Of a DNA stretch of 64,000 nt, positions 1-64,000 are shown piece by piece; the stretch's first letter is position 1, and every line of letters begins with the position of its first letter. The notes below the pieces were generated by a model. It had not been told where the DNA came from and ran no database searches. It worked only from the letters and a program-made list of their open reading frames with translations. Source of the stretch: Flavobacteriales bacterium (GTDB lineage: Bacteria > Bacteroidota > Bacteroidia > Flavobacteriales_D > Sanyastnellaceae). The translations under genes were made by a program, and so were the position numbers. Location: assembly GCA_019694805.1 (NCBI GenBank), contig JAIBBG010000001.1, positions 186,001-250,000 of the forward strand. The letters run 5' to 3'.

Positions 1-2515
1 CTTCAGGTGACCATGTATTCACCACGTTAGCAATGCTACAATTATCTGCAACCACAGCTTCTCCTAACGCAAACTCATCAAGACTCGCAAAACAATTTCC
101 ATCCCATGTATTCAATGTAAGATCACCAGGACATTCAATAGTCGGGGGGATTAAATCTGCATAGGTGACCATGAAAGAACAACTACTGGTGTTACCATTT
201 GAATCGGTAGCTGTGATCGTTACTTCTGTATCTTCTGTAATGAAGGTGCCAGGAGCCGGAGATTGTTCGAGTGTAGGCGAATCATCAAAATCATCATAAA
301 CGACAACCTCATTGAGGTATGAAGGCAAACTTCCGCATAATGCACTCATCTGTTCTGTATTCATGATGAGAAGAAAATCTTCACCTTCGCCCCAATCACT
401 GTTCAGACAATAATCGGATTCCTCCACTGCGATAGCAAAATTGGTGACGACTCGCAACCTTCGTTGAACAACTAAGTTACCATAATCAGGCACTTGAAGA
501 GGAAATGAAAACGAAGATGCTGTTGGAGAACTTGCACCTAAAAACTCACCAGCATCACTAAAATCACCATCATTATTGGCATCAAACCAAGCTCCAAAAG
601 ATTGCATAAATCCGAATGCCGTGTAAACTGTAATTTCATAGGTTAAACCCTGAGTCAAATTAGCAACAGTACTATTTTCAATCCATGATTCCGGCGAACC
701 ATTGCATCCGGTATCGCCTGTATCCATAATGACTGAATTATTTGGTGCTTGAATGACCATACGTTCCAAAACATCTTGGCTTGAGCAGCCATTGGACCAT
801 GAAGGTGTGCATTCCGCCGACACTGCATATTCTGCAATTTCTCCCTGGCATCCAATTAAAGGTGGTTGATCAACGACCACATGAACATATTGATAACACG
901 CATTCGCGAAACCAGAAACATCTGTGACTGTCCACAAAATTGGAGTGACACCAAGTTGGTAGATCTCCATATTTATATTATTGAAGACATCCTGAATGCC
1001 GCAATTGTCTGAGACTACAGGATTACCAAGCATTTCTTCCGTAATGATTGCCTCACCGTTTTCATCTGCTATGGCAATCATGTTAAGCGGACAAATAATG
1101 GTTGGTCCTTCATTGTCATCAAAGAATACCTGAAATGTACATGTAGTAACATTACCAGCATTGTCCATCGCTGTAATCGTCACTTCCATATCCTGCTCAA
1201 CAATCATCCCTGCAGCAGGCGTTTGGAATAATTCCGGATTGGGATCATAATCATCGGATACAATCACATTCAAAGTAAAATCAGGCAACGCTACACAAGA
1301 CAACGTTTGATTCTGAGGACAATTCAACACTGGTGGGTTATCTGTTTCAACGGTAACCGTCTGAATACATTCGCTCAAATTGCCAAATTCATCTTCAGCC
1401 GTCCATGTTATGTTAGTCGTACCGACTGGAAAAATGTCTGAAGTATAGTCACTCAATAAAACGACATTGCCGCAATTATCGGAGGCGCTGGCAGTGCCAA
1501 TGACTTCCGATGAAATCTGTACGAAATTATTTCCGGCCGCAGTGAGAACGACAATGTCGTCCGGGCAAGTGAGGACTGGAGGAATCGCATCCGTATAAAT
1601 AATAGGAACAGAGCATGAACTGGAGTTGCCCGCAGCATCGGTGGCGGTAAATTCTATAACATCAAGTGATCCATCAAAACCACTTCCTGCTACAGGGTTT
1701 TGAGTTACCACAGGCGCAGGATCAAGATCATCTGTAGCAACAATTTCACCTGTTAAATCTGGAATAAGTCCACAAGTTAATTCCAACTCGGTTGGACATT
1801 CAATAGTGGGTGGTGTGACATCAGCCATATCTTGATCTCCGGTAATTACAATATCATCCACAGCAATGCTGGGATCACTTGCAACACCATTGTCATTGTT
1901 CACCCAACGAAAACCAATTTTCACATTGGGATTATTTTCCGCAGAAGCTGGTAAGGTGGTTGAATAAAGTGTCCATGTTCCCTGCGGACTGCATGCTCCA
2001 ACAGTTTTGGCAAGATCTGTCAGTTGCGACCAGTTCGTTCCATTGTAGTACCACAACGTTGCATTGTCAGCAACATTTCCACCTTCGAGATACAAAAATG
2101 ACAATTGAATATTTGTATACCCCATGCAATTCACAGTTGGCGACTCAACACGTTTATCCGTTGCACCACATCCAAAAATTCCACAAAAGCCGGAAAGGCC
2201 TTCGAAATAAGCGGCACCGATATCGCCCATGATAGTAGGATCACTTCCGATGTGAAGAGTTCTGTCATTGCCACATCCAGAGCCACATTGACCTGCAGCA
2301 TTTCCATTTTCAGCAGCACTTACATACCAGATGTTTGCTGTTGCAACATTGCTACCTGTATTGGTTACTGACCATGTGCCTGATGGTGGATTGTATGATG
2401 TAACTTGAAAATCGGCATTGCATCCCGTGCCAAAATCCTCCGTGTAAAGGGTAACTGTTTGTGCTATGAAATCATAAGAAATACACAGTGTTATCAGAAG
2501 TAGAATTCGTTTCAT
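1..2515 (-). CDS. Giant secreted HYR-repeat protein (5' part; 3' end outside window)
   Basis: The minus-strand frame opens at an ATG at 2515 and was read through to the left edge (about 838 codons), so only the N-terminal part is present. It starts with a signal peptide (MKRILLLITLCISYDFIAQ). A region of about 190 residues follows with aromatic and Gly/Asn-rich motifs typical of choice-of-anchor or jelly-roll modules. After that come repeated HYR-type units, recognisable from 'PPTIECP', 'TDAAGNSSSC', 'PPVLTCP' and 'DNAGNVTTC'. Between HYR units, near codons 620-700, sits a GEVED-like segment (FDANNDGDFSDAGEF). HYR proteins of Bacteroidota are usually cell-surface or secreted T9SS substrates; the sorting domain, if any, lies beyond the edge. 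A TATATTCG box about 20 nt upstream of the ATG fits the promoter type of this genome. Role unknown; adhesion is only an inference. Confidence 0.85.
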   Translation of the reverse strand, partial: MKRILLLITLCISYDFIAQTVTLYTEDFGTGCNADFQVTSYNPPSGTWSVTNTGSNVATANIWYVSAAENGNAAGQCGSGCGNDRTLHIGSDPTIMGDIGAAYFEGLSGFCGIFGCGATDKRVESPTVNCMGYTNIQLSFLYLEGGNVADNATLWYYNGTNWSQLTDLAKTVGACSPQGTWTLYSTTLPASAENNPNVKIGFRWVNNDNGVASDPSIAVDDIVITGDQDMADVTPPTIECPTELELTCGLIPDLTGEIVATDDLDPAPVVTQNPVAGSGFDGSLDVIEFTATDAAGNSSSCSVPIIYTDAIPPVLTCPDDIVVLTAAGNNFVQISSEVIGTASASDNCGNVVLLSDYTSDIFPVGTTNITWTAEDEFGNLSECIQTVTVETDNPPVLNCPQNQTLSCVALPDFTLNVIVSDDYDPNPELFQTPAAGMIVEQDMEVTITAMDNAGNVTTCTFQVFFDDNEGPTIICPLNMIAIADENGEAIITEEMLGNPVVSDNCGIQDVFNNINMEIYQLGVTPILWTVTDVSGFANACYQYVHVVVDQPPLIGCQGEIAEYAVSAECTPSWSNGCSSQDVLERMVIQAPNNSVIMDTGDTGCNGSPESWIENSTVANLTQGLTYEITVYTAFGFMQSFGAWFDANNDGDFSDAGEFLGASSPTASSFSFPLQVPDYGNLVVQRRLRVVTNFAIAVEESDYCLNSDWGEGEDFLLIMNTEQMSALCGSLPSYLNEVVVYDDFDDSPTLEQSPAPGTFITEDTEVTITATDSNGNTSSCSFMVTYADLIPPTIECPGDLTLNTWDGNCFASLDEFALGEAVVADNCSIANVVNTWSPE

Positions 2516-2847
2516 GTTAGTGGCTTTACAGACGAATATACGCCATTAAGCCCGAGAATAGACATAAAACCAACATTCATTCAATTTTAATATCTCTTAA
2601 ACCAAGAACTTGCCTTCGCCATCTACTACAACCCTAAAAGCCTCCAACGACGCGTATCCCATGTTGTAAAGTCATGGGGTAGGCTTTCCTCGATTTCTTC
2701 TTTCACCGGATGTGTGATGCGCTTTCAACTAAAAATCTTGTTGGCCTGGCCCAATATGGTCGGGGAGTGCAAGACTTCTTTTGGGCTTTCAAAATTCTGT
2801 AACGATACTGACTACATGATCTGTGTTAAAATGAACATAAGAAATCA
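2516..2847. other. Intergenic gap, no convincing gene
   Basis: About 330 bases between the start of the HYR protein and the end of the permease gene. It carries the HYR-gene promoter region (TATATTCG on the minus strand near 2535). Short open frames here have no signal peptide, motif or plausible start. No tRNA or strong hairpin was seen. Confidence 0.5.
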
Positions 2848-5265
2848 TCATTCATACCTCAGTGCTTTCACCGGATCCTTCAATGCTGTTTGCATGGCGT
2901 GCACACTCACAGTAATCATGGTGATGAGGATCGCAAACAAAGCAGCAAGAAGGAAGTACATCCATTTCACTTCTTCATGATAGGCAAAATTCTGTAACCA
3001 GTGTGTCACACCATACCAAGCAAGTGGAAAAGCCAACACAATAGAAACAATGACTAACAACAAAAAATCTCTATTGAGTAATGTCAGGATATTTTTTACC
3101 GATGCACCCATCACCTTTCGAATTCCAATTTCCTTCGTTCTTTGCTGTGTAGTAAAGGCACTAAGTCCATATAAACCAAGACAACACAAGAGGATAGCAA
3201 GTACAGCAAAGTACAAAGAGATACTGAACATTTTTTCTTCAGAAGCATAGAGCTTTTTGAATTGATCATCCATAAAACTATAATCAAGTTCTTTATTTGG
3301 AAATGATTTTGTCCACGCGTCCTCAATAGCCGTCAGAACTTGCGCATTGTTTGTGCCATCTGTTTCAACCATAAGATTACCAGCTACACCAGCTGGATTT
3401 TGTTGCCCAATAATCAATGGCTCAATAGGAAAATGAAGTGATGTAAAATGGAAATCTGAAATTACACCGATAACATCTGCCTGTTGCGGTGGAGCATTGA
3501 CGTCGCCGGGAATGGTTATTTTTTCTGCCAATGGATTCGTCCAACCGCATGACTTCACTACAGCTTCATTCACCAATACAACACCAAAGGGTCTTGCGGC
3601 GTCCTCGGCAGTGAACAAGCGACCTTCTTTCAACTTCATTTGCGACATCGTTAAATAATTCTCATCTGTAAAAAGTACAGGAAATGGTTTATCCTGAGGG
3701 CCTGATGTCGTATTCACATTCAACACGAATCTCGATGTTTGACGGCCTGGAATGTGTGCACTACGTGCAACGCTTACAATTCCCGGTGTAGACATCAATT
3801 CATTCTTCAGCGCTGTCAACGAAGCCCTTTGGGTTGAGTCAGCCTGTGGTAGAGTCAGAACAATCATGTTGTCTTTCTTAAATCCAAGGTCCTTATTGCG
3901 CATAAAATGCAATTGACTCAATACTGATAGGGTTGCAATGATCATGGCAATTGACAATGTGAATTGCGCTGTAACCAAGACCCTGCGCATCAAACCACTT
4001 TTACCGAGCGCTGTTCTCGCTTCGCGAAAAATGGATGTTATAGGTAATGCTGAAATATAAAATGCAGGATAGCTTCCGGCAAAAAGACCAATAAACAAGA
4101 CCATCATCAATGCCATTCCTAAAAAGTAAGGCGATATCAAAACGGCACTTGTAATTTCTTTCCCTGTGATATAATTAAAGAATGGCATCAACAATTCTAC
4201 CATGGCAAATGCAAGAAGGCAAGAAATCAATGACATCAATAGCGCTTCACCAATGAATTGCACAATGAGTTGTTTCCTGCTTGCACCCGCAACTTTCCGC
4301 ATAGCCACCTCTCTGGCCCTCTTTGATGCCGCGGCAGTTGAGAGATTCACAAAATTGATGCACGCAATGCTCAATGTCAGGATAGCAACAATGGAAAATA
4401 TCATGACATAATTTTTGTTGCCCTTTTTAGGTGTATCATAAATGAGGTAATTGTTGAAGTGTACATCCCTCAAAGGTTCGGCATGCATTTCAATGGTTCC
4501 ATTGAAACCCTCAGTCTGCCATTGAGGAAGCTGGTAGGTGCTTACCACCTGATCCAACTTCCCCTGGAATTCATCTGCCATGCCTTCCCGCGGCAGTACG
4601 ATGTAACTATAACTATTGTTGTTTCCCCAGTTGGCAGAAAACTGGTTGATAAAAGCGGTATCCAGAGAGTGCATGGAGGCCACCATTCCAAGCACCATAT
4701 GTGTGCGTATTTCGGTATCATCAAAAACTCCTGTGACCTTGTAAACATCCGGCTCCCATGTTAAGGTCTTTCCCACCGGATCAACATCCCCGAAAATTCG
4801 TTTCGATTCAGCCAATGAAAGCACCATGCTTTTTGGTTCTTTCAACGATTGCGTTGGATCACCATAGACAAACGGAAAATCGAATACCTGAAAAAAATTA
4901 GAGTCAGCAAAATTCACTTCCTCAACTTGAAAGACCTGTTCATCTCTTTTGATGAACTGTTGACCATTCGGCAAAAGACGTGTTCCAGATTCAACTTCTG
5001 CATAGTCCTGAAGTATCATGGGGACAGCCGGAAATGGTGTAATACCAAATTTGTCATCAACATCATCGAATTTGTAAAACGATTGCAACCGATAAATCCG
5101 ATCTGCTTTGCTGAATGAACGATCGTAACTCAATTCATCCGAAACATAGAGGTAGATAAACAAACAAGATGCAATACCCGCGGACAAACCAAAGATATTT
5201 AACATGGTGCTGAGTCGATTCCTGCCGAAATTTCTCAGTGCAGATAACAAATAGTTCCTGATCAT
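2848..5265 (-). CDS. ABC transporter permease, tandem MacB/FtsX type
   Basis: 805-residue inner-membrane protein. An N-terminal cytoplasmic stretch and TM helix (about residues 20-42) are followed by a MacB-type periplasmic core domain (about 45-280) and an FtsX-like block of three helices (about 285-410). A second copy of the same plan follows: a helix near 430, a second periplasmic domain, and three helices at about 680-800 with 'TKEIGIRKVMGAS'. The first FtsX block contains the matching 'AREVAMRKVAGAS'. Two MacB_PCD plus two FtsX units in one chain is the usual form of large Bacteroidota efflux permeases. It is third in an operon with the ATPase (5275-5970) and adaptor (5975-7225), 9 nt after the ATPase start. 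Substrate unknown; such systems export antimicrobials, peptides or lipids. Confidence 0.92.
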   Translation of the reverse strand: MIRNYLLSALRNFGRNRLSTMLNIFGLSAGIASCLFIYLYVSDELSYDRSFSKADRIYRLQSFYKFDDVDDKFGITPFPAVPMILQDYAEVESGTRLLPNGQQFIKRDEQVFQVEEVNFADSNFFQVFDFPFVYGDPTQSLKEPKSMVLSLAESKRIFGDVDPVGKTLTWEPDVYKVTGVFDDTEIRTHMVLGMVASMHSLDTAFINQFSANWGNNNSYSYIVLPREGMADEFQGKLDQVVSTYQLPQWQTEGFNGTIEMHAEPLRDVHFNNYLIYDTPKKGNKNYVMIFSIVAILTLSIACINFVNLSTAAASKRAREVAMRKVAGASRKQLIVQFIGEALLMSLISCLLAFAMVELLMPFFNYITGKEITSAVLISPYFLGMALMMVLFIGLFAGSYPAFYISALPITSIFREARTALGKSGLMRRVLVTAQFTLSIAMIIATLSVLSQLHFMRNKDLGFKKDNMIVLTLPQADSTQRASLTALKNELMSTPGIVSVARSAHIPGRQTSRFVLNVNTTSGPQDKPFPVLFTDENYLTMSQMKLKEGRLFTAEDAARPFGVVLVNEAVVKSCGWTNPLAEKITIPGDVNAPPQQADVIGVISDFHFTSLHFPIEPLIIGQQNPAGVAGNLMVETDGTNNAQVLTAIEDAWTKSFPNKELDYSFMDDQFKKLYASEEKMFSISLYFAVLAILLCCLGLYGLSAFTTQQRTKEIGIRKVMGASVKNILTLLNRDFLLLVIVSIVLAFPLAWYGVTHWLQNFAYHEEVKWMYFLLAALFAILITMITVSVHAMQTALKDPVKALRYE

Positions 5266-5274
5266 GGTGCCCGA

Positions 5275-5970
5275 TTAAACCAATATGGTTTGTGATATGT
5301 TGTTGTGCTGACTTAAAATTTGTCCATCTAACAATCTGATGATACGATGCGCATATTGTGCATCATGTGCAGAGTGGGTCACCATGATTACAGTGGTTCC
5401 TGAATTGTTCAACGCCGTTAAAAGGGTCATCACCTCATTGCCATTTACACTATCCAAATTCCCTGTAGGTTCATCAGCGAGAATAATCAGTGGTTGATGC
5501 ACTACAGCCCTTGCTACCGCCACTCGTTGTTGTTGACCACCGGAGAGTTGCTGTGGTAAGTGATTTCGACGATGGGAAATATTCATACGTTCCAATGCAA
5601 AATCTACCATCTTCTTTCTCTCCGCACTTTTGAAACCAGAATACACCAAAGGCAACTCAACATTTTCAAAAACGGTGAGTTCATCTATGAGATTAAAACT
5701 CTGAAATACAAAACCGATGTTCCGCTTTCTGATTTCAGCACGTTTCCGCTCATTCAATTTTGACACTTCCTGGTCATTGATAAAATAACTTCCGGAAGTT
5801 GGAGAATCGAGCATGCCAAGAATATTGAGTAATGTCGATTTGCCGCAACCAGATGGGCCCATCATGGCGACGAACTCACCCTTTTGCACTTCCATACTCA
5901 CATCGTTAAGTGCCGTTGTTTCCACCTCATCGGTAGTGTAAACTTTTGAAATTGAAATTGTTTTTATCAT
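5275..5970 (-). CDS. ABC transporter ATP-binding protein (LolD/MacB family)
   Basis: ATPase subunit of about 231 residues. It shows Walker A (GPSGCGKST), signature LSGGQQQR, Walker B (LIILADEPTGNLD) and the H-loop (VTHSAHDAQYA), in the order and spacing of the LolD/MacB/YtrE group that energises FtsX-like permeases. The frame is open six codons further, but that upstream codon is TTG (5988) inside the adaptor gene. I chose the ATG at 5970 (MIKTISISKVY), which leaves 4 nt after the adaptor stop. It works with the tandem permease next door; together with the adaptor it should form a tripartite-type efflux pump across the periplasm. Confidence 0.95.
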   Translation of the reverse strand: MIKTISISKVYTTDEVETTALNDVSMEVQKGEFVAMMGPSGCGKSTLLNILGMLDSPTSGSYFINDQEVSKLNERKRAEIRKRNIGFVFQSFNLIDELTVFENVELPLVYSGFKSAERKKMVDFALERMNISHRRNHLPQQLSGGQQQRVAVARAVVHQPLIILADEPTGNLDSVNGNEVMTLLTALNNSGTTVIMVTHSAHDAQYAHRIIRLLDGQILSQHNNISQTILV

Positions 5971-5974
5971 GGTA

Positions 5975-7225
5975 TTATTGGGATTCAATTGAGATTACTT
6001 CAGCATCACCAAACAGATCATATCTTGATGTGATCACTTGATCACCTGATTGGAGTCCATCCAACACTTCATAATAGTCCGCATTTTGACGACCAAGTTT
6101 GATTTCTCTTCGCACAGCTTTTCCGTTTTCCTGTAAAATGAAAATCCAATTGCCACCAGTTTGCTGAAAATATGCTCCTCTTGGTACCTGCAATGCTTCT
6201 CCTTTTTCTCCTAAAGCAAGTGTCAATTGTAAGGTTTGTCCACGCCGAATTGAAGCAGGCTTTTCTTTCACAAAAACCAAATCAATATTGAACTGCCCGT
6301 TGGTTACTTCTGGATAAACTTTACTCACCACCAAAGGAAATTCTAGATTGTCTACTTTAATCACAGCTGAGAGTCCCGGAATGACACGAGACACATAATG
6401 TTCTGCCACTGATGAACGAATTTTAAGTTCAGACATATCGTCAATTTGACCAATGCGAGAACCCGGAGATATGCTCTGTCCCAATTCTACCTGGAGTTGC
6501 GATAGAATACCTGATATGGGAGCTTTCACCACAAGATTCTCTACAGTTTCATCTAAAAAATGTAGGTTCCTATGTACCAATGAAAGTGAAGATTCAATTT
6601 GACCGGTTTGATTCAGCCGAAACAATGAATCCATCTTCAACTTGTCCAGGTTCAACTGTCTGCTTTTTTTCAAAAAGGTCAAGCGTTCCTTCGACTTTTC
6701 ATATTCCACTTTTGAAATGGCGCTATCTTGAAAGAGCTTTTCGTTCATCATAAACTCCCGATTCGCATCCTGAATATCATAGTCGAGCTTCAATAATTCA
6801 GCGCGTAGGGTTGACGTCTGCTGATCCATTTGTATCCGCGAATTGCGAAGATTGTTTTGCTGATCGAGAAGTTGTGATTCACGTTGAATAGCATCCATCT
6901 GAAACTGCTGGTTGGTCAATCGAATGATTGGAACACCCATTTCAATTTCACGTCCATCTTCAACAAATATTTCTTCTACCTTACCTCCTTCTACAACGTC
7001 TATGTAAATAGATTTAATGGGTTCGACAACCCCATTGAGCGGAATGTATTCCTGAAACACATCATACTTGACGCTTTCGATTGTAAGCCTTTCTGCGCTC
7101 ACATTATATTCCTTTTCACTAAATCCGTAAAACATCAGTGCAGCCGATGTAACAAGGATGAATGCTATTCCAGCCTTGATCCACCGGCTACGCCATGATG
7201 TTTTTTTTGCAATTATTCTATCCAT
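5975..7225 (-). CDS. HlyD/MacA-type efflux periplasmic adaptor
   Basis: 416-residue membrane-fusion protein and first gene of the efflux operon. One N-terminal TM helix (about 15-35) anchors it. Residues about 60-100 form the first half of the lipoyl/barrel-sandwich domain (PLNGVVEPIKSIYIDVVEGG). Residues 105-230 form a long coiled-coil hairpin rich in Gln, Leu and Lys. The second sandwich half (VKAPISGILSQLQVELGQ) and beta-barrel follow, with a MacA-like C-terminal domain (LQSGDQVITSRYDLFGD). It would link the inner-membrane permease to a TolC-like outer-membrane channel, not encoded here. The gene is divergent from the sigma-54-type response regulator, and the shared intergenic region carries a twin palindrome that probably controls it. 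Confidence 0.93.
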   Translation of the reverse strand: MDRIIAKKTSWRSRWIKAGIAFILVTSAALMFYGFSEKEYNVSAERLTIESVKYDVFQEYIPLNGVVEPIKSIYIDVVEGGKVEEIFVEDGREIEMGVPIIRLTNQQFQMDAIQRESQLLDQQNNLRNSRIQMDQQTSTLRAELLKLDYDIQDANREFMMNEKLFQDSAISKVEYEKSKERLTFLKKSRQLNLDKLKMDSLFRLNQTGQIESSLSLVHRNLHFLDETVENLVVKAPISGILSQLQVELGQSISPGSRIGQIDDMSELKIRSSVAEHYVSRVIPGLSAVIKVDNLEFPLVVSKVYPEVTNGQFNIDLVFVKEKPASIRRGQTLQLTLALGEKGEALQVPRGAYFQQTGGNWIFILQENGKAVRREIKLGRQNADYYEVLDGLQSGDQVITSRYDLFGDAEVISIESQ

Positions 7226-7245
7226 GAGAAAATTCGATTCCTATA

Positions 7246-7261
7246 GACAACTCCAATGCCA
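7246..7261 (-). promoter_or_regulatory. Candidate sigma-54 promoter (-24/-12) of the efflux operon
   Basis: On the minus strand the bases read TGGCAT, five bases, TTGT. This matches the -24 GG and most of the -12 half of the sigma-54 consensus (TGGCAC-N5-TTGC), except that the -12 GC is GT. It lies about 20 nt upstream of the adaptor ATG, giving a very short leader. The assignment leans on the adjacent enhancer-like palindromes and NtrC-type regulator. Confidence 0.35.
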
Positions 7262-7327
7262 ACCGTCTGCAACCATTACCAGACGTGCCTTTCAGAACAT
7301 ATGGCCCGATTCTTTTCAACAAAGAAA

Positions 7328-7365
7328 TGTCCACCAGCGGACAAGTTAGTGTCCGAAATCGGACA
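7328..7365. promoter_or_regulatory. Twin 16-bp palindromes, likely NtrC-type enhancer
   Basis: Two inverted repeats of identical length: TGTCC-N6-GGACA at 7328-7343 and TGTCCGAAATCGGACA at 7350-7365. Their centres are 22 bp apart (two helical turns), so two regulator dimers would sit on the same face. They are about 70-100 bp upstream of the candidate -24 element of the efflux operon and about 85-120 bp from the regulator start. This is the layout of an upstream activating sequence for a sigma-54 activator. Confidence 0.7.
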
Positions 7366-7450
7366 TTGTGAAACATTATGATAAACGGTGATGACACTGG
7401 CTGAACAGAAAACTAATTTCGTTTTATAGAACGAGATCAGTGAATCATTT

Positions 7451-8788
7451 GTGAAAACAAAATCGAGCATATTGGTTGTAGAAGATCAGGAAGAGATTCA
7501 GCTCAGTGCTAAATTCCTCCTGAGAAAAATTTTCGATCATGTGGATGTTTTCGATCATCCGGGTACTGCTGCCCATGCTTTGAAAGCCAACCACTACGAC
7601 GTCATTCTTCTGGATATGAATTTCAGTAGTGGGATGACAAACGGAGCTGAGGGCTTGCATTGGCTCAAAAAATTTCAATCCATTAAACCGAATGCTGTTA
7701 TCGTACTCATGACAGCATATGCCGAAGTAGAATTGGCGATTCGGGCTATCAAATCGGGAGCATTCGACTTCATCATCAAACCGTGGGATAATCAAAGATT
7801 CACTGAGATCATCCTGGAAGCCAAAAAATTTGGTATGTGTAAATCAGGAATTTTATTGGAATCAGAAGCCGGTAAAAAAATGATCGGTTCTTCTCATATC
7901 ATCCATGAAATACTGCGCATCGCTGAAAAAGTGGCTCTGACCGAAGCCAATGTTCTTATCCTCGGTGAAAATGGGACAGGTAAAGACTTGTTGGCTGATT
8001 ATATACACCAATGTTCAATGCGAAGGGACAAACCGCTCATCAAAGTGGATTTAGGTTCCATTACCGAAAATTTATTTGAAAGTGAATTGTTCGGTCATAA
8101 AAAAGGCGCTTTCACAGATGCACGTGAAGACAAGACGGGAAGAATAGAATTGGCCAATGGTGGCACGCTGTTTCTCGATGAAATCGGCAACCTGAATTTG
8201 CCTTTACAAAGCAAATTATTGAGCGCATTACAAAATAGCAGTATCAATAAGGTGGGTAGCTCAAAATCCATTCATGTAGATTTCAGGTTGATCAGCGCAA
8301 CCAATGCCGACCTTAACCACATGATTCAAGCCAACGCATTCAGAAAGGACCTCTATTACCGAATCAATACGGTGGAACTTTGTCTGCCACCCTTGCGAGA
8401 CAGAGGCCGAGATGCCATTGAAATTGCGAATCATTTCATCATAACGTATTGTAATAAGTACAACAAACCACCGAAGACACTCAGTGAGGAAACTGAACAG
8501 TCCATCCTGCGTTATGCATGGCCAGGCAATATCAGAGAATTACAACACTCCATTGAACGCGCAGTTATCCTTTCAGAAGGAAATACCATCAAACCTGAAG
8601 ACCTCACTGTGGCTCAGGCGGGTGGTTACAATGACACAAAAGAACATCTCATGAACCTCGAAGAGATAGAATTGAATACGATTCGTAAAGCGCTGACCAA
8701 ACACGGCGGGGTCATTAGCCATGCAGCCAATGAACTTGGGCTTACCAGAGCTTCTCTTTATAGAAGGCTTGAAAAATATGGCCTATAG
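7451..8788 (+). CDS. Sigma-54-dependent response regulator (NtrC family)
   Basis: 445 residues in three domains. The receiver domain (1-120) has phosphoacceptor Asp55 (VILLDM) and the conserved Lys in FIIKPWD. The AAA+ domain (about 140-375) has Walker A GENGTGKD, Walker B GGTLFLDEIGN and an R-finger region. The C-terminal Fis-type helix-turn-helix (about 405-445) reads AANELGLTRASLYRRL. The sigma-54-contacting GAFTGA loop reads GAFTDA. Start is GTG; an in-frame stop (7427-7429) lies eight codons upstream with no ATG between. The kinase gene overlaps its end by 11 nt, so the two form one unit. Most likely targets are the palindromes at 7328-7365 and hence the efflux operon. Confidence 0.93.
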   Translation: MKTKSSILVVEDQEEIQLSAKFLLRKIFDHVDVFDHPGTAAHALKANHYDVILLDMNFSSGMTNGAEGLHWLKKFQSIKPNAVIVLMTAYAEVELAIRAIKSGAFDFIIKPWDNQRFTEIILEAKKFGMCKSGILLESEAGKKMIGSSHIIHEILRIAEKVALTEANVLILGENGTGKDLLADYIHQCSMRRDKPLIKVDLGSITENLFESELFGHKKGAFTDAREDKTGRIELANGGTLFLDEIGNLNLPLQSKLLSALQNSSINKVGSSKSIHVDFRLISATNADLNHMIQANAFRKDLYYRINTVELCLPPLRDRGRDAIEIANHFIITYCNKYNKPPKTLSEETEQSILRYAWPGNIRELQHSIERAVILSEGNTIKPEDLTVAQAGGYNDTKEHLMNLEEIELNTIRKALTKHGGVISHAANELGLTRASLYRRLEKYGL

Positions 8789-10097
8789 CAAGTTCAGAAT
8801 TTGGCTTCTTGTCCGCATCTGGACGTTGATTATCACGAGCATTGCCCTGACGATTTTCTTTTATCACTTTCAACTACATTACACCACACTGGTAGTGCTC
8901 CTGATTCTTGTCTTGCAAATTTTTGAATTGACAAGATACATCACCAAAACACATCAAGAACTTGACCGCGCTTTAAAATCTATTCTTGTTGATGATTTCA
9001 GTACAAAATTCAGTAGGTCAAAAACCAAACAACATGCATTGCTCGGCTGGAGCAACGCCATTTTGACTAAACTCACAGAAATGAAAGCACAACACCAGCT
9101 TCGAACAGAATTGCTCAGCAATATCGTCGATAGCATGCCGACTGGTGTAATTTGTTTACAAGGTCAACACGACATCGTATTGACAAATAAAAAAGCGCTC
9201 GAAATTGCGGATGCACCTATGCTTCAAAATTTCAATCAATTGGCCCGAATAAATCCTGTGCTTTGTGAAATTCTTCAGTCACTACAAACGGGTCAGGAAA
9301 AAAAAATAGTGGTGAGAAATGGCCAACATGATCAGGAATACATGGTAGACAGACGGGATTTGGAAGTAGCGGGTGATGAGTACAGAATTTTTGTATTCTC
9401 CATTGCAGGTTCAGATTTCGATCAAAGAGAAACTGAATCATTCAAAAATTTCATGCGTGTACTCCACCATGAAATTGTCAATAGCATCACACCGATCATC
9501 TCGCTTTCCGACTCTGTCTACACCACTTTAAAAGAATCTAAAACAGCCCTGACAAATGAAGAAGTGCTTGAAGCTTGTTCAGCTATTTTAAAAAGAAGCA
9601 AAGGGTTGTTGAAATTCTCAACCGGATATCGTGCACTCACTGATATACCTTCTACAACAACATCACTCATTCAACCAGCTGAGGTGATAGAAAGAACAAT
9701 CAAATTATTTGGTGAAGTGAGAGAAAAACAAATCAGATGCATCATCGAAACTAGATCGTTCATCAGAGCGGATGAAAGTCAAATAGAACAGGTGATGATC
9801 AACCTGATCAAAAACGCCATAGAGTCCATACCAGAATTTCGCGAACCAGAAATTCAATTGCTCATTTCAGAACAAGCACATGAATTGCGCATTTCGGTGC
9901 ATGATAATGGTATGGGAATGACCGATGAAGTTTTGGCCAATATTTATGTGCCGTATTTCACAACTAAAAAAGAAGGACAAGGGATTGGCATGAGCCTGTG
10001 CAGACAATTCGTTTTAGCCAATAAAGGAAAGATATACATAGCCTCAACTCCAGGAGATGGGACAACAGTTCAACTTGTTTTCCCTATCGCATCATGA
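8778..10097 (+). CDS. Sensor histidine kinase (NtrY/NtrB-like)
   Basis: 439 residues when started at the ATG at 8778 (MAYSKFRIWLL), which overlaps the regulator stop; an upstream start at 8721 would lie inside the regulator frame and is less likely. Two close TM helices fall at about 8-50. A PAS-like cytoplasmic region (about 105-200, MPTGVICLQGQHDIVLTNKK) follows. The H-box is LHHEIVNSITP with phosphoacceptor His231. The HATPase domain has an N-box (NLIKNAIESI), G1 (DNGMGM), F-box (YFTTKKEGQG) and G2 (GIGMSLCRQF). There is almost no periplasmic domain, so the signal is probably sensed in the membrane or cytoplasm, as in intramembrane kinases paired with efflux pumps. Partner: the regulator encoded upstream. 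Confidence 0.92.
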   Translation: MAYSKFRIWLLVRIWTLIITSIALTIFFYHFQLHYTTLVVLLILVLQIFELTRYITKTHQELDRALKSILVDDFSTKFSRSKTKQHALLGWSNAILTKLTEMKAQHQLRTELLSNIVDSMPTGVICLQGQHDIVLTNKKALEIADAPMLQNFNQLARINPVLCEILQSLQTGQEKKIVVRNGQHDQEYMVDRRDLEVAGDEYRIFVFSIAGSDFDQRETESFKNFMRVLHHEIVNSITPIISLSDSVYTTLKESKTALTNEEVLEACSAILKRSKGLLKFSTGYRALTDIPSTTTSLIQPAEVIERTIKLFGEVREKQIRCIIETRSFIRADESQIEQVMINLIKNAIESIPEFREPEIQLLISEQAHELRISVHDNGMGMTDEVLANIYVPYFTTKKEGQGIGMSLCRQFVLANKGKIYIASTPGDGTTVQLVFPIAS

Positions 10098-10118
10098 TGG
10101 CATAAGCAATCCGGAGCA

Positions 10119-10916
10119 TCAAATGAACTGAAAACGATCCGCATCATGCAACACTGGAAATTTTTCTCTGAATTCCAACAATTCGGAAGCTGAAAAATCC
10201 ATTTGCATGATTTCCTCAACGCCAACTTTGGCTTGACACAGTATGTCTCCACGTGGATTGATCATCATCGAATCTCCTGAGTAAGCAATCGCCTTTCCAT
10301 CATGCCCAACACGATTACAAGCTGCCAGGTAAACTTGATTCTCAATAGCCCTTGCTGGAAGCAGTTTCATCCAAGGCTCACGTCGAGCCTCAGGCCAATT
10401 TGCAACATAAACCAACAAGTCGAAATAGGGCATTTTGCCTTCGAGTCCATTCCTACTCCAAACCGGAAATCTCAAATCATAACAGACCAAAGGACAAATT
10501 TTCCATCCTCTCCAATCTTCAATCAATCTCTTTTGTCCACGTTCATAATGCTTGTCTTCACCAGCAAAAGAAAATGTATGGCGCTTGTCATAAGTGCTGA
10601 ATGTTCCATCCGGTCTAACCCAATAAAGTCTGTTGTGAAAATTAGAATCCGCCTTCACTGAAATACTACCACATAGGACTGCGTTGTGCTTTTCAGCTTG
10701 ACTTCTCATCCAAACTAAAGACTCCATCTGATCATGATGCAACTCAGAAGCTTGAGCTGTATTCATGGTGAAACCAGTAGTAAACATCTCAGGCAAAAGG
10801 ATCAAGTCCGTCTTTTGCTTCATCGAATTCAATAAGGTTTCGATCCTGGTCAAATTTGATTCTCTATTCTCCCAGATCAAATCACATTGAAACACTGTAA
10901 CATTCAGGTCATTCAT
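10119..10916 (-). CDS. Omega-amidase, nitrilase superfamily (YafV/Nit2-like)
   Basis: 265-residue C-N hydrolase with the nitrilase triad visible: Glu43 (LLPEMFTTGF), Lys111 (YDKRHTFSFAG) and Cys145 (LVCYDLRFP). The FSFAGED segment after the Lys is typical of the YafV/omega-amidase group. That group hydrolyses 2-oxoglutaramate and 2-oxosuccinamate, the oxo-acid by-products of glutamine and asparagine transaminases. The gene follows a methionine/glutamine-type aminotransferase by 18 nt on the same strand, which supports the assignment. The pair would pull the transamination of 4-methylthio-2-oxobutanoate to methionine forward. Cytoplasmic; no signal peptide. Confidence 0.88.
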   Translation of the reverse strand: MNDLNVTVFQCDLIWENRESNLTRIETLLNSMKQKTDLILLPEMFTTGFTMNTAQASELHHDQMESLVWMRSQAEKHNAVLCGSISVKADSNFHNRLYWVRPDGTFSTYDKRHTFSFAGEDKHYERGQKRLIEDWRGWKICPLVCYDLRFPVWSRNGLEGKMPYFDLLVYVANWPEARREPWMKLLPARAIENQVYLAACNRVGHDGKAIAYSGDSMMINPRGDILCQAKVGVEEIMQMDFSASELLEFREKFPVLHDADRFQFI

Positions 10917-10934
10917 TTCAAATCAAATTTAGCT

Positions 10935-12074
10935 TCATACATTTCTCAAAATTTCTGCTGCCTTGATGATGTCGACATCTTCCTTAGCGAAACAGAAACG
11001 CAACACTTTATGGTCGGCATGATCCGGATAAAAAACAGAACAAGGTATCCCCGTAATTTTTTTCTCCTTGGTGAGCTCGATGGCAAAATCTGTATCCTTA
11101 GCCATAGAAATGGACTCGTAACCCAATAATTGGAAATAGGTGCCGGTAGATGGCAGCACTTTGAAACGCGAGCCTGACAATTGCTTTAAAAACAGATCGC
11201 GCTTCTTCTGATAAAATGAAGATAACTCTTGATAATGCGACTCGTTTTTCATGTAAACGGAAAGTGCATATTGGATCGGTGTATTGCAAGAAAACACATT
11301 GTATTGATGCACTTTTCTAAATTCTCTCATCAAATCTTCCGGACCACAGACATATCCCATTTTCCACCCTGTGGCATGAAATGTTTTTCCAAATGAATAC
11401 ACGACCAATGATCTGGATACAAGTTCAGGAAATCGCACAACACTTTGATGCAACATATCATCAAACACAATATGCTCATACACCTCATCACTCAAAACAA
11501 TGATGTTGGTTCCACGAACCAGTCTCTCCAATTCGCGCAAATCTTCTTCATGCAATACAGTGCCGGTTGGATTGTGTGGTGTATTGATGAGAATCATCCT
11601 GGTTTTGTGATTGATCAGCTTTTTCATATGATCCCAATTCACACGGTAATCCGGCCATGGCATATCATACCACACGCATTTGCCTCCATTCACCTCTACT
11701 GCCGGTGCATAACAATCATAGGCTGGTGCAAACAATATGACCTCATCATCTTGGTGCACCAAAGCGGTGATTGCGGTGAATAATGCCTGTGTACCACCGG
11801 CAGTAATCGTAATTTCCGATTCCGCTTGATATCGATGACCATACTGATGATAGATCTTATCAGCTATGACTTCTCGCAATTCAGCAATACCAGGCATTGG
11901 AGCATACTGATTGAATCCTTTACGCATAAAATCCGCAACGAGATCAATCAACTCGCCATCCATGGCAAATCCCGGAAATCCTTGTCCAAGATTGATGGCC
12001 TGATGCTCGGCTGCGAGTCGCGACATCACGGAAAAAATGGTTGTTCCAGTGGCTGGAAGTTTTGACTCTATCAT
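10935..12074 (-). CDS. PLP-dependent aminotransferase, methionine/kynurenine type (YbdL-like)
   Basis: 379-residue fold-type I aminotransferase. It has 'NLGQGFPGF' near the N-terminus, 'NTPHNPTGTVL' in the substrate-binding loop and the Schiff-base lysine in SFGKTFHATGWKMGY. This is the motif set of the YbdL/KAT/glutamine transaminase K group. It probably converts 4-methylthio-2-oxobutanoate to methionine (last step of the salvage pathway) with glutamine or an aromatic amino acid as donor. Its ATG overlaps the stop of the pyrophosphatase gene (ATGA at 12071-12074), and the omega-amidase follows, so the three are one operon. An aromatic aminotransferase or kynurenine role cannot be excluded from sequence alone. 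Confidence 0.88.
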   Translation of the reverse strand: MIESKLPATGTTIFSVMSRLAAEHQAINLGQGFPGFAMDGELIDLVADFMRKGFNQYAPMPGIAELREVIADKIYHQYGHRYQAESEITITAGGTQALFTAITALVHQDDEVILFAPAYDCYAPAVEVNGGKCVWYDMPWPDYRVNWDHMKKLINHKTRMILINTPHNPTGTVLHEEDLRELERLVRGTNIIVLSDEVYEHIVFDDMLHQSVVRFPELVSRSLVVYSFGKTFHATGWKMGYVCGPEDLMREFRKVHQYNVFSCNTPIQYALSVYMKNESHYQELSSFYQKKRDLFLKQLSGSRFKVLPSTGTYFQLLGYESISMAKDTDFAIELTKEKKITGIPCSVFYPDHADHKVLRFCFAKEDVDIIKAAEILRNV

Positions 12075-12610
12075 TTCCTAAAAGTTTCCTGATATCGGTT
12101 CATACAACTTTGAATGACTTCAATCGCCTCATCACAGCCTTTGAATTCATCTACTGTCACATCTTTTTTCATCAATGTTTTATAATTGGTAAAAAAATGC
12201 CGCAATTCCTGTTTGAAATTGTCGGGCATTTCTTCCATGCTTTGGATATGGGCTACACTCATATCGCCCTCTGCAACCGCAATGATTTTTTCATCGCATT
12301 TCCCGCTATCGTTCATTTGCATATAGCCGATAATTTTCGACCTGACCAAACAACCAGGCTGGATACTCACTTCACTCAATACCAAGATATCCAACGGATC
12401 GCCATCATCTCCCAAAGTTTGTGGAATGAATCCATAGTTGACTGGATATACGAATGCAGCGAACACAACGCGATCCAGTCTGATGAGGCCGCTCGGCTTA
12501 TCCACTTCATATTTCGCTTTACTTCCTTTTGGAATTTCAATCAAACCATCCACTGTGGCAGCGGATCGCTCAAAATTGTTGGCTACTTCATGCCAGGGAT
12601 GTAATATCAT
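12071..12610 (-). CDS. ppa: Inorganic pyrophosphatase, family I
   Basis: 179 residues from the ATG at 12610 (MILHPWHEVANNF); an in-frame extension upstream lacks family similarity. Family I landmarks are present: KYEVDKPSGLIRLDR, the YPVNYGFIPQT block and the metal-binding signature DGDPLDILVL, followed by the late Lys/Tyr residues (HFFTNYKTL). It hydrolyses PPi to two phosphates in the cytoplasm and drives biosynthetic reactions. It is the first gene of an operon with the aminotransferase and amidase; no functional link to those is obvious. Confidence 0.95.
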   Translation of the reverse strand: MILHPWHEVANNFERSAATVDGLIEIPKGSKAKYEVDKPSGLIRLDRVVFAAFVYPVNYGFIPQTLGDDGDPLDILVLSEVSIQPGCLVRSKIIGYMQMNDSGKCDEKIIAVAEGDMSVAHIQSMEEMPDNFKQELRHFFTNYKTLMKKDVTVDEFKGCDEAIEVIQSCMNRYQETFRK

Positions 12611-12759
12611 AATCGTGCAATTACCGCGAAAATACCCGCACTTACATGAGCATGATACGCCATTGAAGACGTATATTTTCAACAATATGCTGAATTTGTC
12701 ACATCCGCCGGAATTGGCAGGTAACAGCCATTAATTTCGCAGCAAAGAATTATTGGAAC

Positions 12760-14994
12760 ATGTCAGCAACTTCACCTGCCACTTTGGATCAAGCCCTGGA
12801 AATGGGACTCAGGAATGACGAATTTGATAAAATCGCCGAAATCCTTGGCCGTACGCCTAATTTCACTGAAATGTGTGTCTACTCCGTGATGTGGAGTGAG
12901 CACTGTTCATATAAAAACTCCATCAAATGGCTTAAAACACTGCCGAAAGATGGACCTCATATGCTGGTGAAGGCCGGCGAAGAAAATGCTGGTTTGGTGG
13001 ATATCGGAGACGGACTCGGTTGCGCATTCAAAATTGAATCGCACAATCACCCCAGCGCGTTGGAACCTTATCAAGGTGCTGCCACAGGTGTTGGCGGTAT
13101 CAACCGCGATATCTTCACCATGGGCGCCCGTCCAGTGGCTCAGTTGAACTCTTTGCGATTTGGAAAGCTTGACAATGCAAGAACTAAATGGCTCGTAAGT
13201 GGTGTCGTGAAAGGCATTGGAGATTATGGCAATGCTTTCGGCATTCCTATCGTAGGTGGCGAAGTTTATTTCGATGAATCTTATCAGGCAAATTGTCTGG
13301 TGAATGCCATGTCAGCCGGACTTGTCGATACCAAAAAAATTATTTCAGCGAAAGCGAAAGGACCTGGAAACCCTGTATTCATAGTTGGTTCCGCGACAGG
13401 TAAAGATGGAATCAAAGGTGCTTCCTTCGCCTCAAAAGACATTACAGAAGATAGCGCAAAAGATTTGCCCAGCGTTCAGGTTGGAGATCCTTTTCAGGAA
13501 AAACTGCTGTTGGAAGCAACCATGGAACTCGCAGATACAGATGCCATCGTAGGTATGCAAGACATGGGTGCAGCTGGTATTACTTGCAGCACTTCGGAAA
13601 TGAGCGCCGGTGGTGGTGTTGGAATGGATATTCACCTCGACTTAGTTCCAACTCGACAGGCAGGTATGTTGCCTTTTGAAATTCTCCTCAGTGAATCTCA
13701 GGAAAGAATGCTCATTGTGGTGAAAAAAGGTAAAGAAAAAATCGTCAATGACATTTTCGAAAAGTGGGACCTACATGCCGTGAAAATTGGTGAAGTCACA
13801 GATTCAGGTCATGTGAAATATTTCATGAATGGTGAACTCGTTGGTGATATTCCTGCAAAAAGTCTTGTCCTCGGCGGCGGCGCTCCAGTTTATGAGCGCG
13901 AATACAAAGAACCCGCATACTACCGTGAAGCCAAAAAATTTGACATTCAACAAATCCCTGAACCTACAGATTGTGTTGTCGTGGCCAGACAACTAATGGC
14001 CAACCACAATATAGCCAGTAAAAAGTGGATCTATGAACAATATGACAGCATGGTGGGTACCGTCAATATGAGTACCAACAAACCATCGGATGCCGCGGTT
14101 GTCAATATCAAAAACTCCAACAAAGCATTGGTACTTACCGTTGATTGCAATGGCCGATACGTGAACAGCGATCCAGAAGTTGGCACCATGATCGCCGTGG
14201 CGGAAGCAGCACGCAATATTGTGTGCTCAGGCGGAGAACCTTCAGCGATCACCAATTGCTTGAATTTCGGCAACCCATACAACCCCGAAGTTTATTGGCA
14301 ATTTGTAGGAGCCATCAAAGGAATGGCTGCTGCTTGCAGAAAATTCGAGACTCCAGTTACCGGTGGTAATGTTAGTTTTTATAATCAGACGGCAAATGAA
14401 GATGGCACAGCAAGACCTGTTTTTCCAACTCCGACCATCGGTATGCTCGGATTGATGAAGGACAAGTCATTGCAGACAACATTGGATTTTAAATACAAAG
14501 GTGATCTTATTTATCTCTTGGGAATCCCAAGAAATGACATCAATTCTTCTGAATATCTCTATACCTATCACGGCGTTAAAAATTCACCAGCTCCCTTCTT
14601 TGATCTGGAAGAAGAATTTGCACTTCAGGATTGCATGAAGGGCTTGATCAAAAATAATTATATCAGTTCAGCTCATGATGTGAGTGATGGTGGTCTGTTC
14701 GTTACACTTTGTGAAATGGCTTTCCCCAACGGTCTTGGTTTCGACATTGTAACCGATAGTGAGATCAGAAAGGATGCATTTCTTTTTGGGGAATCACAAA
14801 GCCGCATTGCTGTGACTGTCGTTGAAGATTACGAAGATGAATTCCTGGATTATGTCGCAGAAAAAGATATTCAAGTGATTCTTTTAGGGCATGTCACCAA
14901 AGGAAGAGTTACCATTGATGAACAAAACTTCGGTTTTATCGACGATTACAGACAACTTTATGAAAACAGCATTGCAGAAGCAATGGCACATTGA
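12760..14994 (+). CDS. purL: Phosphoribosylformylglycinamidine synthase subunit PurL (small type)
   Basis: 744 residues, the length of the small PurL that works with separate PurS and PurQ rather than the 1200-1300-residue fused form. Characteristic blocks are MWSEHCSYKNS, ESHNHPSALEPYQGAATG, GGINRDIFTMGARP and the glycine-rich GSATGKDGIKGASF. It catalyses the ATP-dependent conversion of FGAR to FGAM in purine synthesis, with ammonia supplied by PurQ; purQ and purS are not in this window. A TAATTTCG box about 20 nt upstream is the likely -7 element. The WG-repeat gene follows after 24 nt. Confidence 0.97.
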   Translation: MSATSPATLDQALEMGLRNDEFDKIAEILGRTPNFTEMCVYSVMWSEHCSYKNSIKWLKTLPKDGPHMLVKAGEENAGLVDIGDGLGCAFKIESHNHPSALEPYQGAATGVGGINRDIFTMGARPVAQLNSLRFGKLDNARTKWLVSGVVKGIGDYGNAFGIPIVGGEVYFDESYQANCLVNAMSAGLVDTKKIISAKAKGPGNPVFIVGSATGKDGIKGASFASKDITEDSAKDLPSVQVGDPFQEKLLLEATMELADTDAIVGMQDMGAAGITCSTSEMSAGGGVGMDIHLDLVPTRQAGMLPFEILLSESQERMLIVVKKGKEKIVNDIFEKWDLHAVKIGEVTDSGHVKYFMNGELVGDIPAKSLVLGGGAPVYEREYKEPAYYREAKKFDIQQIPEPTDCVVVARQLMANHNIASKKWIYEQYDSMVGTVNMSTNKPSDAAVVNIKNSNKALVLTVDCNGRYVNSDPEVGTMIAVAEAARNIVCSGGEPSAITNCLNFGNPYNPEVYWQFVGAIKGMAAACRKFETPVTGGNVSFYNQTANEDGTARPVFPTPTIGMLGLMKDKSLQTTLDFKYKGDLIYLLGIPRNDINSSEYLYTYHGVKNSPAPFFDLEEEFALQDCMKGLIKNNYISSAHDVSDGGLFVTLCEMAFPNGLGFDIVTDSEIRKDAFLFGESQSRIAVTVVEDYEDEFLDYVAEKDIQVILLGHVTKGRVTIDEQNFGFIDDYRQLYENSIAEAMAH

Positions 14995-15018
14995 CAGTAC
15001 TCGTAACTTCATCTCATC

Positions 15019-15747
15019 ATGAGAAAACTGGTGATCATATGTATTTCACTGATTTCATTAGGAACAATGGCACAGCTGCCTTCAGGTTGTGCTGTGGTGA
15101 AGAATTACAATGACAGTATACAGATCATCAGCCTCAAAGGTAAACTGGGATTGTACAGTCCGGTCTTTAACGAAGTTATACTTAAACCGGAGTATGACAG
15201 CATTGGCAAGCCCGATTTTCCGGCTTTAGGCTTGGCAACCATTACGAGCAAAGGAAAATTAGGACTCATAGAAGTTTACTCCGGTATCGTCATAACTAAA
15301 CCTGCTTATGATGAGATTCAACAAGCAGGTTTACTTCATCCTAACTTTTCTTTAGTCAAGCGCAAAAACAAAGTTGGGCTCGTAGACATCTCGACCGGTT
15401 ATGAATTGGTTCACACGAAGTACGATGAAATTCAGCCATTCGGAATCTACGGCGAACACTACGCCATGGTGAAGATCGGAAAGTTATTGGGATTGATAGA
15501 TGATGAATCTGGCTTCGAAACCATACCTTGTAAATATGAAGAAATTCAACATCCTGGTGCCAACAATGATTATGGTTTTATTGTTAAAAGAAATGGCAAG
15601 TATGGTGTCGCTGGTCTCGAAGGTTATGAATTCATAGAATGTCTTTACGATCAAATTGAAAGAATAGCCGACGGAAATTTCAAATGTTTGAAAGATGGTG
15701 AATCTGTTTATTTCGATCAAAACGGACTGCCGTACATTCCTGAATGA
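15019..15747 (+). CDS. Exported WG-repeat protein
   Basis: 242 residues with a signal peptide (MRKLVIICISLISLGTMAQ). The rest is made of about five repeats of 35-45 residues with the WG-repeat pattern: 'GKLGLYSP...ILKPEYDSI', 'GKLGLIEV...KPAYDEI', 'KVGLVDI...HTKYDEI', 'LLGLIDD...PCKYEEI' and 'KYGVAGL...ECLYDQI'. WG repeats form compact beta-sheet units of unknown biochemical role and are common in Bacteroidota. No lipobox and no T9SS sorting domain, so probably periplasmic. It follows purL closely and may be co-transcribed, without obvious functional link. Confidence 0.8.
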   Translation: MRKLVIICISLISLGTMAQLPSGCAVVKNYNDSIQIISLKGKLGLYSPVFNEVILKPEYDSIGKPDFPALGLATITSKGKLGLIEVYSGIVITKPAYDEIQQAGLLHPNFSLVKRKNKVGLVDISTGYELVHTKYDEIQPFGIYGEHYAMVKIGKLLGLIDDESGFETIPCKYEEIQHPGANNDYGFIVKRNGKYGVAGLEGYEFIECLYDQIERIADGNFKCLKDGESVYFDQNGLPYIPE

Positions 15748-15838
15748 AGAACACCGACCATTGAGGTTATGAATATCCATTGTTCATATTTTCTTCAAAT
15801 CATATTTCTTCCTTATAAATGTCATTCATAGAAAAGTC

Positions 15839-16036
15839 TCAAGACTTGATGTTCTGAAAACGCCAATTAATCGCCCATTCCCAGCGGTTCACGTCAATTA
15901 TGAATGAATTATTTTCGTCCTCGTTTTTAGCCCGCGAATACAAGGCAGTTGTTAATTGAGCGTTACTCTGATTGAGTGTAACAACTAGCATTGGTGTTTT
16001 CAATGAGATCATAAGGAAGAATTTTGGATCATTCAT
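15839..16036 (-). CDS. Doubtful small hypothetical protein
   Basis: Open frame of 65 codons from the ATG at 16036, just after an in-frame stop. The product starts MNDPKFFLMIS and ends in a Trp-rich tail (DVNRWEWAINWRF). No signal peptide, domain or family is recognised and no promoter stands out. It lies in an otherwise empty gap and its composition is protein-like, so it may be a real small gene or a decayed remnant. Confidence 0.22.
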   Translation of the reverse strand: MNDPKFFLMISLKTPMLVVTLNQSNAQLTTALYSRAKNEDENNSFIIDVNRWEWAINWRFQNIKS

Positions 16037-16193
16037 CTTCAATTATTCCTGTCTGGAATCGAAATTGAACCAACCACGCCCTTTCGCTCACGAAAAGCCT
16101 CCACCACTACGTTAATTTATGCCGCATCGAAATGGATGCTTTTTGTTCTGGCAAAACAACCACACAGTCTGACCCACTGTGCAACCATACATC

Positions 16194-16224
16194 ATGTATC
16201 ACTCACTCCGGGTAGGTGATACAT
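16194..16224 (+). promoter_or_regulatory. Perfect 9-bp inverted repeat in the protease leader
   Basis: ATGTATCAC and GTGATACAT flank a 13-base spacer, ending 35 nt before the chosen ATG (16260). It is preceded by a smaller inverted repeat at 16163-16181. No T-run follows, so it is not a terminator; a regulator-binding site or mRNA leader hairpin is possible. Confidence 0.4.
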
Positions 16225-16259
16225 ACTGGAAACCCGGACAACTTAAAAACCACGCAAGG

Positions 16260-19200
16260 ATGAAATCAAACATGAAGTACGTCTTCATGTCATTGGCCAT
16301 AGCTATGACATGTTTTTCGTTTGCTCAAAACAACGACCACAACGGTGGCGGTTTTCCGCTCACCTCTTATGTGGTAAAATCTACAGATGACATTGATGCT
16401 TTAGAAAAATCCCTCCCGGAAGGAACAGTCATCATCAACAGACACCATCCATTTCATGCGATTGAAATACTCAATGAAAAATATCAACAGGAAGAGTTAA
16501 TCAGACTGTTGAGTGAAAATCCTCAAATTTCATTTTTCGAACGTGTTCAATTTGATCAGGCCGGAAATCCCATCATTCCAACGGGATTTTTCATGGTAAA
16601 ATCCAAAAGAGATTTTGCAACCGCTGCCATCGCGTTTTGTGAAGATAAAGGTTGTATTCGAAAAAATGAACTCAGTAAATTATCATGGACTGTTTTCGAG
16701 CTTCCGAAAAATTTGTCATTTAAAGAATTCGAGTCGTTTGCCAAACCAACCGGATTGTTTGAAATGATCATGCAGGATGAAATTGTACTCTGTGAAGAAC
16801 ATGTTTCCGATGACACTTTTTGGAGTAGTTGCTGGTATGTATCTCAATCCACCGATAAAGACATAGATGCAGACCTGGCCTGGACCAATATGCCAACTGG
16901 AAACACCACTGGTCATGTGGCTGTCATCGATGGTCATGGCTTTGATGTAACACACCCGGATTTAGCAAACAACATAGCTGGTTCATATAATGCGGTGAAT
17001 CAAACCACCAATGTGACTCCAACTACAGCTTATGAAAAACATGCCACGGCATGTGCGGGAATACCTGGTGCCATCTACAATAATGCACTCGGGGTGCCAG
17101 GACTTGGATACAACAAAATCAAAATTTTAGCCATCCAAATTGGATATAATGCTCAAGCTTCTGGCACGTTTTATACATCAGCTACCATACAGGCTGATGC
17201 CATCAACTTTGCCATGACGAACGCTTCAACTTGTGCCATCTCAATGTCTTTTGGAGGCACTACCTATCAAACAAGTTTTTATAACGCCATCACTTCAGCA
17301 AGGACAACAGCACGTAATGGAAAAGGAATACCTGTTTTCGCGAGCTGTGGTAACAGTGGTATCACTGGTTGGGTTAATTATCCCGCATCCTATTCCGGTG
17401 TTATCGCTGTAGCATCAACTACATCACTTGACTTTCGATCTTCTTTTTCCAATTATGGTCAAGGCACCACATTAGCAGCACCAGGCACGGCCATTACAAC
17501 CACTGATGTCGCCGGAACCAACGGCTACTCCACAACTGACTACACGAATTTCAGTGGAACAAGTGCGGCTTGCCCTGTCGCTGCAAGTGTTGGAGCTATG
17601 ATGATCATTGCAAACAATAATCTAACGGAAGTTCAAGTAAAAACTTTGATGGCCCAATCATGCGAAAAAGTTGGAGGCTATTCTTATGGTGCAAGCAATA
17701 CAGATACCTATAGCACATGGTCAAACGAACTCGGATATGGAAGGGTTAACATGAACAATGCAGTGCTTGCTGCGATTGCAGCTACTCCTATCAACCCGGA
17801 TATCTCGATCTCTGGATACAGTGTGAATGACAACACCGTAACAGCTGGACAAGCTGTGACCATCACGGCATCTCAAGTTACAAGCATGCCATCACAGATT
17901 GCTGTGAATCCCACGCTGGAGTGCCGCTGGTCTACTGATCAAGTTTGGTCTGCAACAGATGTGCTTATTGGAAATTCCACCTCTGCTTTGGGTAATGGCA
18001 TTACATCTGAAATTGAGACATTCAACTATACCATTCCAGCGGGAACAGGTATGCGTTATATTTTGATCAAGTGTGATGCGGGCAGCATTGTGACTGAATC
18101 CAATGAAACCAACAATATGGTGGTTATCCCAGTGACAGTTTCATCCACCACCGCCACGCCCGATTTGACCATTGCTTCCATGAGCATCAGCGACCTCACA
18201 CCAAATGTTGGTCAAACTGTTTTGCTTTCATGTTCACAAACAATAACAGGGGCAACATCTACCAGTGCGGTAACGATGGAGTATCGTTATTCTACCGATG
18301 GTACTTGGTCAAGCGATGATGTTGTTCTCGGCACAGATGTATCGAATATTGGTGTATCCCCTTCGAGTGAAACTGAGAGCATCACTTTCATTATTCCTGG
18401 TGGAACTGGCAATAGATTTATACTTGCTAAAGCAGACTCGCCGGATCAAATGACTGAATCCAATGAAACCAATAATGTGTTCGCTTTGCCTGTTGTGGTC
18501 TCTGCAGCAACTGTTAACCCAGACATTACAATAGGAGGACTTACCAGCACGGCCACAACAGTTGTTGTTGCTCAGACGGTAACGGTGAGTTGTCAGCAGA
18601 TCATTTCAAATCCACCTACTTCTGTAATACAAGTCAATCTGGAATACCGTTGGTCTACAGATTTAATATTTGATACTTCAGATTTGCTCTTGGGGAATAC
18701 TACATCTTCGCTTGGCGGTTCGAGCACCTCAGAAGCTGAATCAATCACATTCACCATTCCAGAAGGCACTGGAACAAGATATCTTCTGGTTAAAGCTGAT
18801 GCGAACAACACCGTAACAGAGACGAATGAATCCAATGTATATAGCATCATGTTTAATGTTTCACTGCCATCTTCTCTACCAGACGTTTTCATTGATGCAT
18901 TCACCGTTTCACTTTCCACTGTAACGCAAGGTCAACAAATCACGGTGGCTTGCTTTCAGAATATCAGTGACCCGGCATTTACTGCTACCAATGTCTTTAT
19001 GGAATACAGATGGGCAACAGGCACAACCTACTCAACAAGTTATTCCATCATAGGCATCGACTACAGTTCAATTGGTGGTGGTGATGCCGATGATGATGAA
19101 ACACTCACATTCACAGTTCCTGCTGGTACCGGTCAACGTTATGTGATGATCAAATGTGATTCGAACAATGGTGTGAACGAATCGAATGAAAACAACAATG

Positions 19201-19583
19201 TATACACCATTCCAGTGCTCGTTGTCGCTTCAGCATTGCCGGTACCTTCATCTTCAAACTCAAACTCCAAATTGGCAACATTCGATACCTTGGCTCCGGA
19301 TACATTCGAAGAAAACAACAATGACCATGAGAACGCCATTGAACTTTCATGCTTTCCGAATCCAGCCCACAGTATCTTAAACATAACTCTCCAACATACA
19401 GAAAATGAAATCACCTATTATGAAATCATCGACATGACTGGCCACGTTGCACAGCAAGGGAAAGTAATGATGGGAATTCATTCTGGAGTGATAGAAGTTC
19501 AAGACCTGAGTTCCGGAACTTATTTGTTACACGTTACGAATGGATCTTTTAGTGGAAATATTCGATTTATTATCTCCAAATAA
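16260..19583 (+). CDS. T9SS-exported S8 (subtilisin) peptidase with four CARDB repeats
   Basis: 1107 residues from the ATG at 16260, directly before a signal peptide (MKYVFMSLAIAMTCFSFAQ; alternative ATG 16272). Residues about 30-190 form a propeptide-like region. The peptidase domain (about 205-500) shows Asp224 (AVIDGHGFD), His261 (KHATACAGI), oxyanion Asn365 (SCGNSG) and Ser435 (FSGTSAACP). The His motif is HAT instead of the usual HGT. Four CARDB beta-sandwich repeats start near 512, 634, 754 and 874, each opening with a PDxxI-type motif and ending near 'TESNETNN'. The C-terminal T9SS type A sorting domain (about 1025-1107; CFPNPAHS to GTYLLHV) directs export and surface attachment. A secreted protease is the plain reading; substrate unknown. 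Confidence 0.93.
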   Translation: MKSNMKYVFMSLAIAMTCFSFAQNNDHNGGGFPLTSYVVKSTDDIDALEKSLPEGTVIINRHHPFHAIEILNEKYQQEELIRLLSENPQISFFERVQFDQAGNPIIPTGFFMVKSKRDFATAAIAFCEDKGCIRKNELSKLSWTVFELPKNLSFKEFESFAKPTGLFEMIMQDEIVLCEEHVSDDTFWSSCWYVSQSTDKDIDADLAWTNMPTGNTTGHVAVIDGHGFDVTHPDLANNIAGSYNAVNQTTNVTPTTAYEKHATACAGIPGAIYNNALGVPGLGYNKIKILAIQIGYNAQASGTFYTSATIQADAINFAMTNASTCAISMSFGGTTYQTSFYNAITSARTTARNGKGIPVFASCGNSGITGWVNYPASYSGVIAVASTTSLDFRSSFSNYGQGTTLAAPGTAITTTDVAGTNGYSTTDYTNFSGTSAACPVAASVGAMMIIANNNLTEVQVKTLMAQSCEKVGGYSYGASNTDTYSTWSNELGYGRVNMNNAVLAAIAATPINPDISISGYSVNDNTVTAGQAVTITASQVTSMPSQIAVNPTLECRWSTDQVWSATDVLIGNSTSALGNGITSEIETFNYTIPAGTGMRYILIKCDAGSIVTESNETNNMVVIPVTVSSTTATPDLTIASMSISDLTPNVGQTVLLSCSQTITGATSTSAVTMEYRYSTDGTWSSDDVVLGTDVSNIGVSPSSETESITFIIPGGTGNRFILAKADSPDQMTESNETNNVFALPVVVSAATVNPDITIGGLTSTATTVVVAQTVTVSCQQIISNPPTSVIQVNLEYRWSTDLIFDTSDLLLGNTTSSLGGSSTSEAESITFTIPEGTGTRYLLVKADANNTVTETNESNVYSIMFNVSLPSSLPDVFIDAFTVSLSTVTQGQQITVACFQNISDPAFTATNVFMEYRWATGTTYSTSYSIIGIDYSSIGGGDADDDETLTFTVPAGTGQRYVMIKCDSNNGVNESNENNNVYTIPVLVVASALPVPSSSNSNSKLATFDTLAPDTFEENNNDHENAIELSCFPNPAHSILNITLQHTENEITYYEIIDMTGHVAQQGKVMMGIHSGVIEVQDLSSGTYLLHVTNGSFSGNIRFIISK

Positions 19584-19624
19584 TTCAGCAATCTCTCCTC
19601 GCTCCATCAACATGGAGCACAAAT

Positions 19625-19656
19625 AAAAAAGGCTGGCAAAATTGCCAGCCTTTTTT
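19625..19656. terminator. Bidirectional intrinsic terminator
   Basis: GGCTGGCAA and TTGCCAGCC (stem 19631-19650) are flanked by an A-tract on the left and a T-tract on the right. It therefore works in both directions and separates the converging protease (plus) and PKD-repeat (minus) genes. Confidence 0.9.
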
Positions 19657-19673
19657 CATTAAACTTGAAAAGC

Positions 19674-21254
19674 TTAACGAACAACTTTGATGGTTCTTTC
19701 TTCTTCACCAGCAATAACGCGGATGAAGTAAATTCCTTTGGAGAGGGACTTTGTATTGAATGAAATATTCTGTGTTCCCTGTCCTCTTTCGCCATTGAAT
19801 ACGTTAGCAATATTCTTCCCTGTAAGATCAAATAAATCCACTTGCACATGTGCAGGTTTGTTCAACGCCAATTTGATATTGCTTTCATCAGCCATCGGAT
19901 TCGGATATACAGAAATTGAATTTTCTGCGATGACATTTTCAAGGAGACCAACTGTTATTACAACATCTTCACAATCGGTTGCATTGCACTCACCAGGATT
20001 ACTCAGATCACCATATGTAACACAAACCGTGTAAGTATTGCTTTGAGTATAGGTATGGCTGCCGTTATCAGATAGAGTTGGAAATGATCCATCACCCCAT
20101 GTAATGACATATTGTGGATTAGCTGCTCCATCACCTACAGATGTAACACTCACAACATTGTTCGTTACAGTCAAAGTCATTTCAACCGTACAAGAAGTTG
20201 TGGCATCATCTACTACGACATCGATACAAGAAACAACTTGACAGTTTTCCAAATTATCCAAATCAACGTAGGAGGCACAAATTTGATAAGTGTCAGCCGC
20301 AGCATAAGTATGTGAATCAGGAAGTGTAGTGCCTGTTGGACTGCTGTCTCCCCAATCTACACTGATCTCAGGGTTTGTTGCCCCAGACGCGTTACCACTC
20401 AAAGCAACTGTAAGACCAGTTACGGAAGGCAGAAGTTCCAAAGTACAATTGCCCAAATCTTCGATCATCACAGTTTCACAATCTGAAACACTACAACCGT
20501 CAGGACCAAAATCACCATAGACCACACAAATTTGAAACTCACCAGTTGTGCTGTAGATATGTGATGCAGTTGCCGTCATGTCGAACTGACCATCACCCCA
20601 GTTGATGATATAGTTTTCCGATAATGCACCTGATCCTACTGCTTCAGCAAGAACCATAGAGCCATCCACGGTTGTTGTAAGACTTACAGTACATGTGCCA
20701 GCATTCTCTTGCAATACCACTTCGTGACATTGAATAATCGTACAGTTGTCCGGATTGTCCAGATCAGTGAAGGTCACACAGATGTTATATGTACCATTTG
20801 CGGCATAAACGTGATTGGTATTTTCTGTTGTTTCTACTGGACTACCATCACCCCAATTGATACTGAATGAAGGTGCACCAGCGCCGGATGAGTTGATCTG
20901 AAGACCTACATTCAAACCTAAAGTCATTGGAATGAAATCCATTGAACAGCCTTCGCCAGTGATGATTACATCCTGACATGCTTGTTGAAAGCAATTGATC
21001 AAATCGGCCTGATCAAAATAAACATAACAAATCTGATAGGTACCAGGAACATCATAAACGTGCGTCGCTGACTGACTCTGGTCTTCGTTTCCGTCTCCCC
21101 AAATGATGCCGTATCCAGGAACTGCCGCACCAGTACCATTCACAGTTACGGTGACTTCATTGCCATTGGTCACAATGTCAGCAGAAACAATACACTGAGA
21201 GAAGATGTATTGCGAGAAGAATAAAAAACTAAAGATTAAGTAATACTTTTTCAT
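19674..21254 (-). CDS. T9SS-exported protein with five cysteine-containing PKD-like repeats
   Basis: 526 residues from the ATG at 21254, immediately before a signal peptide (MKKYYLIFSFLFFSQYIFSQ); a longer in-frame start at 21359 adds unlikely sequence. Five repeats of about 85-90 residues follow. Each holds a WGDG or WGDS motif, then H-x-Y and a G/T-x-Y-x-x-C-x-x-Y/F strand, and ends with a Cys pair of the type 'NCTIIQCHEVV'. The WGDG...HxY pattern is that of PKD beta-sandwich domains; the Cys pairs suggest a disulfide in each unit. The C-terminal 80 residues (VYPNPMADES to GIYFIRVIAG) are a T9SS type A sorting domain. Probably a surface or secreted structural protein. Confidence 0.88.
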   Translation of the reverse strand: MKKYYLIFSFLFFSQYIFSQCIVSADIVTNGNEVTVTVNGTGAAVPGYGIIWGDGNEDQSQSATHVYDVPGTYQICYVYFDQADLINCFQQACQDVIITGEGCSMDFIPMTLGLNVGLQINSSGAGAPSFSINWGDGSPVETTENTNHVYAANGTYNICVTFTDLDNPDNCTIIQCHEVVLQENAGTCTVSLTTTVDGSMVLAEAVGSGALSENYIINWGDGQFDMTATASHIYSTTGEFQICVVYGDFGPDGCSVSDCETVMIEDLGNCTLELLPSVTGLTVALSGNASGATNPEISVDWGDSSPTGTTLPDSHTYAAADTYQICASYVDLDNLENCQVVSCIDVVVDDATTSCTVEMTLTVTNNVVSVTSVGDGAANPQYVITWGDGSFPTLSDNGSHTYTQSNTYTVCVTYGDLSNPGECNATDCEDVVITVGLLENVIAENSISVYPNPMADESNIKLALNKPAHVQVDLFDLTGKNIANVFNGERGQGTQNISFNTKSLSKGIYFIRVIAGEEERTIKVVR

Positions 21255-21529
21255 ATGTAGTTGGATTTGGTTCCGAATGTATGTCCAACACTGCAACGCG
21301 TCCGACAGAGTTAAGAACGTATTAAACACTTGGACGTTGAAGGCAATACATGAACGCAATCATAATTGAAACCTGGGGGACAATTCGTCAATCCTGCATC
21401 AATTCAGCATTTTTCAACTTTCAAAGCGATTGAGCAATGTACAAACGATATGATTAGAAACACAAGAAAATTACAATTTTGACAAAACACCCTTGCGATC
21501 ATATGCTGATATCCGAACCACATTTCATC

Positions 21530-21660
21530 AAAAACAAGAGGCTTCCCGTTGGAAGCCTCATGTCACTAAACCTTTAACCAAAACCTACCCACTATGAAAC
21601 CTATGGGAGGATCTTCTGACCTATAAACCATAGAAACAGTCTTTGGTTCAGAAGACTGCA
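21530..21660 (-). ncRNA. Candidate structured small RNA
   Basis: Read on the minus strand, a TAAATTTG -7 box (21661-21668) with ATTT exactly 19 nt upstream (21688-21691) is followed by an untranslated stretch of about 120-130 nt. It can form a 5' hairpin (CAGTCTT/AAGACTG, 21637-21658), a middle stem (CTATGG/CCATAG, 21601-21606 with 21628-21633) and a 9-bp GC-rich hairpin (21538-21559) followed by TTGTTTTTG, an intrinsic terminator. No good reading frame exists on this strand. A housekeeping RNA (6S-like), a regulatory RNA or the 3' trailer of dtd are all possible. Confidence 0.42.
21538..21559 (-). terminator. Intrinsic terminator (minus direction)
   Basis: GAGGCTTCC and GGAAGCCTC form a 9-bp stem with a 4-base loop. 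On the minus strand it is followed by TTGTTTTTG; on the plus strand there is no T-run. It therefore ends minus-strand transcripts (candidate small RNA or dtd). Confidence 0.7.
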
Positions 21661-21691
21661 CAAATTTACATCGTTATGCACGCATAGAAAT
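21661..21691 (-). promoter_or_regulatory. Promoter of the candidate small RNA
   Basis: Minus-strand ATTT, 19 bases, TAAATTTG. The -7 part is a perfect match to the Bacteroidota consensus TAnnTTTG and the spacing to the -33 element is exact; the -33 itself (TTTG expected) is weak. Confidence 0.5.
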
Positions 21692-21836
21692 GTTAAGAAG
21701 ATCGAAACTTGTGTTAAAGAATTCTCAATTCCCTTGTCCAGCAAGGGATACAGAGACAGTCAGGTTCGTGATAAAACTCACAAATCTGACGATTTCATGA
21801 CGTAAATCAAGTTTGAAAAATGAATTGTACGATCGA

Positions 21837-22289
21837 CTATTCCCTGTTTTTCGAATCCATGAGAATGGTAACCGGTCCATCATTTACTAAACACACCTGC
21901 ATCATGGCACCAAAAACACCAGCTTGCACAGGCCTTTCTATTTGTTTGGACAATTGTTGCATGAAATATTCATAGAGTGGAATGGCCATTTCGGGTCTGG
22001 CCGCACGGATAAAAGATGGCCTATTGCCCTTTTTTGTGGCGGCATGCAATGTGAATTGGCTCACCACTATGATCTCACCCGCCACTTCAATGATGTCGAG
22101 ATTCATCTTGTTCTCCGCGTCTGAAAATATCCTCATGCCGGCAATCTTTTGTGCCAACCACTCTGCATCCTCTGATTGATCTTCATGCTCTATGCCCAAG
22201 AGAATAAGAAGGCCTTTTCCGATGGCAGATACTGTCTGATCATTCACAATTACACTTGCTGAACTTACTCTTTGCAACACGACTCTCAT
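21837..22289 (-). CDS. dtd: D-aminoacyl-tRNA deacylase
   Basis: 150 residues, the normal DTD length. It opens with [13 protein letters not shown] and carries the two conserved catalytic-site motifs: SQFTL (VVSQFTLHA) and the C-terminal block with the Gly-Pro ([11 protein letters not shown]; consensus NxGPVT). It removes D-amino acids (and glycine from tRNA-Ala) and so protects translation from D-Tyr and similar misacylation. Divergent from recG with a 74-bp intergenic region. A perfect TAAATTTG box (22294-22301) ends only 4 nt before the ATG. Confidence 0.96.
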
Positions 22290-22293
22290 ACCA

Positions 22294-22301
22294 CAAATTT
22301 A
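22294..22301 (-). promoter_or_regulatory. -7 promoter box of dtd, 4 nt from ATG
   Basis: TAAATTTG on the minus strand matches TAnnTTTG. The predicted transcription start falls on or next to the dtd ATG (22289), implying a leaderless mRNA. Confidence 0.5.
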
Positions 22302-22350
22302 ATCCATGCGACATGCATAAAATATGCCTATTGGGATGACGCTGCCCTCT

Positions 22351-22358
22351 TAAATTCG
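22351..22358 (+). promoter_or_regulatory. -7-like promoter box of recG, 5 nt from start
   Basis: TAAATTCG, one base off TAnnTTTG, ends 5 nt before the GTG start of recG (22364). Same near-leaderless geometry as dtd across the shared intergenic region; the -33 element is not obvious. Confidence 0.4.
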
Positions 22359-22363
22359 CCAGC

Positions 22364-24457
22364 GTGTTACAAGATGAGATTACATATCTGAAAGGAGTCG
22401 GGCCCCAGCGCGCTGAGGCTCTATTCAGCGAATTGAAAATCAAAACACGCGCAGATCTGCTCCACTATTACCCATTCAGATACATTGACAGATCTCAGGT
22501 AACTACGATACAGAAATTATCGGGCGAGTCCGTTGCTGTGCAATTGATTGGGAAGATCATTTCTCTCAAAGAAATAGGAGTAGGAAAAAGCAAAAGACTG
22601 TCAGGTATTTTCAGGGATGATACGGGCGATATCGAACTCGTTTGGTTTAAGGCACCTCGCTGGCTGATCCAAAATCTAAAAATCAATGAAACCTATGTCC
22701 TCTTTGGTAAGCCAACAGAATTCAAAGGAAAGTATAATTTTTCCCATCCTGAGCTTGAACTATTGGATGAAGCACGCATCGCACATGGTTCAGAACTCAA
22801 ACCTGTCTATGGCACTACCCAAAAGTTGATCAATAAAGGTCTCAATAGCAATGGTATCGCCAAATTAACCAGATCACTTGTTGACGAATGCAAGTCATTG
22901 ATTCATGAAAATCTTCCTGAAGAAATCATCAAACGATTTCGTCTGATGTCTCGCAGTGAAGCCATTGCTCAAGTGCATGTTCCTTCCAATCAGCAACAAC
23001 TTGAAGCTGCCAGAAGAAGATTGAAATTTGAAGAATTGCTTTTTATCCAACTACAACTTGCCAAACAAAAACTTCATCTGACCAAATTAGAACGTGGTGT
23101 AGTGTTTCAAAAAGTGGGAGAATTGTTCAACCGCTTTTACCATGAACATCTACCATTCGAATTGACACAAGCACAAAAAAGAGTGGTCAAAGAAATTCGA
23201 TTGGACGTAGCTCGTGGCCACCACATGAATCGATTGATACAAGGTGATGTAGGAAGTGGCAAAACTGTTGTTGCGTTGTTGGCAGCTTTGCTGGCAATCG
23301 ATAATGGCTATCAGGTGTGTATGATGGTGCCGACGGAAATACTCGCCCAACAACATTTCAGTACACTCACAACGCTGTTGAATCAAACTCCTGTTCGTTT
23401 GGAATTACTCACCGGTTCAACGCCTCGATCAAAGAGGAGACATTTGTTGGGAGATTTGTTACAGGGGGAACTTCATTTCATTGTGGGTACTCATGCTTTG
23501 ATTGAACCAGTTGTTCAATTCAAAAATCTCGGGTTGTGTATCATTGATGAACAGCATCGCTTCGGAGTGGCACAGCGTGCGCAATTGTGGAAAAAAGCTG
23601 AATTACCGCCGCATGTTCTGGTCATGACGGCAACTCCAATACCCAGAACACTTGCTATGACTTTGTATGGCGATCTTGACATCAGCGTAATTGACGAATT
23701 GCCTCCAGGACGTAAGCCTATCGTTACCCAATGGAAAAGCGATGCGCGCAGGACAGAAGTGTTTCAATTTATGGAAAATGAAATCCTGAAAGGACGTCAA
23801 GTGTATGTCGTATACCCACTCATTGCTGAAAGTGAAGCATTGGACTACAAAGATCTCATGGATGGTTATGAGAGTATTGTGAGAAGATTTCCCCTTCCCA
23901 AATACCACGTGAGTATCGTGCATGGCCAAATGAAAAGCGACGCAAAGGAATATGAGATGAAACAATTTGTCGAAGGCAAAACTCAAATCATGGTTGCAAC
24001 TACGGTTATTGAAGTGGGAGTTAATGTACCGAATGCAACAGTTATGGTCATTGAAAGTGCTGAACGATTTGGCCTGTCGCAACTACATCAATTGCGCGGA
24101 AGGGTTGGCCGTGGTGGTGATCAAAGTTATTGTATCCTGATGACAGGCGTGAAAGTCGGTAACGATAGCAAAACCCGATTGGAAACCATGGTAAGGACCA
24201 ATGACGGTTTTGAAATAGCAGAAGTTGATCTTCAGTTGAGAGGTCCTGGTGATTTAGCCGGAACACAACAAAGTGGTGCACTGGAATTGAAAATTGCCGA
24301 CTTGGCAAAAGATCAAGTGATGTTGTCCGCTGCGCGCGAACTAGCGCTTGAAATCACAGATGAAGATCCTGATTTAACGCTGCCAAAAAACCAACTTCTT
24401 TTGGAAGCTCTGCAAAAATCAAAAGAGGCCAGATCCGATTGGAGCAAAATCTCATAA
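22364..24457 (+). CDS. recG: ATP-dependent DNA helicase RecG
   Basis: 697 residues, full RecG length. An N-terminal wedge/OB domain (about 1-200; YLKGVGPQRAEALF, then YPFRYIDRS) is followed by the helicase core: Walker A GDVGSGKTVVALLA, DEQH box IIDEQHRFGV, motif III MTATPIPRTLAMT and motif VI QLRGRVGRGG with the C-terminal RecG wedge-contact domain. It remodels stalled forks and Holliday junctions in the cytoplasm. The start is GTG (22364), supported by the -7-like box 5 nt upstream and by the next Met lying well inside the conserved region. Confidence 0.97.
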   Translation: MLQDEITYLKGVGPQRAEALFSELKIKTRADLLHYYPFRYIDRSQVTTIQKLSGESVAVQLIGKIISLKEIGVGKSKRLSGIFRDDTGDIELVWFKAPRWLIQNLKINETYVLFGKPTEFKGKYNFSHPELELLDEARIAHGSELKPVYGTTQKLINKGLNSNGIAKLTRSLVDECKSLIHENLPEEIIKRFRLMSRSEAIAQVHVPSNQQQLEAARRRLKFEELLFIQLQLAKQKLHLTKLERGVVFQKVGELFNRFYHEHLPFELTQAQKRVVKEIRLDVARGHHMNRLIQGDVGSGKTVVALLAALLAIDNGYQVCMMVPTEILAQQHFSTLTTLLNQTPVRLELLTGSTPRSKRRHLLGDLLQGELHFIVGTHALIEPVVQFKNLGLCIIDEQHRFGVAQRAQLWKKAELPPHVLVMTATPIPRTLAMTLYGDLDISVIDELPPGRKPIVTQWKSDARRTEVFQFMENEILKGRQVYVVYPLIAESEALDYKDLMDGYESIVRRFPLPKYHVSIVHGQMKSDAKEYEMKQFVEGKTQIMVATTVIEVGVNVPNATVMVIESAERFGLSQLHQLRGRVGRGGDQSYCILMTGVKVGNDSKTRLETMVRTNDGFEIAEVDLQLRGPGDLAGTQQSGALELKIADLAKDQVMLSAARELALEITDEDPDLTLPKNQLLLEALQKSKEARSDWSKIS

Positions 24458-24494
24458 GCGTCTTTCAGTCCGATGTGATAGTCACAATTCTTCT

Positions 24495-24502
24495 CATCTT
24501 TG
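24495..24502 (+). promoter_or_regulatory. -7-like box of the SDR gene, 4 nt from ATG
   Basis: CATCTTTG, one base off TAnnTTTG, ends 4 nt before the ATG at 24507. No clear -33 element; supported mainly by the similar placement at dtd, recG, tyrS and alaS. Confidence 0.3.
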
Positions 24503-24506
24503 CGTC

Positions 24507-25292
24507 ATGAATCTCAGTCTTCAGGATAAAACCGCAGTCGTTTGCGGATCGACCCAAGGAATTGGTTTAGCAACAGCTAAAGAACTTGCGCTGTTAGGCG
24601 CCAACATGGTGCTTGTAGCCAGAAATGAAGAAAAACTCAGAGAAACCATAACCATACTGGATCAAAAGCAAGGTCAAAAACATCAATATCTGGTAGCCGA
24701 TTTTGCACATCCCCAGCAAGTGCAGGAAGCTATTGAAAAATTTGCAATCAAAAATCAAGTACATATTCTTGTAAATAATACGGGCGGTCCAGATCCAGGT
24801 CCAGCAATCGATGCCGACATTGAAGCTTTTCGAATTGCATTCAATACACATCTGATCTGTAATCAGATCATGGTGAAAGCTCTGGTTCCTGGCATGAAAA
24901 CACTGGGATATGGCAGAATCATCAATGTGATCAGCACATCAGTAAAACAACCATTACCCAATCTCGGTGTAAGCAATACCATCAGAGGCGCCGTTGCAAA
25001 TTGGTCTAAAACTTTAGCTATGGAACTCGGAAGATTCAACATCACGGTCAACAACGTGCTTCCGGGCGCCACGGAAACTGGCAGACTCAGCCAAATCATG
25101 AAAAACAAAGCAATAAAATCTGGAAGTACGGTTGATGACATCAAACATGAAATGTCTGAAGAAGTTCCCATGAAACGTCTTGCACAACCGGAAGAAATCG
25201 CCAACGCCATCGCCTTTTTGGCATCACCAGCAGCTTCTTATATCAATGGCATCAATGTACCTGTGGATGGCGGAAGAACACTCTGTTTGTAA
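24507..25292 (+). CDS. SDR-family NAD(P)-dependent oxidoreductase
   Basis: 261-residue classical short-chain dehydrogenase. The cofactor motif is GSTQGIGLATAK (TGxxxGxG type, with Ser/Thr in place of the first Gly), then a VNNTGG motif (NNAG equivalent). The catalytic region has Ser in 'NVISTSVKQPL' but reads 'LGVSNTIRGAVANWSK' where YxxxK is usual, so the catalytic Tyr is replaced (S-N-T-I-R). C-terminal SPAASYINGINVPVDGG is typical. This variant resembles divergent SDRs annotated as 3-oxoacyl-ACP reductase-like; the missing YxxxK makes its activity uncertain. Cytoplasmic, convergent with the Fur-family gene. Confidence 0.85.
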   Translation: MNLSLQDKTAVVCGSTQGIGLATAKELALLGANMVLVARNEEKLRETITILDQKQGQKHQYLVADFAHPQQVQEAIEKFAIKNQVHILVNNTGGPDPGPAIDADIEAFRIAFNTHLICNQIMVKALVPGMKTLGYGRIINVISTSVKQPLPNLGVSNTIRGAVANWSKTLAMELGRFNITVNNVLPGATETGRLSQIMKNKAIKSGSTVDDIKHEMSEEVPMKRLAQPEEIANAIAFLASPAASYINGINVPVDGGRTLCL

Positions 25293-25295
25293 TGC

Positions 25296-25685
25296 TCAGT
25301 TGCAGGTTGGACAAACTCCGCTAATCATATAGCTGGCTTCCTTTAATCGATAGCCTCTTGGTAACTTCAATTCAGGAATCACTTTATCGAGACAAGTTAC
25401 TTCGCCACAAACTTCACAACTGAAATGAACATGATCATGCTGGTGACCATGATCGTGATCGCAAGCTTTGCAAATGGCGTATCTTGTCATACCGTCCAAT
25501 CCGATAGTCTTATGGACTTCACCCTCCTGTAATAACCGGTCCAATACACGATAAACCGTTACCCGGTCACACACACCCTCACTCTGTTCTTGAATTTCCG
25601 GTTGAGATAATGCTGTGCCTGATTGCTCCAATATTTCCCGGATATGCTGTTTGGCTGCTGTTGACCTGACCTGTTTTTCTTTCAT
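25296..25685 (-). CDS. Fur-family transcriptional regulator (Zur-like)
   Basis: 129 residues. An N-terminal winged helix (QEQSEGVCDRVTVYRVLDRL is the recognition part) is joined to a metal-binding dimerisation domain with a His-rich hinge (HDHGHQHDHVHF) and two Cys pairs (CEVCGEVTC area and CPTC at the end). The His/Cys set is that of Fur/Zur/PerR proteins with a structural zinc; the extra His cluster favours Zur, but iron cannot be excluded. It is divergent from a TonB receptor gene, and the 86-bp gap holds two inverted repeats placed to block the receptor promoter. The gene probably also regulates itself. Confidence 0.9.
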   Translation of the reverse strand: MKEKQVRSTAAKQHIREILEQSGTALSQPEIQEQSEGVCDRVTVYRVLDRLLQEGEVHKTIGLDGMTRYAICKACDHDHGHQHDHVHFSCEVCGEVTCLDKVIPELKLPRGYRLKEASYMISGVCPTCN

Positions 25686-25721
25686 GAATTTGTTTTCAAT
25701 CCAGACACAAAAATAATATTT

Positions 25722-25752
25722 TTTCGCAACTGTGTTGCATTAATTATTTTTG
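25722..25752 (+). promoter_or_regulatory. Promoter of the TonB receptor gene
   Basis: TTTC, 19 bases, TATTTTTG. The -7 part (25745-25752) is a perfect TAnnTTTG; the -33 is TTTC instead of TTTG. The expected start lies about 12-14 nt before the ATG at 25772. Both operator-like repeats overlap this promoter. Confidence 0.6.
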
Positions 25753-25765
25753 CAACTGAATTGCA
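25725..25765. promoter_or_regulatory. Two Fur/Zur-type operator boxes
   Basis: Box 1 (25725-25739) contains GCAAC-TGT-GTTGC and box 2 (25751-25765) is TGCAA-CTGAA-TTGCA, both perfect inverted repeats and both followed by TTAA. They are 26 bp apart. Box 1 lies next to the -33 element and box 2 overlaps the -7 element and start point, a repressor arrangement. They sit between the Fur-family gene and the TonB receptor. Confidence 0.7.
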
Positions 25766-25771
25766 TTAACC

Positions 25772-28162
25772 ATGTTGACAGAATTCATCCATAGGTTCCG
25801 ATTCAGAATTGGTGGGTCTCGCCATCACGCGTTGCAGGGATTGCTATGTTGTGCATTCGCATGGATGTCACAGGAATCGCTTTCACAATGCAACATCCAT
25901 CTCAGTGGTAGCGTGAAAGATTCCGAAACAGGATTGCCAGTTTCCTTTGCCTTTATCGAAATTCAACCCATAAAAATGACCACCGTTGCGGACAGTAATG
26001 GTGTCTATCACATCCACGGATTGTGTCCTGGAAATTATCAGGTCGTATGTACCCGCGTTGGATTTCTGCTATCTGAAACAGCAGTCACCATTCAAAATGA
26101 TACACTCCTATCGCATCATATCATTTTTGATCCTTCCTTCTACCGCGTAGTGGAAGTTGAATCGAATAAAAATCCGATCAGAATTGGAACAGCGGTAAGC
26201 CAGCTTAACAAAGAAGATCTGATGAAGCAAAATGGACGTGCACTTTCGGATCAACTGGAAAACTTACAGGGAGTTTACAGCTTGAAAACCGGAAGTAGCA
26301 TTGGAAAACCTGTCATACACGGCCTACATAGCAGCCGGGTTCTTGTTTACAATAATGGTATTCGACATGAAGGACAACAATGGGGAAGTGAACATGCTCC
26401 GGAAATAGATCCGCAGTTGGCAGAACAAATTACCATAGCATACGGTTCCGCAGGTCTTCGCTACGGGCACGATGTCATTGGCGGTGTTATTTTAATTGAA
26501 CCATCAGATATCATACGCACACCGGGGTTTCAAGGGGAAGTGAATCTGGTTGGCAGGTCGAATGGCAGGTCCGGAAGTGTATCGGGAAAAATTGAAGCAA
26601 ATTTCAAAAGGATTAAATCACTTGGATTGATGTTTCAAGGCACAACACAAAAAACAGGCAATATCCATTCACCAGATATCACCTTAGACAACACTGGTCA
26701 TGACAATTTGAATTATGCAACAGGTGTGCATTTCAATAAATCAAGATTTGGATTACAATTCTTTTATAGCATTTATTCATCAGACATTGGTATCTTTTCT
26801 GGATCACATACCGGCAACCTCACTGACCTTAACAACATCATAGATGGCAGCCTTCAACCAGTTGGTTCCAAGTTTACTTATAACATAGCCAGACCCAAAC
26901 AACATGTATTACATGAATTGCATAAAGTACGTTTACACTATGTTACTGGTATCAATTCTAAAATTGAAGTGCTTTATGCCCGACAATACAATTTGCGTGA
27001 AGAATATGACAAACACATTCCAAGAAATGATTCCATCGCAGGACTCAACAAACCCGAACTGAAACTTGAAATCACTACCCATTCAACAGATGCAAGTTGG
27101 ATTCTACGCAAGGGTACACAACACACATTTCAAATTGGTTTATGTGGCACTTATCAAGCGAACACATATGAAGGCAGGTATGTCATTCCCAATTTTGAAA
27201 GATATGCCTACGGCGCCTATTTATTTTATCGTTGGCAAGGAACAAAAACAACTTATGAATCGTGCATTCGGTATGACGTGAATGATCTCATGGTATACAG
27301 ATATGTCAACCAAAGCCTAACACAAAAGGAACACGAAACAAGCAATGTTGCCTTTGCTATGACGGTGGATCACAACATCAGTGAATACCTCAGTGTGGGA
27401 ATGAGTGCAGGAAGAACCTGGCGGGCCATGCAGGCTAACGAACTTTATAGTAACGGACTTCACCACGGAGCTGCTTCATTTGAAATTGGAGACTCCACAC
27501 TGCATCAAGAGCAATCTAACCATTTACTTTTTCAATTCAAATTTCTTCAAGACGACATCTTCATTCAGGTCGATCCATTTGTTCAGTTCATTGATGGATA
27601 TACTTTTCAGGTGCCAACATCAACGCCTGTGCTCACCATTCGAGGTGCCTTTCCTGTATTTGCTTATGAACAAAAGGACTCTTGGTTAACAGGAATCGAC
27701 GCACAATTTAAAATGAAACTACCGCAAGGGATTCATATATATTCATCATGCTCGATACTTCGTGCAAGAGAAAGAGAAACTCATCTCTTTTTACCGCAAA
27801 TGCCTGCTGATCGATACAGTGTGCGATTGTCGAAAGAAATGAAAGACTATAAAAGATTCTTACGAACCTACATTTCATGGGGTGGGAAATACATCAACAA
27901 ACAATGGCGAGTGGATTCACATCAAGACTATTTACCTGCTCCGAATGCTTATTATGTTTTACACGCTGAAACAGGTACAACATGGCATACAACGAAAGCG
28001 GATATCTTGCTTTCATTATCTGTAGACAATCTCCTGAATACGACTTACCGCGATTATCTCAATCGATTCAGGTACTACGCCGATGAGCCAGGAAGAAACT
28101 TCACTGTTCGTATTACTTATCAATTTAAGAATCAAAAAAACCATGATGAAATCAACAAGTAA
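25772..28162 (+). CDS. TonB-dependent receptor, probably metal or metallophore
   Basis: 796 residues. An N-terminal signal region is followed by a carboxypeptidase-regulatory-like domain (about 45-125: LSGSVKDSETGLPVSFAFIE), then a plug (about 135-250, LQGVYSLKTGSSIGKPVIHG) and a beta-barrel. The barrel ends in the aromatic C-terminal strand (FTVRITYQF) and a short tail. The outer-membrane receptor takes up a ligand with TonB energy. The Fur-family repressor next door and the operator boxes at the promoter suggest a metal (zinc most likely, iron possible). The lipoprotein gene overlaps its end by 20 nt and belongs to the same transcript. The start ATG is 6 nt after operator box 2. Confidence 0.9.
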   Translation: MLTEFIHRFRFRIGGSRHHALQGLLCCAFAWMSQESLSQCNIHLSGSVKDSETGLPVSFAFIEIQPIKMTTVADSNGVYHIHGLCPGNYQVVCTRVGFLLSETAVTIQNDTLLSHHIIFDPSFYRVVEVESNKNPIRIGTAVSQLNKEDLMKQNGRALSDQLENLQGVYSLKTGSSIGKPVIHGLHSSRVLVYNNGIRHEGQQWGSEHAPEIDPQLAEQITIAYGSAGLRYGHDVIGGVILIEPSDIIRTPGFQGEVNLVGRSNGRSGSVSGKIEANFKRIKSLGLMFQGTTQKTGNIHSPDITLDNTGHDNLNYATGVHFNKSRFGLQFFYSIYSSDIGIFSGSHTGNLTDLNNIIDGSLQPVGSKFTYNIARPKQHVLHELHKVRLHYVTGINSKIEVLYARQYNLREEYDKHIPRNDSIAGLNKPELKLEITTHSTDASWILRKGTQHTFQIGLCGTYQANTYEGRYVIPNFERYAYGAYLFYRWQGTKTTYESCIRYDVNDLMVYRYVNQSLTQKEHETSNVAFAMTVDHNISEYLSVGMSAGRTWRAMQANELYSNGLHHGAASFEIGDSTLHQEQSNHLLFQFKFLQDDIFIQVDPFVQFIDGYTFQVPTSTPVLTIRGAFPVFAYEQKDSWLTGIDAQFKMKLPQGIHIYSSCSILRARERETHLFLPQMPADRYSVRLSKEMKDYKRFLRTYISWGGKYINKQWRVDSHQDYLPAPNAYYVLHAETGTTWHTTKADILLSLSVDNLLNTTYRDYLNRFRYYADEPGRNFTVRITYQFKNQKNHDEINK

Positions 28163-28721
28163 CAAATCCGCAGGCCTTTTGCTTTTCGTGACAATGACAA
28201 CCACTTTGTTGATGGCATGTCATAAAGACACACAAGATCCGGAAACGCCGCAGGTAATCCTCAATGAGGAGGAAGTCATTACAACTTGTAAATTATATTT
28301 TACTGATATCAGCGGAACATCAACTGATACCATCGCAATATACCGTGATGCGGATGGTGATGGCGGGAATGGTCCTACACAATTTGACACCATCTTTCTA
28401 AAATCTGGAACCCATTACGCTACAGAAATCATCTTGTTGAACGAAACGATAAGTCCAGCCGATTCCATTTCAAATGAAGTTGAAGAAGAAGGCCAGGATC
28501 ACTTGTTCTGTTTTGGTGTCAACAATGCTGCATTGAATATTGAGAGAACAGATAGTGATGGAACTTACGAAATTGGCTTGCATTCTGAATGGACAGCAAC
28601 TTCTGCTTCAACAGGAAGTGTCACGATCACATTGAAACATCAACCAGGAATAAAAGACGGCACATGCATACCAGGTGACACCGATTTAGAAATTCAGTTT
28701 CCCCTTGTTATCACAGACTGA
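28143..28721 (+). CDS. Lipoprotein of the metal-receptor operon
   Basis: 192 residues from the ATG at 28143 (or 28146), overlapping the receptor end by 20 nt. A lipoprotein signal (LLFVTMTTTLLMAC, Cys followed by H-K-D) places it on a membrane, probably the outer one. The mature part is beta-rich and acidic, with 'YRDADGDGGNGPTQFDTI', a short HQPG motif and a closing 'GDTDLEIQFPLVI'. Small lipoproteins of this kind commonly follow TonB receptors in Bacteroidota and are sometimes labelled type 1 periplasmic-binding-fold proteins. I infer a ligand-binding or accessory role in the same metal uptake; not proven by the sequence. Confidence 0.75.
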   Translation: MMKSTSNKSAGLLLFVTMTTTLLMACHKDTQDPETPQVILNEEEVITTCKLYFTDISGTSTDTIAIYRDADGDGGNGPTQFDTIFLKSGTHYATEIILLNETISPADSISNEVEEEGQDHLFCFGVNNAALNIERTDSDGTYEIGLHSEWTATSASTGSVTITLKHQPGIKDGTCIPGDTDLEIQFPLVITD

Positions 28722-31334
28722 TTAACTTAAAAAGGAGTTTGCTCTTTCAAGTACCTTTTTAAGTCCTGCTGCATTGGTTCCTCCAGCGGTAGCAAAAAAT
28801 GGCTGACCACCTCCACCTCCATTGATTTCTTTTGCAAGTTCGCGAACGATGTTCGAAGCATTCAGGTTTTTTTCTTTCGCCAGGTCTTCGGAGATGATAC
28901 AAGTGATCATGGCTTTACCTCCAGATTCACTGGTGAAAACACCAAACAGCTTTTCTGTTTCTCCTTTCAATTGAAATGCGACGTCCTTCAATTCAGCAGC
29001 TTCCAAATCGACATGCTCTGCGATGAACTGTACTCCATTCAACGTTGAAATTTTCTCCTTCAAACCTTTCTTGACTTCAGCAGCTTTTTCTTTATTGAAC
29101 TTTTCAATTTGTTTGGCAAGTTCGCTATTTCGTATTTGCAGGTCTTGTATGGCCTTTAGAATATCCTTTGATTTTAGAGTTTCACGAATCGATTGCAGGG
29201 TATTCAATTCTCCAGTGATAAAATTGAATGCGCCATCAGCAGAAATAGCTTCTATGCGTCGAACACCTGCGGCAACCGCTCCTTCACTTTGAATTTTGAA
29301 CAATCCAATTTCTCCTGTGTTACGCACGTGAGTACCTCCGCAAAGTTCAATGCTGGATCCAAACTTGATCACTCGAACGACATCACCATATTTTTCACCA
29401 AACAGCATCATGGCGCCGGTCTTCTTCGCATCTTCGATGGACATACTTCTATTTTCCTCCAGCGGCAATGATTTGCGAATACGTTCATTCACCAAAGACT
29501 CCACCTTTTCCAATTCCTCATCGGTCATTTTAGAAAAATGTGAAAAGTCAAAACGGAGATAGTCAGGATGAACCATAGAACCTTTTTGTTCGACATGAGT
29601 ACCCAACACTTCTCTCAAGGCTTCATGCAACAAGTGAGTTGCAGAGTGATTTGCAGCAGTGTTTGCTCTTTTTTCAGCATCCACGTTCGCACGAAAAACC
29701 GCAGCCGGGTTTTCAGGAAGTCTATCTGTAAAATGAACTGGTAAATTATTTTCCTTCTTTGTATCGAAGATCACAAGTGACTCGTTTGCTGAAATGAGCT
29801 TACCAGTATCGCCAACTTGTCCGCCACTTTCAGCATAAAATGGCGTTTTATCTAAAACCAATTGGAAAGATTCTTTACCCTTCGCTTTGATTTTTCTGTA
29901 TCTTAAAATTTTGCAATCACAAGACAATTCATCATAACCCACGAATTGAGTTTCACCTTGTGCCAATTCAACCCAGTCTTCAGTTTCAAGTTTTGTAGCA
30001 GCTCGGCTGCGTTCCTTTTGTTTATCAAGTTCGGCTGCGAATGCCACTTCATCAATTCGTTTGTTGTTTTCACCTGCGATCAAAGCGGTAAGATCCGACG
30101 GAAAACCAAAAGTGTCATAAAGTTCGAAAACCGTTTTGCCATCTATCACATCGCCACTGGTTTTCTTGATGATTTCGTCTAATTGTACAATACCCTTTTC
30201 CAACGTGCGCAGAAAACTCTCTTCTTCTTCACGTATCACTTTGGCCACAAGGACCTGATTGTTGCGAATTTCCGGGAAGAAATCTCCCATCTCATCAGCA
30301 AGCACTTTTACTAATCGATAAATGAAAGCTTCCTTCATATTGAGAAAGCTAAATCCATAACGTATGGCACGTCTCAGAATTCTTCTGATGACATAACCCG
30401 CGCCACCACTTGACGGCAATTGTCCATCACAAATCGCAAAAGATACTGCGCGCACGTGATCAGAAATCACACGCATCGCAACATCACGCTTATCCGAAGT
30501 ACGTTGGTATGTCAACCCGGAAATTTTTTCAACTTCTTGTATCAATGGAGTGAAAACATCCGTGTCGTAGTTGGAAGTTTTTCCCTGCAGCGCCATACAC
30601 AAGCGTTCGAAACCCATCCCCGTGTCGACGTGAGTTGCAGCAAGTGGCACTAAACTTTTATCTGCCTTTCTTTCAAACTGCATGAACACGTTATTCCAAA
30701 TTTCAACCACTTGAGGATGATCATTGTTCACCAGCGTCTTGCCGTCTACCTTACTTCTTTCTTCGTCTGATCTGAGGTCGACATGGATTTCAGTACACGG
30801 ACCGCAAGGACCTGTATCACCCATTTCCCAAAAATTATCCTTCTTATTGCCCAACAATATTCTGTCTTTGGCAATCCGTTCGCTCCAGATATCAAAAGCT
30901 TCTTGATCGAATTCCAGATTTTCGGAGGAATCACCTTCAAAAACGGTAACGTACAAGCGATCCACAGGAATCTTGTAAACATCCGTGAGCAACTCCCATG
31001 CCCATGCAATGGCTTCCTTCTTGAAATAATCACCAAAAGACCAGTTGCCCAACATTTCGAACATCGTGTGGTGATAGGTATCGACGCCAACCTCTTCAAG
31101 GTCGTTGTGCTTACCGCTTACACGCAAACATTTTTGTGTATCAGCAACACGAGGATATTTAATGGCTTCATTGCCAAGGAACCAGTTTTTGAATGGCGCC
31201 ATACCACTGTTGATGAACATCAGTGTAGGATCACCTTTTACAACCATTGGCGCAGATGGAACTATTTCATGTCCTTTCGATTTAAAAAAATCGAGGAAAG
31301 TTTGACGGATTTGTTTCGAAGTCAGATGTGTCAT
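28722..31334 (-). CDS. alaS: Alanyl-tRNA synthetase
   Basis: 870 residues, full length. The class II catalytic domain starts with '[19 protein letters not shown]' and contains [14 protein letters not shown]. The editing domain has the zinc motifs [11 protein letters not shown] and [13 protein letters not shown]. The C-terminal DHHA1/C-Ala domain ends with the glycine run GGGGGQP. It charges tRNA-Ala and edits Ser/Gly mischarging. The stop codon directly abuts the stop of the lipoprotein gene (convergent, no gap). A TAAATTCG box (31343-31350) ends 8 nt before the ATG. Confidence 0.98.
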
Positions 31335-31342
31335 TGCGGGCG

Positions 31343-31350
31343 CGAATTTA
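31343..31350 (-). promoter_or_regulatory. -7-like promoter box of alaS
   Basis: TAAATTCG on the minus strand, one base off TAnnTTTG, 8 nt before the alaS ATG (31334), predicting a leader of only a few nucleotides. Confidence 0.4.
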
Positions 31351-31600
31351 ACTCAACTTAAGCAACGGAAAAGCACGATTTAGACCATTACTTGACGATA
31401 ATTTTATGACATCCCAAGTTGGTCATTCAAGCGGGAAACCCCAAGAAGATTCGGATTCACGGCTGGTTCTGAACATTCCAGATCAAGAATAACAAATGAC
31501 GATTTGAGGACCACGGCCAAAACAGTCGATACGGCTATGACCGAAATGATGAAAGGTTGTGAAATTTGAGAATAACTTTCTAATTTCGCCCGAACCAATT

Positions 31601-32572
31601 ATGGCAAGGCTCAAGTACAAATTCAATCCCACTTCGCTGAACTTCGAAAAGATCAGTTATGGCTTTCGGGACTATGCACTGAGCACGCTGAAGTATCTAT
31701 TCGCCGGACTTGTATTAGGCGCGATTGGCGTAGTGTTGTACGCTTCCTTCTTTAAAGATCCGGAAACTGCAAGACTGAGCAGAGAGGTCAAATTCCTTCG
31801 TAAACAAATTGAAGAACTCAATTCTCAGATCGACACCCTCGAAGTTTTCGCCAGTGATCTTCAAGACAAAGATGATAATGTGTACAGGAGCATCTTTGGC
31901 GCTGAACCTTATCCAGAACACCTGAGAAAAGGCGGTGTTGGTGGCAGTGATCGTTATCGCAACCTCAAGGGATTTGAATCCAGTGAAGAAGTGATCATGA
32001 CCAACAAACGCATCAACAGACTGCAGCGATTGCTGGTTGCACAGAGTAAATCATTCGAAGAAGTATTTAACCTCGCGAAAACCCAGGATGAAATGCTTCA
32101 GAGTATTCCTGCTATTCAGCCTGTTGCCAACAAAGACCTTAAAAGACTTGCTTCCGGTTTCGGTATGCGTATTCACCCTATTTACAAAATTGCCAAGATG
32201 CACACTGGTCTGGATTTTACAGCAGATCCAGGCACTGAAATTTATGCAACAGGCGATGGCGTAGTAGAAGCTGTGGACAGCAAATTATCCGGCTATGGTC
32301 ATCATGTTGTGATTCAGCATGGCTTTGGATATGAAACACTCTATGCGCACATGAGTCGCGTGGCCGTGAGGCCGGGAGAGAAAGTAAAACGAGGGCAAAT
32401 CATAGGATATGTAGGCAACACAGGAACCTCTACAGGACCGCATTTGCATTATGAAGTGATCAAGAATGGTGAAAAAGTAGATCCCGCGTTTTATTTTTAC
32501 AGCGATATTACACCTGAACAATACGAAGACATGTTGCAGCGTGCAGCAAACGCCAACCAGTCTTTCGACTAA
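31601..32572 (+). CDS. M23-family metalloendopeptidase (murein hydrolase)
   Basis: 323 residues from the ATG at 31601 (MARLKYKFNPTSL), preceded by a TAATTTCG box. A single TM helix near residues 30-52 anchors it in the inner membrane. A coiled-coil segment follows (about 60-90, FLRKQIEELNSQIDTLEVF). The C-terminal LytM domain (about 190-310) shows all metal ligands: GMRIHPIYKIAKMHTGLD (first His and Asp) and TGPHLHYEV (HxH). It probably cleaves peptidoglycan cross-links or activates amidases at division or elongation sites. A MerR-like regulator and rsgA follow within 15 nt of each other. Confidence 0.92.
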   Translation: MARLKYKFNPTSLNFEKISYGFRDYALSTLKYLFAGLVLGAIGVVLYASFFKDPETARLSREVKFLRKQIEELNSQIDTLEVFASDLQDKDDNVYRSIFGAEPYPEHLRKGGVGGSDRYRNLKGFESSEEVIMTNKRINRLQRLLVAQSKSFEEVFNLAKTQDEMLQSIPAIQPVANKDLKRLASGFGMRIHPIYKIAKMHTGLDFTADPGTEIYATGDGVVEAVDSKLSGYGHHVVIQHGFGYETLYAHMSRVAVRPGEKVKRGQIIGYVGNTGTSTGPHLHYEVIKNGEKVDPAFYFYSDITPEQYEDMLQRAANANQSFD

Positions 32573-32586
32573 CCTGAACTACTCTT

Positions 32587-32919
32587 ATGATGACCAAATC
32601 CTATGAGATTGAGAAACTCTATTTCTCTATTGGCGAAGTGGCTGAGATGTTTGATGTGAATACATCACTTATTCGCTTTTGGGAAAAAGAATTCCCTCAG
32701 CTTCATCCCAAAAAGAACACGCGGGGAAATCGTGTGTACTCCAAAAAGGATATTGAGCTATTCAAAAAGATACACCATCTTGTCAAAGAAAAAGGCTATA
32801 CACTCGATGGTGCCAAAAACGCATTACGCGGCGCTGCTATTCATGAAGTATCAGAAAGCCTTACTGATCGCCTGCTCAAGATACGCAGTGAATTGATGAG
32901 TATCGCCGGTTCTCTCTGA
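32587..32919 (+). CDS. MerR-family transcriptional regulator
   Basis: 110 residues: essentially a MerR winged-helix domain with 'YFSIGEVAEMFDVNTSLIRFWEKEFP' cut to its core, then 'RGNRVYSKKDIELFKKI' and a short helix (KEKGYTLDGAKNAL). No C-terminal effector domain or metal-binding cysteines, as in small Bacteroidota MerR proteins that lie beside cell-wall or GTPase genes. It sits 14 nt after the M23 peptidase and 10 nt before rsgA, so one operon. Target unknown. Confidence 0.88.
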   Translation: MMTKSYEIEKLYFSIGEVAEMFDVNTSLIRFWEKEFPQLHPKKNTRGNRVYSKKDIELFKKIHHLVKEKGYTLDGAKNALRGAAIHEVSESLTDRLLKIRSELMSIAGSL

Positions 32920-32929
32920 TTACTTTTCT

Positions 32930-33862
32930 ATGCTTCAGGGCCTTGTTTTAAAATCAACTGGAAAATGGTACGATGTGCTGGTGAATGATGGTACCAGATT
33001 GAGCTGTCAGGTTCGAGGCAAAATCAGGATGGAAGGAAGATCTACAACCAATCCTGTAGCTGCAGGCGATTGGGTAGATGTAGAACGTGAAAACGAATTA
33101 GAAGGAAATATTGTCCGCATTCATCCCAGAAAAAATTACATCATCCGTAAATCGGTGAATCTATCCAAAGAAGCGCAGATCATCGCTGCGAATCTTGATC
33201 AAGCTTTGCTGGTGATCACAACAACAAGACCTCAGACAACACCCGGCTTTATTGATCGGTTCTTGGTAACAGCTGATGCATATGATATTCCTACCGTACT
33301 GATATTTCACAAAATTGACCAGTACGATGAATCTGAGCTGGCAGAGGTGAATCAACTCTTGAGTATATACGAAAAAATGGGATATCAGTGCCTACGCACA
33401 TCCCTTATATCCGGTGAGGGTATCGAAGGACTCGAGAAAATTCTGGAAGGCAAAATCACACTGATCAGTGGTCATAGTGCTACCGGTAAATCATCCATCA
33501 TCAATCACATGATTCCCGGCATTGATTTGAAAACCGGAGAAGTGAGTGAAGCAAGTAACAAAGGACAACACACCACAACTTTTGCAGAAATGCATCCTTT
33601 GCCAAATGGTGGCTATATCGTAGATACTCCTGGTATCAAAGGTTTCGGATTGGTAGATATACCGAAAGATGAACTGCATCATCATTTCATTGAATTTTTC
33701 GCATTGCTACCTGAATGCAAATACCACAATTGTTTGCATCTCAATGAACCAGGGTGCGCGGTTCGTAAGGCTCTTGAACAGGGCGAAATTGCGCCATCAC
33801 GATACAATAGTTATGTCAGCATGTATCATGATGAAGAAGAAAGATCTGTATATCGCAATTGA
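32930..33862 (+). CDS. rsgA: Ribosome small-subunit biogenesis GTPase RsgA
   Basis: 310 residues. An N-terminal OB fold (1-70, GDWVDVERENELEGNIVRI) precedes the circularly permuted GTPase: NKxD-equivalent FHKIDQ first, then Walker A GHSATGKSSIIN, then DTPGIKGFG. The C-terminal zinc knuckle is CKYHNCLHLNEPGC. It acts in late 30S maturation. The TPP riboswitch starts about 40 nt after the stop, with its own promoter. Confidence 0.96.
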   Translation: MLQGLVLKSTGKWYDVLVNDGTRLSCQVRGKIRMEGRSTTNPVAAGDWVDVERENELEGNIVRIHPRKNYIIRKSVNLSKEAQIIAANLDQALLVITTTRPQTTPGFIDRFLVTADAYDIPTVLIFHKIDQYDESELAEVNQLLSIYEKMGYQCLRTSLISGEGIEGLEKILEGKITLISGHSATGKSSIINHMIPGIDLKTGEVSEASNKGQHTTTFAEMHPLPNGGYIVDTPGIKGFGLVDIPKDELHHHFIEFFALLPECKYHNCLHLNEPGCAVRKALEQGEIAPSRYNSYVSMYHDEEERSVYRN

Positions 33863-33869
33863 TTTTTTT

Positions 33870-33898
33870 CCAATTAACAAAACTTCATTGTAATCTTG
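33870..33898 (+). promoter_or_regulatory. Promoter of the riboswitch transcript
   Basis: TAATCTTG (33891-33898), one base off TAnnTTTG, with a T-rich -33 region (TTTC/TTTT) 20-21 nt upstream. The predicted start at about 33904 coincides with the 5' end of the TPP aptamer. Confidence 0.5.
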
Positions 33899-33904
33899 CC
33901 CCTG

Positions 33905-33988
33905 ATTTCTCACAGGGGTGTCCCAACAACAAGGGGCTGAGATTATACCCTTTGAACCTGGGCGGGTCATGCCGCCAAGGAAGAAAAG
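33905..33988 (+). promoter_or_regulatory. TPP riboswitch aptamer (THI element)
   Basis: The conserved core is present in order: ACAGGGGTGTCC (33911-33923 area), GGGGCTGAGATTATACCC, TTTGAACCTG and GGGTCATGCC followed by AAGGAAGAAA, which closes P1 with TTTCT. This is the thiamin-pyrophosphate-sensing element. It precedes a TonB receptor rather than a thiamin-synthesis gene, so TPP should shut off thiamin uptake through the outer membrane. Confidence 0.93.
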
Positions 33989-33989
33989 T

Positions 33990-34039
33990 GGTAGCTGAAC
34001 AACAGTCGGCTACCCTGGCCGGCTGACAAATTATTGTCA
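33990..34039 (+). promoter_or_regulatory. Riboswitch expression platform with competing hairpins
   Basis: Three possible stems: A, GGTAGC/GCTACC (33990-34014); B, CAGTCGGC/GCCGGCTG (34003-34025, 8 bp with one G-T); C, TGACAA/TTGTCA (34024-34039), ending 6 nt before the ATG at 34046. A and B exclude each other, B and C share two bases. No T-run follows, so control is probably of translation start rather than termination. Confidence 0.65.
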
Positions 34040-34045
34040 ACCAAT

Positions 34046-36532
34046 ATGAGAAAATGTTTATTTGTCGTGCTGATGTTCACTGCATGCTGCAGTTCAGCAC
34101 AAATGGCTTCCATTGAAGGGCTGGTTAGTGATTCTCTGAACAATGCCTCAATGAGTTTTGCAGAAATTGCTATTGAACCCGGCCATGTGATCACCTATTC
34201 CAATGAAACAGGATATTATCGCTTCGACAATTTACCAACTGGCGATTATGTGATCAAGGCATCATACAAAGGATGCAATTCTCAAGTACATGAAATTTCA
34301 TTACGGAATCAAGAGAAGGTAGTGCTCAATTTGATTCTCGATTGTGGTGAAATCCAGGTGGAGGCCACAAACTCTGTGCTCAAAGAAGTATTGATCGAAT
34401 CGACAAGAGCGACATCCGTAACGCCGATGACCTACATGGATCTTAGCAGACAACAAATTGAGTACATCAATACATCACAGGATATTCCTCAAATACTGAG
34501 ATACACTCCTTCGCTTGTATCAACAAGTGATGCTGGCAATGGTGTGGGTTACACAGGATTGTGGATTCGTGGTAGTGATCCATCGAGAATCAATGTCACC
34601 ATCAATGGTATTCCACTTAATGATCCGGAAAGCCAACAAGTCTTCTGGGTGAATACACCAGATCTGGCATCCAGTTCTAGCAGTATTCAAATACAGAGAG
34701 GAGTTGGCACCAGTGCGAACGGCGCTGCATCCTTCGGAGGCAATATCAAAATTGAAACTCGTGATGTCAGAACACAACCCTATGCAGAAATCAAAAACTC
34801 ATTCGGTTCATTCAACACCATGCGCAATACTGTGAATCTGGGTACGGGTTTATTGAAAAACAAATTCCTTGTTGAAGGACGTCTTTCGCGAATTGTTAGT
34901 GATGGCTATATTGATCGTGCATCAAGTGATCTCAAGTCCTATTTTTTGGAAGGAAATTATCTGGGACAAAAAACCACATTCAAGCTCGCTATATTCGGAG
35001 GTCGAGAAAAAACCTATCAATCATGGTATGGCACTCCCGTAAGTGTCCTACAAAACAATCAAGATAGTATTCTGGCTTATGCAACACGAAACTATCTGGA
35101 TGATCGTCAACTGAGCAATATGCTCAATGCAGGCAGGACATTCAACTATTATGAATATGAAAATCAAACGGACAATTATGGACAAGATCATTATCAACTG
35201 CATCTCAGCCATGATTTTCGGCCATACCTACGTTTTAACCTTTCCACACACTACACACATGGCGAGGGCTACTATGAAGAATACAAGAAGGATGAGGACT
35301 TCGCATCTTATGGATTAAGTGAAGTTGTTTTGGGCAATGACACCATAACAGCTACAGACTTGGTGCGACAACGATGGCTCAACAATGATTTTTATGGTTT
35401 CGTTACTTCCCTATTCTATAGAAAAAATGCATTTGAAAGTTCATTAGGAGGCGCATTCAATGAGTATATCGGAAATCACTTTGGAGAAATCATCTGGATG
35501 GAATTTGCAGGACAACACCCTAAAGATGCAGAATATTATCGGGGAAGGAGCGTCAAACACGATGGCAATGTTTATTGGAGAAGCAGTTATCTCGTCAAGA
35601 AAAAACTGGCCATTTATGGTGACTTACAATTGAGATCAGTCGTTTATTCCACGAATGGTACTGATAACGATCTCAGGGCATACGATGTGAAGGCGCAATA
35701 TCTCTTCTTCAATCCAAAAGTCGGAGCAAAGTATTTCATGAATGAACTGCATACCTTTTACGCTTCGTTAGCAAGAGGAACAAAAGAACCCAATCGCAAT
35801 GATTTTGTGGATGCCATTGATCCCCAAAAAATCAAACCAGAAGAAATGATTGATATCGAAGCAGGTTATCAGTTTGCCATGAATTGGATCAGCTTCGCGG
35901 TGAATGGGTACTACATGAATTACAAGAATCAATTGGTACTGACTGGAGAACTTAATGATGTTGGTGCACCGTTGCGCATGAATGTGGACAAGAGCTTCAG
36001 AAGGGGTCTGGAACTTCAAATGGCTTATCACTGGCAACAGAAGTTTTTTGCGCAAATGAATTTAACGGTCAGCGAAAACAAAATCGATGAATTGATTGAG
36101 ATCATTTATGATTACACCGATGAAGACTACTCTACAAGAGAATTTAAACATAACAACACCAACATTGCGTTTTCTCCACAGTGCATCAGCGGGGCTTCAG
36201 CGGGATATGTTTGGACTATCGGCAAGAAAGATCATGAATTGCGTTTTGATTTGCTCAGCAAGTATGTTGGCAAACAATTCCTCGACAACACACAAAACGA
36301 TCTGTTGAGTATTGATCCTTACTTCATTCAGGATTTGAAGCTTGGCGTAAAATTGAAACTGCAGCAAAATCAATCCATCGAATGTGCATTCTTTACTCAT
36401 AACCTATTTGATGTCATGTATTCATCAAATGGTTATACGTATAGCTATTACTACGGATCAAGAATTACAGAACGGTTTTATTACCCACAAGCCGGTAGAA
36501 ATTATTCAATCAATCTTTCCTTCAACTTCTGA
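34046..36532 (+). CDS. TonB-dependent receptor under TPP riboswitch (thiamin uptake)
   Basis: 828 residues from the ATG at 34046 (MRKCLFVVLMF; signal to ...CCSSAQ). Carboxypeptidase-regulatory-like domain (about 22-105: SIEGLVSDSLNNASMSFAEI), plug (about 125-245; the IRGSDPSRINVTINGIPLND box is typical) and a 22-strand-type barrel ending in SINLSFNF. The riboswitch just upstream assigns it to a thiamin or thiamin-precursor ligand; THI-linked receptors of this kind are known in Bacteroidota. No inner-membrane thiamin permease (PnuT-like) follows. Its last 27 nt overlap the convergent EamA gene. Confidence 0.92.
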   Translation: MRKCLFVVLMFTACCSSAQMASIEGLVSDSLNNASMSFAEIAIEPGHVITYSNETGYYRFDNLPTGDYVIKASYKGCNSQVHEISLRNQEKVVLNLILDCGEIQVEATNSVLKEVLIESTRATSVTPMTYMDLSRQQIEYINTSQDIPQILRYTPSLVSTSDAGNGVGYTGLWIRGSDPSRINVTINGIPLNDPESQQVFWVNTPDLASSSSSIQIQRGVGTSANGAASFGGNIKIETRDVRTQPYAEIKNSFGSFNTMRNTVNLGTGLLKNKFLVEGRLSRIVSDGYIDRASSDLKSYFLEGNYLGQKTTFKLAIFGGREKTYQSWYGTPVSVLQNNQDSILAYATRNYLDDRQLSNMLNAGRTFNYYEYENQTDNYGQDHYQLHLSHDFRPYLRFNLSTHYTHGEGYYEEYKKDEDFASYGLSEVVLGNDTITATDLVRQRWLNNDFYGFVTSLFYRKNAFESSLGGAFNEYIGNHFGEIIWMEFAGQHPKDAEYYRGRSVKHDGNVYWRSSYLVKKKLAIYGDLQLRSVVYSTNGTDNDLRAYDVKAQYLFFNPKVGAKYFMNELHTFYASLARGTKEPNRNDFVDAIDPQKIKPEEMIDIEAGYQFAMNWISFAVNGYYMNYKNQLVLTGELNDVGAPLRMNVDKSFRRGLELQMAYHWQQKFFAQMNLTVSENKIDELIEIIYDYTDEDYSTREFKHNNTNIAFSPQCISGASAGYVWTIGKKDHELRFDLLSKYVGKQFLDNTQNDLLSIDPYFIQDLKLGVKLKLQQNQSIECAFFTHNLFDVMYSSNGYTYSYYYGSRITERFYYPQAGRNYSINLSFNF

Positions 36533-37447
36533 GACTGCGGGTGCTTCGGATTTTTCTGTTCTGCCAACCAGATATACTCCGGCAAAAATGAGTAGTGTAC
36601 ACGCAACCTTTTGCCAAGTGATATCTCCGGTGTAATTCAATTCGAGAAACCATGAAAACACAAATGCAAAAACACCAGCCAGAACCGGTTGCAGATAGAT
36701 GTATGCACTTGCTGCAGTAGGACTGAGATAATTCACGCCGATCATGTTAAAGAGGTAAGTCAGGAATGTCGTACACACGATAACATATCCAACACTGAAC
36801 CATTGCCATTGATTCAGTGAAGCCCAATCAATCGATTTCAAACCAAGACCACCGAATGGTAACACAAGGATTAGACCGATGAGAAATACCCATGCCGTGA
36901 TCATCATGGGATGATATTTTTTCATCAATGGTTTTACCATGACCAAATAAAACCCCCATGATATACTGTTGATGAGGATGAACATGTCACCCTTGAAACT
37001 ACTCATGCGACTCTGATCGAGAGTACTCATCCACAAAAGGGCAATCGCTCCGATCATGCCTATGAACACCCCGGCAATTTTAGTCCAGGTAATTTTGTTT
37101 TTAAATAAAAGTGCACCAATTAGCATGACAATGATTGGGTTGCTCGTCATAATGATACTTGCATTTGCGGGCGAGGTAATAGAAAGTCCATTGAAGAATA
37201 AAAGTTGATTTGTAGCCACTCCGCAAATGGCGCACACCACAAACCTCCACCAATCACCCACTTCAGGCAACCTCATGTGACGGATTGAAAATAGCCAGAA
37301 CAACACACATGCACCGAGAACACGCATGGCGATAAAACTGTTCGGTCCGACAGGATTGGGCATTACAGATTTTGCGATGATGTAATTGGCGCCATAGATC
37401 AATGCAGCGCCAAACAAAGCAAAATGTGCAATGGCCGATTTACTCAT
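36506..37447 (-). CDS. EamA/DMT-family transporter
   Basis: 313 residues with ten TM helices arranged as two EamA repeats (about 8-145 and 160-295). The N-terminal motif is 'YGANYIIAKSVMPN' and each half ends with the usual helix pair. Likely a metabolite exporter or exchanger in the inner membrane; substrate unknown. Start overlaps the ArsC-like gene (ATGA, 37444-37447), so it is the last gene of the seven-gene operon. The C-terminal tail (SEVEGKID) is encoded by DNA overlapping the receptor's last beta-strand. Confidence 0.9.
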   Translation of the reverse strand: MSKSAIAHFALFGAALIYGANYIIAKSVMPNPVGPNSFIAMRVLGACVLFWLFSIRHMRLPEVGDWWRFVVCAICGVATNQLLFFNGLSITSPANASIIMTSNPIIVMLIGALLFKNKITWTKIAGVFIGMIGAIALLWMSTLDQSRMSSFKGDMFILINSISWGFYLVMVKPLMKKYHPMMITAWVFLIGLILVLPFGGLGLKSIDWASLNQWQWFSVGYVIVCTTFLTYLFNMIGVNYLSPTAASAYIYLQPVLAGVFAFVFSWFLELNYTGDITWQKVACTLLIFAGVYLVGRTEKSEAPAVSEVEGKID

Positions 37448-37797
37448 TCCATCGACTCCTTGGCTGCTGCCACCACTTTCGGTGCATTACCTATAAAAAT
37501 GCGGTCGCCATTGATCATCACTGGTCGCTTTAGAAATGTATATTCTTCCAGAATGAGTCGCTTATAATCTTCCTCACCTAACTCCATTTTATTGAGACCC
37601 ATAGTCCGAAACTTTAGGGCAACTCGACTGAACAAAGCCTCATAACTACCAGCAAGTTTTTTCATTTGCTCAATTTGGCTTTTGGTGATTGGTTCAGATT
37701 TTATTTCCTGAAATTCGAATTTTTTAATTCCCTTCCCCCATTCTTTCAGGATGCGCTGATTGGTGGTGCAAGATGCGAGGTGATAAATTTTTTTCAT
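37444..37797 (-). CDS. ArsC/Spx-family thioredoxin-fold protein
   Basis: 117 residues, the length of ArsC/Spx proteins. It opens with 'KIYHLASCTTNQRIL', where the single Cys occupies the ArsC position but the CxxC of Spx and the usual ArsC downstream Arg pattern are not clear. The C-terminal half has 'FLKRPVMINGDRIFIGN', the standard ArsC-like RPV region. Small proteins of this kind in Bacteroidota are often named arsenate reductase without proof; a redox or regulatory role is as likely. No arsenic genes are nearby. It lies between EamA and uridine kinase with 2-4 nt overlaps or gaps. Confidence 0.8.
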   Translation of the reverse strand: MKKIYHLASCTTNQRILKEWGKGIKKFEFQEIKSEPITKSQIEQMKKLAGSYEALFSRVALKFRTMGLNKMELGEEDYKRLILEEYTFLKRPVMINGDRIFIGNAPKVVAAAKESME

Positions 37798-37799
37798 GT

Positions 37800-38429
37800 T
37801 CAGCCTTTGTTGAGATGTTTATTGATTGTTTGAACCAATGAAACAAGGCCATCCTTATAGTGTTCATTATTGTCCACCACAAGATCACACAACGACATAT
37901 AAGGATCTAGGTATTTTTCTTCCGCAGGACGCACATGATTGAACCACTGGTACTTCACTTGATCTTCAGGGAATCCGCGCTCCTTGCCATCTCTATCGAT
38001 TCTTCTTCTCAGTCTTTCATCGTGATGCACGTCGATATAAACCATATAGTTCAACTGATTACGAATTTCATGGTAGTGAAAAACAAACAATCCCTCCATG
38101 ATGATTACCGGTGCGGGTTGCACCAAAACTTTTTCAGGTTGCCAAGCAGGATTGTTGAAATTATATTCCAATTTTTCGATGGATTCACCCGAAATCAATT
38201 TCATCATATCATCATGAAAATGCTGACGGTCTATTGATGTTGGAAGATCAAAATTCAATACGCCATTTTCGTCTGCAATTTGTTTTTCCTTGGGATGATA
38301 ATAGTTGTCTTGAGAAACCAATGCAACTTCATTCAGGTTGTAATGATTCATCAATTCACGGAGGAAGCTCGTTTTACCCGAACCACTTCCACCGGCAATA
38401 CCTACAAGATATGGTTGTGTTTGTTTCAC
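37800..38429 (-). CDS. udk: Uridine kinase
   Basis: 209 residues. P-loop GIAGGSGSGKT, then 'VSQDNYYHPK' and the FDLPTSID segment of the Udk/PRK family, lid motif 'RRIDRDGKERG'. It phosphorylates uridine and cytidine in pyrimidine salvage. The start is GTG (38427-38429), overlapping the preceding VWA gene's stop as GTGA, so translation is coupled. The cytidine deaminase that would feed it is elsewhere in the window (59055). Confidence 0.94.
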   Translation of the reverse strand: MKQTQPYLVGIAGGSGSGKTSFLRELMNHYNLNEVALVSQDNYYHPKEKQIADENGVLNFDLPTSIDRQHFHDDMMKLISGESIEKLEYNFNNPAWQPEKVLVQPAPVIIMEGLFVFHYHEIRNQLNYMVYIDVHHDERLRRRIDRDGKERGFPEDQVKYQWFNHVRPAEEKYLDPYMSLCDLVVDNNEHYKDGLVSLVQTINKHLNKG

Positions 38430-39748
38430 CTGGCAGATCTTTTTTTCAATTCTTCAATCAGCAAATTAAGTTCTTCCGGAGTATTCAGAACAAGGAAAGA
38501 TCCATTTCCTAATATACTTACCTCCGAAAGTTTCTGCTCCGCAAATGAAACACATTGAATACCAACAATACTTGTGGTAATCTTTTTTCGTACAGATCGC
38601 TTGACAAGTTTATTGATGTCCTTTTGATCTTCTGGCTGAAATACCCCGTCTGTAATGACAAACAACTGGTTGTTTCCATCCTTAATATATGCTTTTCGCA
38701 ATGCATCATAGGAAGCTTTAAAACCCTTTGCTCCGGAGGTTGAACCATCAGCGTGAAGTTCATTGACGATCGTCATGATCACAGAGGTTTGATTTCCCGA
38801 AGTAGTTGGCAACAACACTTTGGCTTCATCGGCATAGCTGATCAAGGTAATTTTATCTTGTGGCCTCAATGCCAACGCCAGTTGATTCAAGGCCAATTTC
38901 ATCAATTCCAATTTTTCACCTTTGGCCATGCTTGATGAAACATCCAAGAGAAGAACAACATTATTCGGTTTAAAACGATCGGTTGGCAACATGGCTGACT
39001 TTTCCGAAACAGTATCCTCCTTCATCGGTTCTGGTAATGAAACAACTTCAGGAAGTGGGACAATCACCTCTGGCTTGTGTGTTTGTTTTAATCGGATGAC
39101 AATCCGAGAATGACTGTGATTGATATAGCCCAGATATTCTCCTGGAGCATAATCAGGATGAGTTGCGATGACTTGATAATATCCAATTGGAATACTGTTA
39201 GAAACCATTCCATCACTCATGGTTTTCATATTCATTCTTTTGAGATGTTCTTCACGGATTTCTACTGTTGCAGATGGAATTCCTTTACTGGTGGCATCAT
39301 CTACAACCTCAATCATGAACATATTGTCAGAACAACAATCAGCTGCTAATCGAGAAAAATCAGGACATGGAATGTGGTCTTGTGGATTCAAATAAGCCAC
39401 TTCAGCATAAACTGGAAGTATGATCGGTTTCTCCATCGAAGCAAAATACAATTCTATCTTCTCGTTGTATACTGCCTTTTCACGTGGTTGAAATTTAACC
39501 CGCATGACAATAGAACTATCGGGCAAGAGTGTCTTTGAAGTAAATAAGACCTGATACTCGTGAGAAAAATTGTGGGTCAACAGAAAATCTTTCTGAGAAG
39601 ATTTATTCTTGATATGCACATCAACAACCCACTCGGTTGATGGTCCTGTGGTGCCAAAATTCAAGCGCGAAGGAATTACTTCAATTTGTGATGACAATTG
39701 ACCGATTGACGAGAGTATGAATAGCAGGCAGATTATTTTCTTCATCAT
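38426..39748 (-). CDS. Exported VWA-domain protein
   Basis: 440 residues with a signal peptide (MMKKIICLLFILSSIGQLSSQ). Residues about 22-130 form an immunoglobulin-like DUF1573/ASH-type domain (RLNFGTTGPSTEWVVDVHI), about 150-215 a short carboxypeptidase-regulatory-like beta domain (ATVEIREEHLKRM), and about 260-440 a von Willebrand A domain with an intact MIDAS (LLDVSSSM). No C-terminal anchor or sorting domain, so periplasmic. ATGA overlap with the GH3 gene before it and GTGA overlap with udk after it. Role unknown; adhesion or assembly of a surface structure is inference. Confidence 0.85.
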   Translation of the reverse strand: MMKKIICLLFILSSIGQLSSQIEVIPSRLNFGTTGPSTEWVVDVHIKNKSSQKDFLLTHNFSHEYQVLFTSKTLLPDSSIVMRVKFQPREKAVYNEKIELYFASMEKPIILPVYAEVAYLNPQDHIPCPDFSRLAADCCSDNMFMIEVVDDATSKGIPSATVEIREEHLKRMNMKTMSDGMVSNSIPIGYYQVIATHPDYAPGEYLGYINHSHSRIVIRLKQTHKPEVIVPLPEVVSLPEPMKEDTVSEKSAMLPTDRFKPNNVVLLLDVSSSMAKGEKLELMKLALNQLALALRPQDKITLISYADEAKVLLPTTSGNQTSVIMTIVNELHADGSTSGAKGFKASYDALRKAYIKDGNNQLFVITDGVFQPEDQKDINKLVKRSVRKKITTSIVGIQCVSFAEQKLSEVSILGNGSFLVLNTPEELNLLIEELKKRSAR

Positions 39749-41250
39749 GATGTGACAACATCCTTTTCCAGAAATTCTGCAATTCTTCTATCATTTGCCA
39801 AACGCGGAACCTTATTCTGTCCGCCGAGTTTACCCGACGCTTTCATAAAGGCATTAAATGTTCCTGGTTTTACAAACCGTACCACTGCAGGTTGCAGAAC
39901 ATGACCTGTGATGAGATCTCTGTAATAAACATTTTGTTCCTGCAACTTATTGTCCAATAGCAATGCAAAAGACTTGATATCGGAAGGTCTTTGATCGGTC
40001 TCCACAAACCACTCATGATATGGCAAACCTTGCGAAGGATTCACTTGAGGTGCAACATGGAATTCAGAAATATTGAGCTCGTGCGAAGTGCACGCATGTC
40101 TCATGGCATTTTCCACCTCTTCCGCGATGACGTGTTCGCCAAAAGCACTGGTAAAATGCTTAATCCTTCCAGTCACACGAATTCTCGGCGGTGTCAATGA
40201 GACAAATCGAACGGTATCACCAATTAAATAACTCCACAATCCTGCATTCGTGGTTAAAACAATGGCATATTGAACCCCGGTTCTGACTTCACCAATGGTG
40301 AGGCGCTTAGCATTACCACTATGCAACTGATCCGCTTCAATGAATTCATAAAAAATTCCAGAATTCACATTCAAAAGCAGGCCATCAGTATCTCTTGAAT
40401 CTTGATAGGCAATAAATCCTTCACTTGCTGGATATAATTCTATCGATGGTATTTCCGCTCCAATGAGGTCCATGAATTTCCTTCTGTATGGATCAAAGCT
40501 CACTCCGCCATACACAAACAAATTGAAATCAGGAAATATCTCTCTGATATTTTGTTTTCCGGTTTTTTTCAGAAGTACTTCAAAATACATCTGCACCCAA
40601 TTGGGAATGCCACTTATCAGCGTCATGCGCTCCTTCATGGTTTCTTCCGCAATCGCATTCACCTTGGTTTCCCAATCCTCTATACAATTCGTATCATAAG
40701 CAGGCATCCTATTGCGCTGCAAGTATCCGGGAACATGATTAGCCACAATGCCTGAAAGTCTTCCATATGGAATTCCGGAAGGAAGTTTATCGAGTTTTGG
40801 ACTGCCTTGAAGAAAAATCATTTTACCATCCACAAAATCAGCATGACCTGTTTCTCCGATATAACACAACAATGCATTGCGGGCACTATTGATATGATTC
40901 GGCATGGAATCTTTGGTAAGCGGGATGTATTTCGTACCCGCTGTGGTGCCGCTTGTTTTGCAGAAATACAATGGCACGCCTTTCCACAACACATCCTTCT
41001 CTCCTTGTTTCCATCGATCGATATATGATCCAAAATCTTCGTATTCTCTCACTGGCACAGCAGAAACAAACTCTTGATGCGATTGGATTTCAGCAAACGA
41101 ATGATCTTTACCGAATGCAGTATTCTTCGCATCACAAATCAGTGTGTGAAAAACGTTATTCTGACACTTGACAGCATCAGCCGATTCCTGCCTAATTTTC
41201 TTGAGTACCTGCCGGGCAAGCAGTTTGGATGCCCAGGATTTAACTGACAT
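39745..41250 (-). CDS. GH3-family acyl-adenylating (amido-synthetase-like) enzyme
   Basis: 501 residues, homologous along its length to plant GH3 acyl-acid amido synthetases. The P-loop-like motif is KTSGTTAGTKYIPLTK and the adenylate-binding motif YPASEGFIAYQD; the 'TGRIKHFTSAFGEHV' hinge belongs to the ANL fold. Plant members conjugate amino acids to jasmonate or auxin; bacterial members have no settled substrate. It is embedded in an operon with a phosphopantetheinyl transferase, a T9SS protein, a VWA protein and udk, 3 nt after the T9SS gene. Cytoplasmic. Confidence 0.88.
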   Translation of the reverse strand: MSVKSWASKLLARQVLKKIRQESADAVKCQNNVFHTLICDAKNTAFGKDHSFAEIQSHQEFVSAVPVREYEDFGSYIDRWKQGEKDVLWKGVPLYFCKTSGTTAGTKYIPLTKDSMPNHINSARNALLCYIGETGHADFVDGKMIFLQGSPKLDKLPSGIPYGRLSGIVANHVPGYLQRNRMPAYDTNCIEDWETKVNAIAEETMKERMTLISGIPNWVQMYFEVLLKKTGKQNIREIFPDFNLFVYGGVSFDPYRRKFMDLIGAEIPSIELYPASEGFIAYQDSRDTDGLLLNVNSGIFYEFIEADQLHSGNAKRLTIGEVRTGVQYAIVLTTNAGLWSYLIGDTVRFVSLTPPRIRVTGRIKHFTSAFGEHVIAEEVENAMRHACTSHELNISEFHVAPQVNPSQGLPYHEWFVETDQRPSDIKSFALLLDNKLQEQNVYYRDLITGHVLQPAVVRFVKPGTFNAFMKASGKLGGQNKVPRLANDRRIAEFLEKDVVTS

Positions 41251-41253
41251 CTT

Positions 41254-43128
41254 TTATCTCCTGACAATATTTTGATGAAAGACTTGATTGTTCATGACCA
41301 CATGGAGATGATAAACCCCGGAAGCCATTTGCGAGAGATCAATGCTCACATATCCCGATTCATTTTGATTGATCACTCGCGATTGAATCAACTGACCCAA
41401 ATGATCCGTGAGTGAAATGCTCAAATCCTGATGAAGGTATTCGGAAACATCCAGATAAACAGATTCGCCTGCGGGATTGGGAAATACACGCAATGAAGAT
41501 GGGCGTGGCGTTGATTCACTCACTTCATCGTAAAATCCGAAATTCATTCTCACCATAGGTATTCTATCCACCGTGAACCAGTCTGTCTCATTAAAACGCA
41601 CAAATGATGTGTATTCATAGGCATCTCCACTCAAAGCACAAACGAATAGAGAAGTGCCTTCATTGCAACCTACTGAAACGAAATAAGCAGTGCCAGATTC
41701 CACTGCAACTGGTGCAGGGAATGTCAAATTGGTCATGATTTGTTCTCCACCGGAATTCATCATTTCCGGAGTGATTTCGACAGTATTCGTTGTGGCAATC
41801 CATGTTGCATCCAATGATTCACTGATATCAAATGAATACAACTTCCCATAAATAGAAGTGGATGCAGAAGAACCAATACCCACGCCAACACTGATGGAAT
41901 AAACACTCATGTTGTCCGCTGTAACCAGAAATACATTACCTATTTCATATGGCTGTGATTCTAAATCAGGAGTGGCCAGGTAAAGAGCATTTGCGAAAAA
42001 GTGATCCCTTGCGTATTGCACATCATGGATATGAAAATATGCTGTATCGAGATTGTTGGTTGGATTATCATCTTGAAACTGTGATGTAGTGGAGAAGGCA
42101 ATCCGGTAATTGTCTTCAACTGCAGGCATTTGAAAGCTACCAGCCCTAAGTTCCAATGCATCTCCAACAGGTATGACTACGCCTTCATCACTTTGAGCAC
42201 TGTGGATCACATTGCTGTTGAAGTCCAGAACCTGCACTTGCAATCGACTGTCGGATTGAGTAACCACTCCCCTGTTTTCAACCAGAGCAGAAAATTTCAG
42301 CAAAGGCGCCATTTCATCTGGATACTTGCTGTATTCCATGAATTCAAAGCCTGTCGGATGGGCAGGATCACTCAGATTGAAATCTCCATAATCTGTTGCA
42401 TTGATGGAAAGATCATTGCCATAAGCTTCTACGATTCGAATATCGTCTAACATCCAGAAGTAATAAAGCCCGTCGAAAACAAATCGAATGCGCACATCAG
42501 ACTGACCACCGGCATAAAGACTTAACTGAACGAATTGCACTGCATCCTGCGTTGTTGGATTTGGCAAGGAAGGATTTACAAAAACTGTTTGCCAATTACC
42601 TCCTCCAACGCTAACTTCAACACGTGTTTGACCTTCATATATTTTCAAGTATTGATTAAATTCCAATGCAACACCCGGGTGCGATGATAGATCAATCGAA
42701 GGAGTGGTAAGTATCGCAACATGAGGACCAGGTACCGGACCAGTACCAAAGTTTTCCGGAATACATGGCTGGTCAGGATTGTCCCACCAATTTGAATCGA
42801 AGATGACAAATCCACTGGATGCACTTGGGCTCATGATCGGATCGCCAAGGACACCAGCCGGCAGACAAGAACCCCGGGTACCTACTTCAGAATTTGGATT
42901 GGTAGCAGGTCCGCGATACTCCCAAAATGCCGTGCCACCAGCCTCACTATTTTCCCATCCGGAAGGAATGCCATTGGAAAAATTTTCTGCCCAAATGATA
43001 TCACGATTGCCCTCAGATGAAAGATGATGGTTAGATAAATCGACGTATTTACCGGGTGCCTGATCTAAATAAACTTGTGATGCTGTGAACAATGGAACAA
43101 ACATCAGGGTGAAGAAAATCCTTTTCAT
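41254..43128 (-). CDS. T9SS-exported protein with choice-of-anchor-J-like domain
   Basis: 624 residues with signal peptide (MKRIFFTLMFVPLFTASQ). Residues about 45-235 form a MAM/choice-of-anchor J-like domain (WAENFSNGIPSGWEN to YYFWMLDDIRIVE); the middle is beta-rich and unassigned. The last 80 residues (VFPNPAGES to GVYHLHVVM) are a T9SS type A sorting domain, so the protein is secreted and probably surface-bound. It sits in the operon between the phosphopantetheinyl transferase (18 nt before) and the GH3 gene (3 nt after). Function unknown. Confidence 0.87.
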   Translation of the reverse strand: MKRIFFTLMFVPLFTASQVYLDQAPGKYVDLSNHHLSSEGNRDIIWAENFSNGIPSGWENSEAGGTAFWEYRGPATNPNSEVGTRGSCLPAGVLGDPIMSPSASSGFVIFDSNWWDNPDQPCIPENFGTGPVPGPHVAILTTPSIDLSSHPGVALEFNQYLKIYEGQTRVEVSVGGGNWQTVFVNPSLPNPTTQDAVQFVQLSLYAGGQSDVRIRFVFDGLYYFWMLDDIRIVEAYGNDLSINATDYGDFNLSDPAHPTGFEFMEYSKYPDEMAPLLKFSALVENRGVVTQSDSRLQVQVLDFNSNVIHSAQSDEGVVIPVGDALELRAGSFQMPAVEDNYRIAFSTTSQFQDDNPTNNLDTAYFHIHDVQYARDHFFANALYLATPDLESQPYEIGNVFLVTADNMSVYSISVGVGIGSSASTSIYGKLYSFDISESLDATWIATTNTVEITPEMMNSGGEQIMTNLTFPAPVAVESGTAYFVSVGCNEGTSLFVCALSGDAYEYTSFVRFNETDWFTVDRIPMVRMNFGFYDEVSESTPRPSSLRVFPNPAGESVYLDVSEYLHQDLSISLTDHLGQLIQSRVINQNESGYVSIDLSQMASGVYHLHVVMNNQVFHQNIVRR

Positions 43129-43146
43129 GGTTGGTTTTTAAGTAAG

Positions 43147-43797
43147 TCACTTTTGGTTTTCCATGCGTTGCACATATCGGCCAGTAAAAAGAATATGAAA
43201 GTTCATATTCATCTGATGAACAATTTCAAAATCATAACGACCATGCACGCCTTGGTAAGCCACGTGGATCAATTCATCGGTAATATTAAAAGTTTTCACA
43301 TGAATATCTTCAGCAAAGGTGACCAACTCGCCAAAAAACTTGAATACAGCTTCTTTCACAGACCAAATGATGGTGAGATAAATGAGGTCGTTAGGAGAAT
43401 TCAGCGCATCATGCCTTTCCTGTGCATTACAAAACTTATCCTGAATTCTTTTGATGGTAGGAAGTGGATTTTGAATGTCCAAGCCCACTGGATGTTGCCC
43501 GACAATCAATGCGGCAAACTCACCGCAATGCGAAATCGAGATGTATTTTCCATTGTCCACTACCGGCTTGCCATTGCTGAGAGTCGAAATTGTCGCACCT
43601 GGAATTGCTTCCGATAATAACAGGCGCGTTGCGAGCCATTCTCGTTGTCGCTTTTCCAATGGCATCTTTTGAAGTTGCTGAGTGATCAGTGTAGGGTCAG
43701 GAAATCGACGAACCAATTCCGCAGTTGATTCCGCAAGGTGCCAAACCAATAAATTTTGGTGATTTTGTTCCAAAAATTGTCGAACCAACAGCGGCAT
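43147..43797 (-). CDS. 4'-phosphopantetheinyl transferase superfamily protein
   Basis: 216 residues. Sfp-type motifs: 'ISISHCGEFAALIVG', 'VGLDIQNP' (the (V/I)G(V/I)D motif that binds Mg2+) and 'WSVKEAVFKFFG' (WxxKEAxxK). It transfers phosphopantetheine from CoA to a carrier protein Ser. First gene of the seven-gene operon, transcribed away from ahcY. Carrier-protein target not in the window; a housekeeping acyl-carrier role is possible. Confidence 0.88.
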   Translation of the reverse strand: MPLLVRQFLEQNHQNLLVWHLAESTAELVRRFPDPTLITQQLQKMPLEKRQREWLATRLLLSEAIPGATISTLSNGKPVVDNGKYISISHCGEFAALIVGQHPVGLDIQNPLPTIKRIQDKFCNAQERHDALNSPNDLIYLTIIWSVKEAVFKFFGELVTFAEDIHVKTFNITDELIHVAYQGVHGRYDFEIVHQMNMNFHILFTGRYVQRMENQK

Positions 43798-43851
43798 TCG
43801 GTGTTATCTAACTTTGAAATTATGCTCTGCAAACCTAAACATGACATTTTG

Positions 43852-43884
43852 TTTGCGGAAAAGGGTCAAAAGATCGTAATTTCG
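43852..43884 (+). promoter_or_regulatory. Promoter of ahcY
   Basis: TTTG (43852-43855), 21 bases, TAATTTCG (43877-43884), close to the Bacteroidota consensus TTTG-N19/21-TAnnTTTG. The ATG is 44 nt downstream. Confidence 0.6.
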
Positions 43885-43928
43885 CGCCTCGTTTTCAGCA
43901 ACTTAAAAAACATCATAAGTACATTAAA

Positions 43929-45248
43929 ATGAGTACACAAACCGCAGAAAAGGTGAATACTTACAAAGTGAAAGACATGAGCCTCGCAGAATGGGGCCGC
44001 AAAGAGATCAAATTGGCTGAAGCAGAAATGCCAGGCCTGATGAGTCTCAGAAAAGAGTACGGACCATCGAAGCCACTGGCTGGTGCGCGCATTGCAGGTT
44101 GCCTGCACATGACCATCCAAACTGCAGTGCTCATTGAAACACTTGTCGAGCTTGGTGCTCAGGTTTCTTGGAGTTCCTGCAACATTTTTTCTACTCAGGA
44201 CCACGCTGCCGCTGCTATCGCTGCCGCAGGTATTCCTGTTTTTGCATGGAAAGGAATGACAGCTGCGGAATTCGATTGGTGTATTGAACAAACATTGCAT
44301 GCATTCGAAGGCGGCCAACCTCTCAATATGATTCTGGATGATGGCGGTGACCTTACCAATATGGTTTTCGATAAATATCCAGAGTTGGTTGCAGGTATCC
44401 GTGGTATTTCTGAAGAAACCACTACCGGAGTCATGAGACTATACGAACGTGAGAAAAATGGCACATTGATGCTTCCAGCTATCAATATCAATGATTCCGT
44501 TACGAAAAGTAAATTCGACAATAAATACGGATGCCGCGAGTCTTTGGTTGATGCACTTCGCAGAGCCACAGACCTCATGATGGCCGGTAAAGTGGCTGTT
44601 GTTGCTGGATTTGGAGATGTGGGTAAAGGTTCAGCGGACTCACTGCGTCATGCAGGTGTGCGTGTGATCGTGACTGAAATCGACCCAATCTGTGCATTGC
44701 AGGCTGCTATGGAAGGTTATGAAGTGAAAAAGATGGATACTGCCATCAAAGAAGCAGATATCATCGTTACTGCCACCGGTAACCACAATATCATTGTGGA
44801 TCGTCACTTCAAAGCCATGAAGCACAATGCTGTTGTTTGCAACATCGGACACTTCGACAACGAAATCGATATGGCATGGTTGAATGCAAACCATGGACAA
44901 AGCAAAGATGTCATCAAGCCACAAGTGGATAAATACACCGTGGATGGCAAAGACATCATTGTACTTGCCGAAGGACGCCTGGTGAATCTGGGTTGTGCTA
45001 CTGGTCACCCATCTTTTGTGATGAGTAACTCATTCACGAACCAAACACTTGCACAGCTTGAACTCTGGGCCAATCACGATAGCTACGAAAACAAAGTGTA
45101 TGTTCTCCCGAAACACCTCGATGAAAAAGTTGCAAGACTTCACCTCGAGAAAATCGGTGTTGAACTGGAAGTTCTCACTGAAAGTCAAGCTCAGTATATC
45201 GGTGTAAAAGTGGAAGGTCCATATAAAACCGATCAATACAGATATTAA
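43929..45248 (+). CDS. ahcY: Adenosylhomocysteinase (SAH hydrolase)
   Basis: 439 residues. NAD-binding motif [17 protein letters not shown], active-site [12 protein letters not shown] and the C-terminal KTDQYRY that completes the neighbouring active site. It splits S-adenosylhomocysteine into adenosine and homocysteine, removing the methyltransferase inhibitor. Own promoter (43852-43884) and a strong terminator right after the stop. Confidence 0.98.
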
Positions 45249-45270
45249 GCATACGCCCATGGCGATATTG

Positions 45271-45299
45271 AAAAGGGCTGCAATGCAGCCCTTTTTTTT
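45271..45299. terminator. Terminator after ahcY
   Basis: AAAAGGGCTGC and GCAGCCCTTTT form an 11-bp stem with a 3-base loop, followed by a run of T on the plus strand. Confidence 0.92.
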
Positions 45300-45340
45300 C
45301 GAAATGGAAAGATGATCATGTACCAAGATTCTAAAAATTA

Positions 45341-45370
45341 ACAAAGCCCCGTCCATTGACGAGGCTTTGT
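45341..45370 (-). terminator. Terminator of the DUF5684-like gene
   Basis: ACAAAGCC-C-CGTC and GACG-A-GGCTTTGT form a long stem with one mismatch, followed on the minus strand by a T-rich stretch (TTAATTTTTAG). Confidence 0.75.
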
Positions 45371-45395
45371 TCCTTCAGATTATGAAACCAAAAAT

Positions 45396-45821
45396 CTAAA
45401 CTAGTGCAGGTTTTCCTTCCTGCACGTTCTTTGAGTCCTTTCCGAATACCGGTCCATGGTATTCTTCGTTATATGCAAGAGCAAGATTTAGCACATAAAA
45501 GACATTGAACAAGCAAACGAGCACGTAATCGATAATACTGTACTTACCGAAGCTCTGCGCGAGTTCAACACAGATTCTGAAAAAGAAATAAATATTATAT
45601 CCTGGTACCAGGAAAAAAGCAATGTGCGAAGCTGGTCTTCCGACGATTTTCAGCACAACAATAAGATTCCAGACTGGAATGAAAGCGGCATACCACGGCT
45701 TGTCAGCCTTGGCAAACAACTTTGCAGCACCAACTGCACCGATAACAAAAATAAAGACACCTAGGGCGAAGTAACCGGCATACTCATTAAACAGTATGTC
45801 GTTAAGACTAGTGTTGTTCAT
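45396..45821 (-). CDS. Small membrane protein, DUF5684-like
   Basis: 141 residues with about four TM helices (near 15-35, 48-65, 68-90, 95-115). The 'KPWYAAFIPVWNLIVVLKI' segment, with Trp followed by a Pro-Asn bend, and the later 'YNIYFFFRICVELAQSFGK' are typical of the DUF5684 family, which in Bacteroidota can also form the N-terminal part of signal-peptidase I proteins. No peptidase domain is present here. Function unknown. Monocistronic, with its own terminator at 45341-45370. Confidence 0.75.
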   Translation of the reverse strand: MNNTSLNDILFNEYAGYFALGVFIFVIGAVGAAKLFAKADKPWYAAFIPVWNLIVVLKIVGRPASHIAFFLVPGYNIYFFFRICVELAQSFGKYSIIDYVLVCLFNVFYVLNLALAYNEEYHGPVFGKDSKNVQEGKPALV

Positions 45822-46003
45822 GTGAATGAAGTTTTTGGTTTCTACGCGTTACTTTTTGCAATCCATGAATAAGACGAAATAGATTTTTCAGGGTTGCCTT
45901 GATTTTTTTATAAGTGCCGGAAAACAGGGTAAAAATGACAAGTCTAACCCCACCCGGCAATGTCATTGATCATATTTCTGGAAAAACAAGCTGAAATCCG
46001 GAA

Positions 46004-46507
46004 TTATTGTGGTTTCACATAGGGGCCAATCTCCAGGACATTGCTTTCATTCATGCTCCGGTCCACAATTTTAATCACAAATTTGATGGTATCATAATCA
46101 CTGGGGAGATACCACGCATCCATTTTAATTTTGATTTCTCCATCCTGCGTTTGATTCTGGCCGGTTGGCTTCGCCCACGGAATGCGATAATAAAAAGGCA
46201 TGTCGCCATCACCAGGACCGCCGTCACAAGGATCAATTTCTATATACGTCCACTCACCATCCTGCATTTCGTAATACTCCGCGTACAAATTGTATTTGCG
46301 AAGACATTCTGCAAATATTCCCGTTGAATCGCCCTCTTCCAGACCGAAATTCCCATCACCATCCGTGAAATTGAGATAAAGCAATGCACTATCTTGATAT
46401 ATTTCAAAACGCTGTGACACCAGTTTGGGTTCATCAGGAAGAACTTCCCTCTTCAAACATCCCACTGAAACCAGCAGAGCAAATAAGATGGCATAAATAC
46501 TTTTCAT
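46004..46507 (-). CDS. Hypothetical lipoprotein
   Basis: 167 residues with a lipoprotein signal (MKSIYAILFALLVSVGC). The rest is acidic and beta-rich, with 'LYLNFTDGDGNFGLEEGDSTGIFAE' (cut to its core) and 'FVIKIVDRSMNESNVLEIGPYV' near the end. No family recognised with confidence; it resembles small Bacteroidota lipoproteins of unknown role. It is divergent from the LuxE-like gene (38 nt between starts). Confidence 0.72.
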   Translation of the reverse strand: MKSIYAILFALLVSVGCLKREVLPDEPKLVSQRFEIYQDSALLYLNFTDGDGNFGLEEGDSTGIFAECLRKYNLYAEYYEMQDGEWTYIEIDPCDGGPGDGDMPFYYRIPWAKPTGQNQTQDGEIKIKMDAWYLPSDYDTIKFVIKIVDRSMNESNVLEIGPYVKPQ

Positions 46508-46551
46508 CCGCTTCGAAATTACAGCATTATTTTGGCCACAGCAACGTGGAC

Positions 46552-47538
46552 ATGTCGGTTAACACATTCTTCCAAAATATCATTTCCATCAAGAATCAAC
46601 CCGATTTTGAAAAATTCGCCGTTGAACTTTTTCAAATCCAATACCGCGATAACCCACTCTATCATAACTACTGCAATGCATTAAAAATTGCACCGGGATC
46701 GATACAATCTGTAGAAAAAATTCCCTTTCTGCCCATTGAATTTTTCAAATCACATGAAGTACGTACCGGTTTATACGAATCGCAAAAAATTTTCACAAGC
46801 AGCGGAACCACTAGCATGACGACCTCACGGCATCATGTCAAAAACATTCATCAATACGAAGTCACCTTTTTAGAAGCGTTTAAGAAATTCTATGGTGAAC
46901 CCAGTGAATGGGTTGTTCTGGGCCTTTTGCCTTCCTATTTGGAAAGAAGTGGCTCGTCGTTGGTTTATATGGTTGAAAAACTGATCGCCATGTCTCAAAA
47001 TCCAGACTCAGGCTTTTTTCTTTACAACCATGAAGATCTTGAGAAAACGCTGGTAAAACACAATCAAACTGGACAGAAGTGCCTGCTCATAGGAGTCACT
47101 TTTGCTCTGCTGGACTTCGCTGAAAAGAGAAAACTCCATCTGAAAAACACAGTCATCATGGAAACCGGCGGAATGAAAGGCCGAGGTGAAGAATTGACCA
47201 GAGAAGAAGTAACTGAAAAACTCAAAAATGCTTTTGGTGTGGCTGCTATTCACAGTGAATACGGCATGACCGAACTTCTCTCACAAGCTTATTCGTGCGG
47301 TCATGGACTTTTCAAGGCGCCGAATTGGCTGAAAATACTGGTTCGAGACACTTCTGATCCTTTCTCTGTTCATCAGTCCGGAAGTGGTGCTTTGAACATT
47401 ATCGACCTCGCAAATACGGATTCTATGGCATTCATTGCGACCCAAGATCTTGGTCTCGTGCATGAGGATGGCAGTTTCGAAGTGAAAGGACGGTTGGACA
47501 ACTCAGACGCACGAGGCTGTAACATGTTGATTTTGTAG
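46552..47538 (+). CDS. LuxE/acyl-protein synthetase-like acyl-adenylating enzyme
   Basis: 328 residues from the ATG at 46552 (a GTG at 46546 is equally possible); the longer frame to 46384 would run through the divergent lipoprotein gene. The ATP/acyl-binding motif is IFTSSGTTSMTTSRHHV and a later motif is 'SEYGMTELLSQAYSCG', the ANL-type loop found in LuxE acyl-protein synthetases and coenzyme F390 synthetase-like enzymes. No luxC or luxD nearby, so not luminescence. Substrate unknown; it may feed an acyl group to lipid, polyketide or capsule chemistry. Followed by a long-stem terminator shared with tyrS. Confidence 0.8.
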   Translation: MSVNTFFQNIISIKNQPDFEKFAVELFQIQYRDNPLYHNYCNALKIAPGSIQSVEKIPFLPIEFFKSHEVRTGLYESQKIFTSSGTTSMTTSRHHVKNIHQYEVTFLEAFKKFYGEPSEWVVLGLLPSYLERSGSSLVYMVEKLIAMSQNPDSGFFLYNHEDLEKTLVKHNQTGQKCLLIGVTFALLDFAEKRKLHLKNTVIMETGGMKGRGEELTREEVTEKLKNAFGVAAIHSEYGMTELLSQAYSCGHGLFKAPNWLKILVRDTSDPFSVHQSGSGALNIIDLANTDSMAFIATQDLGLVHEDGSFEVKGRLDNSDARGCNMLIL

Positions 47539-47705
47539 AAATTACCCAATCTTCATCCTGTTGATGATCGGGATCAGAAAAAAATCAATCATTCGGAAGC
47601 AACTTTCGACATCACGAACAGTCTTATTAACTGACCACCAAAAAGAATTGGTCAAGCCCGCTCTCTTCGGTGCGGTTTTGGCCAAGATTTCATGATTTCC
47701 TAAAC

Positions 47706-47737
47706 AAATAAACCGGGCCTTTACCCGGTTTATTTTT
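47706..47737. terminator. Bidirectional terminator between the LuxE-like gene and tyrS
   Basis: AAATAAACCGGG and CCCGGTTTATTT form a 12-bp stem with a 6-base loop, with T-runs on both strands. Confidence 0.92.
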
Positions 47738-47758
47738 TCAGTCTATGTTGGTTTTTTC

Positions 47759-49042
47759 TTATCCCACTTTTACCAAATAGTAGTTTTTCTTCCCGCGTTG
47801 CAAAAGGATGATATTTCCATTGAGTAAGTCCTCCTGACCAACCATTCTGCCAGCATCCGCCTTGTTTTTATTCACGCTGATGCTGCCTTCCTGCAATGCG
47901 CGACGGGCTTCACCATTGGAAGGCAAAAAAGCTGAACGTACCAATATGTCAGCAATGGATATTCCTGATTCGATTTCTGTCTTCGAAATATTGCCTTGTG
48001 GTACGCCATCAAAAATCTCCAACAATGTATTTGCATCCAAAGATTTCAAGTCTTCATCTGTGGACTTGCCAAACAGAATGTTTGAGGCTTTCACCGCCAT
48101 GTCAAAATCCTGTTCACTGTGCACACGCACCGTGATTTCATGCGCCAATTCTTTTTGTAGCACACGTTTACCTGGATCTTTTGCGTGTTCAACTTCCAAT
48201 GCTTCAATCTCCTCGCGACCTTTTAGTGAAAATATCCTGATATAATTTGCAACGTCCGAATCACTTGCATTCAGCCAAAATTGGTAAAACTTGTATGGAG
48301 ATGTTCTTTCTGCATCCAGCCAAATATTGCCACCTTCTGTCTTTCCGAATTTCGTTCCATCTGCTTTTTTAATCAATGGTGTTGTGATCGCATAAGCCTG
48401 TCCGCCTGCCATTCTGCGAATCAATTCAGTGCCGGTGACAATGTTACCCCATTGATCACTGCCTCCCATTTGCACCATAATTTGTCTGTTCTTCCAGAGA
48501 AAGTAAAAGTCATATCCCTGCACGAGCTGGTAACTGAATTCGGTGAACGACATACCGTTCTCGAGACGGTTCTTCACAGAATCCTTTGCCATCATATAAT
48601 TCACGCTGATATGCTTGCCAACATCACGTATAAAATCAAGAAATGAGAATTCTTTGAACCAATCATAATTGTTCACGATTTCAGCAGCATTTTCACCGCA
48701 ATTGAAATCGAGAAATTTCTCTAATTGTTTTTGCTGACAATGCTGATTGTATCGTAACTCTTCTTCTGAAAGAAGATTTCTCTCCTGCGATTTACCACTC
48801 GGATCTCCGACCATACCTGTTGCACCACCAACCAAAGCAATTGGTTTATGACCGCATTTTTGAAAATGGAGCAAGGTCATTACCTGCACAAGATTGCCGA
48901 CTCCAAGTGAACTCGCAGTTGGATCGAAACCTATATAACCACGCGCCATTCCTTTCAGAAGTTCCTCTTCAGTTCCAGGCATGACGTCATGCAACATTCC
49001 ACGCCACTTTAATTCTTCGATGTAATTCTTAACTCCGTTCAT
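47759..49042 (-). CDS. tyrS: Tyrosyl-tRNA synthetase
   Basis: 427 residues. Catalytic domain with '[17 protein letters not shown]', the Tyr-binding '[12 protein letters not shown]', KMSKS-equivalent KFGKTEGG and a C-terminal S4 domain (residues about 350-427, [15 protein letters not shown]). The class I HIGH motif reads GVGN (residues 47-50, in [13 protein letters not shown]), so both histidines are lost; other active-site blocks look intact. It charges tRNA-Tyr. A TATTTTTG box ends 4 nt before the ATG. Confidence 0.95.
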
Positions 49043-49046
49043 GCGG

Positions 49047-49054
49047 CAAAAATA
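49047..49054 (-). promoter_or_regulatory. -7 promoter box of tyrS, 4 nt from ATG
   Basis: TATTTTTG on the minus strand, a perfect TAnnTTTG, 4 nt from the tyrS ATG (49042). The -33 element is not obvious. Confidence 0.45.
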
Positions 49055-49088
49055 GTAGGTGAGGTTAAAGCACTATTCCGGGTGAAGT

Positions 49089-50363
49089 TTAAAATGCACT
49101 TACCACCTCCTCCAATTTGATTCCTCTTGATCCTTTGATGAGGACTATATGGCTCGAAATTTCCTTTGTTTTCAAGTAATCCAGCGCTTCAGTGTTTTTT
49201 TCAAATGATGGAAACGGATTGTTTACTCCTTTGAAAATCGGACCAACAGTTATTCCATGAAGACCTAATCTCTGGGCTACTTGGATGATATTCTGGTGTT
49301 CCGAAGGTCCAGTTTCTCCCAATTCCAACATATCCCCTATCACAAAAAACTTGTTAGGATTTTGCTGTTTGGACAAAGCGATCAATGCATGCTCAAGACT
49401 GGAAGGATTGGCATTGTATGCGTCCATGATCAACACATTACGAGAAGTTTCCCTCAATTGCGAACGATTGTTGTCTGGTTGATAGTCACAAATAGCTTGG
49501 TGTATGGATTCTTCATCCACTCCAAAATACCTACCTACTGCAATCGCAGAAGCGATATTGAAAAGATTGTATGCTCCTGCCAAATGAGTATGATATGTTT
49601 TCACTGCGCCATCAAAACTGCTGCTGTAGTTCACAGCAGGACTTTCAGAAATACATTGGATGGAAATACCACCTGTTTGATATCCATATTCAATGCGGTT
49701 CATTCCGCGAGAAGCCAGTTCCAATTTTTCAAGCTCAACATTCACAAAAACCTTTCCGCCTCTATGGTGTACGTCATCATACAATTCCTTTTTTCCTTTG
49801 AATACTCCTTCTTCACCTCCAAAACCTTCAAGATGTGCTTTGCCGATATTGGTGATCAACCCATAGTCTGGTTTCGCATATTGACAATAGCCTGAAATTT
49901 CGCGCTGGTGATTCGCTCCCATTTCAATGATGGCAAATTCGCAATCTCGCGGAATGGAGAGTAAGGTTAGTGGCACACCAATATGGTTGTTGAGATTTCC
50001 TTTCGTGGCCGAAACCCGATACTTCTTTTGGAGAACATCGCGTATAAGCTCCTTGGTGGTTGTTTTTCCGTTACTTCCGGTGATCGCTAGAAATGGAATA
50101 TGCAAAGTATCCCTATACATGCCCGACAAATCTTGCAAAGCCTTAAGCACGTTATCCACACGCACTACTCTGCCTAGATCATCATGAATATCATCATCCA
50201 CAACAGACATCACGGCGCCTTGATCCAGGGCCTTTAGTGCAAATTCATTTCCATTGAAACGATCGCCCTTCAATGCAAAGAATATGCACCCCGGAGTGAT
50301 GTTCCTGGTATCGGTTGAAACCAATCCGGATTGAAGAAACTGATTAAAAATACGGTCCATCAT
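49089..50363 (-). CDS. murF: UDP-N-acetylmuramoyl-tripeptide--D-alanyl-D-alanine ligase
   Basis: 424 residues. Mur ligase ATP-binding motif ITGSNGKTTTKELI, N-terminal 'DTRNITPGCIFFALKGDRFNGN', central 'YNANPSSLEHAL' and the C-terminal Mur-ligase domain (FVIGDMLELGE). It adds D-Ala-D-Ala to the UDP-MurNAc-tripeptide, the last cytoplasmic step of the peptidoglycan precursor. A strong terminator (50377-50404) separates it from gldJ upstream; ATG at 50363 or 50360. Confidence 0.97.
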   Translation of the reverse strand: MMDRIFNQFLQSGLVSTDTRNITPGCIFFALKGDRFNGNEFALKALDQGAVMSVVDDDIHDDLGRVVRVDNVLKALQDLSGMYRDTLHIPFLAITGSNGKTTTKELIRDVLQKKYRVSATKGNLNNHIGVPLTLLSIPRDCEFAIIEMGANHQREISGYCQYAKPDYGLITNIGKAHLEGFGGEEGVFKGKKELYDDVHHRGGKVFVNVELEKLELASRGMNRIEYGYQTGGISIQCISESPAVNYSSSFDGAVKTYHTHLAGAYNLFNIASAIAVGRYFGVDEESIHQAICDYQPDNNRSQLRETSRNVLIMDAYNANPSSLEHALIALSKQQNPNKFFVIGDMLELGETGPSEHQNIIQVAQRLGLHGITVGPIFKGVNNPFPSFEKNTEALDYLKTKEISSHIVLIKGSRGIKLEEVVSAF

Positions 50364-50376
50364 GATTCAAAATTAA

Positions 50377-50404
50377 AAGCCCCGGACACTGATGTCCGGG
50401 GCTT
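50377..50404 (-). terminator. Terminator downstream of gldJ
   Basis: AAGCCCCGGACA and TGTCCGGGGCTT form a 12-bp stem with a 4-base loop; on the minus strand it is followed by TTTTAATTTTG. Confidence 0.92.
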
Positions 50405-50430
50405 CCATTTTATCTTTAAACAATCAGATT

Positions 50431-52179
50431 TTATTCTTTACCACCAATACCTGTTGGGCTACCGAGGCGATCCATCGCACAACGGAATCCAAGTGTAGAC
50501 ATGGAGCGACGCTCATCGAGGAATCTACGTGTTCCAGGAATAGTATAGTATGCACGATCACGCCAGTTGCCACCTTTGTAAACACGTGCCCTGTCGTTGA
50601 TGAGGGTTGTAACACCCCATTCGTACATCCTGTTTTTATCCTGCTCTTTATCTGCTTCGTAATAGTAGATCGAACTGTTGAAGTCACCATCCACATAATC
50701 GATATAGTCAGATTTACGATAGTTTCTGCGATCGATGTTCTCTTCCACAGTTACGTTACGTGTACGCAATTCACCAGGAGCATTCTGAATGTAGTCAGAT
50801 ACTCCATCACGAAGATCCGGAGCAATTGGTGATTCAGAATCCGTAATCAAGTCCATGCATTCTTGCATCATGTCCTGAGCTTCATCTTCTTTACGCTCTT
50901 TTTGTTTCTCAACAGCTGCTGCAACTTTCGCATTGCATTGTTCGAGTAGGGTTAAGTCAGTAGCTGTGAGCTTCGCACCTGCTTGTTCTTGATACTTCTG
51001 CAGGAAATAAATCACACCATCTACATCATAGATGTTTTTGTCATATTTATCTGCAACAGAACCATCGCTGTTCAATACACGAGTTTTGTATACGTTACCA
51101 CGGAAAGGACGGAACTCACTCTTGTCTTCCGGTGAAAGTGGACGATAAACATCCATTACCCACTCAGAAACGTTACCAGACATGTTGTAGAGACCGTAGT
51201 CGTTTGGAGGATAAGCATAAACCGGAGCTGAGATGTCAGCGTTATCGTTCAGATAACCGGCAACCCCCATATAGTCACCTGATCCACGAACAAAGTTCGC
51301 GCGGATAGTACCGAAGAAACGGCCACCATTATCGTCATTACGCACATAGTGTCCATTCCAAGGATAAGTTCTGCGATCTGTGATCAATTCCTGGAAAGAG
51401 TTTCCAATAAGACCCAACGCAGCATATTCCCATTCAGCCTCAGTAGGCAGGCGGTAACGTGGCAATAAGATACCATCAGACATGGTCACATTACGTGAGC
51501 CAGTACCTTTTGGGTTGTAGTCTTTCAATCCACCGGCCGAAGCATCACCTTGGTATTGACCAGCCAGATATGTATCGGTGGTGAAGTGTTCTTCGTCAGC
51601 CTGACCTGTAGGATTATAGTTCATGAGACCTTCACGAATCAGGATTACCTCGTTCACACGGTCGGTTCTCCAAACGCAATAGTCGCTTGCTTGTAACCAA
51701 GAAACACCCACAACAGGGTAATCTCTATACGCCGGGTGGCGGAGATAGTAGTCAACGAGTGGTTCGTTGTACTCAGTGACTTCACGCCAGATATTGGTAT
51801 CAGGCAAAGCACGGTTGATGATTTCTGGATAGGTGTCGCTGTAGACGAGTCTCAGCCAATGAAGATAATCCAGCCAATACTGGTTGGTTACTTCGGTTTC
51901 ATCCATATAGAATGATGAAACAGTGACCCTTCGCGGGATGTTGTCCCAGGTAAAATTCAGGTCATCTTCTACTCGTCCCATGGTGAATGTACCACCTTCT
52001 ACAAGCACAAGACCTGGACCTGTTTCCTGTTCCACGTACTCCTGACGTTCGAAACCACCGTTTTCCTCTTCATTGTAGGACCAACCGGTAGCGCCCGAGC
52101 GTTCTTTGTCGCAGGACGTGAAAATGGTCATAGCCGCTATCGCGACCAGACCAGAAAAGATTTTTGAAACGTAATTCAT
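50431..52179 (-). CDS. gldJ: Gliding motility lipoprotein GldJ
   Basis: 582 residues with a lipoprotein signal ending in FTSC. The body is a formylglycine-generating-enzyme-like (sulfatase-modifying factor) fold: LVLVEGGTFTMGRVEDD near the start, DETEVTNQYWLDYLHWL, and the repeated aromatic core to 'YKGGNWRDRAYY' and LGFRCA. The 'GGTFTMGRVEDD' and 'ALPDTNIWRE' segments and length match GldJ rather than the shorter GldK. It is an outer-membrane lipoprotein needed for stability of the T9SS/gliding machine in relatives. It follows the porP-type gene by 41 nt on the same transcript, which ends at the terminator 50377-50404. Confidence 0.92.
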   Translation of the reverse strand: MNYVSKIFSGLVAIAAMTIFTSCDKERSGATGWSYNEEENGGFERQEYVEQETGPGLVLVEGGTFTMGRVEDDLNFTWDNIPRRVTVSSFYMDETEVTNQYWLDYLHWLRLVYSDTYPEIINRALPDTNIWREVTEYNEPLVDYYLRHPAYRDYPVVGVSWLQASDYCVWRTDRVNEVILIREGLMNYNPTGQADEEHFTTDTYLAGQYQGDASAGGLKDYNPKGTGSRNVTMSDGILLPRYRLPTEAEWEYAALGLIGNSFQELITDRRTYPWNGHYVRNDDNGGRFFGTIRANFVRGSGDYMGVAGYLNDNADISAPVYAYPPNDYGLYNMSGNVSEWVMDVYRPLSPEDKSEFRPFRGNVYKTRVLNSDGSVADKYDKNIYDVDGVIYFLQKYQEQAGAKLTATDLTLLEQCNAKVAAAVEKQKERKEDEAQDMMQECMDLITDSESPIAPDLRDGVSDYIQNAPGELRTRNVTVEENIDRRNYRKSDYIDYVDGDFNSSIYYYEADKEQDKNRMYEWGVTTLINDRARVYKGGNWRDRAYYTIPGTRRFLDERRSMSTLGFRCAMDRLGSPTGIGGKE

Positions 52180-52220
52180 GATTTCCTATTGATTTATCGT
52201 CCTAAAAATTTTCTGCTAAA

Positions 52221-53207
52221 CTAAAAAGAAGGACATGCTATTGTGCGCAACTTCTTCTTTTTCTGGCGACACTCGAAATTAATTCCAAGTGAAACCTCGT
52301 GAGAACCACCTGTAGAAGGCGTTAATTCCGAGATTGTAACGTCATAACTGTAGCCAAATCTAACCACTTCAGTCTGAATACCGATGGTGGCAATGAAAGA
52401 ATCGCGGTATGTCTGGCCAAAAAGCAGTCCGCGGAACCAAATACCAGCCACCAATGGACCTTTACTTACATAAAGACCCGTGTTCAATTGCTGAAATTCG
52501 CCTTGACGGCGGTAAAGGATGTTTGGTGACAATTTCGCATCAGCATCTCTGTTTTTCTTTTCGATGGGAATCACAGCACCGATGTGAGCGGTGTATTTCA
52601 TAGGAAGACGGCTGGTACCAACAATCAGAGACTCGTTGGGTTCTGTGAGGTGATGCACCGCAAAACCGCCATAAATTTTGTCGCTAAAGCCGAGAACACC
52701 CGCTGAAAAGTCAACTGCTTTTACTGTACCACCGCGTTGAACGTCGTTGGTGTTGTAGATGAAGCCTTTTCTCGGGTCGATCATATCGCCGAATGTCAAT
52801 TTACTCCAATCAAGGGATTTCTGAAGATAAGTGGCCTGAAAACCTGCTTTTACAGAAAACTTCCTTGAAATGGCTTGTTGATATGAATAAATTCCACTGA
52901 GTGTGGTTGTATTCAATGTGCCCTGAGCAGCTCGGTCATTCATCACAATCAGTCCCAAACCACCCTGGATGGTAGGTACGTGCTGGTCGTAACTGGCACT
53001 GGTGGTAACGAAAGTTTCTGAAAGAGATGGCCACTGATTGCGATAATTCATCACCAATCTGGGGCAACGTGCAGTACCTGCAAATGCAGGATTGAGGTAG
53101 AGGGGATTCGCATAAAACTGCGTAAATTCAGGGTCCTGCGCCCTCAATTCCCCGGAATAACTCAGCAGAGCAACAACAGCAATCAGAAAGTAAATAGTTT
53201 TTCTCAT
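52221..53207 (-). CDS. PorP/SprF-family T9SS membrane protein
   Basis: 328 residues with a signal peptide (MRKTIYFLIAVVALLSYSG). The opening 'QDPEFTQFYANPLYLNPAFAGT' is the diagnostic PorP/SprF start and the rest is a beta-barrel ending in aromatic strands (VSLGINFECR). Such proteins partner PorV and secreted adhesins in T9SS. It heads the operon with gldJ and is divergent from porU. I leave the symbol blank because several PorP paralogues usually exist in one genome. Confidence 0.92.
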   Translation of the reverse strand: MRKTIYFLIAVVALLSYSGELRAQDPEFTQFYANPLYLNPAFAGTARCPRLVMNYRNQWPSLSETFVTTSASYDQHVPTIQGGLGLIVMNDRAAQGTLNTTTLSGIYSYQQAISRKFSVKAGFQATYLQKSLDWSKLTFGDMIDPRKGFIYNTNDVQRGGTVKAVDFSAGVLGFSDKIYGGFAVHHLTEPNESLIVGTSRLPMKYTAHIGAVIPIEKKNRDADAKLSPNILYRRQGEFQQLNTGLYVSKGPLVAGIWFRGLLFGQTYRDSFIATIGIQTEVVRFGYSYDVTISELTPSTGGSHEVSLGINFECRQKKKKLRTIACPSF

Positions 53208-53309
53208 CTGAAACGATTTTCTTTTAATAGGGTAAAAAAAGAATTAGCAATAGTACGACAAATTTGCAGGATAAAAATTCCTACCCGTCGCAATATTCAG
53301 ACTAACACT

Positions 53310-56300
53310 ATGTTTAAGCCGTTGCTTCAACCCCAAATTTTTGTGATGTTACTTCGACTAAAACCACTGATAATCTGCATTTTCCTTGCTTTTTACTCAT
53401 TACCGGTAAAAGCTATTGAAACTGTTTTGATCAGTAAAAAGTTACAATGGAAAGATCTGAATACCGGAATTACCCCTTCCGGAACCTCTGCTGATTTCGA
53501 ATTTTCCCAGAGAAATCAGGATTCCGGCAATTTGCCGCTGTTTGTACACACCCAAGAGTTAAAAGAATACAGCAAGGTAGCATCCATAGAGTGGCTGAAC
53601 TTTGAGTCTGAAAGCTTTGGTATGGCTGCTGTCCATGCAGATGATATCTCAAGGATCACCCGGGATTGGCAGTTTGAAGCCCGTGTGACCGAGGGCGGGC
53701 GAATTCCTTATTTGGTTTTTTCCCTTCTTCCCATTCACTTGTCTGAAGGTCAAGATTTAATCAGATTAACCTCATTCGAAATCCGAATTACTCTTTCGCC
53801 CGCGGCCAGGCCTAATATTCGCTCGCTGAATTTTGCTGAACACTCTCAATTGTCGACTGGAACATGGTATAAAATCGCCACTTCGCGCGATGGCGTGTAT
53901 AAAATTGACAAAAACTTGCTTACTCAGCTTGGTATCAACACGGCATCGATCAATCCTCAAAACATCAATATCTACGGTAATGGCGGCCAACTTCTGCCAG
54001 AACAAAATGATTTGCCACGACCAGATGACCTTCAAAAATGTGCAATAAAAGTGGAGGGAGAGTCTGATGGTGTTTTCAATGACGTCGATTACATTTTGTT
54101 CTATGCCAAAGGCCCAGATACATGGAATCTCACCTATGATACCAGTGAAGATCGCAAGAGGTGGGTACATGACAAACATTATTATTCCGATTCTGCTTAT
54201 TATTTTATTCGGGTTGACGATGTTGATCCACTGCGTATCCAAGATGCACCCTTGTCATTGGAGCCTTCAAATCACACCTGTACCACTTTTCAAGATTACA
54301 CCTATCTCGAAAATGATGTTTACAATCTCGGACAATCCGGCCGGGAATTTTTTGGCGACGAATTTTACCTGAATACCAATGCTAGTTATAACCTTACCCT
54401 ACCAAACATGGTAAGTGATCAGCCAGCCCTCTTCGAGACGCGGGTTGCCGTTCGCTCATTGGGAGGTCCTAGCAATTTCACCATTTCAGCAGGTGATAAC
54501 ACGGTAGAGACGACAGCGGTTACCAGTTCGGAAGACGCTCTGGCCAACGTTGCCAGCACCTCAACCGTCAAATTCAGCCTCAACCCATCGGGTAATTTTG
54601 TTACAGTCAATTACACATTCAACAAATACAGCAATACAACCGGTGTGCGAGGGTATATTGATTACATCCGACTGAATGCAACCAGATCCTTGCTCATGAA
54701 TGGATCGCAGATGAAATTCAGAGATACGCTTTCTGCAGGTCCGGGTATGATTACCTCATATGAATTGGGAGGAGCAACCAGCGGAATGCGTATTTGGGAT
54801 ATTTCGGATTTTATGCATCCCCAGTCGGTTGGATTCAACTCATCCGGAGGTGTGGCACAATGGACCGTAGACAATTCTTCCCTTCATGAGTATATAGGAT
54901 TCAATGCATCTGGCTTTCTTACACCGACAGCCATCGGTTCTGTTGCCAATCAGGATTTACATGCGCTACAAGATGTAGATCTGGTTATTCTCACAGCTCC
55001 GTTGTTTCGTGATGTTGCAAATTCCATTGCGGAGATTCATGCGGCCGAAGGGCACACTGTTGTAGTCACCGGATTAACTGAAATTTTCAATGAGTTTTCG
55101 AGTGGAAATCCTGATGTCATTGCAGTACGCATGCTCATGAAAATGCTCTACGATAGAGCAGCTGGTGATGAGAGCAAACTCCCTCAAAACTTGATGCTCA
55201 TAGGTGATGGCAGCTACCAAAAAAACAAAGGCACAGCATCTTTCCTCAATGAGAACATGATGGTTTTTGAATCCAGTGAATCATTGAGTCCTGCATTTAC
55301 CTATGTAAGCGATGATTATTTTGTTTTTCTCGGAGATGATGATGATGGAAGTAACCTGAATATGCTCGATGCCGGTGTAGGTCGAATCCCTGCAACAGAT
55401 CTATCGGAAGCACAAGGCTATGTCGACAAAATCAATGCATACATTTCTCAAAACACCCAGCAGGTAACCACCAATATGTGTTTGGATGATCAAGTGCAAT
55501 CTGCATTCGGTTCATGGAGAAATTTATTGACGTTTATTTCCGATGACCAAGACGGTGGCGGCGATCCCACTGAGCAGATTCATTTGGAAGATGCAGATTC
55601 ATTGGCCAACATCATGCGCCGAATACATCCAGAATATGACATTGTAAAAATCTATATGGATGCTTATAAACAGGAATCAACACCCGGTGGTGAGCGTTAT
55701 CCAGAAGGCGAGTTGGCCATCAAAAACCGAGTTCAAAATGGCTCGCTCATCGTTTCTTATCTTGGTCATGGTGGTGGCAGAGGCTGGGCACATGAACGCA
55801 TTCTTGACTTGAATACCATCAATTCATGGACGAATAAATACAGGCTGCCAGTCTTTCTAACGGCAACTTGCGAGTTGGCGAGGTATGATGATCCTTCTTT
55901 TAATTCAGCGGGTGAACAAATCGTCATGAATCCCAATGGTGGCGCTATCGCAATGCTCACTACAACCCGAATTGTATTTGCCGGTTCCAATATGCAGCTC
56001 GATTTGGCATTCTTTGATGTAGCCCTTGAAGAGGATCATATTTCCAATTTGACGCTTGGCAAAATCAACATGCTCACTAAAAATGGTGTTCCTGCATCCA
56101 ATAGCAGTAAACCCAATTTCAGTCTTCTGGGTGATCCGATGTTGAAGATGACCTATCCAAAATTCAATGTGGTCACTACATCCATCAATAACATAGACTT
56201 GGCAAATTTCAATGATACCATTAAGGCCTTGCAAGAGGTAGAGATCAAAGGATACATCGCCAGCGCAAGCGGCAATAAGATGGAAGAATTCAATGGTATC

Positions 56301-57251
56301 ATTTTCCCAACGGTCTATGATAAAATGACTCACGTCTACACTCAGAACAATGACTTTGACGGCGATGATGGCGAGGTGCAGGAATATGATGTATTCAACA
56401 AAAACATTTTTAAAGGCAAGGCCAGCGTTGTGAATGGAGATTTCTCTTTCAAGTTTGTGGTGCCGTTTGATATCAGTTATACAGTAGATACAGGACGGGT
56501 AAGTTATTATGCCGTTTCTGGTAACATCGATGCCCATGGATATTGTGAAGACTTCGTCATCGGTAGTTCATTGAATGGAGCTCAGCTTAACACGGTGGGA
56601 CCAGAGATTGAACTTTTCATGAATGACACCACGTTTGTATCTGGGGGTGTAACTGATACAGAACCTGTTTTCATTGCTGTTCTGAAGGACGATAACGGTA
56701 TCAATACCGTGGGCAATGGCATAGGCCATGATCTTTTGGCTGTCATTGATAGTGATAGTCAAAATCCTGTCGTGTTGAATGAATATTATGAGACCGATCT
56801 TGACACGTACAAATCAGGACGAATTTCATATCAGATGCCGGAATTGGCGGAGGGAAATCATACTATTTCATTAAAAGCCTGGGACATTCACAATAATTCT
56901 TCCAATGCTTCGCTTGACTTTGTAGTGGCTTCCAGTAGTGAAATTGCCTTGGAGCATGTATTGAATTATCCGAATCCTTTTACAACACATACGGAATTCA
57001 TGTTTGAGCATAACCAAGCTTGTGTTGCCTTGGATGTGCGTTTACAGGTCTTTACCGTGAGTGGAAAACTGGTAAAAACCATTGAACAGCAGGTCATGCA
57101 GAATGGTTTTAGGTCCGAACCTATTGCATGGGATGGCACCGATGATTTTGGGGATAGAATTGGAAGAGGCGTCTATGTATATAAACTGGAAGTGAGAAAT
57201 GAGTTGGGGGAAACAGCAGAGCAATTTGAGAAGCTGGTGATCCTCAGATAA
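53310..57251 (+). CDS. porU: T9SS sortase PorU
   Basis: 1313 residues (ATG 53310; the ATG at 53346 would give a more typical signal peptide, MLLRLKPLIICIFLAFY). Central gingipain-like C25 peptidase domain with catalytic His820 (YLGHGGGRGWAHE) and Cys854 (FLTATCELARYDD), 34 residues apart. C-terminal Ig-like part and a CTD-like end (NYPNPFTTHT). PorU removes the T9SS sorting domain of substrates and links them to the surface. PorV follows after 52 nt. The nearby CTD proteins are its likely substrates. Confidence 0.95.
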   Translation: MFKPLLQPQIFVMLLRLKPLIICIFLAFYSLPVKAIETVLISKKLQWKDLNTGITPSGTSADFEFSQRNQDSGNLPLFVHTQELKEYSKVASIEWLNFESESFGMAAVHADDISRITRDWQFEARVTEGGRIPYLVFSLLPIHLSEGQDLIRLTSFEIRITLSPAARPNIRSLNFAEHSQLSTGTWYKIATSRDGVYKIDKNLLTQLGINTASINPQNINIYGNGGQLLPEQNDLPRPDDLQKCAIKVEGESDGVFNDVDYILFYAKGPDTWNLTYDTSEDRKRWVHDKHYYSDSAYYFIRVDDVDPLRIQDAPLSLEPSNHTCTTFQDYTYLENDVYNLGQSGREFFGDEFYLNTNASYNLTLPNMVSDQPALFETRVAVRSLGGPSNFTISAGDNTVETTAVTSSEDALANVASTSTVKFSLNPSGNFVTVNYTFNKYSNTTGVRGYIDYIRLNATRSLLMNGSQMKFRDTLSAGPGMITSYELGGATSGMRIWDISDFMHPQSVGFNSSGGVAQWTVDNSSLHEYIGFNASGFLTPTAIGSVANQDLHALQDVDLVILTAPLFRDVANSIAEIHAAEGHTVVVTGLTEIFNEFSSGNPDVIAVRMLMKMLYDRAAGDESKLPQNLMLIGDGSYQKNKGTASFLNENMMVFESSESLSPAFTYVSDDYFVFLGDDDDGSNLNMLDAGVGRIPATDLSEAQGYVDKINAYISQNTQQVTTNMCLDDQVQSAFGSWRNLLTFISDDQDGGGDPTEQIHLEDADSLANIMRRIHPEYDIVKIYMDAYKQESTPGGERYPEGELAIKNRVQNGSLIVSYLGHGGGRGWAHERILDLNTINSWTNKYRLPVFLTATCELARYDDPSFNSAGEQIVMNPNGGAIAMLTTTRIVFAGSNMQLDLAFFDVALEEDHISNLTLGKINMLTKNGVPASNSSKPNFSLLGDPMLKMTYPKFNVVTTSINNIDLANFNDTIKALQEVEIKGYIASASGNKMEEFNGIIFPTVYDKMTHVYTQNNDFDGDDGEVQEYDVFNKNIFKGKASVVNGDFSFKFVVPFDISYTVDTGRVSYYAVSGNIDAHGYCEDFVIGSSLNGAQLNTVGPEIELFMNDTTFVSGGVTDTEPVFIAVLKDDNGINTVGNGIGHDLLAVIDSDSQNPVVLNEYYETDLDTYKSGRISYQMPELAEGNHTISLKAWDIHNNSSNASLDFVVASSSEIALEHVLNYPNPFTTHTEFMFEHNQACVALDVRLQVFTVSGKLVKTIEQQVMQNGFRSEPIAWDGTDDFGDRIGRGVYVYKLEVRNELGETAEQFEKLVILR

Positions 57252-57303
57252 AACCTTATGAATAATGATACGTATATTTGCGTTCCCGTTGAAAAACAAA
57301 ATC

Positions 57304-58542
57304 ATGTATAAATATTGTTTCGTGGCCCTGGCCTGCATGCTAGGGTTTAATGTATCTCAGGCTCAATTGGGCAATACGGGCGGCCAGGTAAGAAGCACTT
57401 GGCAGCTGAATACCATCACTACTGCTGTTCCATTCCTTCAAATTACACCAGACTCTAGGTCAGGTGCTATCGGCGATGCAGGCGTAGCGCTTAGCCCAGA
57501 TGCCAACTCCACCTTCTGGAATCCGGCAAAACTCGCCTTTGTTGAAGAAGATATGGAGTTTTCACTTTCTTATTCTCCATGGTTGAGAAGATTGGTGAAT
57601 GACATGAGTCTCGCCTATCTCTGCGGATATAAGCGCCTCGGTAAAAATCAAACTGTAGGTGCGTCTTTGCGCTACTTTACATTGGGTAATATCACTTTTA
57701 CGGATGAGGTAGGAACCAATATCAGAGATTTTAAACCGAATGAATTCGCCATCGATGGTTCTTTCGGTCAGAAATTCAGTGATAATTTCAGTGGTGGTAT
57801 TGCTTTGCGTTACATCTACTCGAACCTTACAGGCGGAATGAACGTGCTTGGTGCAGATAGCAAACCTGGTCAGTCAGTAGCTGCTGATGTTTCACTTTTC
57901 TATACCAAGCCTCGCCTTAAAATGGCAGGTAAGGATGCCACATGGAACTTGGGATTGAACATCTCGAATATTGGTAACAAAATGCGTTATACCAATTCTG
58001 ACAAAAGAGATTTTATCCCAACTAACCTGAAACTGGGAACCGCCTACATGGTGGATTTGGACAAATTCAATCAGGTAGGTATGACCATTGACTTCAATAA
58101 ACTCTTGGTGCCTACCCCACCCCGATACTCGGCTGATGGTGATAGCCTGGTTGCAGGCTTGGATCCCAACGTGGGTACTGCGACCGGAATGGTGCAGTCG
58201 TTTTATGATGCTCCCGGAGACGTAGACAATGAAGGTAACTTGATTGGTGGAAGTGTAGTGAAAGAAGAAATCCGTGAGATCAATATCGGTGGCGGATTGG
58301 AATACTGGTACGACAAACAATTTGCATTCCGATGCGGATACTTCTACGAAAACTACACCAAGGGTAATAGACAATTCATTACGCTTGGGGCTGGTTTGAA
58401 ATACGAAGTCCTCACCATTGATATGTCTTATCTGGTGAGCACGACGAACCAAAACCCATTGGCCAACACCCTTAGATTTTCTCTCAGGCTTGCACTGGGC
58501 AAAGGCTCTGGCAAATCTGAAACAGAAGACGTCACAGAATAA
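57304..58542 (+). CDS. porV: T9SS outer-membrane protein PorV
   Basis: 412 residues from the ATG at 57304 (MYKYCFVALACMLGF, signal to SQAQ); an earlier in-frame ATG at 57265 is less likely because it would add 13 residues to the signal. FadL-like barrel: 'FLQITPDSRSGAIGDAGVALSP' and 'STFWNPAKLAF' are hallmarks of PorV/LptO. It shuttles T9SS substrates from the translocon to PorU. A TATATTTG box (57273-57280) 23 nt upstream may be an internal promoter; ispF starts on the A of the stop codon (TAATG). Confidence 0.95.
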   Translation: MYKYCFVALACMLGFNVSQAQLGNTGGQVRSTWQLNTITTAVPFLQITPDSRSGAIGDAGVALSPDANSTFWNPAKLAFVEEDMEFSLSYSPWLRRLVNDMSLAYLCGYKRLGKNQTVGASLRYFTLGNITFTDEVGTNIRDFKPNEFAIDGSFGQKFSDNFSGGIALRYIYSNLTGGMNVLGADSKPGQSVAADVSLFYTKPRLKMAGKDATWNLGLNISNIGNKMRYTNSDKRDFIPTNLKLGTAYMVDLDKFNQVGMTIDFNKLLVPTPPRYSADGDSLVAGLDPNVGTATGMVQSFYDAPGDVDNEGNLIGGSVVKEEIREINIGGGLEYWYDKQFAFRCGYFYENYTKGNRQFITLGAGLKYEVLTIDMSYLVSTTNQNPLANTLRFSLRLALGKGSGKSETEDVTE

Positions 58543-59048
58543 TGATTCCATTTCGCGTAGGATTCGGATTTGACGTTCATCAACTTCGCGAAGACCGAGA
58601 ATTATGGCTTGGAGGTGTTCTTATTCCAGCCCCTAAAGGAGCTTTAGGTCATAGCGATGCCGATGTTTTATTACATGCTATATGCGATGCAATTCTCGGC
58701 GCTGCAAATCTTGGAGACATTGGCAAACACTTTCCGGATACAAATCCAGCCTACAAAAACATAGATTCCAAAATCCTGCTGAACAAGACGTGTGAGCTGA
58801 TGCGAGCACATCATTGGGAAATTGGCAACATCGATTCTACATTGTGTTTAGAGAAGCCGAAAATCATGCCTCATGTTGATCGCATGAAAGAATCGATTGC
58901 GAATACTGCGGGCATTAGCGCGCAATCCATTTCAATCAAAGCCACAACGAATGAAAAAATGGGATTCATTGGTCGTGAGGAAGGCGTGACTGCGTATGCC
59001 GTAGTCATGTTATATTCGTCAAAACCAGAAAATGACCGATCCCAATAA
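58542..59048 (+). CDS. ispF: 2-C-methyl-D-erythritol 2,4-cyclodiphosphate synthase
   Basis: 168 residues. Zinc ligands in GFDVHQL (Asp10, His12) and HSDADVLLHAICDAIL, the GDIGKHFPDTNP loop, and 'ATTNEKMGFIGREEG' near the end. It makes the cyclic diphosphate intermediate of the MEP isoprenoid pathway. Its ATG overlaps the porV stop by one base, so it is read from the same transcript; cdd follows 6 nt later. Confidence 0.97.
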   Translation: MIPFRVGFGFDVHQLREDRELWLGGVLIPAPKGALGHSDADVLLHAICDAILGAANLGDIGKHFPDTNPAYKNIDSKILLNKTCELMRAHHWEIGNIDSTLCLEKPKIMPHVDRMKESIANTAGISAQSISIKATTNEKMGFIGREEGVTAYAVVMLYSSKPENDRSQ

Positions 59049-59054
59049 GTCTTG

Positions 59055-59546
59055 ATGGAAAAATTCGTCATCCATACAGAAGTTTTTGCTTTTGATCAGC
59101 CAGAAGAATTGGCCCTTACAGAGCAAAAACTATTGGAGGCTGCAACTGAAGCCATGCGGGATGCTTACGCTCCATATAGTCGGTTCAAAGTTGGCGCGGC
59201 CATATTATTGGAGAATGGCGTGGTTATCAAAGGAAACAATCAAGAAAACGCAGCATATCCAAGCGGTTTGTGTGCTGAACGCGTAGCGATCTATGCTTGC
59301 GGTGCGAATTATCCCGGAATAAGAATTATCAGTATCGCGATAACCGCAGGTTCTCTGGATTTTGCAAGCGACCATCCCATAGCGCCATGTGGCGCATGCC
59401 GACAGACCATGCTTGAGTATGAACTCAACCAGGAATCACCCATCGCTGTGATTATGCGCGGCCGGTCAGGAAAAATTTATCGATGTGAAGGAATCAAACA
59501 ACTTCTTCCCATCTTCTTTCATGAAGATGGTCTTAAGGTGAGATAA
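59055..59546 (+). CDS. cdd: Cytidine deaminase
   Basis: 163 residues from the ATG at 59055 (an upstream TTG is the only longer option). Zinc motifs GLCAERVAIYA and PCGACRQTMLEY; a 'FKVGAAI' block as in homotetrameric Cdd. It converts cytidine to uridine, feeding uridine kinase (udk at 37800). Last gene of the porU-porV-ispF-cdd run. Confidence 0.95.
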   Translation: MEKFVIHTEVFAFDQPEELALTEQKLLEAATEAMRDAYAPYSRFKVGAAILLENGVVIKGNNQENAAYPSGLCAERVAIYACGANYPGIRIISIAITAGSLDFASDHPIAPCGACRQTMLEYELNQESPIAVIMRGRSGKIYRCEGIKQLLPIFFHEDGLKVR

Positions 59547-59650
59547 TTCTCCCATACTCCTTTCGAATCTACATTCTTACATACGGCTCCTGATTGGGAA
59601 AGCATGATCATTTGTGTCATACTATTTTGATAGGATATTCAATGATGCTC

Positions 59651-59683
59651 AAAAAAAGAAGGGCTGTCTTACGACAGCCCTTC
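59651..59683 (-). terminator. Terminator of the 1274-residue repeat protein
   Basis: GAAGGGCTGTC and GACAGCCCTTC form an 11-bp stem with a 4-base loop; the minus strand continues with TTTTTTT. Confidence 0.92.
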
Positions 59684-59707
59684 CTTAAAGAATGTATTGA
59701 ATACGGA

Positions 59708-62700
59708 TTAGTTATTTCCGTTGTTACCGTTTGCTCCAGAACCACCTGGGCAAATCTCACCGTAGTGAGCAATGAATACGATCAAGTCACTAACACCCAC
59801 GATTCCGTTTTCGTCGAAATCCCATGGGCAAGAGCTACCACCTACAATGATACAAGAACCATCGTCGATACCTGCATTAGGGTCGTAGTTTGTAGCAGCT
59901 GGGTAAGTACAACCAAGGCAAGAAGTGTATTCACAGAGTGTGCAATCACTGATACCTGCAGTTGGATCGTAGTTACAAGCAACTGGCTCAGTACAGCCAG
60001 GTGTGCAGTTTGCACCACCTACGCTGAAGTCTGTCCCTGTTGGATCGTTAGAAATACCGTTGAGGACACCGCCAGTGATACCAGCGAGAGTCCAGCTGAT
60101 TTCGCCGTCGAAAGTACCACCACCAACAATGATAGTGTAGCAACCAGATGCGAGACAGAGGTTAGCAGTACCAGTTGAGCCTGTTGGCAAACCAGCAGTT
60201 GCAACAACGATACCAGTAGCGAGATCAACGATCTGTGCAGTAGCACCATTCCAACCATCACCGAATGAGTCGTTCATGAGCAATGTTACACAGTTCTCGA
60301 AGCAGCACTGGGTAGGATCATTGATTGTTGCAGTTGGGTTGAAGTTACAAGCAGTGTTGTCTGTACAACCAGCGCAAGTTGTGTATTCGCAAGAGCCATC
60401 GTCTGTAGTTGCAGCTGGCTCGTAGTTACAAGCACCACTGTCAGTACAACCGCAAAGACCACCACCGATAGTGAATGAGAATGTTCCGGTACCAGCACCT
60501 ACAGGACCAGCTGAGATAACGTTACCGTTAGCATCAACGAGTTCCCAACCAACTTCACCAGCGAAAGCACCACCACCTACAGTCATATTGTAGCAACCAT
60601 CTGCGAGACAGAATACATCAAAACCTACAGTAGCACCATCACCGCACTGAGCGCCATCGAGATCACCTTCAGCAACAACGTTGCCATCCAGATCTTCGAT
60701 AGAATACGTGTTGTTGTTCCAGCCATCGCCGAAATCATCTACCATATCCATCATAACTGCAGTGCTACCCACAGCGCAACCAGCGCAAGAGAAGTAATCG
60801 CAAGAGTTGTCTTCCACGTTAGCAGAGGCATTGTAGTTACAAGCACACTGATCCATACAACCTTCAACTACAGGAGCGCAGTTGAATGACAGGTCGAAAC
60901 CACCATCAAAGAGGTCATCGATACCATCGCCGTCTGTATCAACAGCACCAGCAGTGATGTATACATAGTATACGGTACCAACTTCTGATACGAAACCAAC
61001 AGAAGCATCATCACCGTTGAAGAAACCACAACCTGCGTCGGTTGCATCATCATCCTCAGAGATTACGCAAGTGAAAGGACCGTTACAAGCATCGGTTGAG
61101 CTCACAACTGAGATACGAGAGTCAATTGCAGCACCACAAGTGCTGAGGGTTACAAACTGACCATCACCTGTGAAAGTATACCAAACACCAGCATCACCAG
61201 CACCGTTAGGACAAACTGTTGGAGCACCTGTGTTGGTTGCACCACCGGTTGTACCAGATACTGTAGTGTTGCAATCGAGTAAGATCGCAGCATCACAAAG
61301 GTCATTCAAAGGACCACCACAAGAGTAGTCGCAAGATCCATCATCGATGGTCGCCGCTGCATCATAGTTACAAGCGAGTGGGTCAGTGCAACCAGTGTAA
61401 GCAAGAGATACGTTCAATACGAAGTCACCGCAGTTAACTGGATCTGATGTGCATAGGCAGAAGTAATAATCAGTGTTAGGTTGAATTGGAAGACCGAATT
61501 CATAAGAATCGAAAATGAAACCATCCAATGGGTTACCATCGAAACCAACACCACCAACGAGTGGAGCGAGAGCACCACAACCATCAGTACCATCGAACAT
61601 ACCAATACCTACATCAGTTCCGTCAGCAGCATCTGGACCTTCGCCAGTACCGTTCCAGAAGTTGATAGAAAGTGCATCTGCATCACCAGAGTTGATGACA
61701 TACCAGATACCGTATTGAGTGCCGAAACCAGCCCAAGGCTGCATGTCGCCATCCGGGTTAGAACAGCAAAGGCTACCTGGGAAGTCAACACCAGTTGGAA
61801 GTGGAAGTGCGTTAGCGCAATCATCATTGATAGCAGCACCATTACAATCGATGCAAGACATAGTCAATGTGAAATCAATTCCGTTACCTGCGCCGAATTC
61901 TGAAACAAGTGCGTAATAAACGAAACCATTGATGGTTGTGAAAGTGATAGAAGATGACAGACCGCAATCGCCCTGTGCATCGTCGTTAGCAGCAACACAA
62001 ACGAGGTTGTTGCAATCACCGGTATATACGTGAATTTTAGTATCTGAAAGGTTTGCAGAGTTACAAGTTGTCAGGTTCACCTGGTCACCAGTACCAATGA
62101 ATGTGTACCAAACGCCAGGAGAAGTAACTGTGATACCTGTGCAAGCTTCCAGTGTACCTTCAGCGTTAGCATTGATAGTAGTACCATCAACAGACTGATC
62201 ACAACCAATTGCAGTTGCGTTTACGCAATCGTCGTTGGAAGGAGGACAGATACAAGATCCGTCATCGTCAGTAGCGAATGGGTTGTAGTTGTTACAATCA
62301 GAGTTGGTACAACCAGGTATAATACATCCTGTTTGACCAGCCCAAGCGAAACCAGCGTTAGCGCCAGCACCACCTGTAAGAATTTCGTTACCAGAAATAT
62401 CAGTAATAGCCCAGCTAACTTCATCAGGGAAAGTACCATCAGAAACGCTGAGGGTATAACAACCTGGAAGCAAACAGTCTGTGTAAGTTCCAGTATCACC
62501 ATCATCGAGAGTACCAGTAGCAACAACAGCAGAAGCCTCATCGAGGAGGATCCAAGTTGCGCCGTTCCAGCCATCACCAAATGAATCGTTCATTACGATA
62601 TTGAATACTTGAGAACCTCCAGTACAAGTGATACAAGTACCGTTGTCACATTGTGCAGAAGGATCATAGTTGGTTGCAAGCATATCGGTACAACCTGAGA

Positions 62701-63532
62701 TCAGGCCACCGAGAGCGATAATTTGGTTTTCAGGTCCGGTACCAGTTGTGAGGGTTCCTGTTGCATCAATGCCACCATCCTGATTGGTGAATGTGTAAAC
62801 GTTGCCGTTCCATCCATCGCCAAAATCATCGATGAGTTCCATACGATAGTTACAATCAGGACCTGGGATACAAACTGAACCTGAGAATGGTGCTCCACCA
62901 GAAGCGAGAAGGTTATCTGCAGAATCATAGAGATTCCAGCTAACTTCAGCATCAAAGCCACCACCATCTACAACGAGTGTTTCGCAATAACCGAGACAGC
63001 ATGAACCATCGTCGTTGGTTGCAACTGGATCGTAGTTACAGGCAGCCGGGTCTGTACAACCATCGGTCACCAAATCACATACGCAAGAAAGTTCGAAAGA
63101 ACCTTCATTGTCCAGATAACCGCCAACTCTCACCAAGTAAGTGGTACCACCGGTAATAGCGAACGTTACTTCAGATTGAGGACCTACAAAGTCGTCGTTA
63201 CCGGTTTCGCAAGCGAGGCTTCCGCATGTGCCGGTATACACATGAATTTTTGTATCGTAGTCGGTGTTAGCGCTAACGAGAGAAAGGGTTACTGTCCCAT
63301 CAGCAGGTGGGGTAAAAGAATACCAGAACTGACCAGCAGTTCCTACTGTTGTAATACAGGTACCCGCTCCTGAAGTAGCATTGTCATTGGCAACACCAAC
63401 GGTGCTTCCAAACGTTACATCACCACAATTCAACGTCAGCGGAGCATCGCACGTATTCTGCGCGCTCACTGATCCCCAACAGACAACAAGTGCCAGGGCT
63501 AATACCGAACTAAATCTTGTAAATGTTTTCAT
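59708..63532 (-). CDS. Secreted cysteine-rich repeat protein with dockerin-like C-terminus
   Basis: 1274 residues from the ATG at 63532 (the preceding codon is a TTG). Signal peptide MKTFTRFSSVLALALVVCWGS to ..SAQ. Three kinds of module alternate: (1) nine short Cys-rich units of the pattern GCTDxxACNYxPxAxxDDGSC; (2) four 'D(S/D)FGDGWNG' beta-rich units with GCY..GEVSW-type strands; (3) four bacterial pre-peptidase-like C-terminal (BPPC-like) units with 'WYTFTGDGQFVTLSTC'. The end is an EF-hand/dockerin-like stretch (CPWDFDENGIVGVSDLIVF) and then a Gly/Asn tail (GSGANGNNGNN). No PNP-type T9SS sorting domain is present. Calcium binding is likely from the Asp pattern; role unknown. Confidence 0.85.
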   Translation of the reverse strand: MKTFTRFSSVLALALVVCWGSVSAQNTCDAPLTLNCGDVTFGSTVGVANDNATSGAGTCITTVGTAGQFWYSFTPPADGTVTLSLVSANTDYDTKIHVYTGTCGSLACETGNDDFVGPQSEVTFAITGGTTYLVRVGGYLDNEGSFELSCVCDLVTDGCTDPAACNYDPVATNDDGSCCLGYCETLVVDGGGFDAEVSWNLYDSADNLLASGGAPFSGSVCIPGPDCNYRMELIDDFGDGWNGNVYTFTNQDGGIDATGTLTTGTGPENQIIALGGLISGCTDMLATNYDPSAQCDNGTCITCTGGSQVFNIVMNDSFGDGWNGATWILLDEASAVVATGTLDDGDTGTYTDCLLPGCYTLSVSDGTFPDEVSWAITDISGNEILTGGAGANAGFAWAGQTGCIIPGCTNSDCNNYNPFATDDDGSCICPPSNDDCVNATAIGCDQSVDGTTINANAEGTLEACTGITVTSPGVWYTFIGTGDQVNLTTCNSANLSDTKIHVYTGDCNNLVCVAANDDAQGDCGLSSSITFTTINGFVYYALVSEFGAGNGIDFTLTMSCIDCNGAAINDDCANALPLPTGVDFPGSLCCSNPDGDMQPWAGFGTQYGIWYVINSGDADALSINFWNGTGEGPDAADGTDVGIGMFDGTDGCGALAPLVGGVGFDGNPLDGFIFDSYEFGLPIQPNTDYYFCLCTSDPVNCGDFVLNVSLAYTGCTDPLACNYDAAATIDDGSCDYSCGGPLNDLCDAAILLDCNTTVSGTTGGATNTGAPTVCPNGAGDAGVWYTFTGDGQFVTLSTCGAAIDSRISVVSSTDACNGPFTCVISEDDDATDAGCGFFNGDDASVGFVSEVGTVYYVYITAGAVDTDGDGIDDLFDGGFDLSFNCAPVVEGCMDQCACNYNASANVEDNSCDYFSCAGCAVGSTAVMMDMVDDFGDGWNNNTYSIEDLDGNVVAEGDLDGAQCGDGATVGFDVFCLADGCYNMTVGGGAFAGEVGWELVDANGNVISAGPVGAGTGTFSFTIGGGLCGCTDSGACNYEPAATTDDGSCEYTTCAGCTDNTACNFNPTATINDPTQCCFENCVTLLMNDSFGDGWNGATAQIVDLATGIVVATAGLPTGSTGTANLCLASGCYTIIVGGGTFDGEISWTLAGITGGVLNGISNDPTGTDFSVGGANCTPGCTEPVACNYDPTAGISDCTLCEYTSCLGCTYPAATNYDPNAGIDDGSCIIVGGSSCPWDFDENGIVGVSDLIVFIAHYGEICPGGSGANGNNGNN

Positions 63533-63829
63533 CAAGCATTTGGTTTTGGTTAATACACTCTTTTTACTTTAATTAATTTGATGCTTAAAATGTATCGCTT
63601 ACAGGGGACACTCCCTGAATTCTTTAACCACCAACCATTAAAGACAAGCTGGACAAGCGTAAATACGACGCTATAGAAACTCTTCAGTAGTAGTTAATGC
63701 GGTTAAAAAAGTGAGCGCAAGATATAGGAGTTTTGCAAGCCCCGAATAAAAAGTGAGAAAAAAATGCCAACATGGTTGGAAACCTCTGACCATCATTTTG
63801 CATTTTCGGCCTTATTCCCTGAGTGTTAA
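63533..63829. other. Intergenic region, nothing recognised
   Basis: About 300 bases between the start of the repeat protein and the tail of the next gene. It should hold the promoter of the repeat protein. No RNA gene, strong hairpin or credible small ORF was seen; a 65-codon frame on the same strand overlaps the next gene and looks spurious. Confidence 0.45.
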
Positions 63830-64000
63830 TTACCTGGACCACATTTCTGCATGCCAACTTTGGCGAAACGGAATCTGCCACGAAGATTTTAGCTGGTAAA
63901 TATTTTTAATCGTGTTGTCGAAAATGACAGTTTGGTCGTGGATCAATCCGGCCTTTCTCATCGCCCAGAATTCATGCAGGTCCTTCTGATGGATTTGATC
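63830..64000 (-). CDS. C-terminal part of an unidentified gene (cut by window edge)
   Basis: Open minus-strand frame of 56 codons ending in TAA at 63830. The composition is protein-like, with a hydrophobic/charged mix and several Trp ('EFWAMRKAGLIHDQTVIF', 'SSWQIPFRQSWHAEMW'). No family recognised; the rest lies beyond the edge. Confidence 0.6.
   Translation of the reverse strand, partial: DQIHQKDLHEFWAMRKAGLIHDQTVIFDNTIKNIYQLKSSWQIPFRQSWHAEMWSR

Follow-up and report, generated by a model that had tools for sequence, protein, structure and literature searches.

The 64-kb stretch of DNA analyzed here (hereafter the window) carries two 16-bp inverted repeats in the intergenic region between an ABC efflux operon and the divergent genes of an NtrC-type activator and its kinase, and the question raised by this locus is what these palindromes do. 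An initial annotation had read them as a likely enhancer through which the neighboring regulator controls the efflux genes. To our knowledge, sigma-54 regulation in Bacteroidota has been little studied. Based on comparisons with orthologous loci and with genomes from across the class, we consider it very probable that the NtrC-type regulator encoded next to the palindrome pair uses it as its upstream activating sequence, and that the pair drives the efflux operon via sigma-54.

Genes flanking the palindromes

Pfam searches bore out the gene contents that had been assigned to the two sides of the intergenic region, an ABC efflux operon on one and an NtrC-type activator with its kinase on the other (Table 1). 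The HlyD adaptor, the ABC ATPase and the MacB_PCD/FtsX permease together make up the full gene set of a MacAB-type exporter. The regulator matched PF00158 (Sigma54_activat, E 3.4e-65), PF00072 (E 2e-18) and PF02954 (HTH_8, E 2e-13), and with its activator domains intact it has the features of an NtrC-type sigma-54 enhancer-binding response regulator. The activator loop of this protein reads GAFTDA, not GAFTGA; GAFTDA is the norm for the family, being found in 72 of the 99 orthologues, compared with GAFTGA in only one of them. The threonine is the key residue of the GAFTGA loop and is present in GAFTDA too.

Table 1. Positions in the window of the palindromes, the predicted promoter and the flanking genes.
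Feature	Position	Strand	Basis and remarks
Permease (MacB_PCD and FtsX, two stretches of each)	2848-5265	minus	Pfam
MacB/LolD-type ABC ATPase	5275-5988	minus	Pfam; listed start TTG, true start possibly a few codons later
HlyD/MacA-type periplasmic adaptor	5975-7225	minus	Pfam; first gene of the efflux operon
Predicted sigma-54 promoter of the efflux operon, TGGCATTGGAGTTGT (-24 GG, -12 GT)	7261-7247	minus	Sequence; TGGCAY conservation in relatives
Palindrome 1, TGTCCACCAGCGGACA	7328-7343		Efflux-proximal copy; predicted site for one regulator dimer; paired layout kept at orthologous loci
Palindrome 2, TGTCCGAAATCGGACA	7350-7365		Predicted site for the second dimer, 22 bp from palindrome 1
Response regulator of the NtrC type, comprising a receiver, an AAA+ sigma-54 activator domain (loop GAFTDA) and a Fis-type HTH	7451-8788	plus	Pfam; predicted to bind the palindromes
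Sensor histidine kinase	8721-10097	plus	Pfam; translation more probably begins at an internal ATG (8778, MAYSKF) that overlaps the stop of the regulator gene

The host genome has one RpoN gene (PF04552, E 1.3e-52) and, counting this regulator, five strong matches to Sigma54_activat in addition to weaker ones. No such palindrome pair was found near four other NtrC-type activators of the host genome or the more distant L014 (best 17 of 24 matches, versus 23 of 24), which indicates that the pair is not a generic enhancer.

The palindrome pair in the window and the host genome

The coordinates, architecture and spacing of the two palindromes were all as originally described: TGTCCACCAGCGGACA and TGTCCGAAATCGGACA are inverted repeats of 16 bp with a gap of 6 bp between them. 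The form in which they had been given, TGTCC-N6-GGACA, occurs twice in the window, once in each palindrome, compared with 0.07 occurrences expected, and at least two such sites were present in one of 100 shuffles of the window. Four sites of this form were identified in the host genome (3.85 Mb, 106 contigs), and the only paired ones are the two in the window. The other two are single sites, one within coding sequence and one intergenic without a partner, and the idea that sites elsewhere in the genome represent a wider regulon was unsupported. No second genome match to the whole pair with its 6-bp gap was found at up to two mismatches; at three mismatches there was one further match, equal to the number obtained with a reversed-pattern control. 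Matches to a single site at up to one mismatch were somewhat above the reversed control (28 versus 18).

Conservation of the paired operator at orthologous loci

The comparison was based on 99 loci of the class that encode an orthologue of the regulator, 61 of which (window included) have a divergent adaptor, ATPase or permease gene related to that of the window within 800 bp. At most of the orthologous loci the regulator gene is followed by a kinase gene. These loci came from a genome search, used in place of a locus search on genome contigs with a single protein, which had returned two remote homologues only. The distribution of the regulator is patchy: 10 of the 299 genomes examined from the order encode an orthologue at E ≤ 1e-95, as do 63 of the 395 sampled from the class at E ≤ 1e-105. 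At E ≤ 1e-90 the regulator was absent from seven drafts of the same genus (G001-G007), which suggests its loss or its lateral gain, although these drafts (about 2.5 Mb, versus 3.85 Mb here) are incomplete.

As a letter-blind count of palindrome pairs was too noisy for spacing, k-mer enrichment and motif scoring were used instead. When the 60 divergent intergenic regions other than that of the window were compared with first-order Markov shuffles, the three most enriched 6-mers were TGTCCG (28 regions versus 3.3 expected), TGGCAC (36 versus 6.5) and TGTTCG (34 versus 6.2), that is, two variants of the half-site and the -24 element of sigma-54 promoters. The 16-bp palindrome formed by TGTYCG with CGRACA 10 bp on occurred 15 times in these regions and 0.0 times in the shuffles, and tandem TGTYCG arms 22 bp apart (nine occurrences) represented the second-commonest spacing. 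Examples of orthologous operators are TGTTCGAAAACGAACAGTTAACGTTCGAAAACGAACG at L026 and TGTCCGAAATCGGACAAATTAGTGTCCGAGGTTGAACA at L066/L126. The enrichment of both TGTCCG and TGTTCG indicates that TGTCC is one form of TGTYC; hence the TGTCC core of the initial annotation is present as described, but the orthologous loci support TGTYCG-N4-CGRACA as the better core. The pair in the window is the all-C version of this motif, with TGTCCA as the left arm of its first palindrome.

With pairs scored at 18 or more of 24 matches and a spacing of 20-23 bp, paired TGTYCG-N4-CGRACA was found upstream of 41 of 77 regulators with an LYRR recognition helix (53%), compared with ~0% in shuffles and 5% in a coding control of the same loci. 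The initial annotation had named a lack of such conservation next to orthologous regulator/efflux pairs as grounds for refuting its proposal, and the proposal passed this test. Regulators with other recognition helices (LYRK, LYNK) had the pair in 4 of 20 cases. Under this strict scoring about half of the orthologous loci had no strong pair, some of them having one good site, a 17-bp variant like TGTTCGGTTTTGATACA, or none. The TGTYCG pair is thus common but not universal, given that about half of the LYRR loci are without a strong one. T and C arms are mixed within loci, and inspection by eye revealed no clear rule by which the recognition helix would simply dictate T or C in the operator.

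The asymmetric 17-bp form of the operator, in which the second arm is TGTATC, recurs upstream of the regulator at L006, L007, L008, L041, L047 and L053. GATACA was enriched in the k-mer test of the 60 regions (24 versus 6.7 expected). At L008 (1100-1400), short palindromes of the form GTGCCAGAGGCACGA are repeated in a long intergenic region.

A predicted sigma-54 promoter in phase with the half-sites

Sigma-54 promoters have the consensus TGGCAC-N5-TTGC, with the spacing GG-N10-GC. The -24/-12-like element that had been proposed between the palindromes and the operon, GG-N10-GT, was found there on the minus strand as TGGCATTGGAGTTGT; its -12 half is imperfect, having GT for GC. The -24 element is strongly conserved in relatives and the -12 element is looser. 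Among the 61 divergent regions, TGGCAC/T faced the exporter in 58 and the regulator in 10. Alignment of 56 TGGCAY elements showed T at position 11 in 95% of them, a position that played no part in their selection, and TTG started most often at positions 10-11, as predicted for a sigma-54 -12 element. Judged from the element in the window, transcription would start near 7236, 11 bp ahead of the adaptor start codon, and the centres of the palindromes would then be near -100 and -122.

The half-site arms lie upstream of TGGCA at distances that cluster at ~58-60, 68-71, 79-82, 88-91 and 100-104 bp, and the nearest arm in the window, at 82 bp, is inside one of these clusters. The Rayleigh statistic at 10.5 bp, calculated from a single distance for each of 45 loci, was R 0.77 with a nominal p of ~2e-12, a value that is too small because the loci are related, and that was obtained with several periods tried. 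Five helically spaced clusters over many families would be hard to explain otherwise than by phasing of the half-sites with the promoter.

Class-wide search for the paired operator

The pattern TGTYCG-N4-CGRACA-N6-TGTYCG-N4-CGRACA was searched for in 395 class genomes at up to two mismatches, with the reversed pattern as a control. This search identified 12 sites, versus none for the reversed pattern. Of the 12, 11 face the start codon of a MacA-type adaptor or a MacB/FtsX permease from a position 82-127 bp upstream. Six of these 11 sites (window included) adjoin the regulator. The regulator-linked matches are partly circular, because the motif was defined on the orthologues, and the remaining matches are independent.

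The paired site at L133 is directly upstream of an adaptor gene and 1.4 kb from the regulator, and that at L128 is between the ATPase and permease genes of a regulator-linked operon. At L125, L129 and L130 (1501-1538), the paired site precedes an FtsX/MacB permease gene and the surrounding 1.5 kb contain no regulator gene; at L125, TGGCACGTATCTTTC is located between the paired site and the gene. The exporters at these three loci are possible targets in trans. At L127 (1501-1538), a paired site was observed upstream of the gene for an uncharacterized small protein with a signal-like start, and TGGCACAGATATTGT, a -24/-12 element, is downstream of the site. This small, exported-looking protein is a possible further target.

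Proposed mechanism and alternative explanations

The reading of the palindromes as an enhancer of efflux genes under the control of this regulator draws support from the conservation of the paired sites, the exporter-facing orientation of TGGCAY (58/61), the exporter bias of the class-wide matches and the presence of RpoN. In addition, comparison of sequences indicated that, for the sites in the window, paired dyads at two-turn spacing upstream of a -24/-12 element are conserved. The rarity of the pair, the phasing of half-sites with the -24 element, the higher frequency of pairs with LYRR regulators and the intact activator domains also speak for this reading. Against it stand the many orthologous loci with no strong pair, the imperfect -12 half in the window and the GAFTDA loop, although this loop is usual in the family. 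We propose that two regulator dimers would bind, one to each 16-bp palindrome, two helical turns apart and on the same face of the DNA, at about -100 and -122 relative to the start predicted for the divergent efflux operon. Phosphorylation of the regulator by the downstream kinase would lead to assembly of an AAA+ oligomer, which would contact RNA polymerase-sigma-54 at TGGCAT-N5-TTGT (7261-7247, minus strand) and so turn on the genes for the adaptor (MacA type), the ABC ATPase and the permease (FtsX/MacB type). In this scheme we infer the binding of the regulator, its phosphorylation and the activity of the promoter. The substrate of the pump is likely to be a toxic envelope-active compound.

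Perfect 16-bp dyads are typical for many dimeric repressors, and the location of the sites in a divergent intergenic region would also suit binding by an unrelated repressor, resembling TetR, Fur or LexA, that acts on the efflux operon or on the regulator gene. We regard such a repressor as very unlikely since the sites are not accompanied by any other regulator gene, and the motif recurs, paired two turns apart, at exporter operons and, across many families, next to regulators of this family. Moreover, the sigma-54 element is 60-100 bp from the sites and phased with them, a distance too great for simple repression of that promoter. The conserved letters of the TGTYCG arms and the conserved, fixed helical spacing also argue against RNA or DNA hairpins (a terminator or attenuator) in place of protein sites, to which we assign practically no chance. 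A consensus scan does call a terminator-like stem with a T-rich tail at 7343-7328 on the minus strand; however, a mean of 0.4 such calls is expected by chance, the second palindrome is without a T tract, and the palindromes would be outside the exporter mRNA because they are upstream of its predicted start.

The palindromes could also serve mainly in autoregulation of the regulator-kinase genes from a plus-strand promoter, with the exporter controlled otherwise. The sites in the window end 85 bp ahead of the regulator start, and TAATTTCG near 7414 resembles, by eye, a Bacteroidota -7 box. That this is their main role seems most improbable when set against the rarity of regulator-facing TGGCAY (10/61 regions), the pairs before exporter permeases with no regulator nearby (L125, L129 and L130), the pair directly before the adaptor at 1.4 kb from the regulator (L133), and the pair between ATPase and permease (L128). 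Autoregulation and control of the exporter by the same sites can coexist.

Relationship to known systems

An upstream activating sequence for sigma-54-dependent expression of the exporter, the reading we prefer, would have a general precedent in enhancer-binding proteins of the NtrC/ZraR type. These likewise have a receiver, an AAA+ sigma-54 activator domain, a Fis-type HTH and a partner kinase, and act from dyads arranged in tandem at a spacing of about two turns, some 100 bp upstream, on a -24/-12 promoter. Unlike those systems, the one described here is from Bacteroidota and has the operator TGTYCG-N4-CGRACA, a GAFTDA loop and, as its predicted target, a MacA/FtsX-type exporter.

Hydropathy, a crude method, indicated that the kinase has, near its N terminus, two abutting hydrophobic transmembrane helices with almost no periplasmic loop, and by the same crude method an abutting pair is common to most related kinases with a readable frame. 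The kinase is thus predicted, at the resolution of hydropathy, to be without an external sensor domain, as is typical of BceRS-BceAB-type systems. Tied as it is to an FtsX-type ABC exporter, it is a possible intramembrane-sensing kinase. In BceRS-BceAB and related Firmicutes modules, too, a two-component system is genetically linked with an ABC transporter of the FtsX type, and the kinase has two transmembrane helices and hardly any external loop. However, the BceRS-BceAB regulator is of the OmpR type, whereas that described here is of the NtrC type and associated with sigma-54, and here there is also an adaptor protein and a MacB-type permease with two periplasmic domains. Signaling between transporter and kinase is a feature of BceRS-BceAB; the kinase described here, predicted to be without an external domain, makes it conceivable that its signal, too, comes from the transporter. 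We also speculate on a class-wide circuit, a Gram-negative counterpart of BceRS-BceAB, in which such a kinase would read the state of the FtsX/MacB exporter and the sigma-54 activator with its TGTYCG code would control several exporters; this we put forward tentatively and consider rather unlikely.

A 2025 survey found predicted sigma-54 promoters to be enriched in Bacteroidia ahead of genes for FtsX-like ABC permeases (COG0577) and presents this as the first evidence of sigma-54 control of FtsX-like permeases (PMC12316311). The parts of it consulted treat promoters only, without mention of UAS or upstream activating sites, and they name neither an operator nor a neighboring regulator. Sigma-54 promoters have also been mapped in Flavobacterium psychrophilum, where three activators were noted (PMC9723704). 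Neither the TGTYCG operator nor its association with regulators of this family was found described in the literature searched, most subscription journals and RegPrecise being beyond reach. The type of mechanism is already known; the operator, its phasing and the regulon are new.

With an operator, its spacing and its phasing to the promoter defined, the regulon of a common two-component system can be listed directly from sequence, and the control of exporter operons becomes testable by reporter. The finding suggests regulatory targets in trans, and the recurrence of the operator at related pump operons across a Bacteroidota class makes a widespread, undescribed circuit testable.
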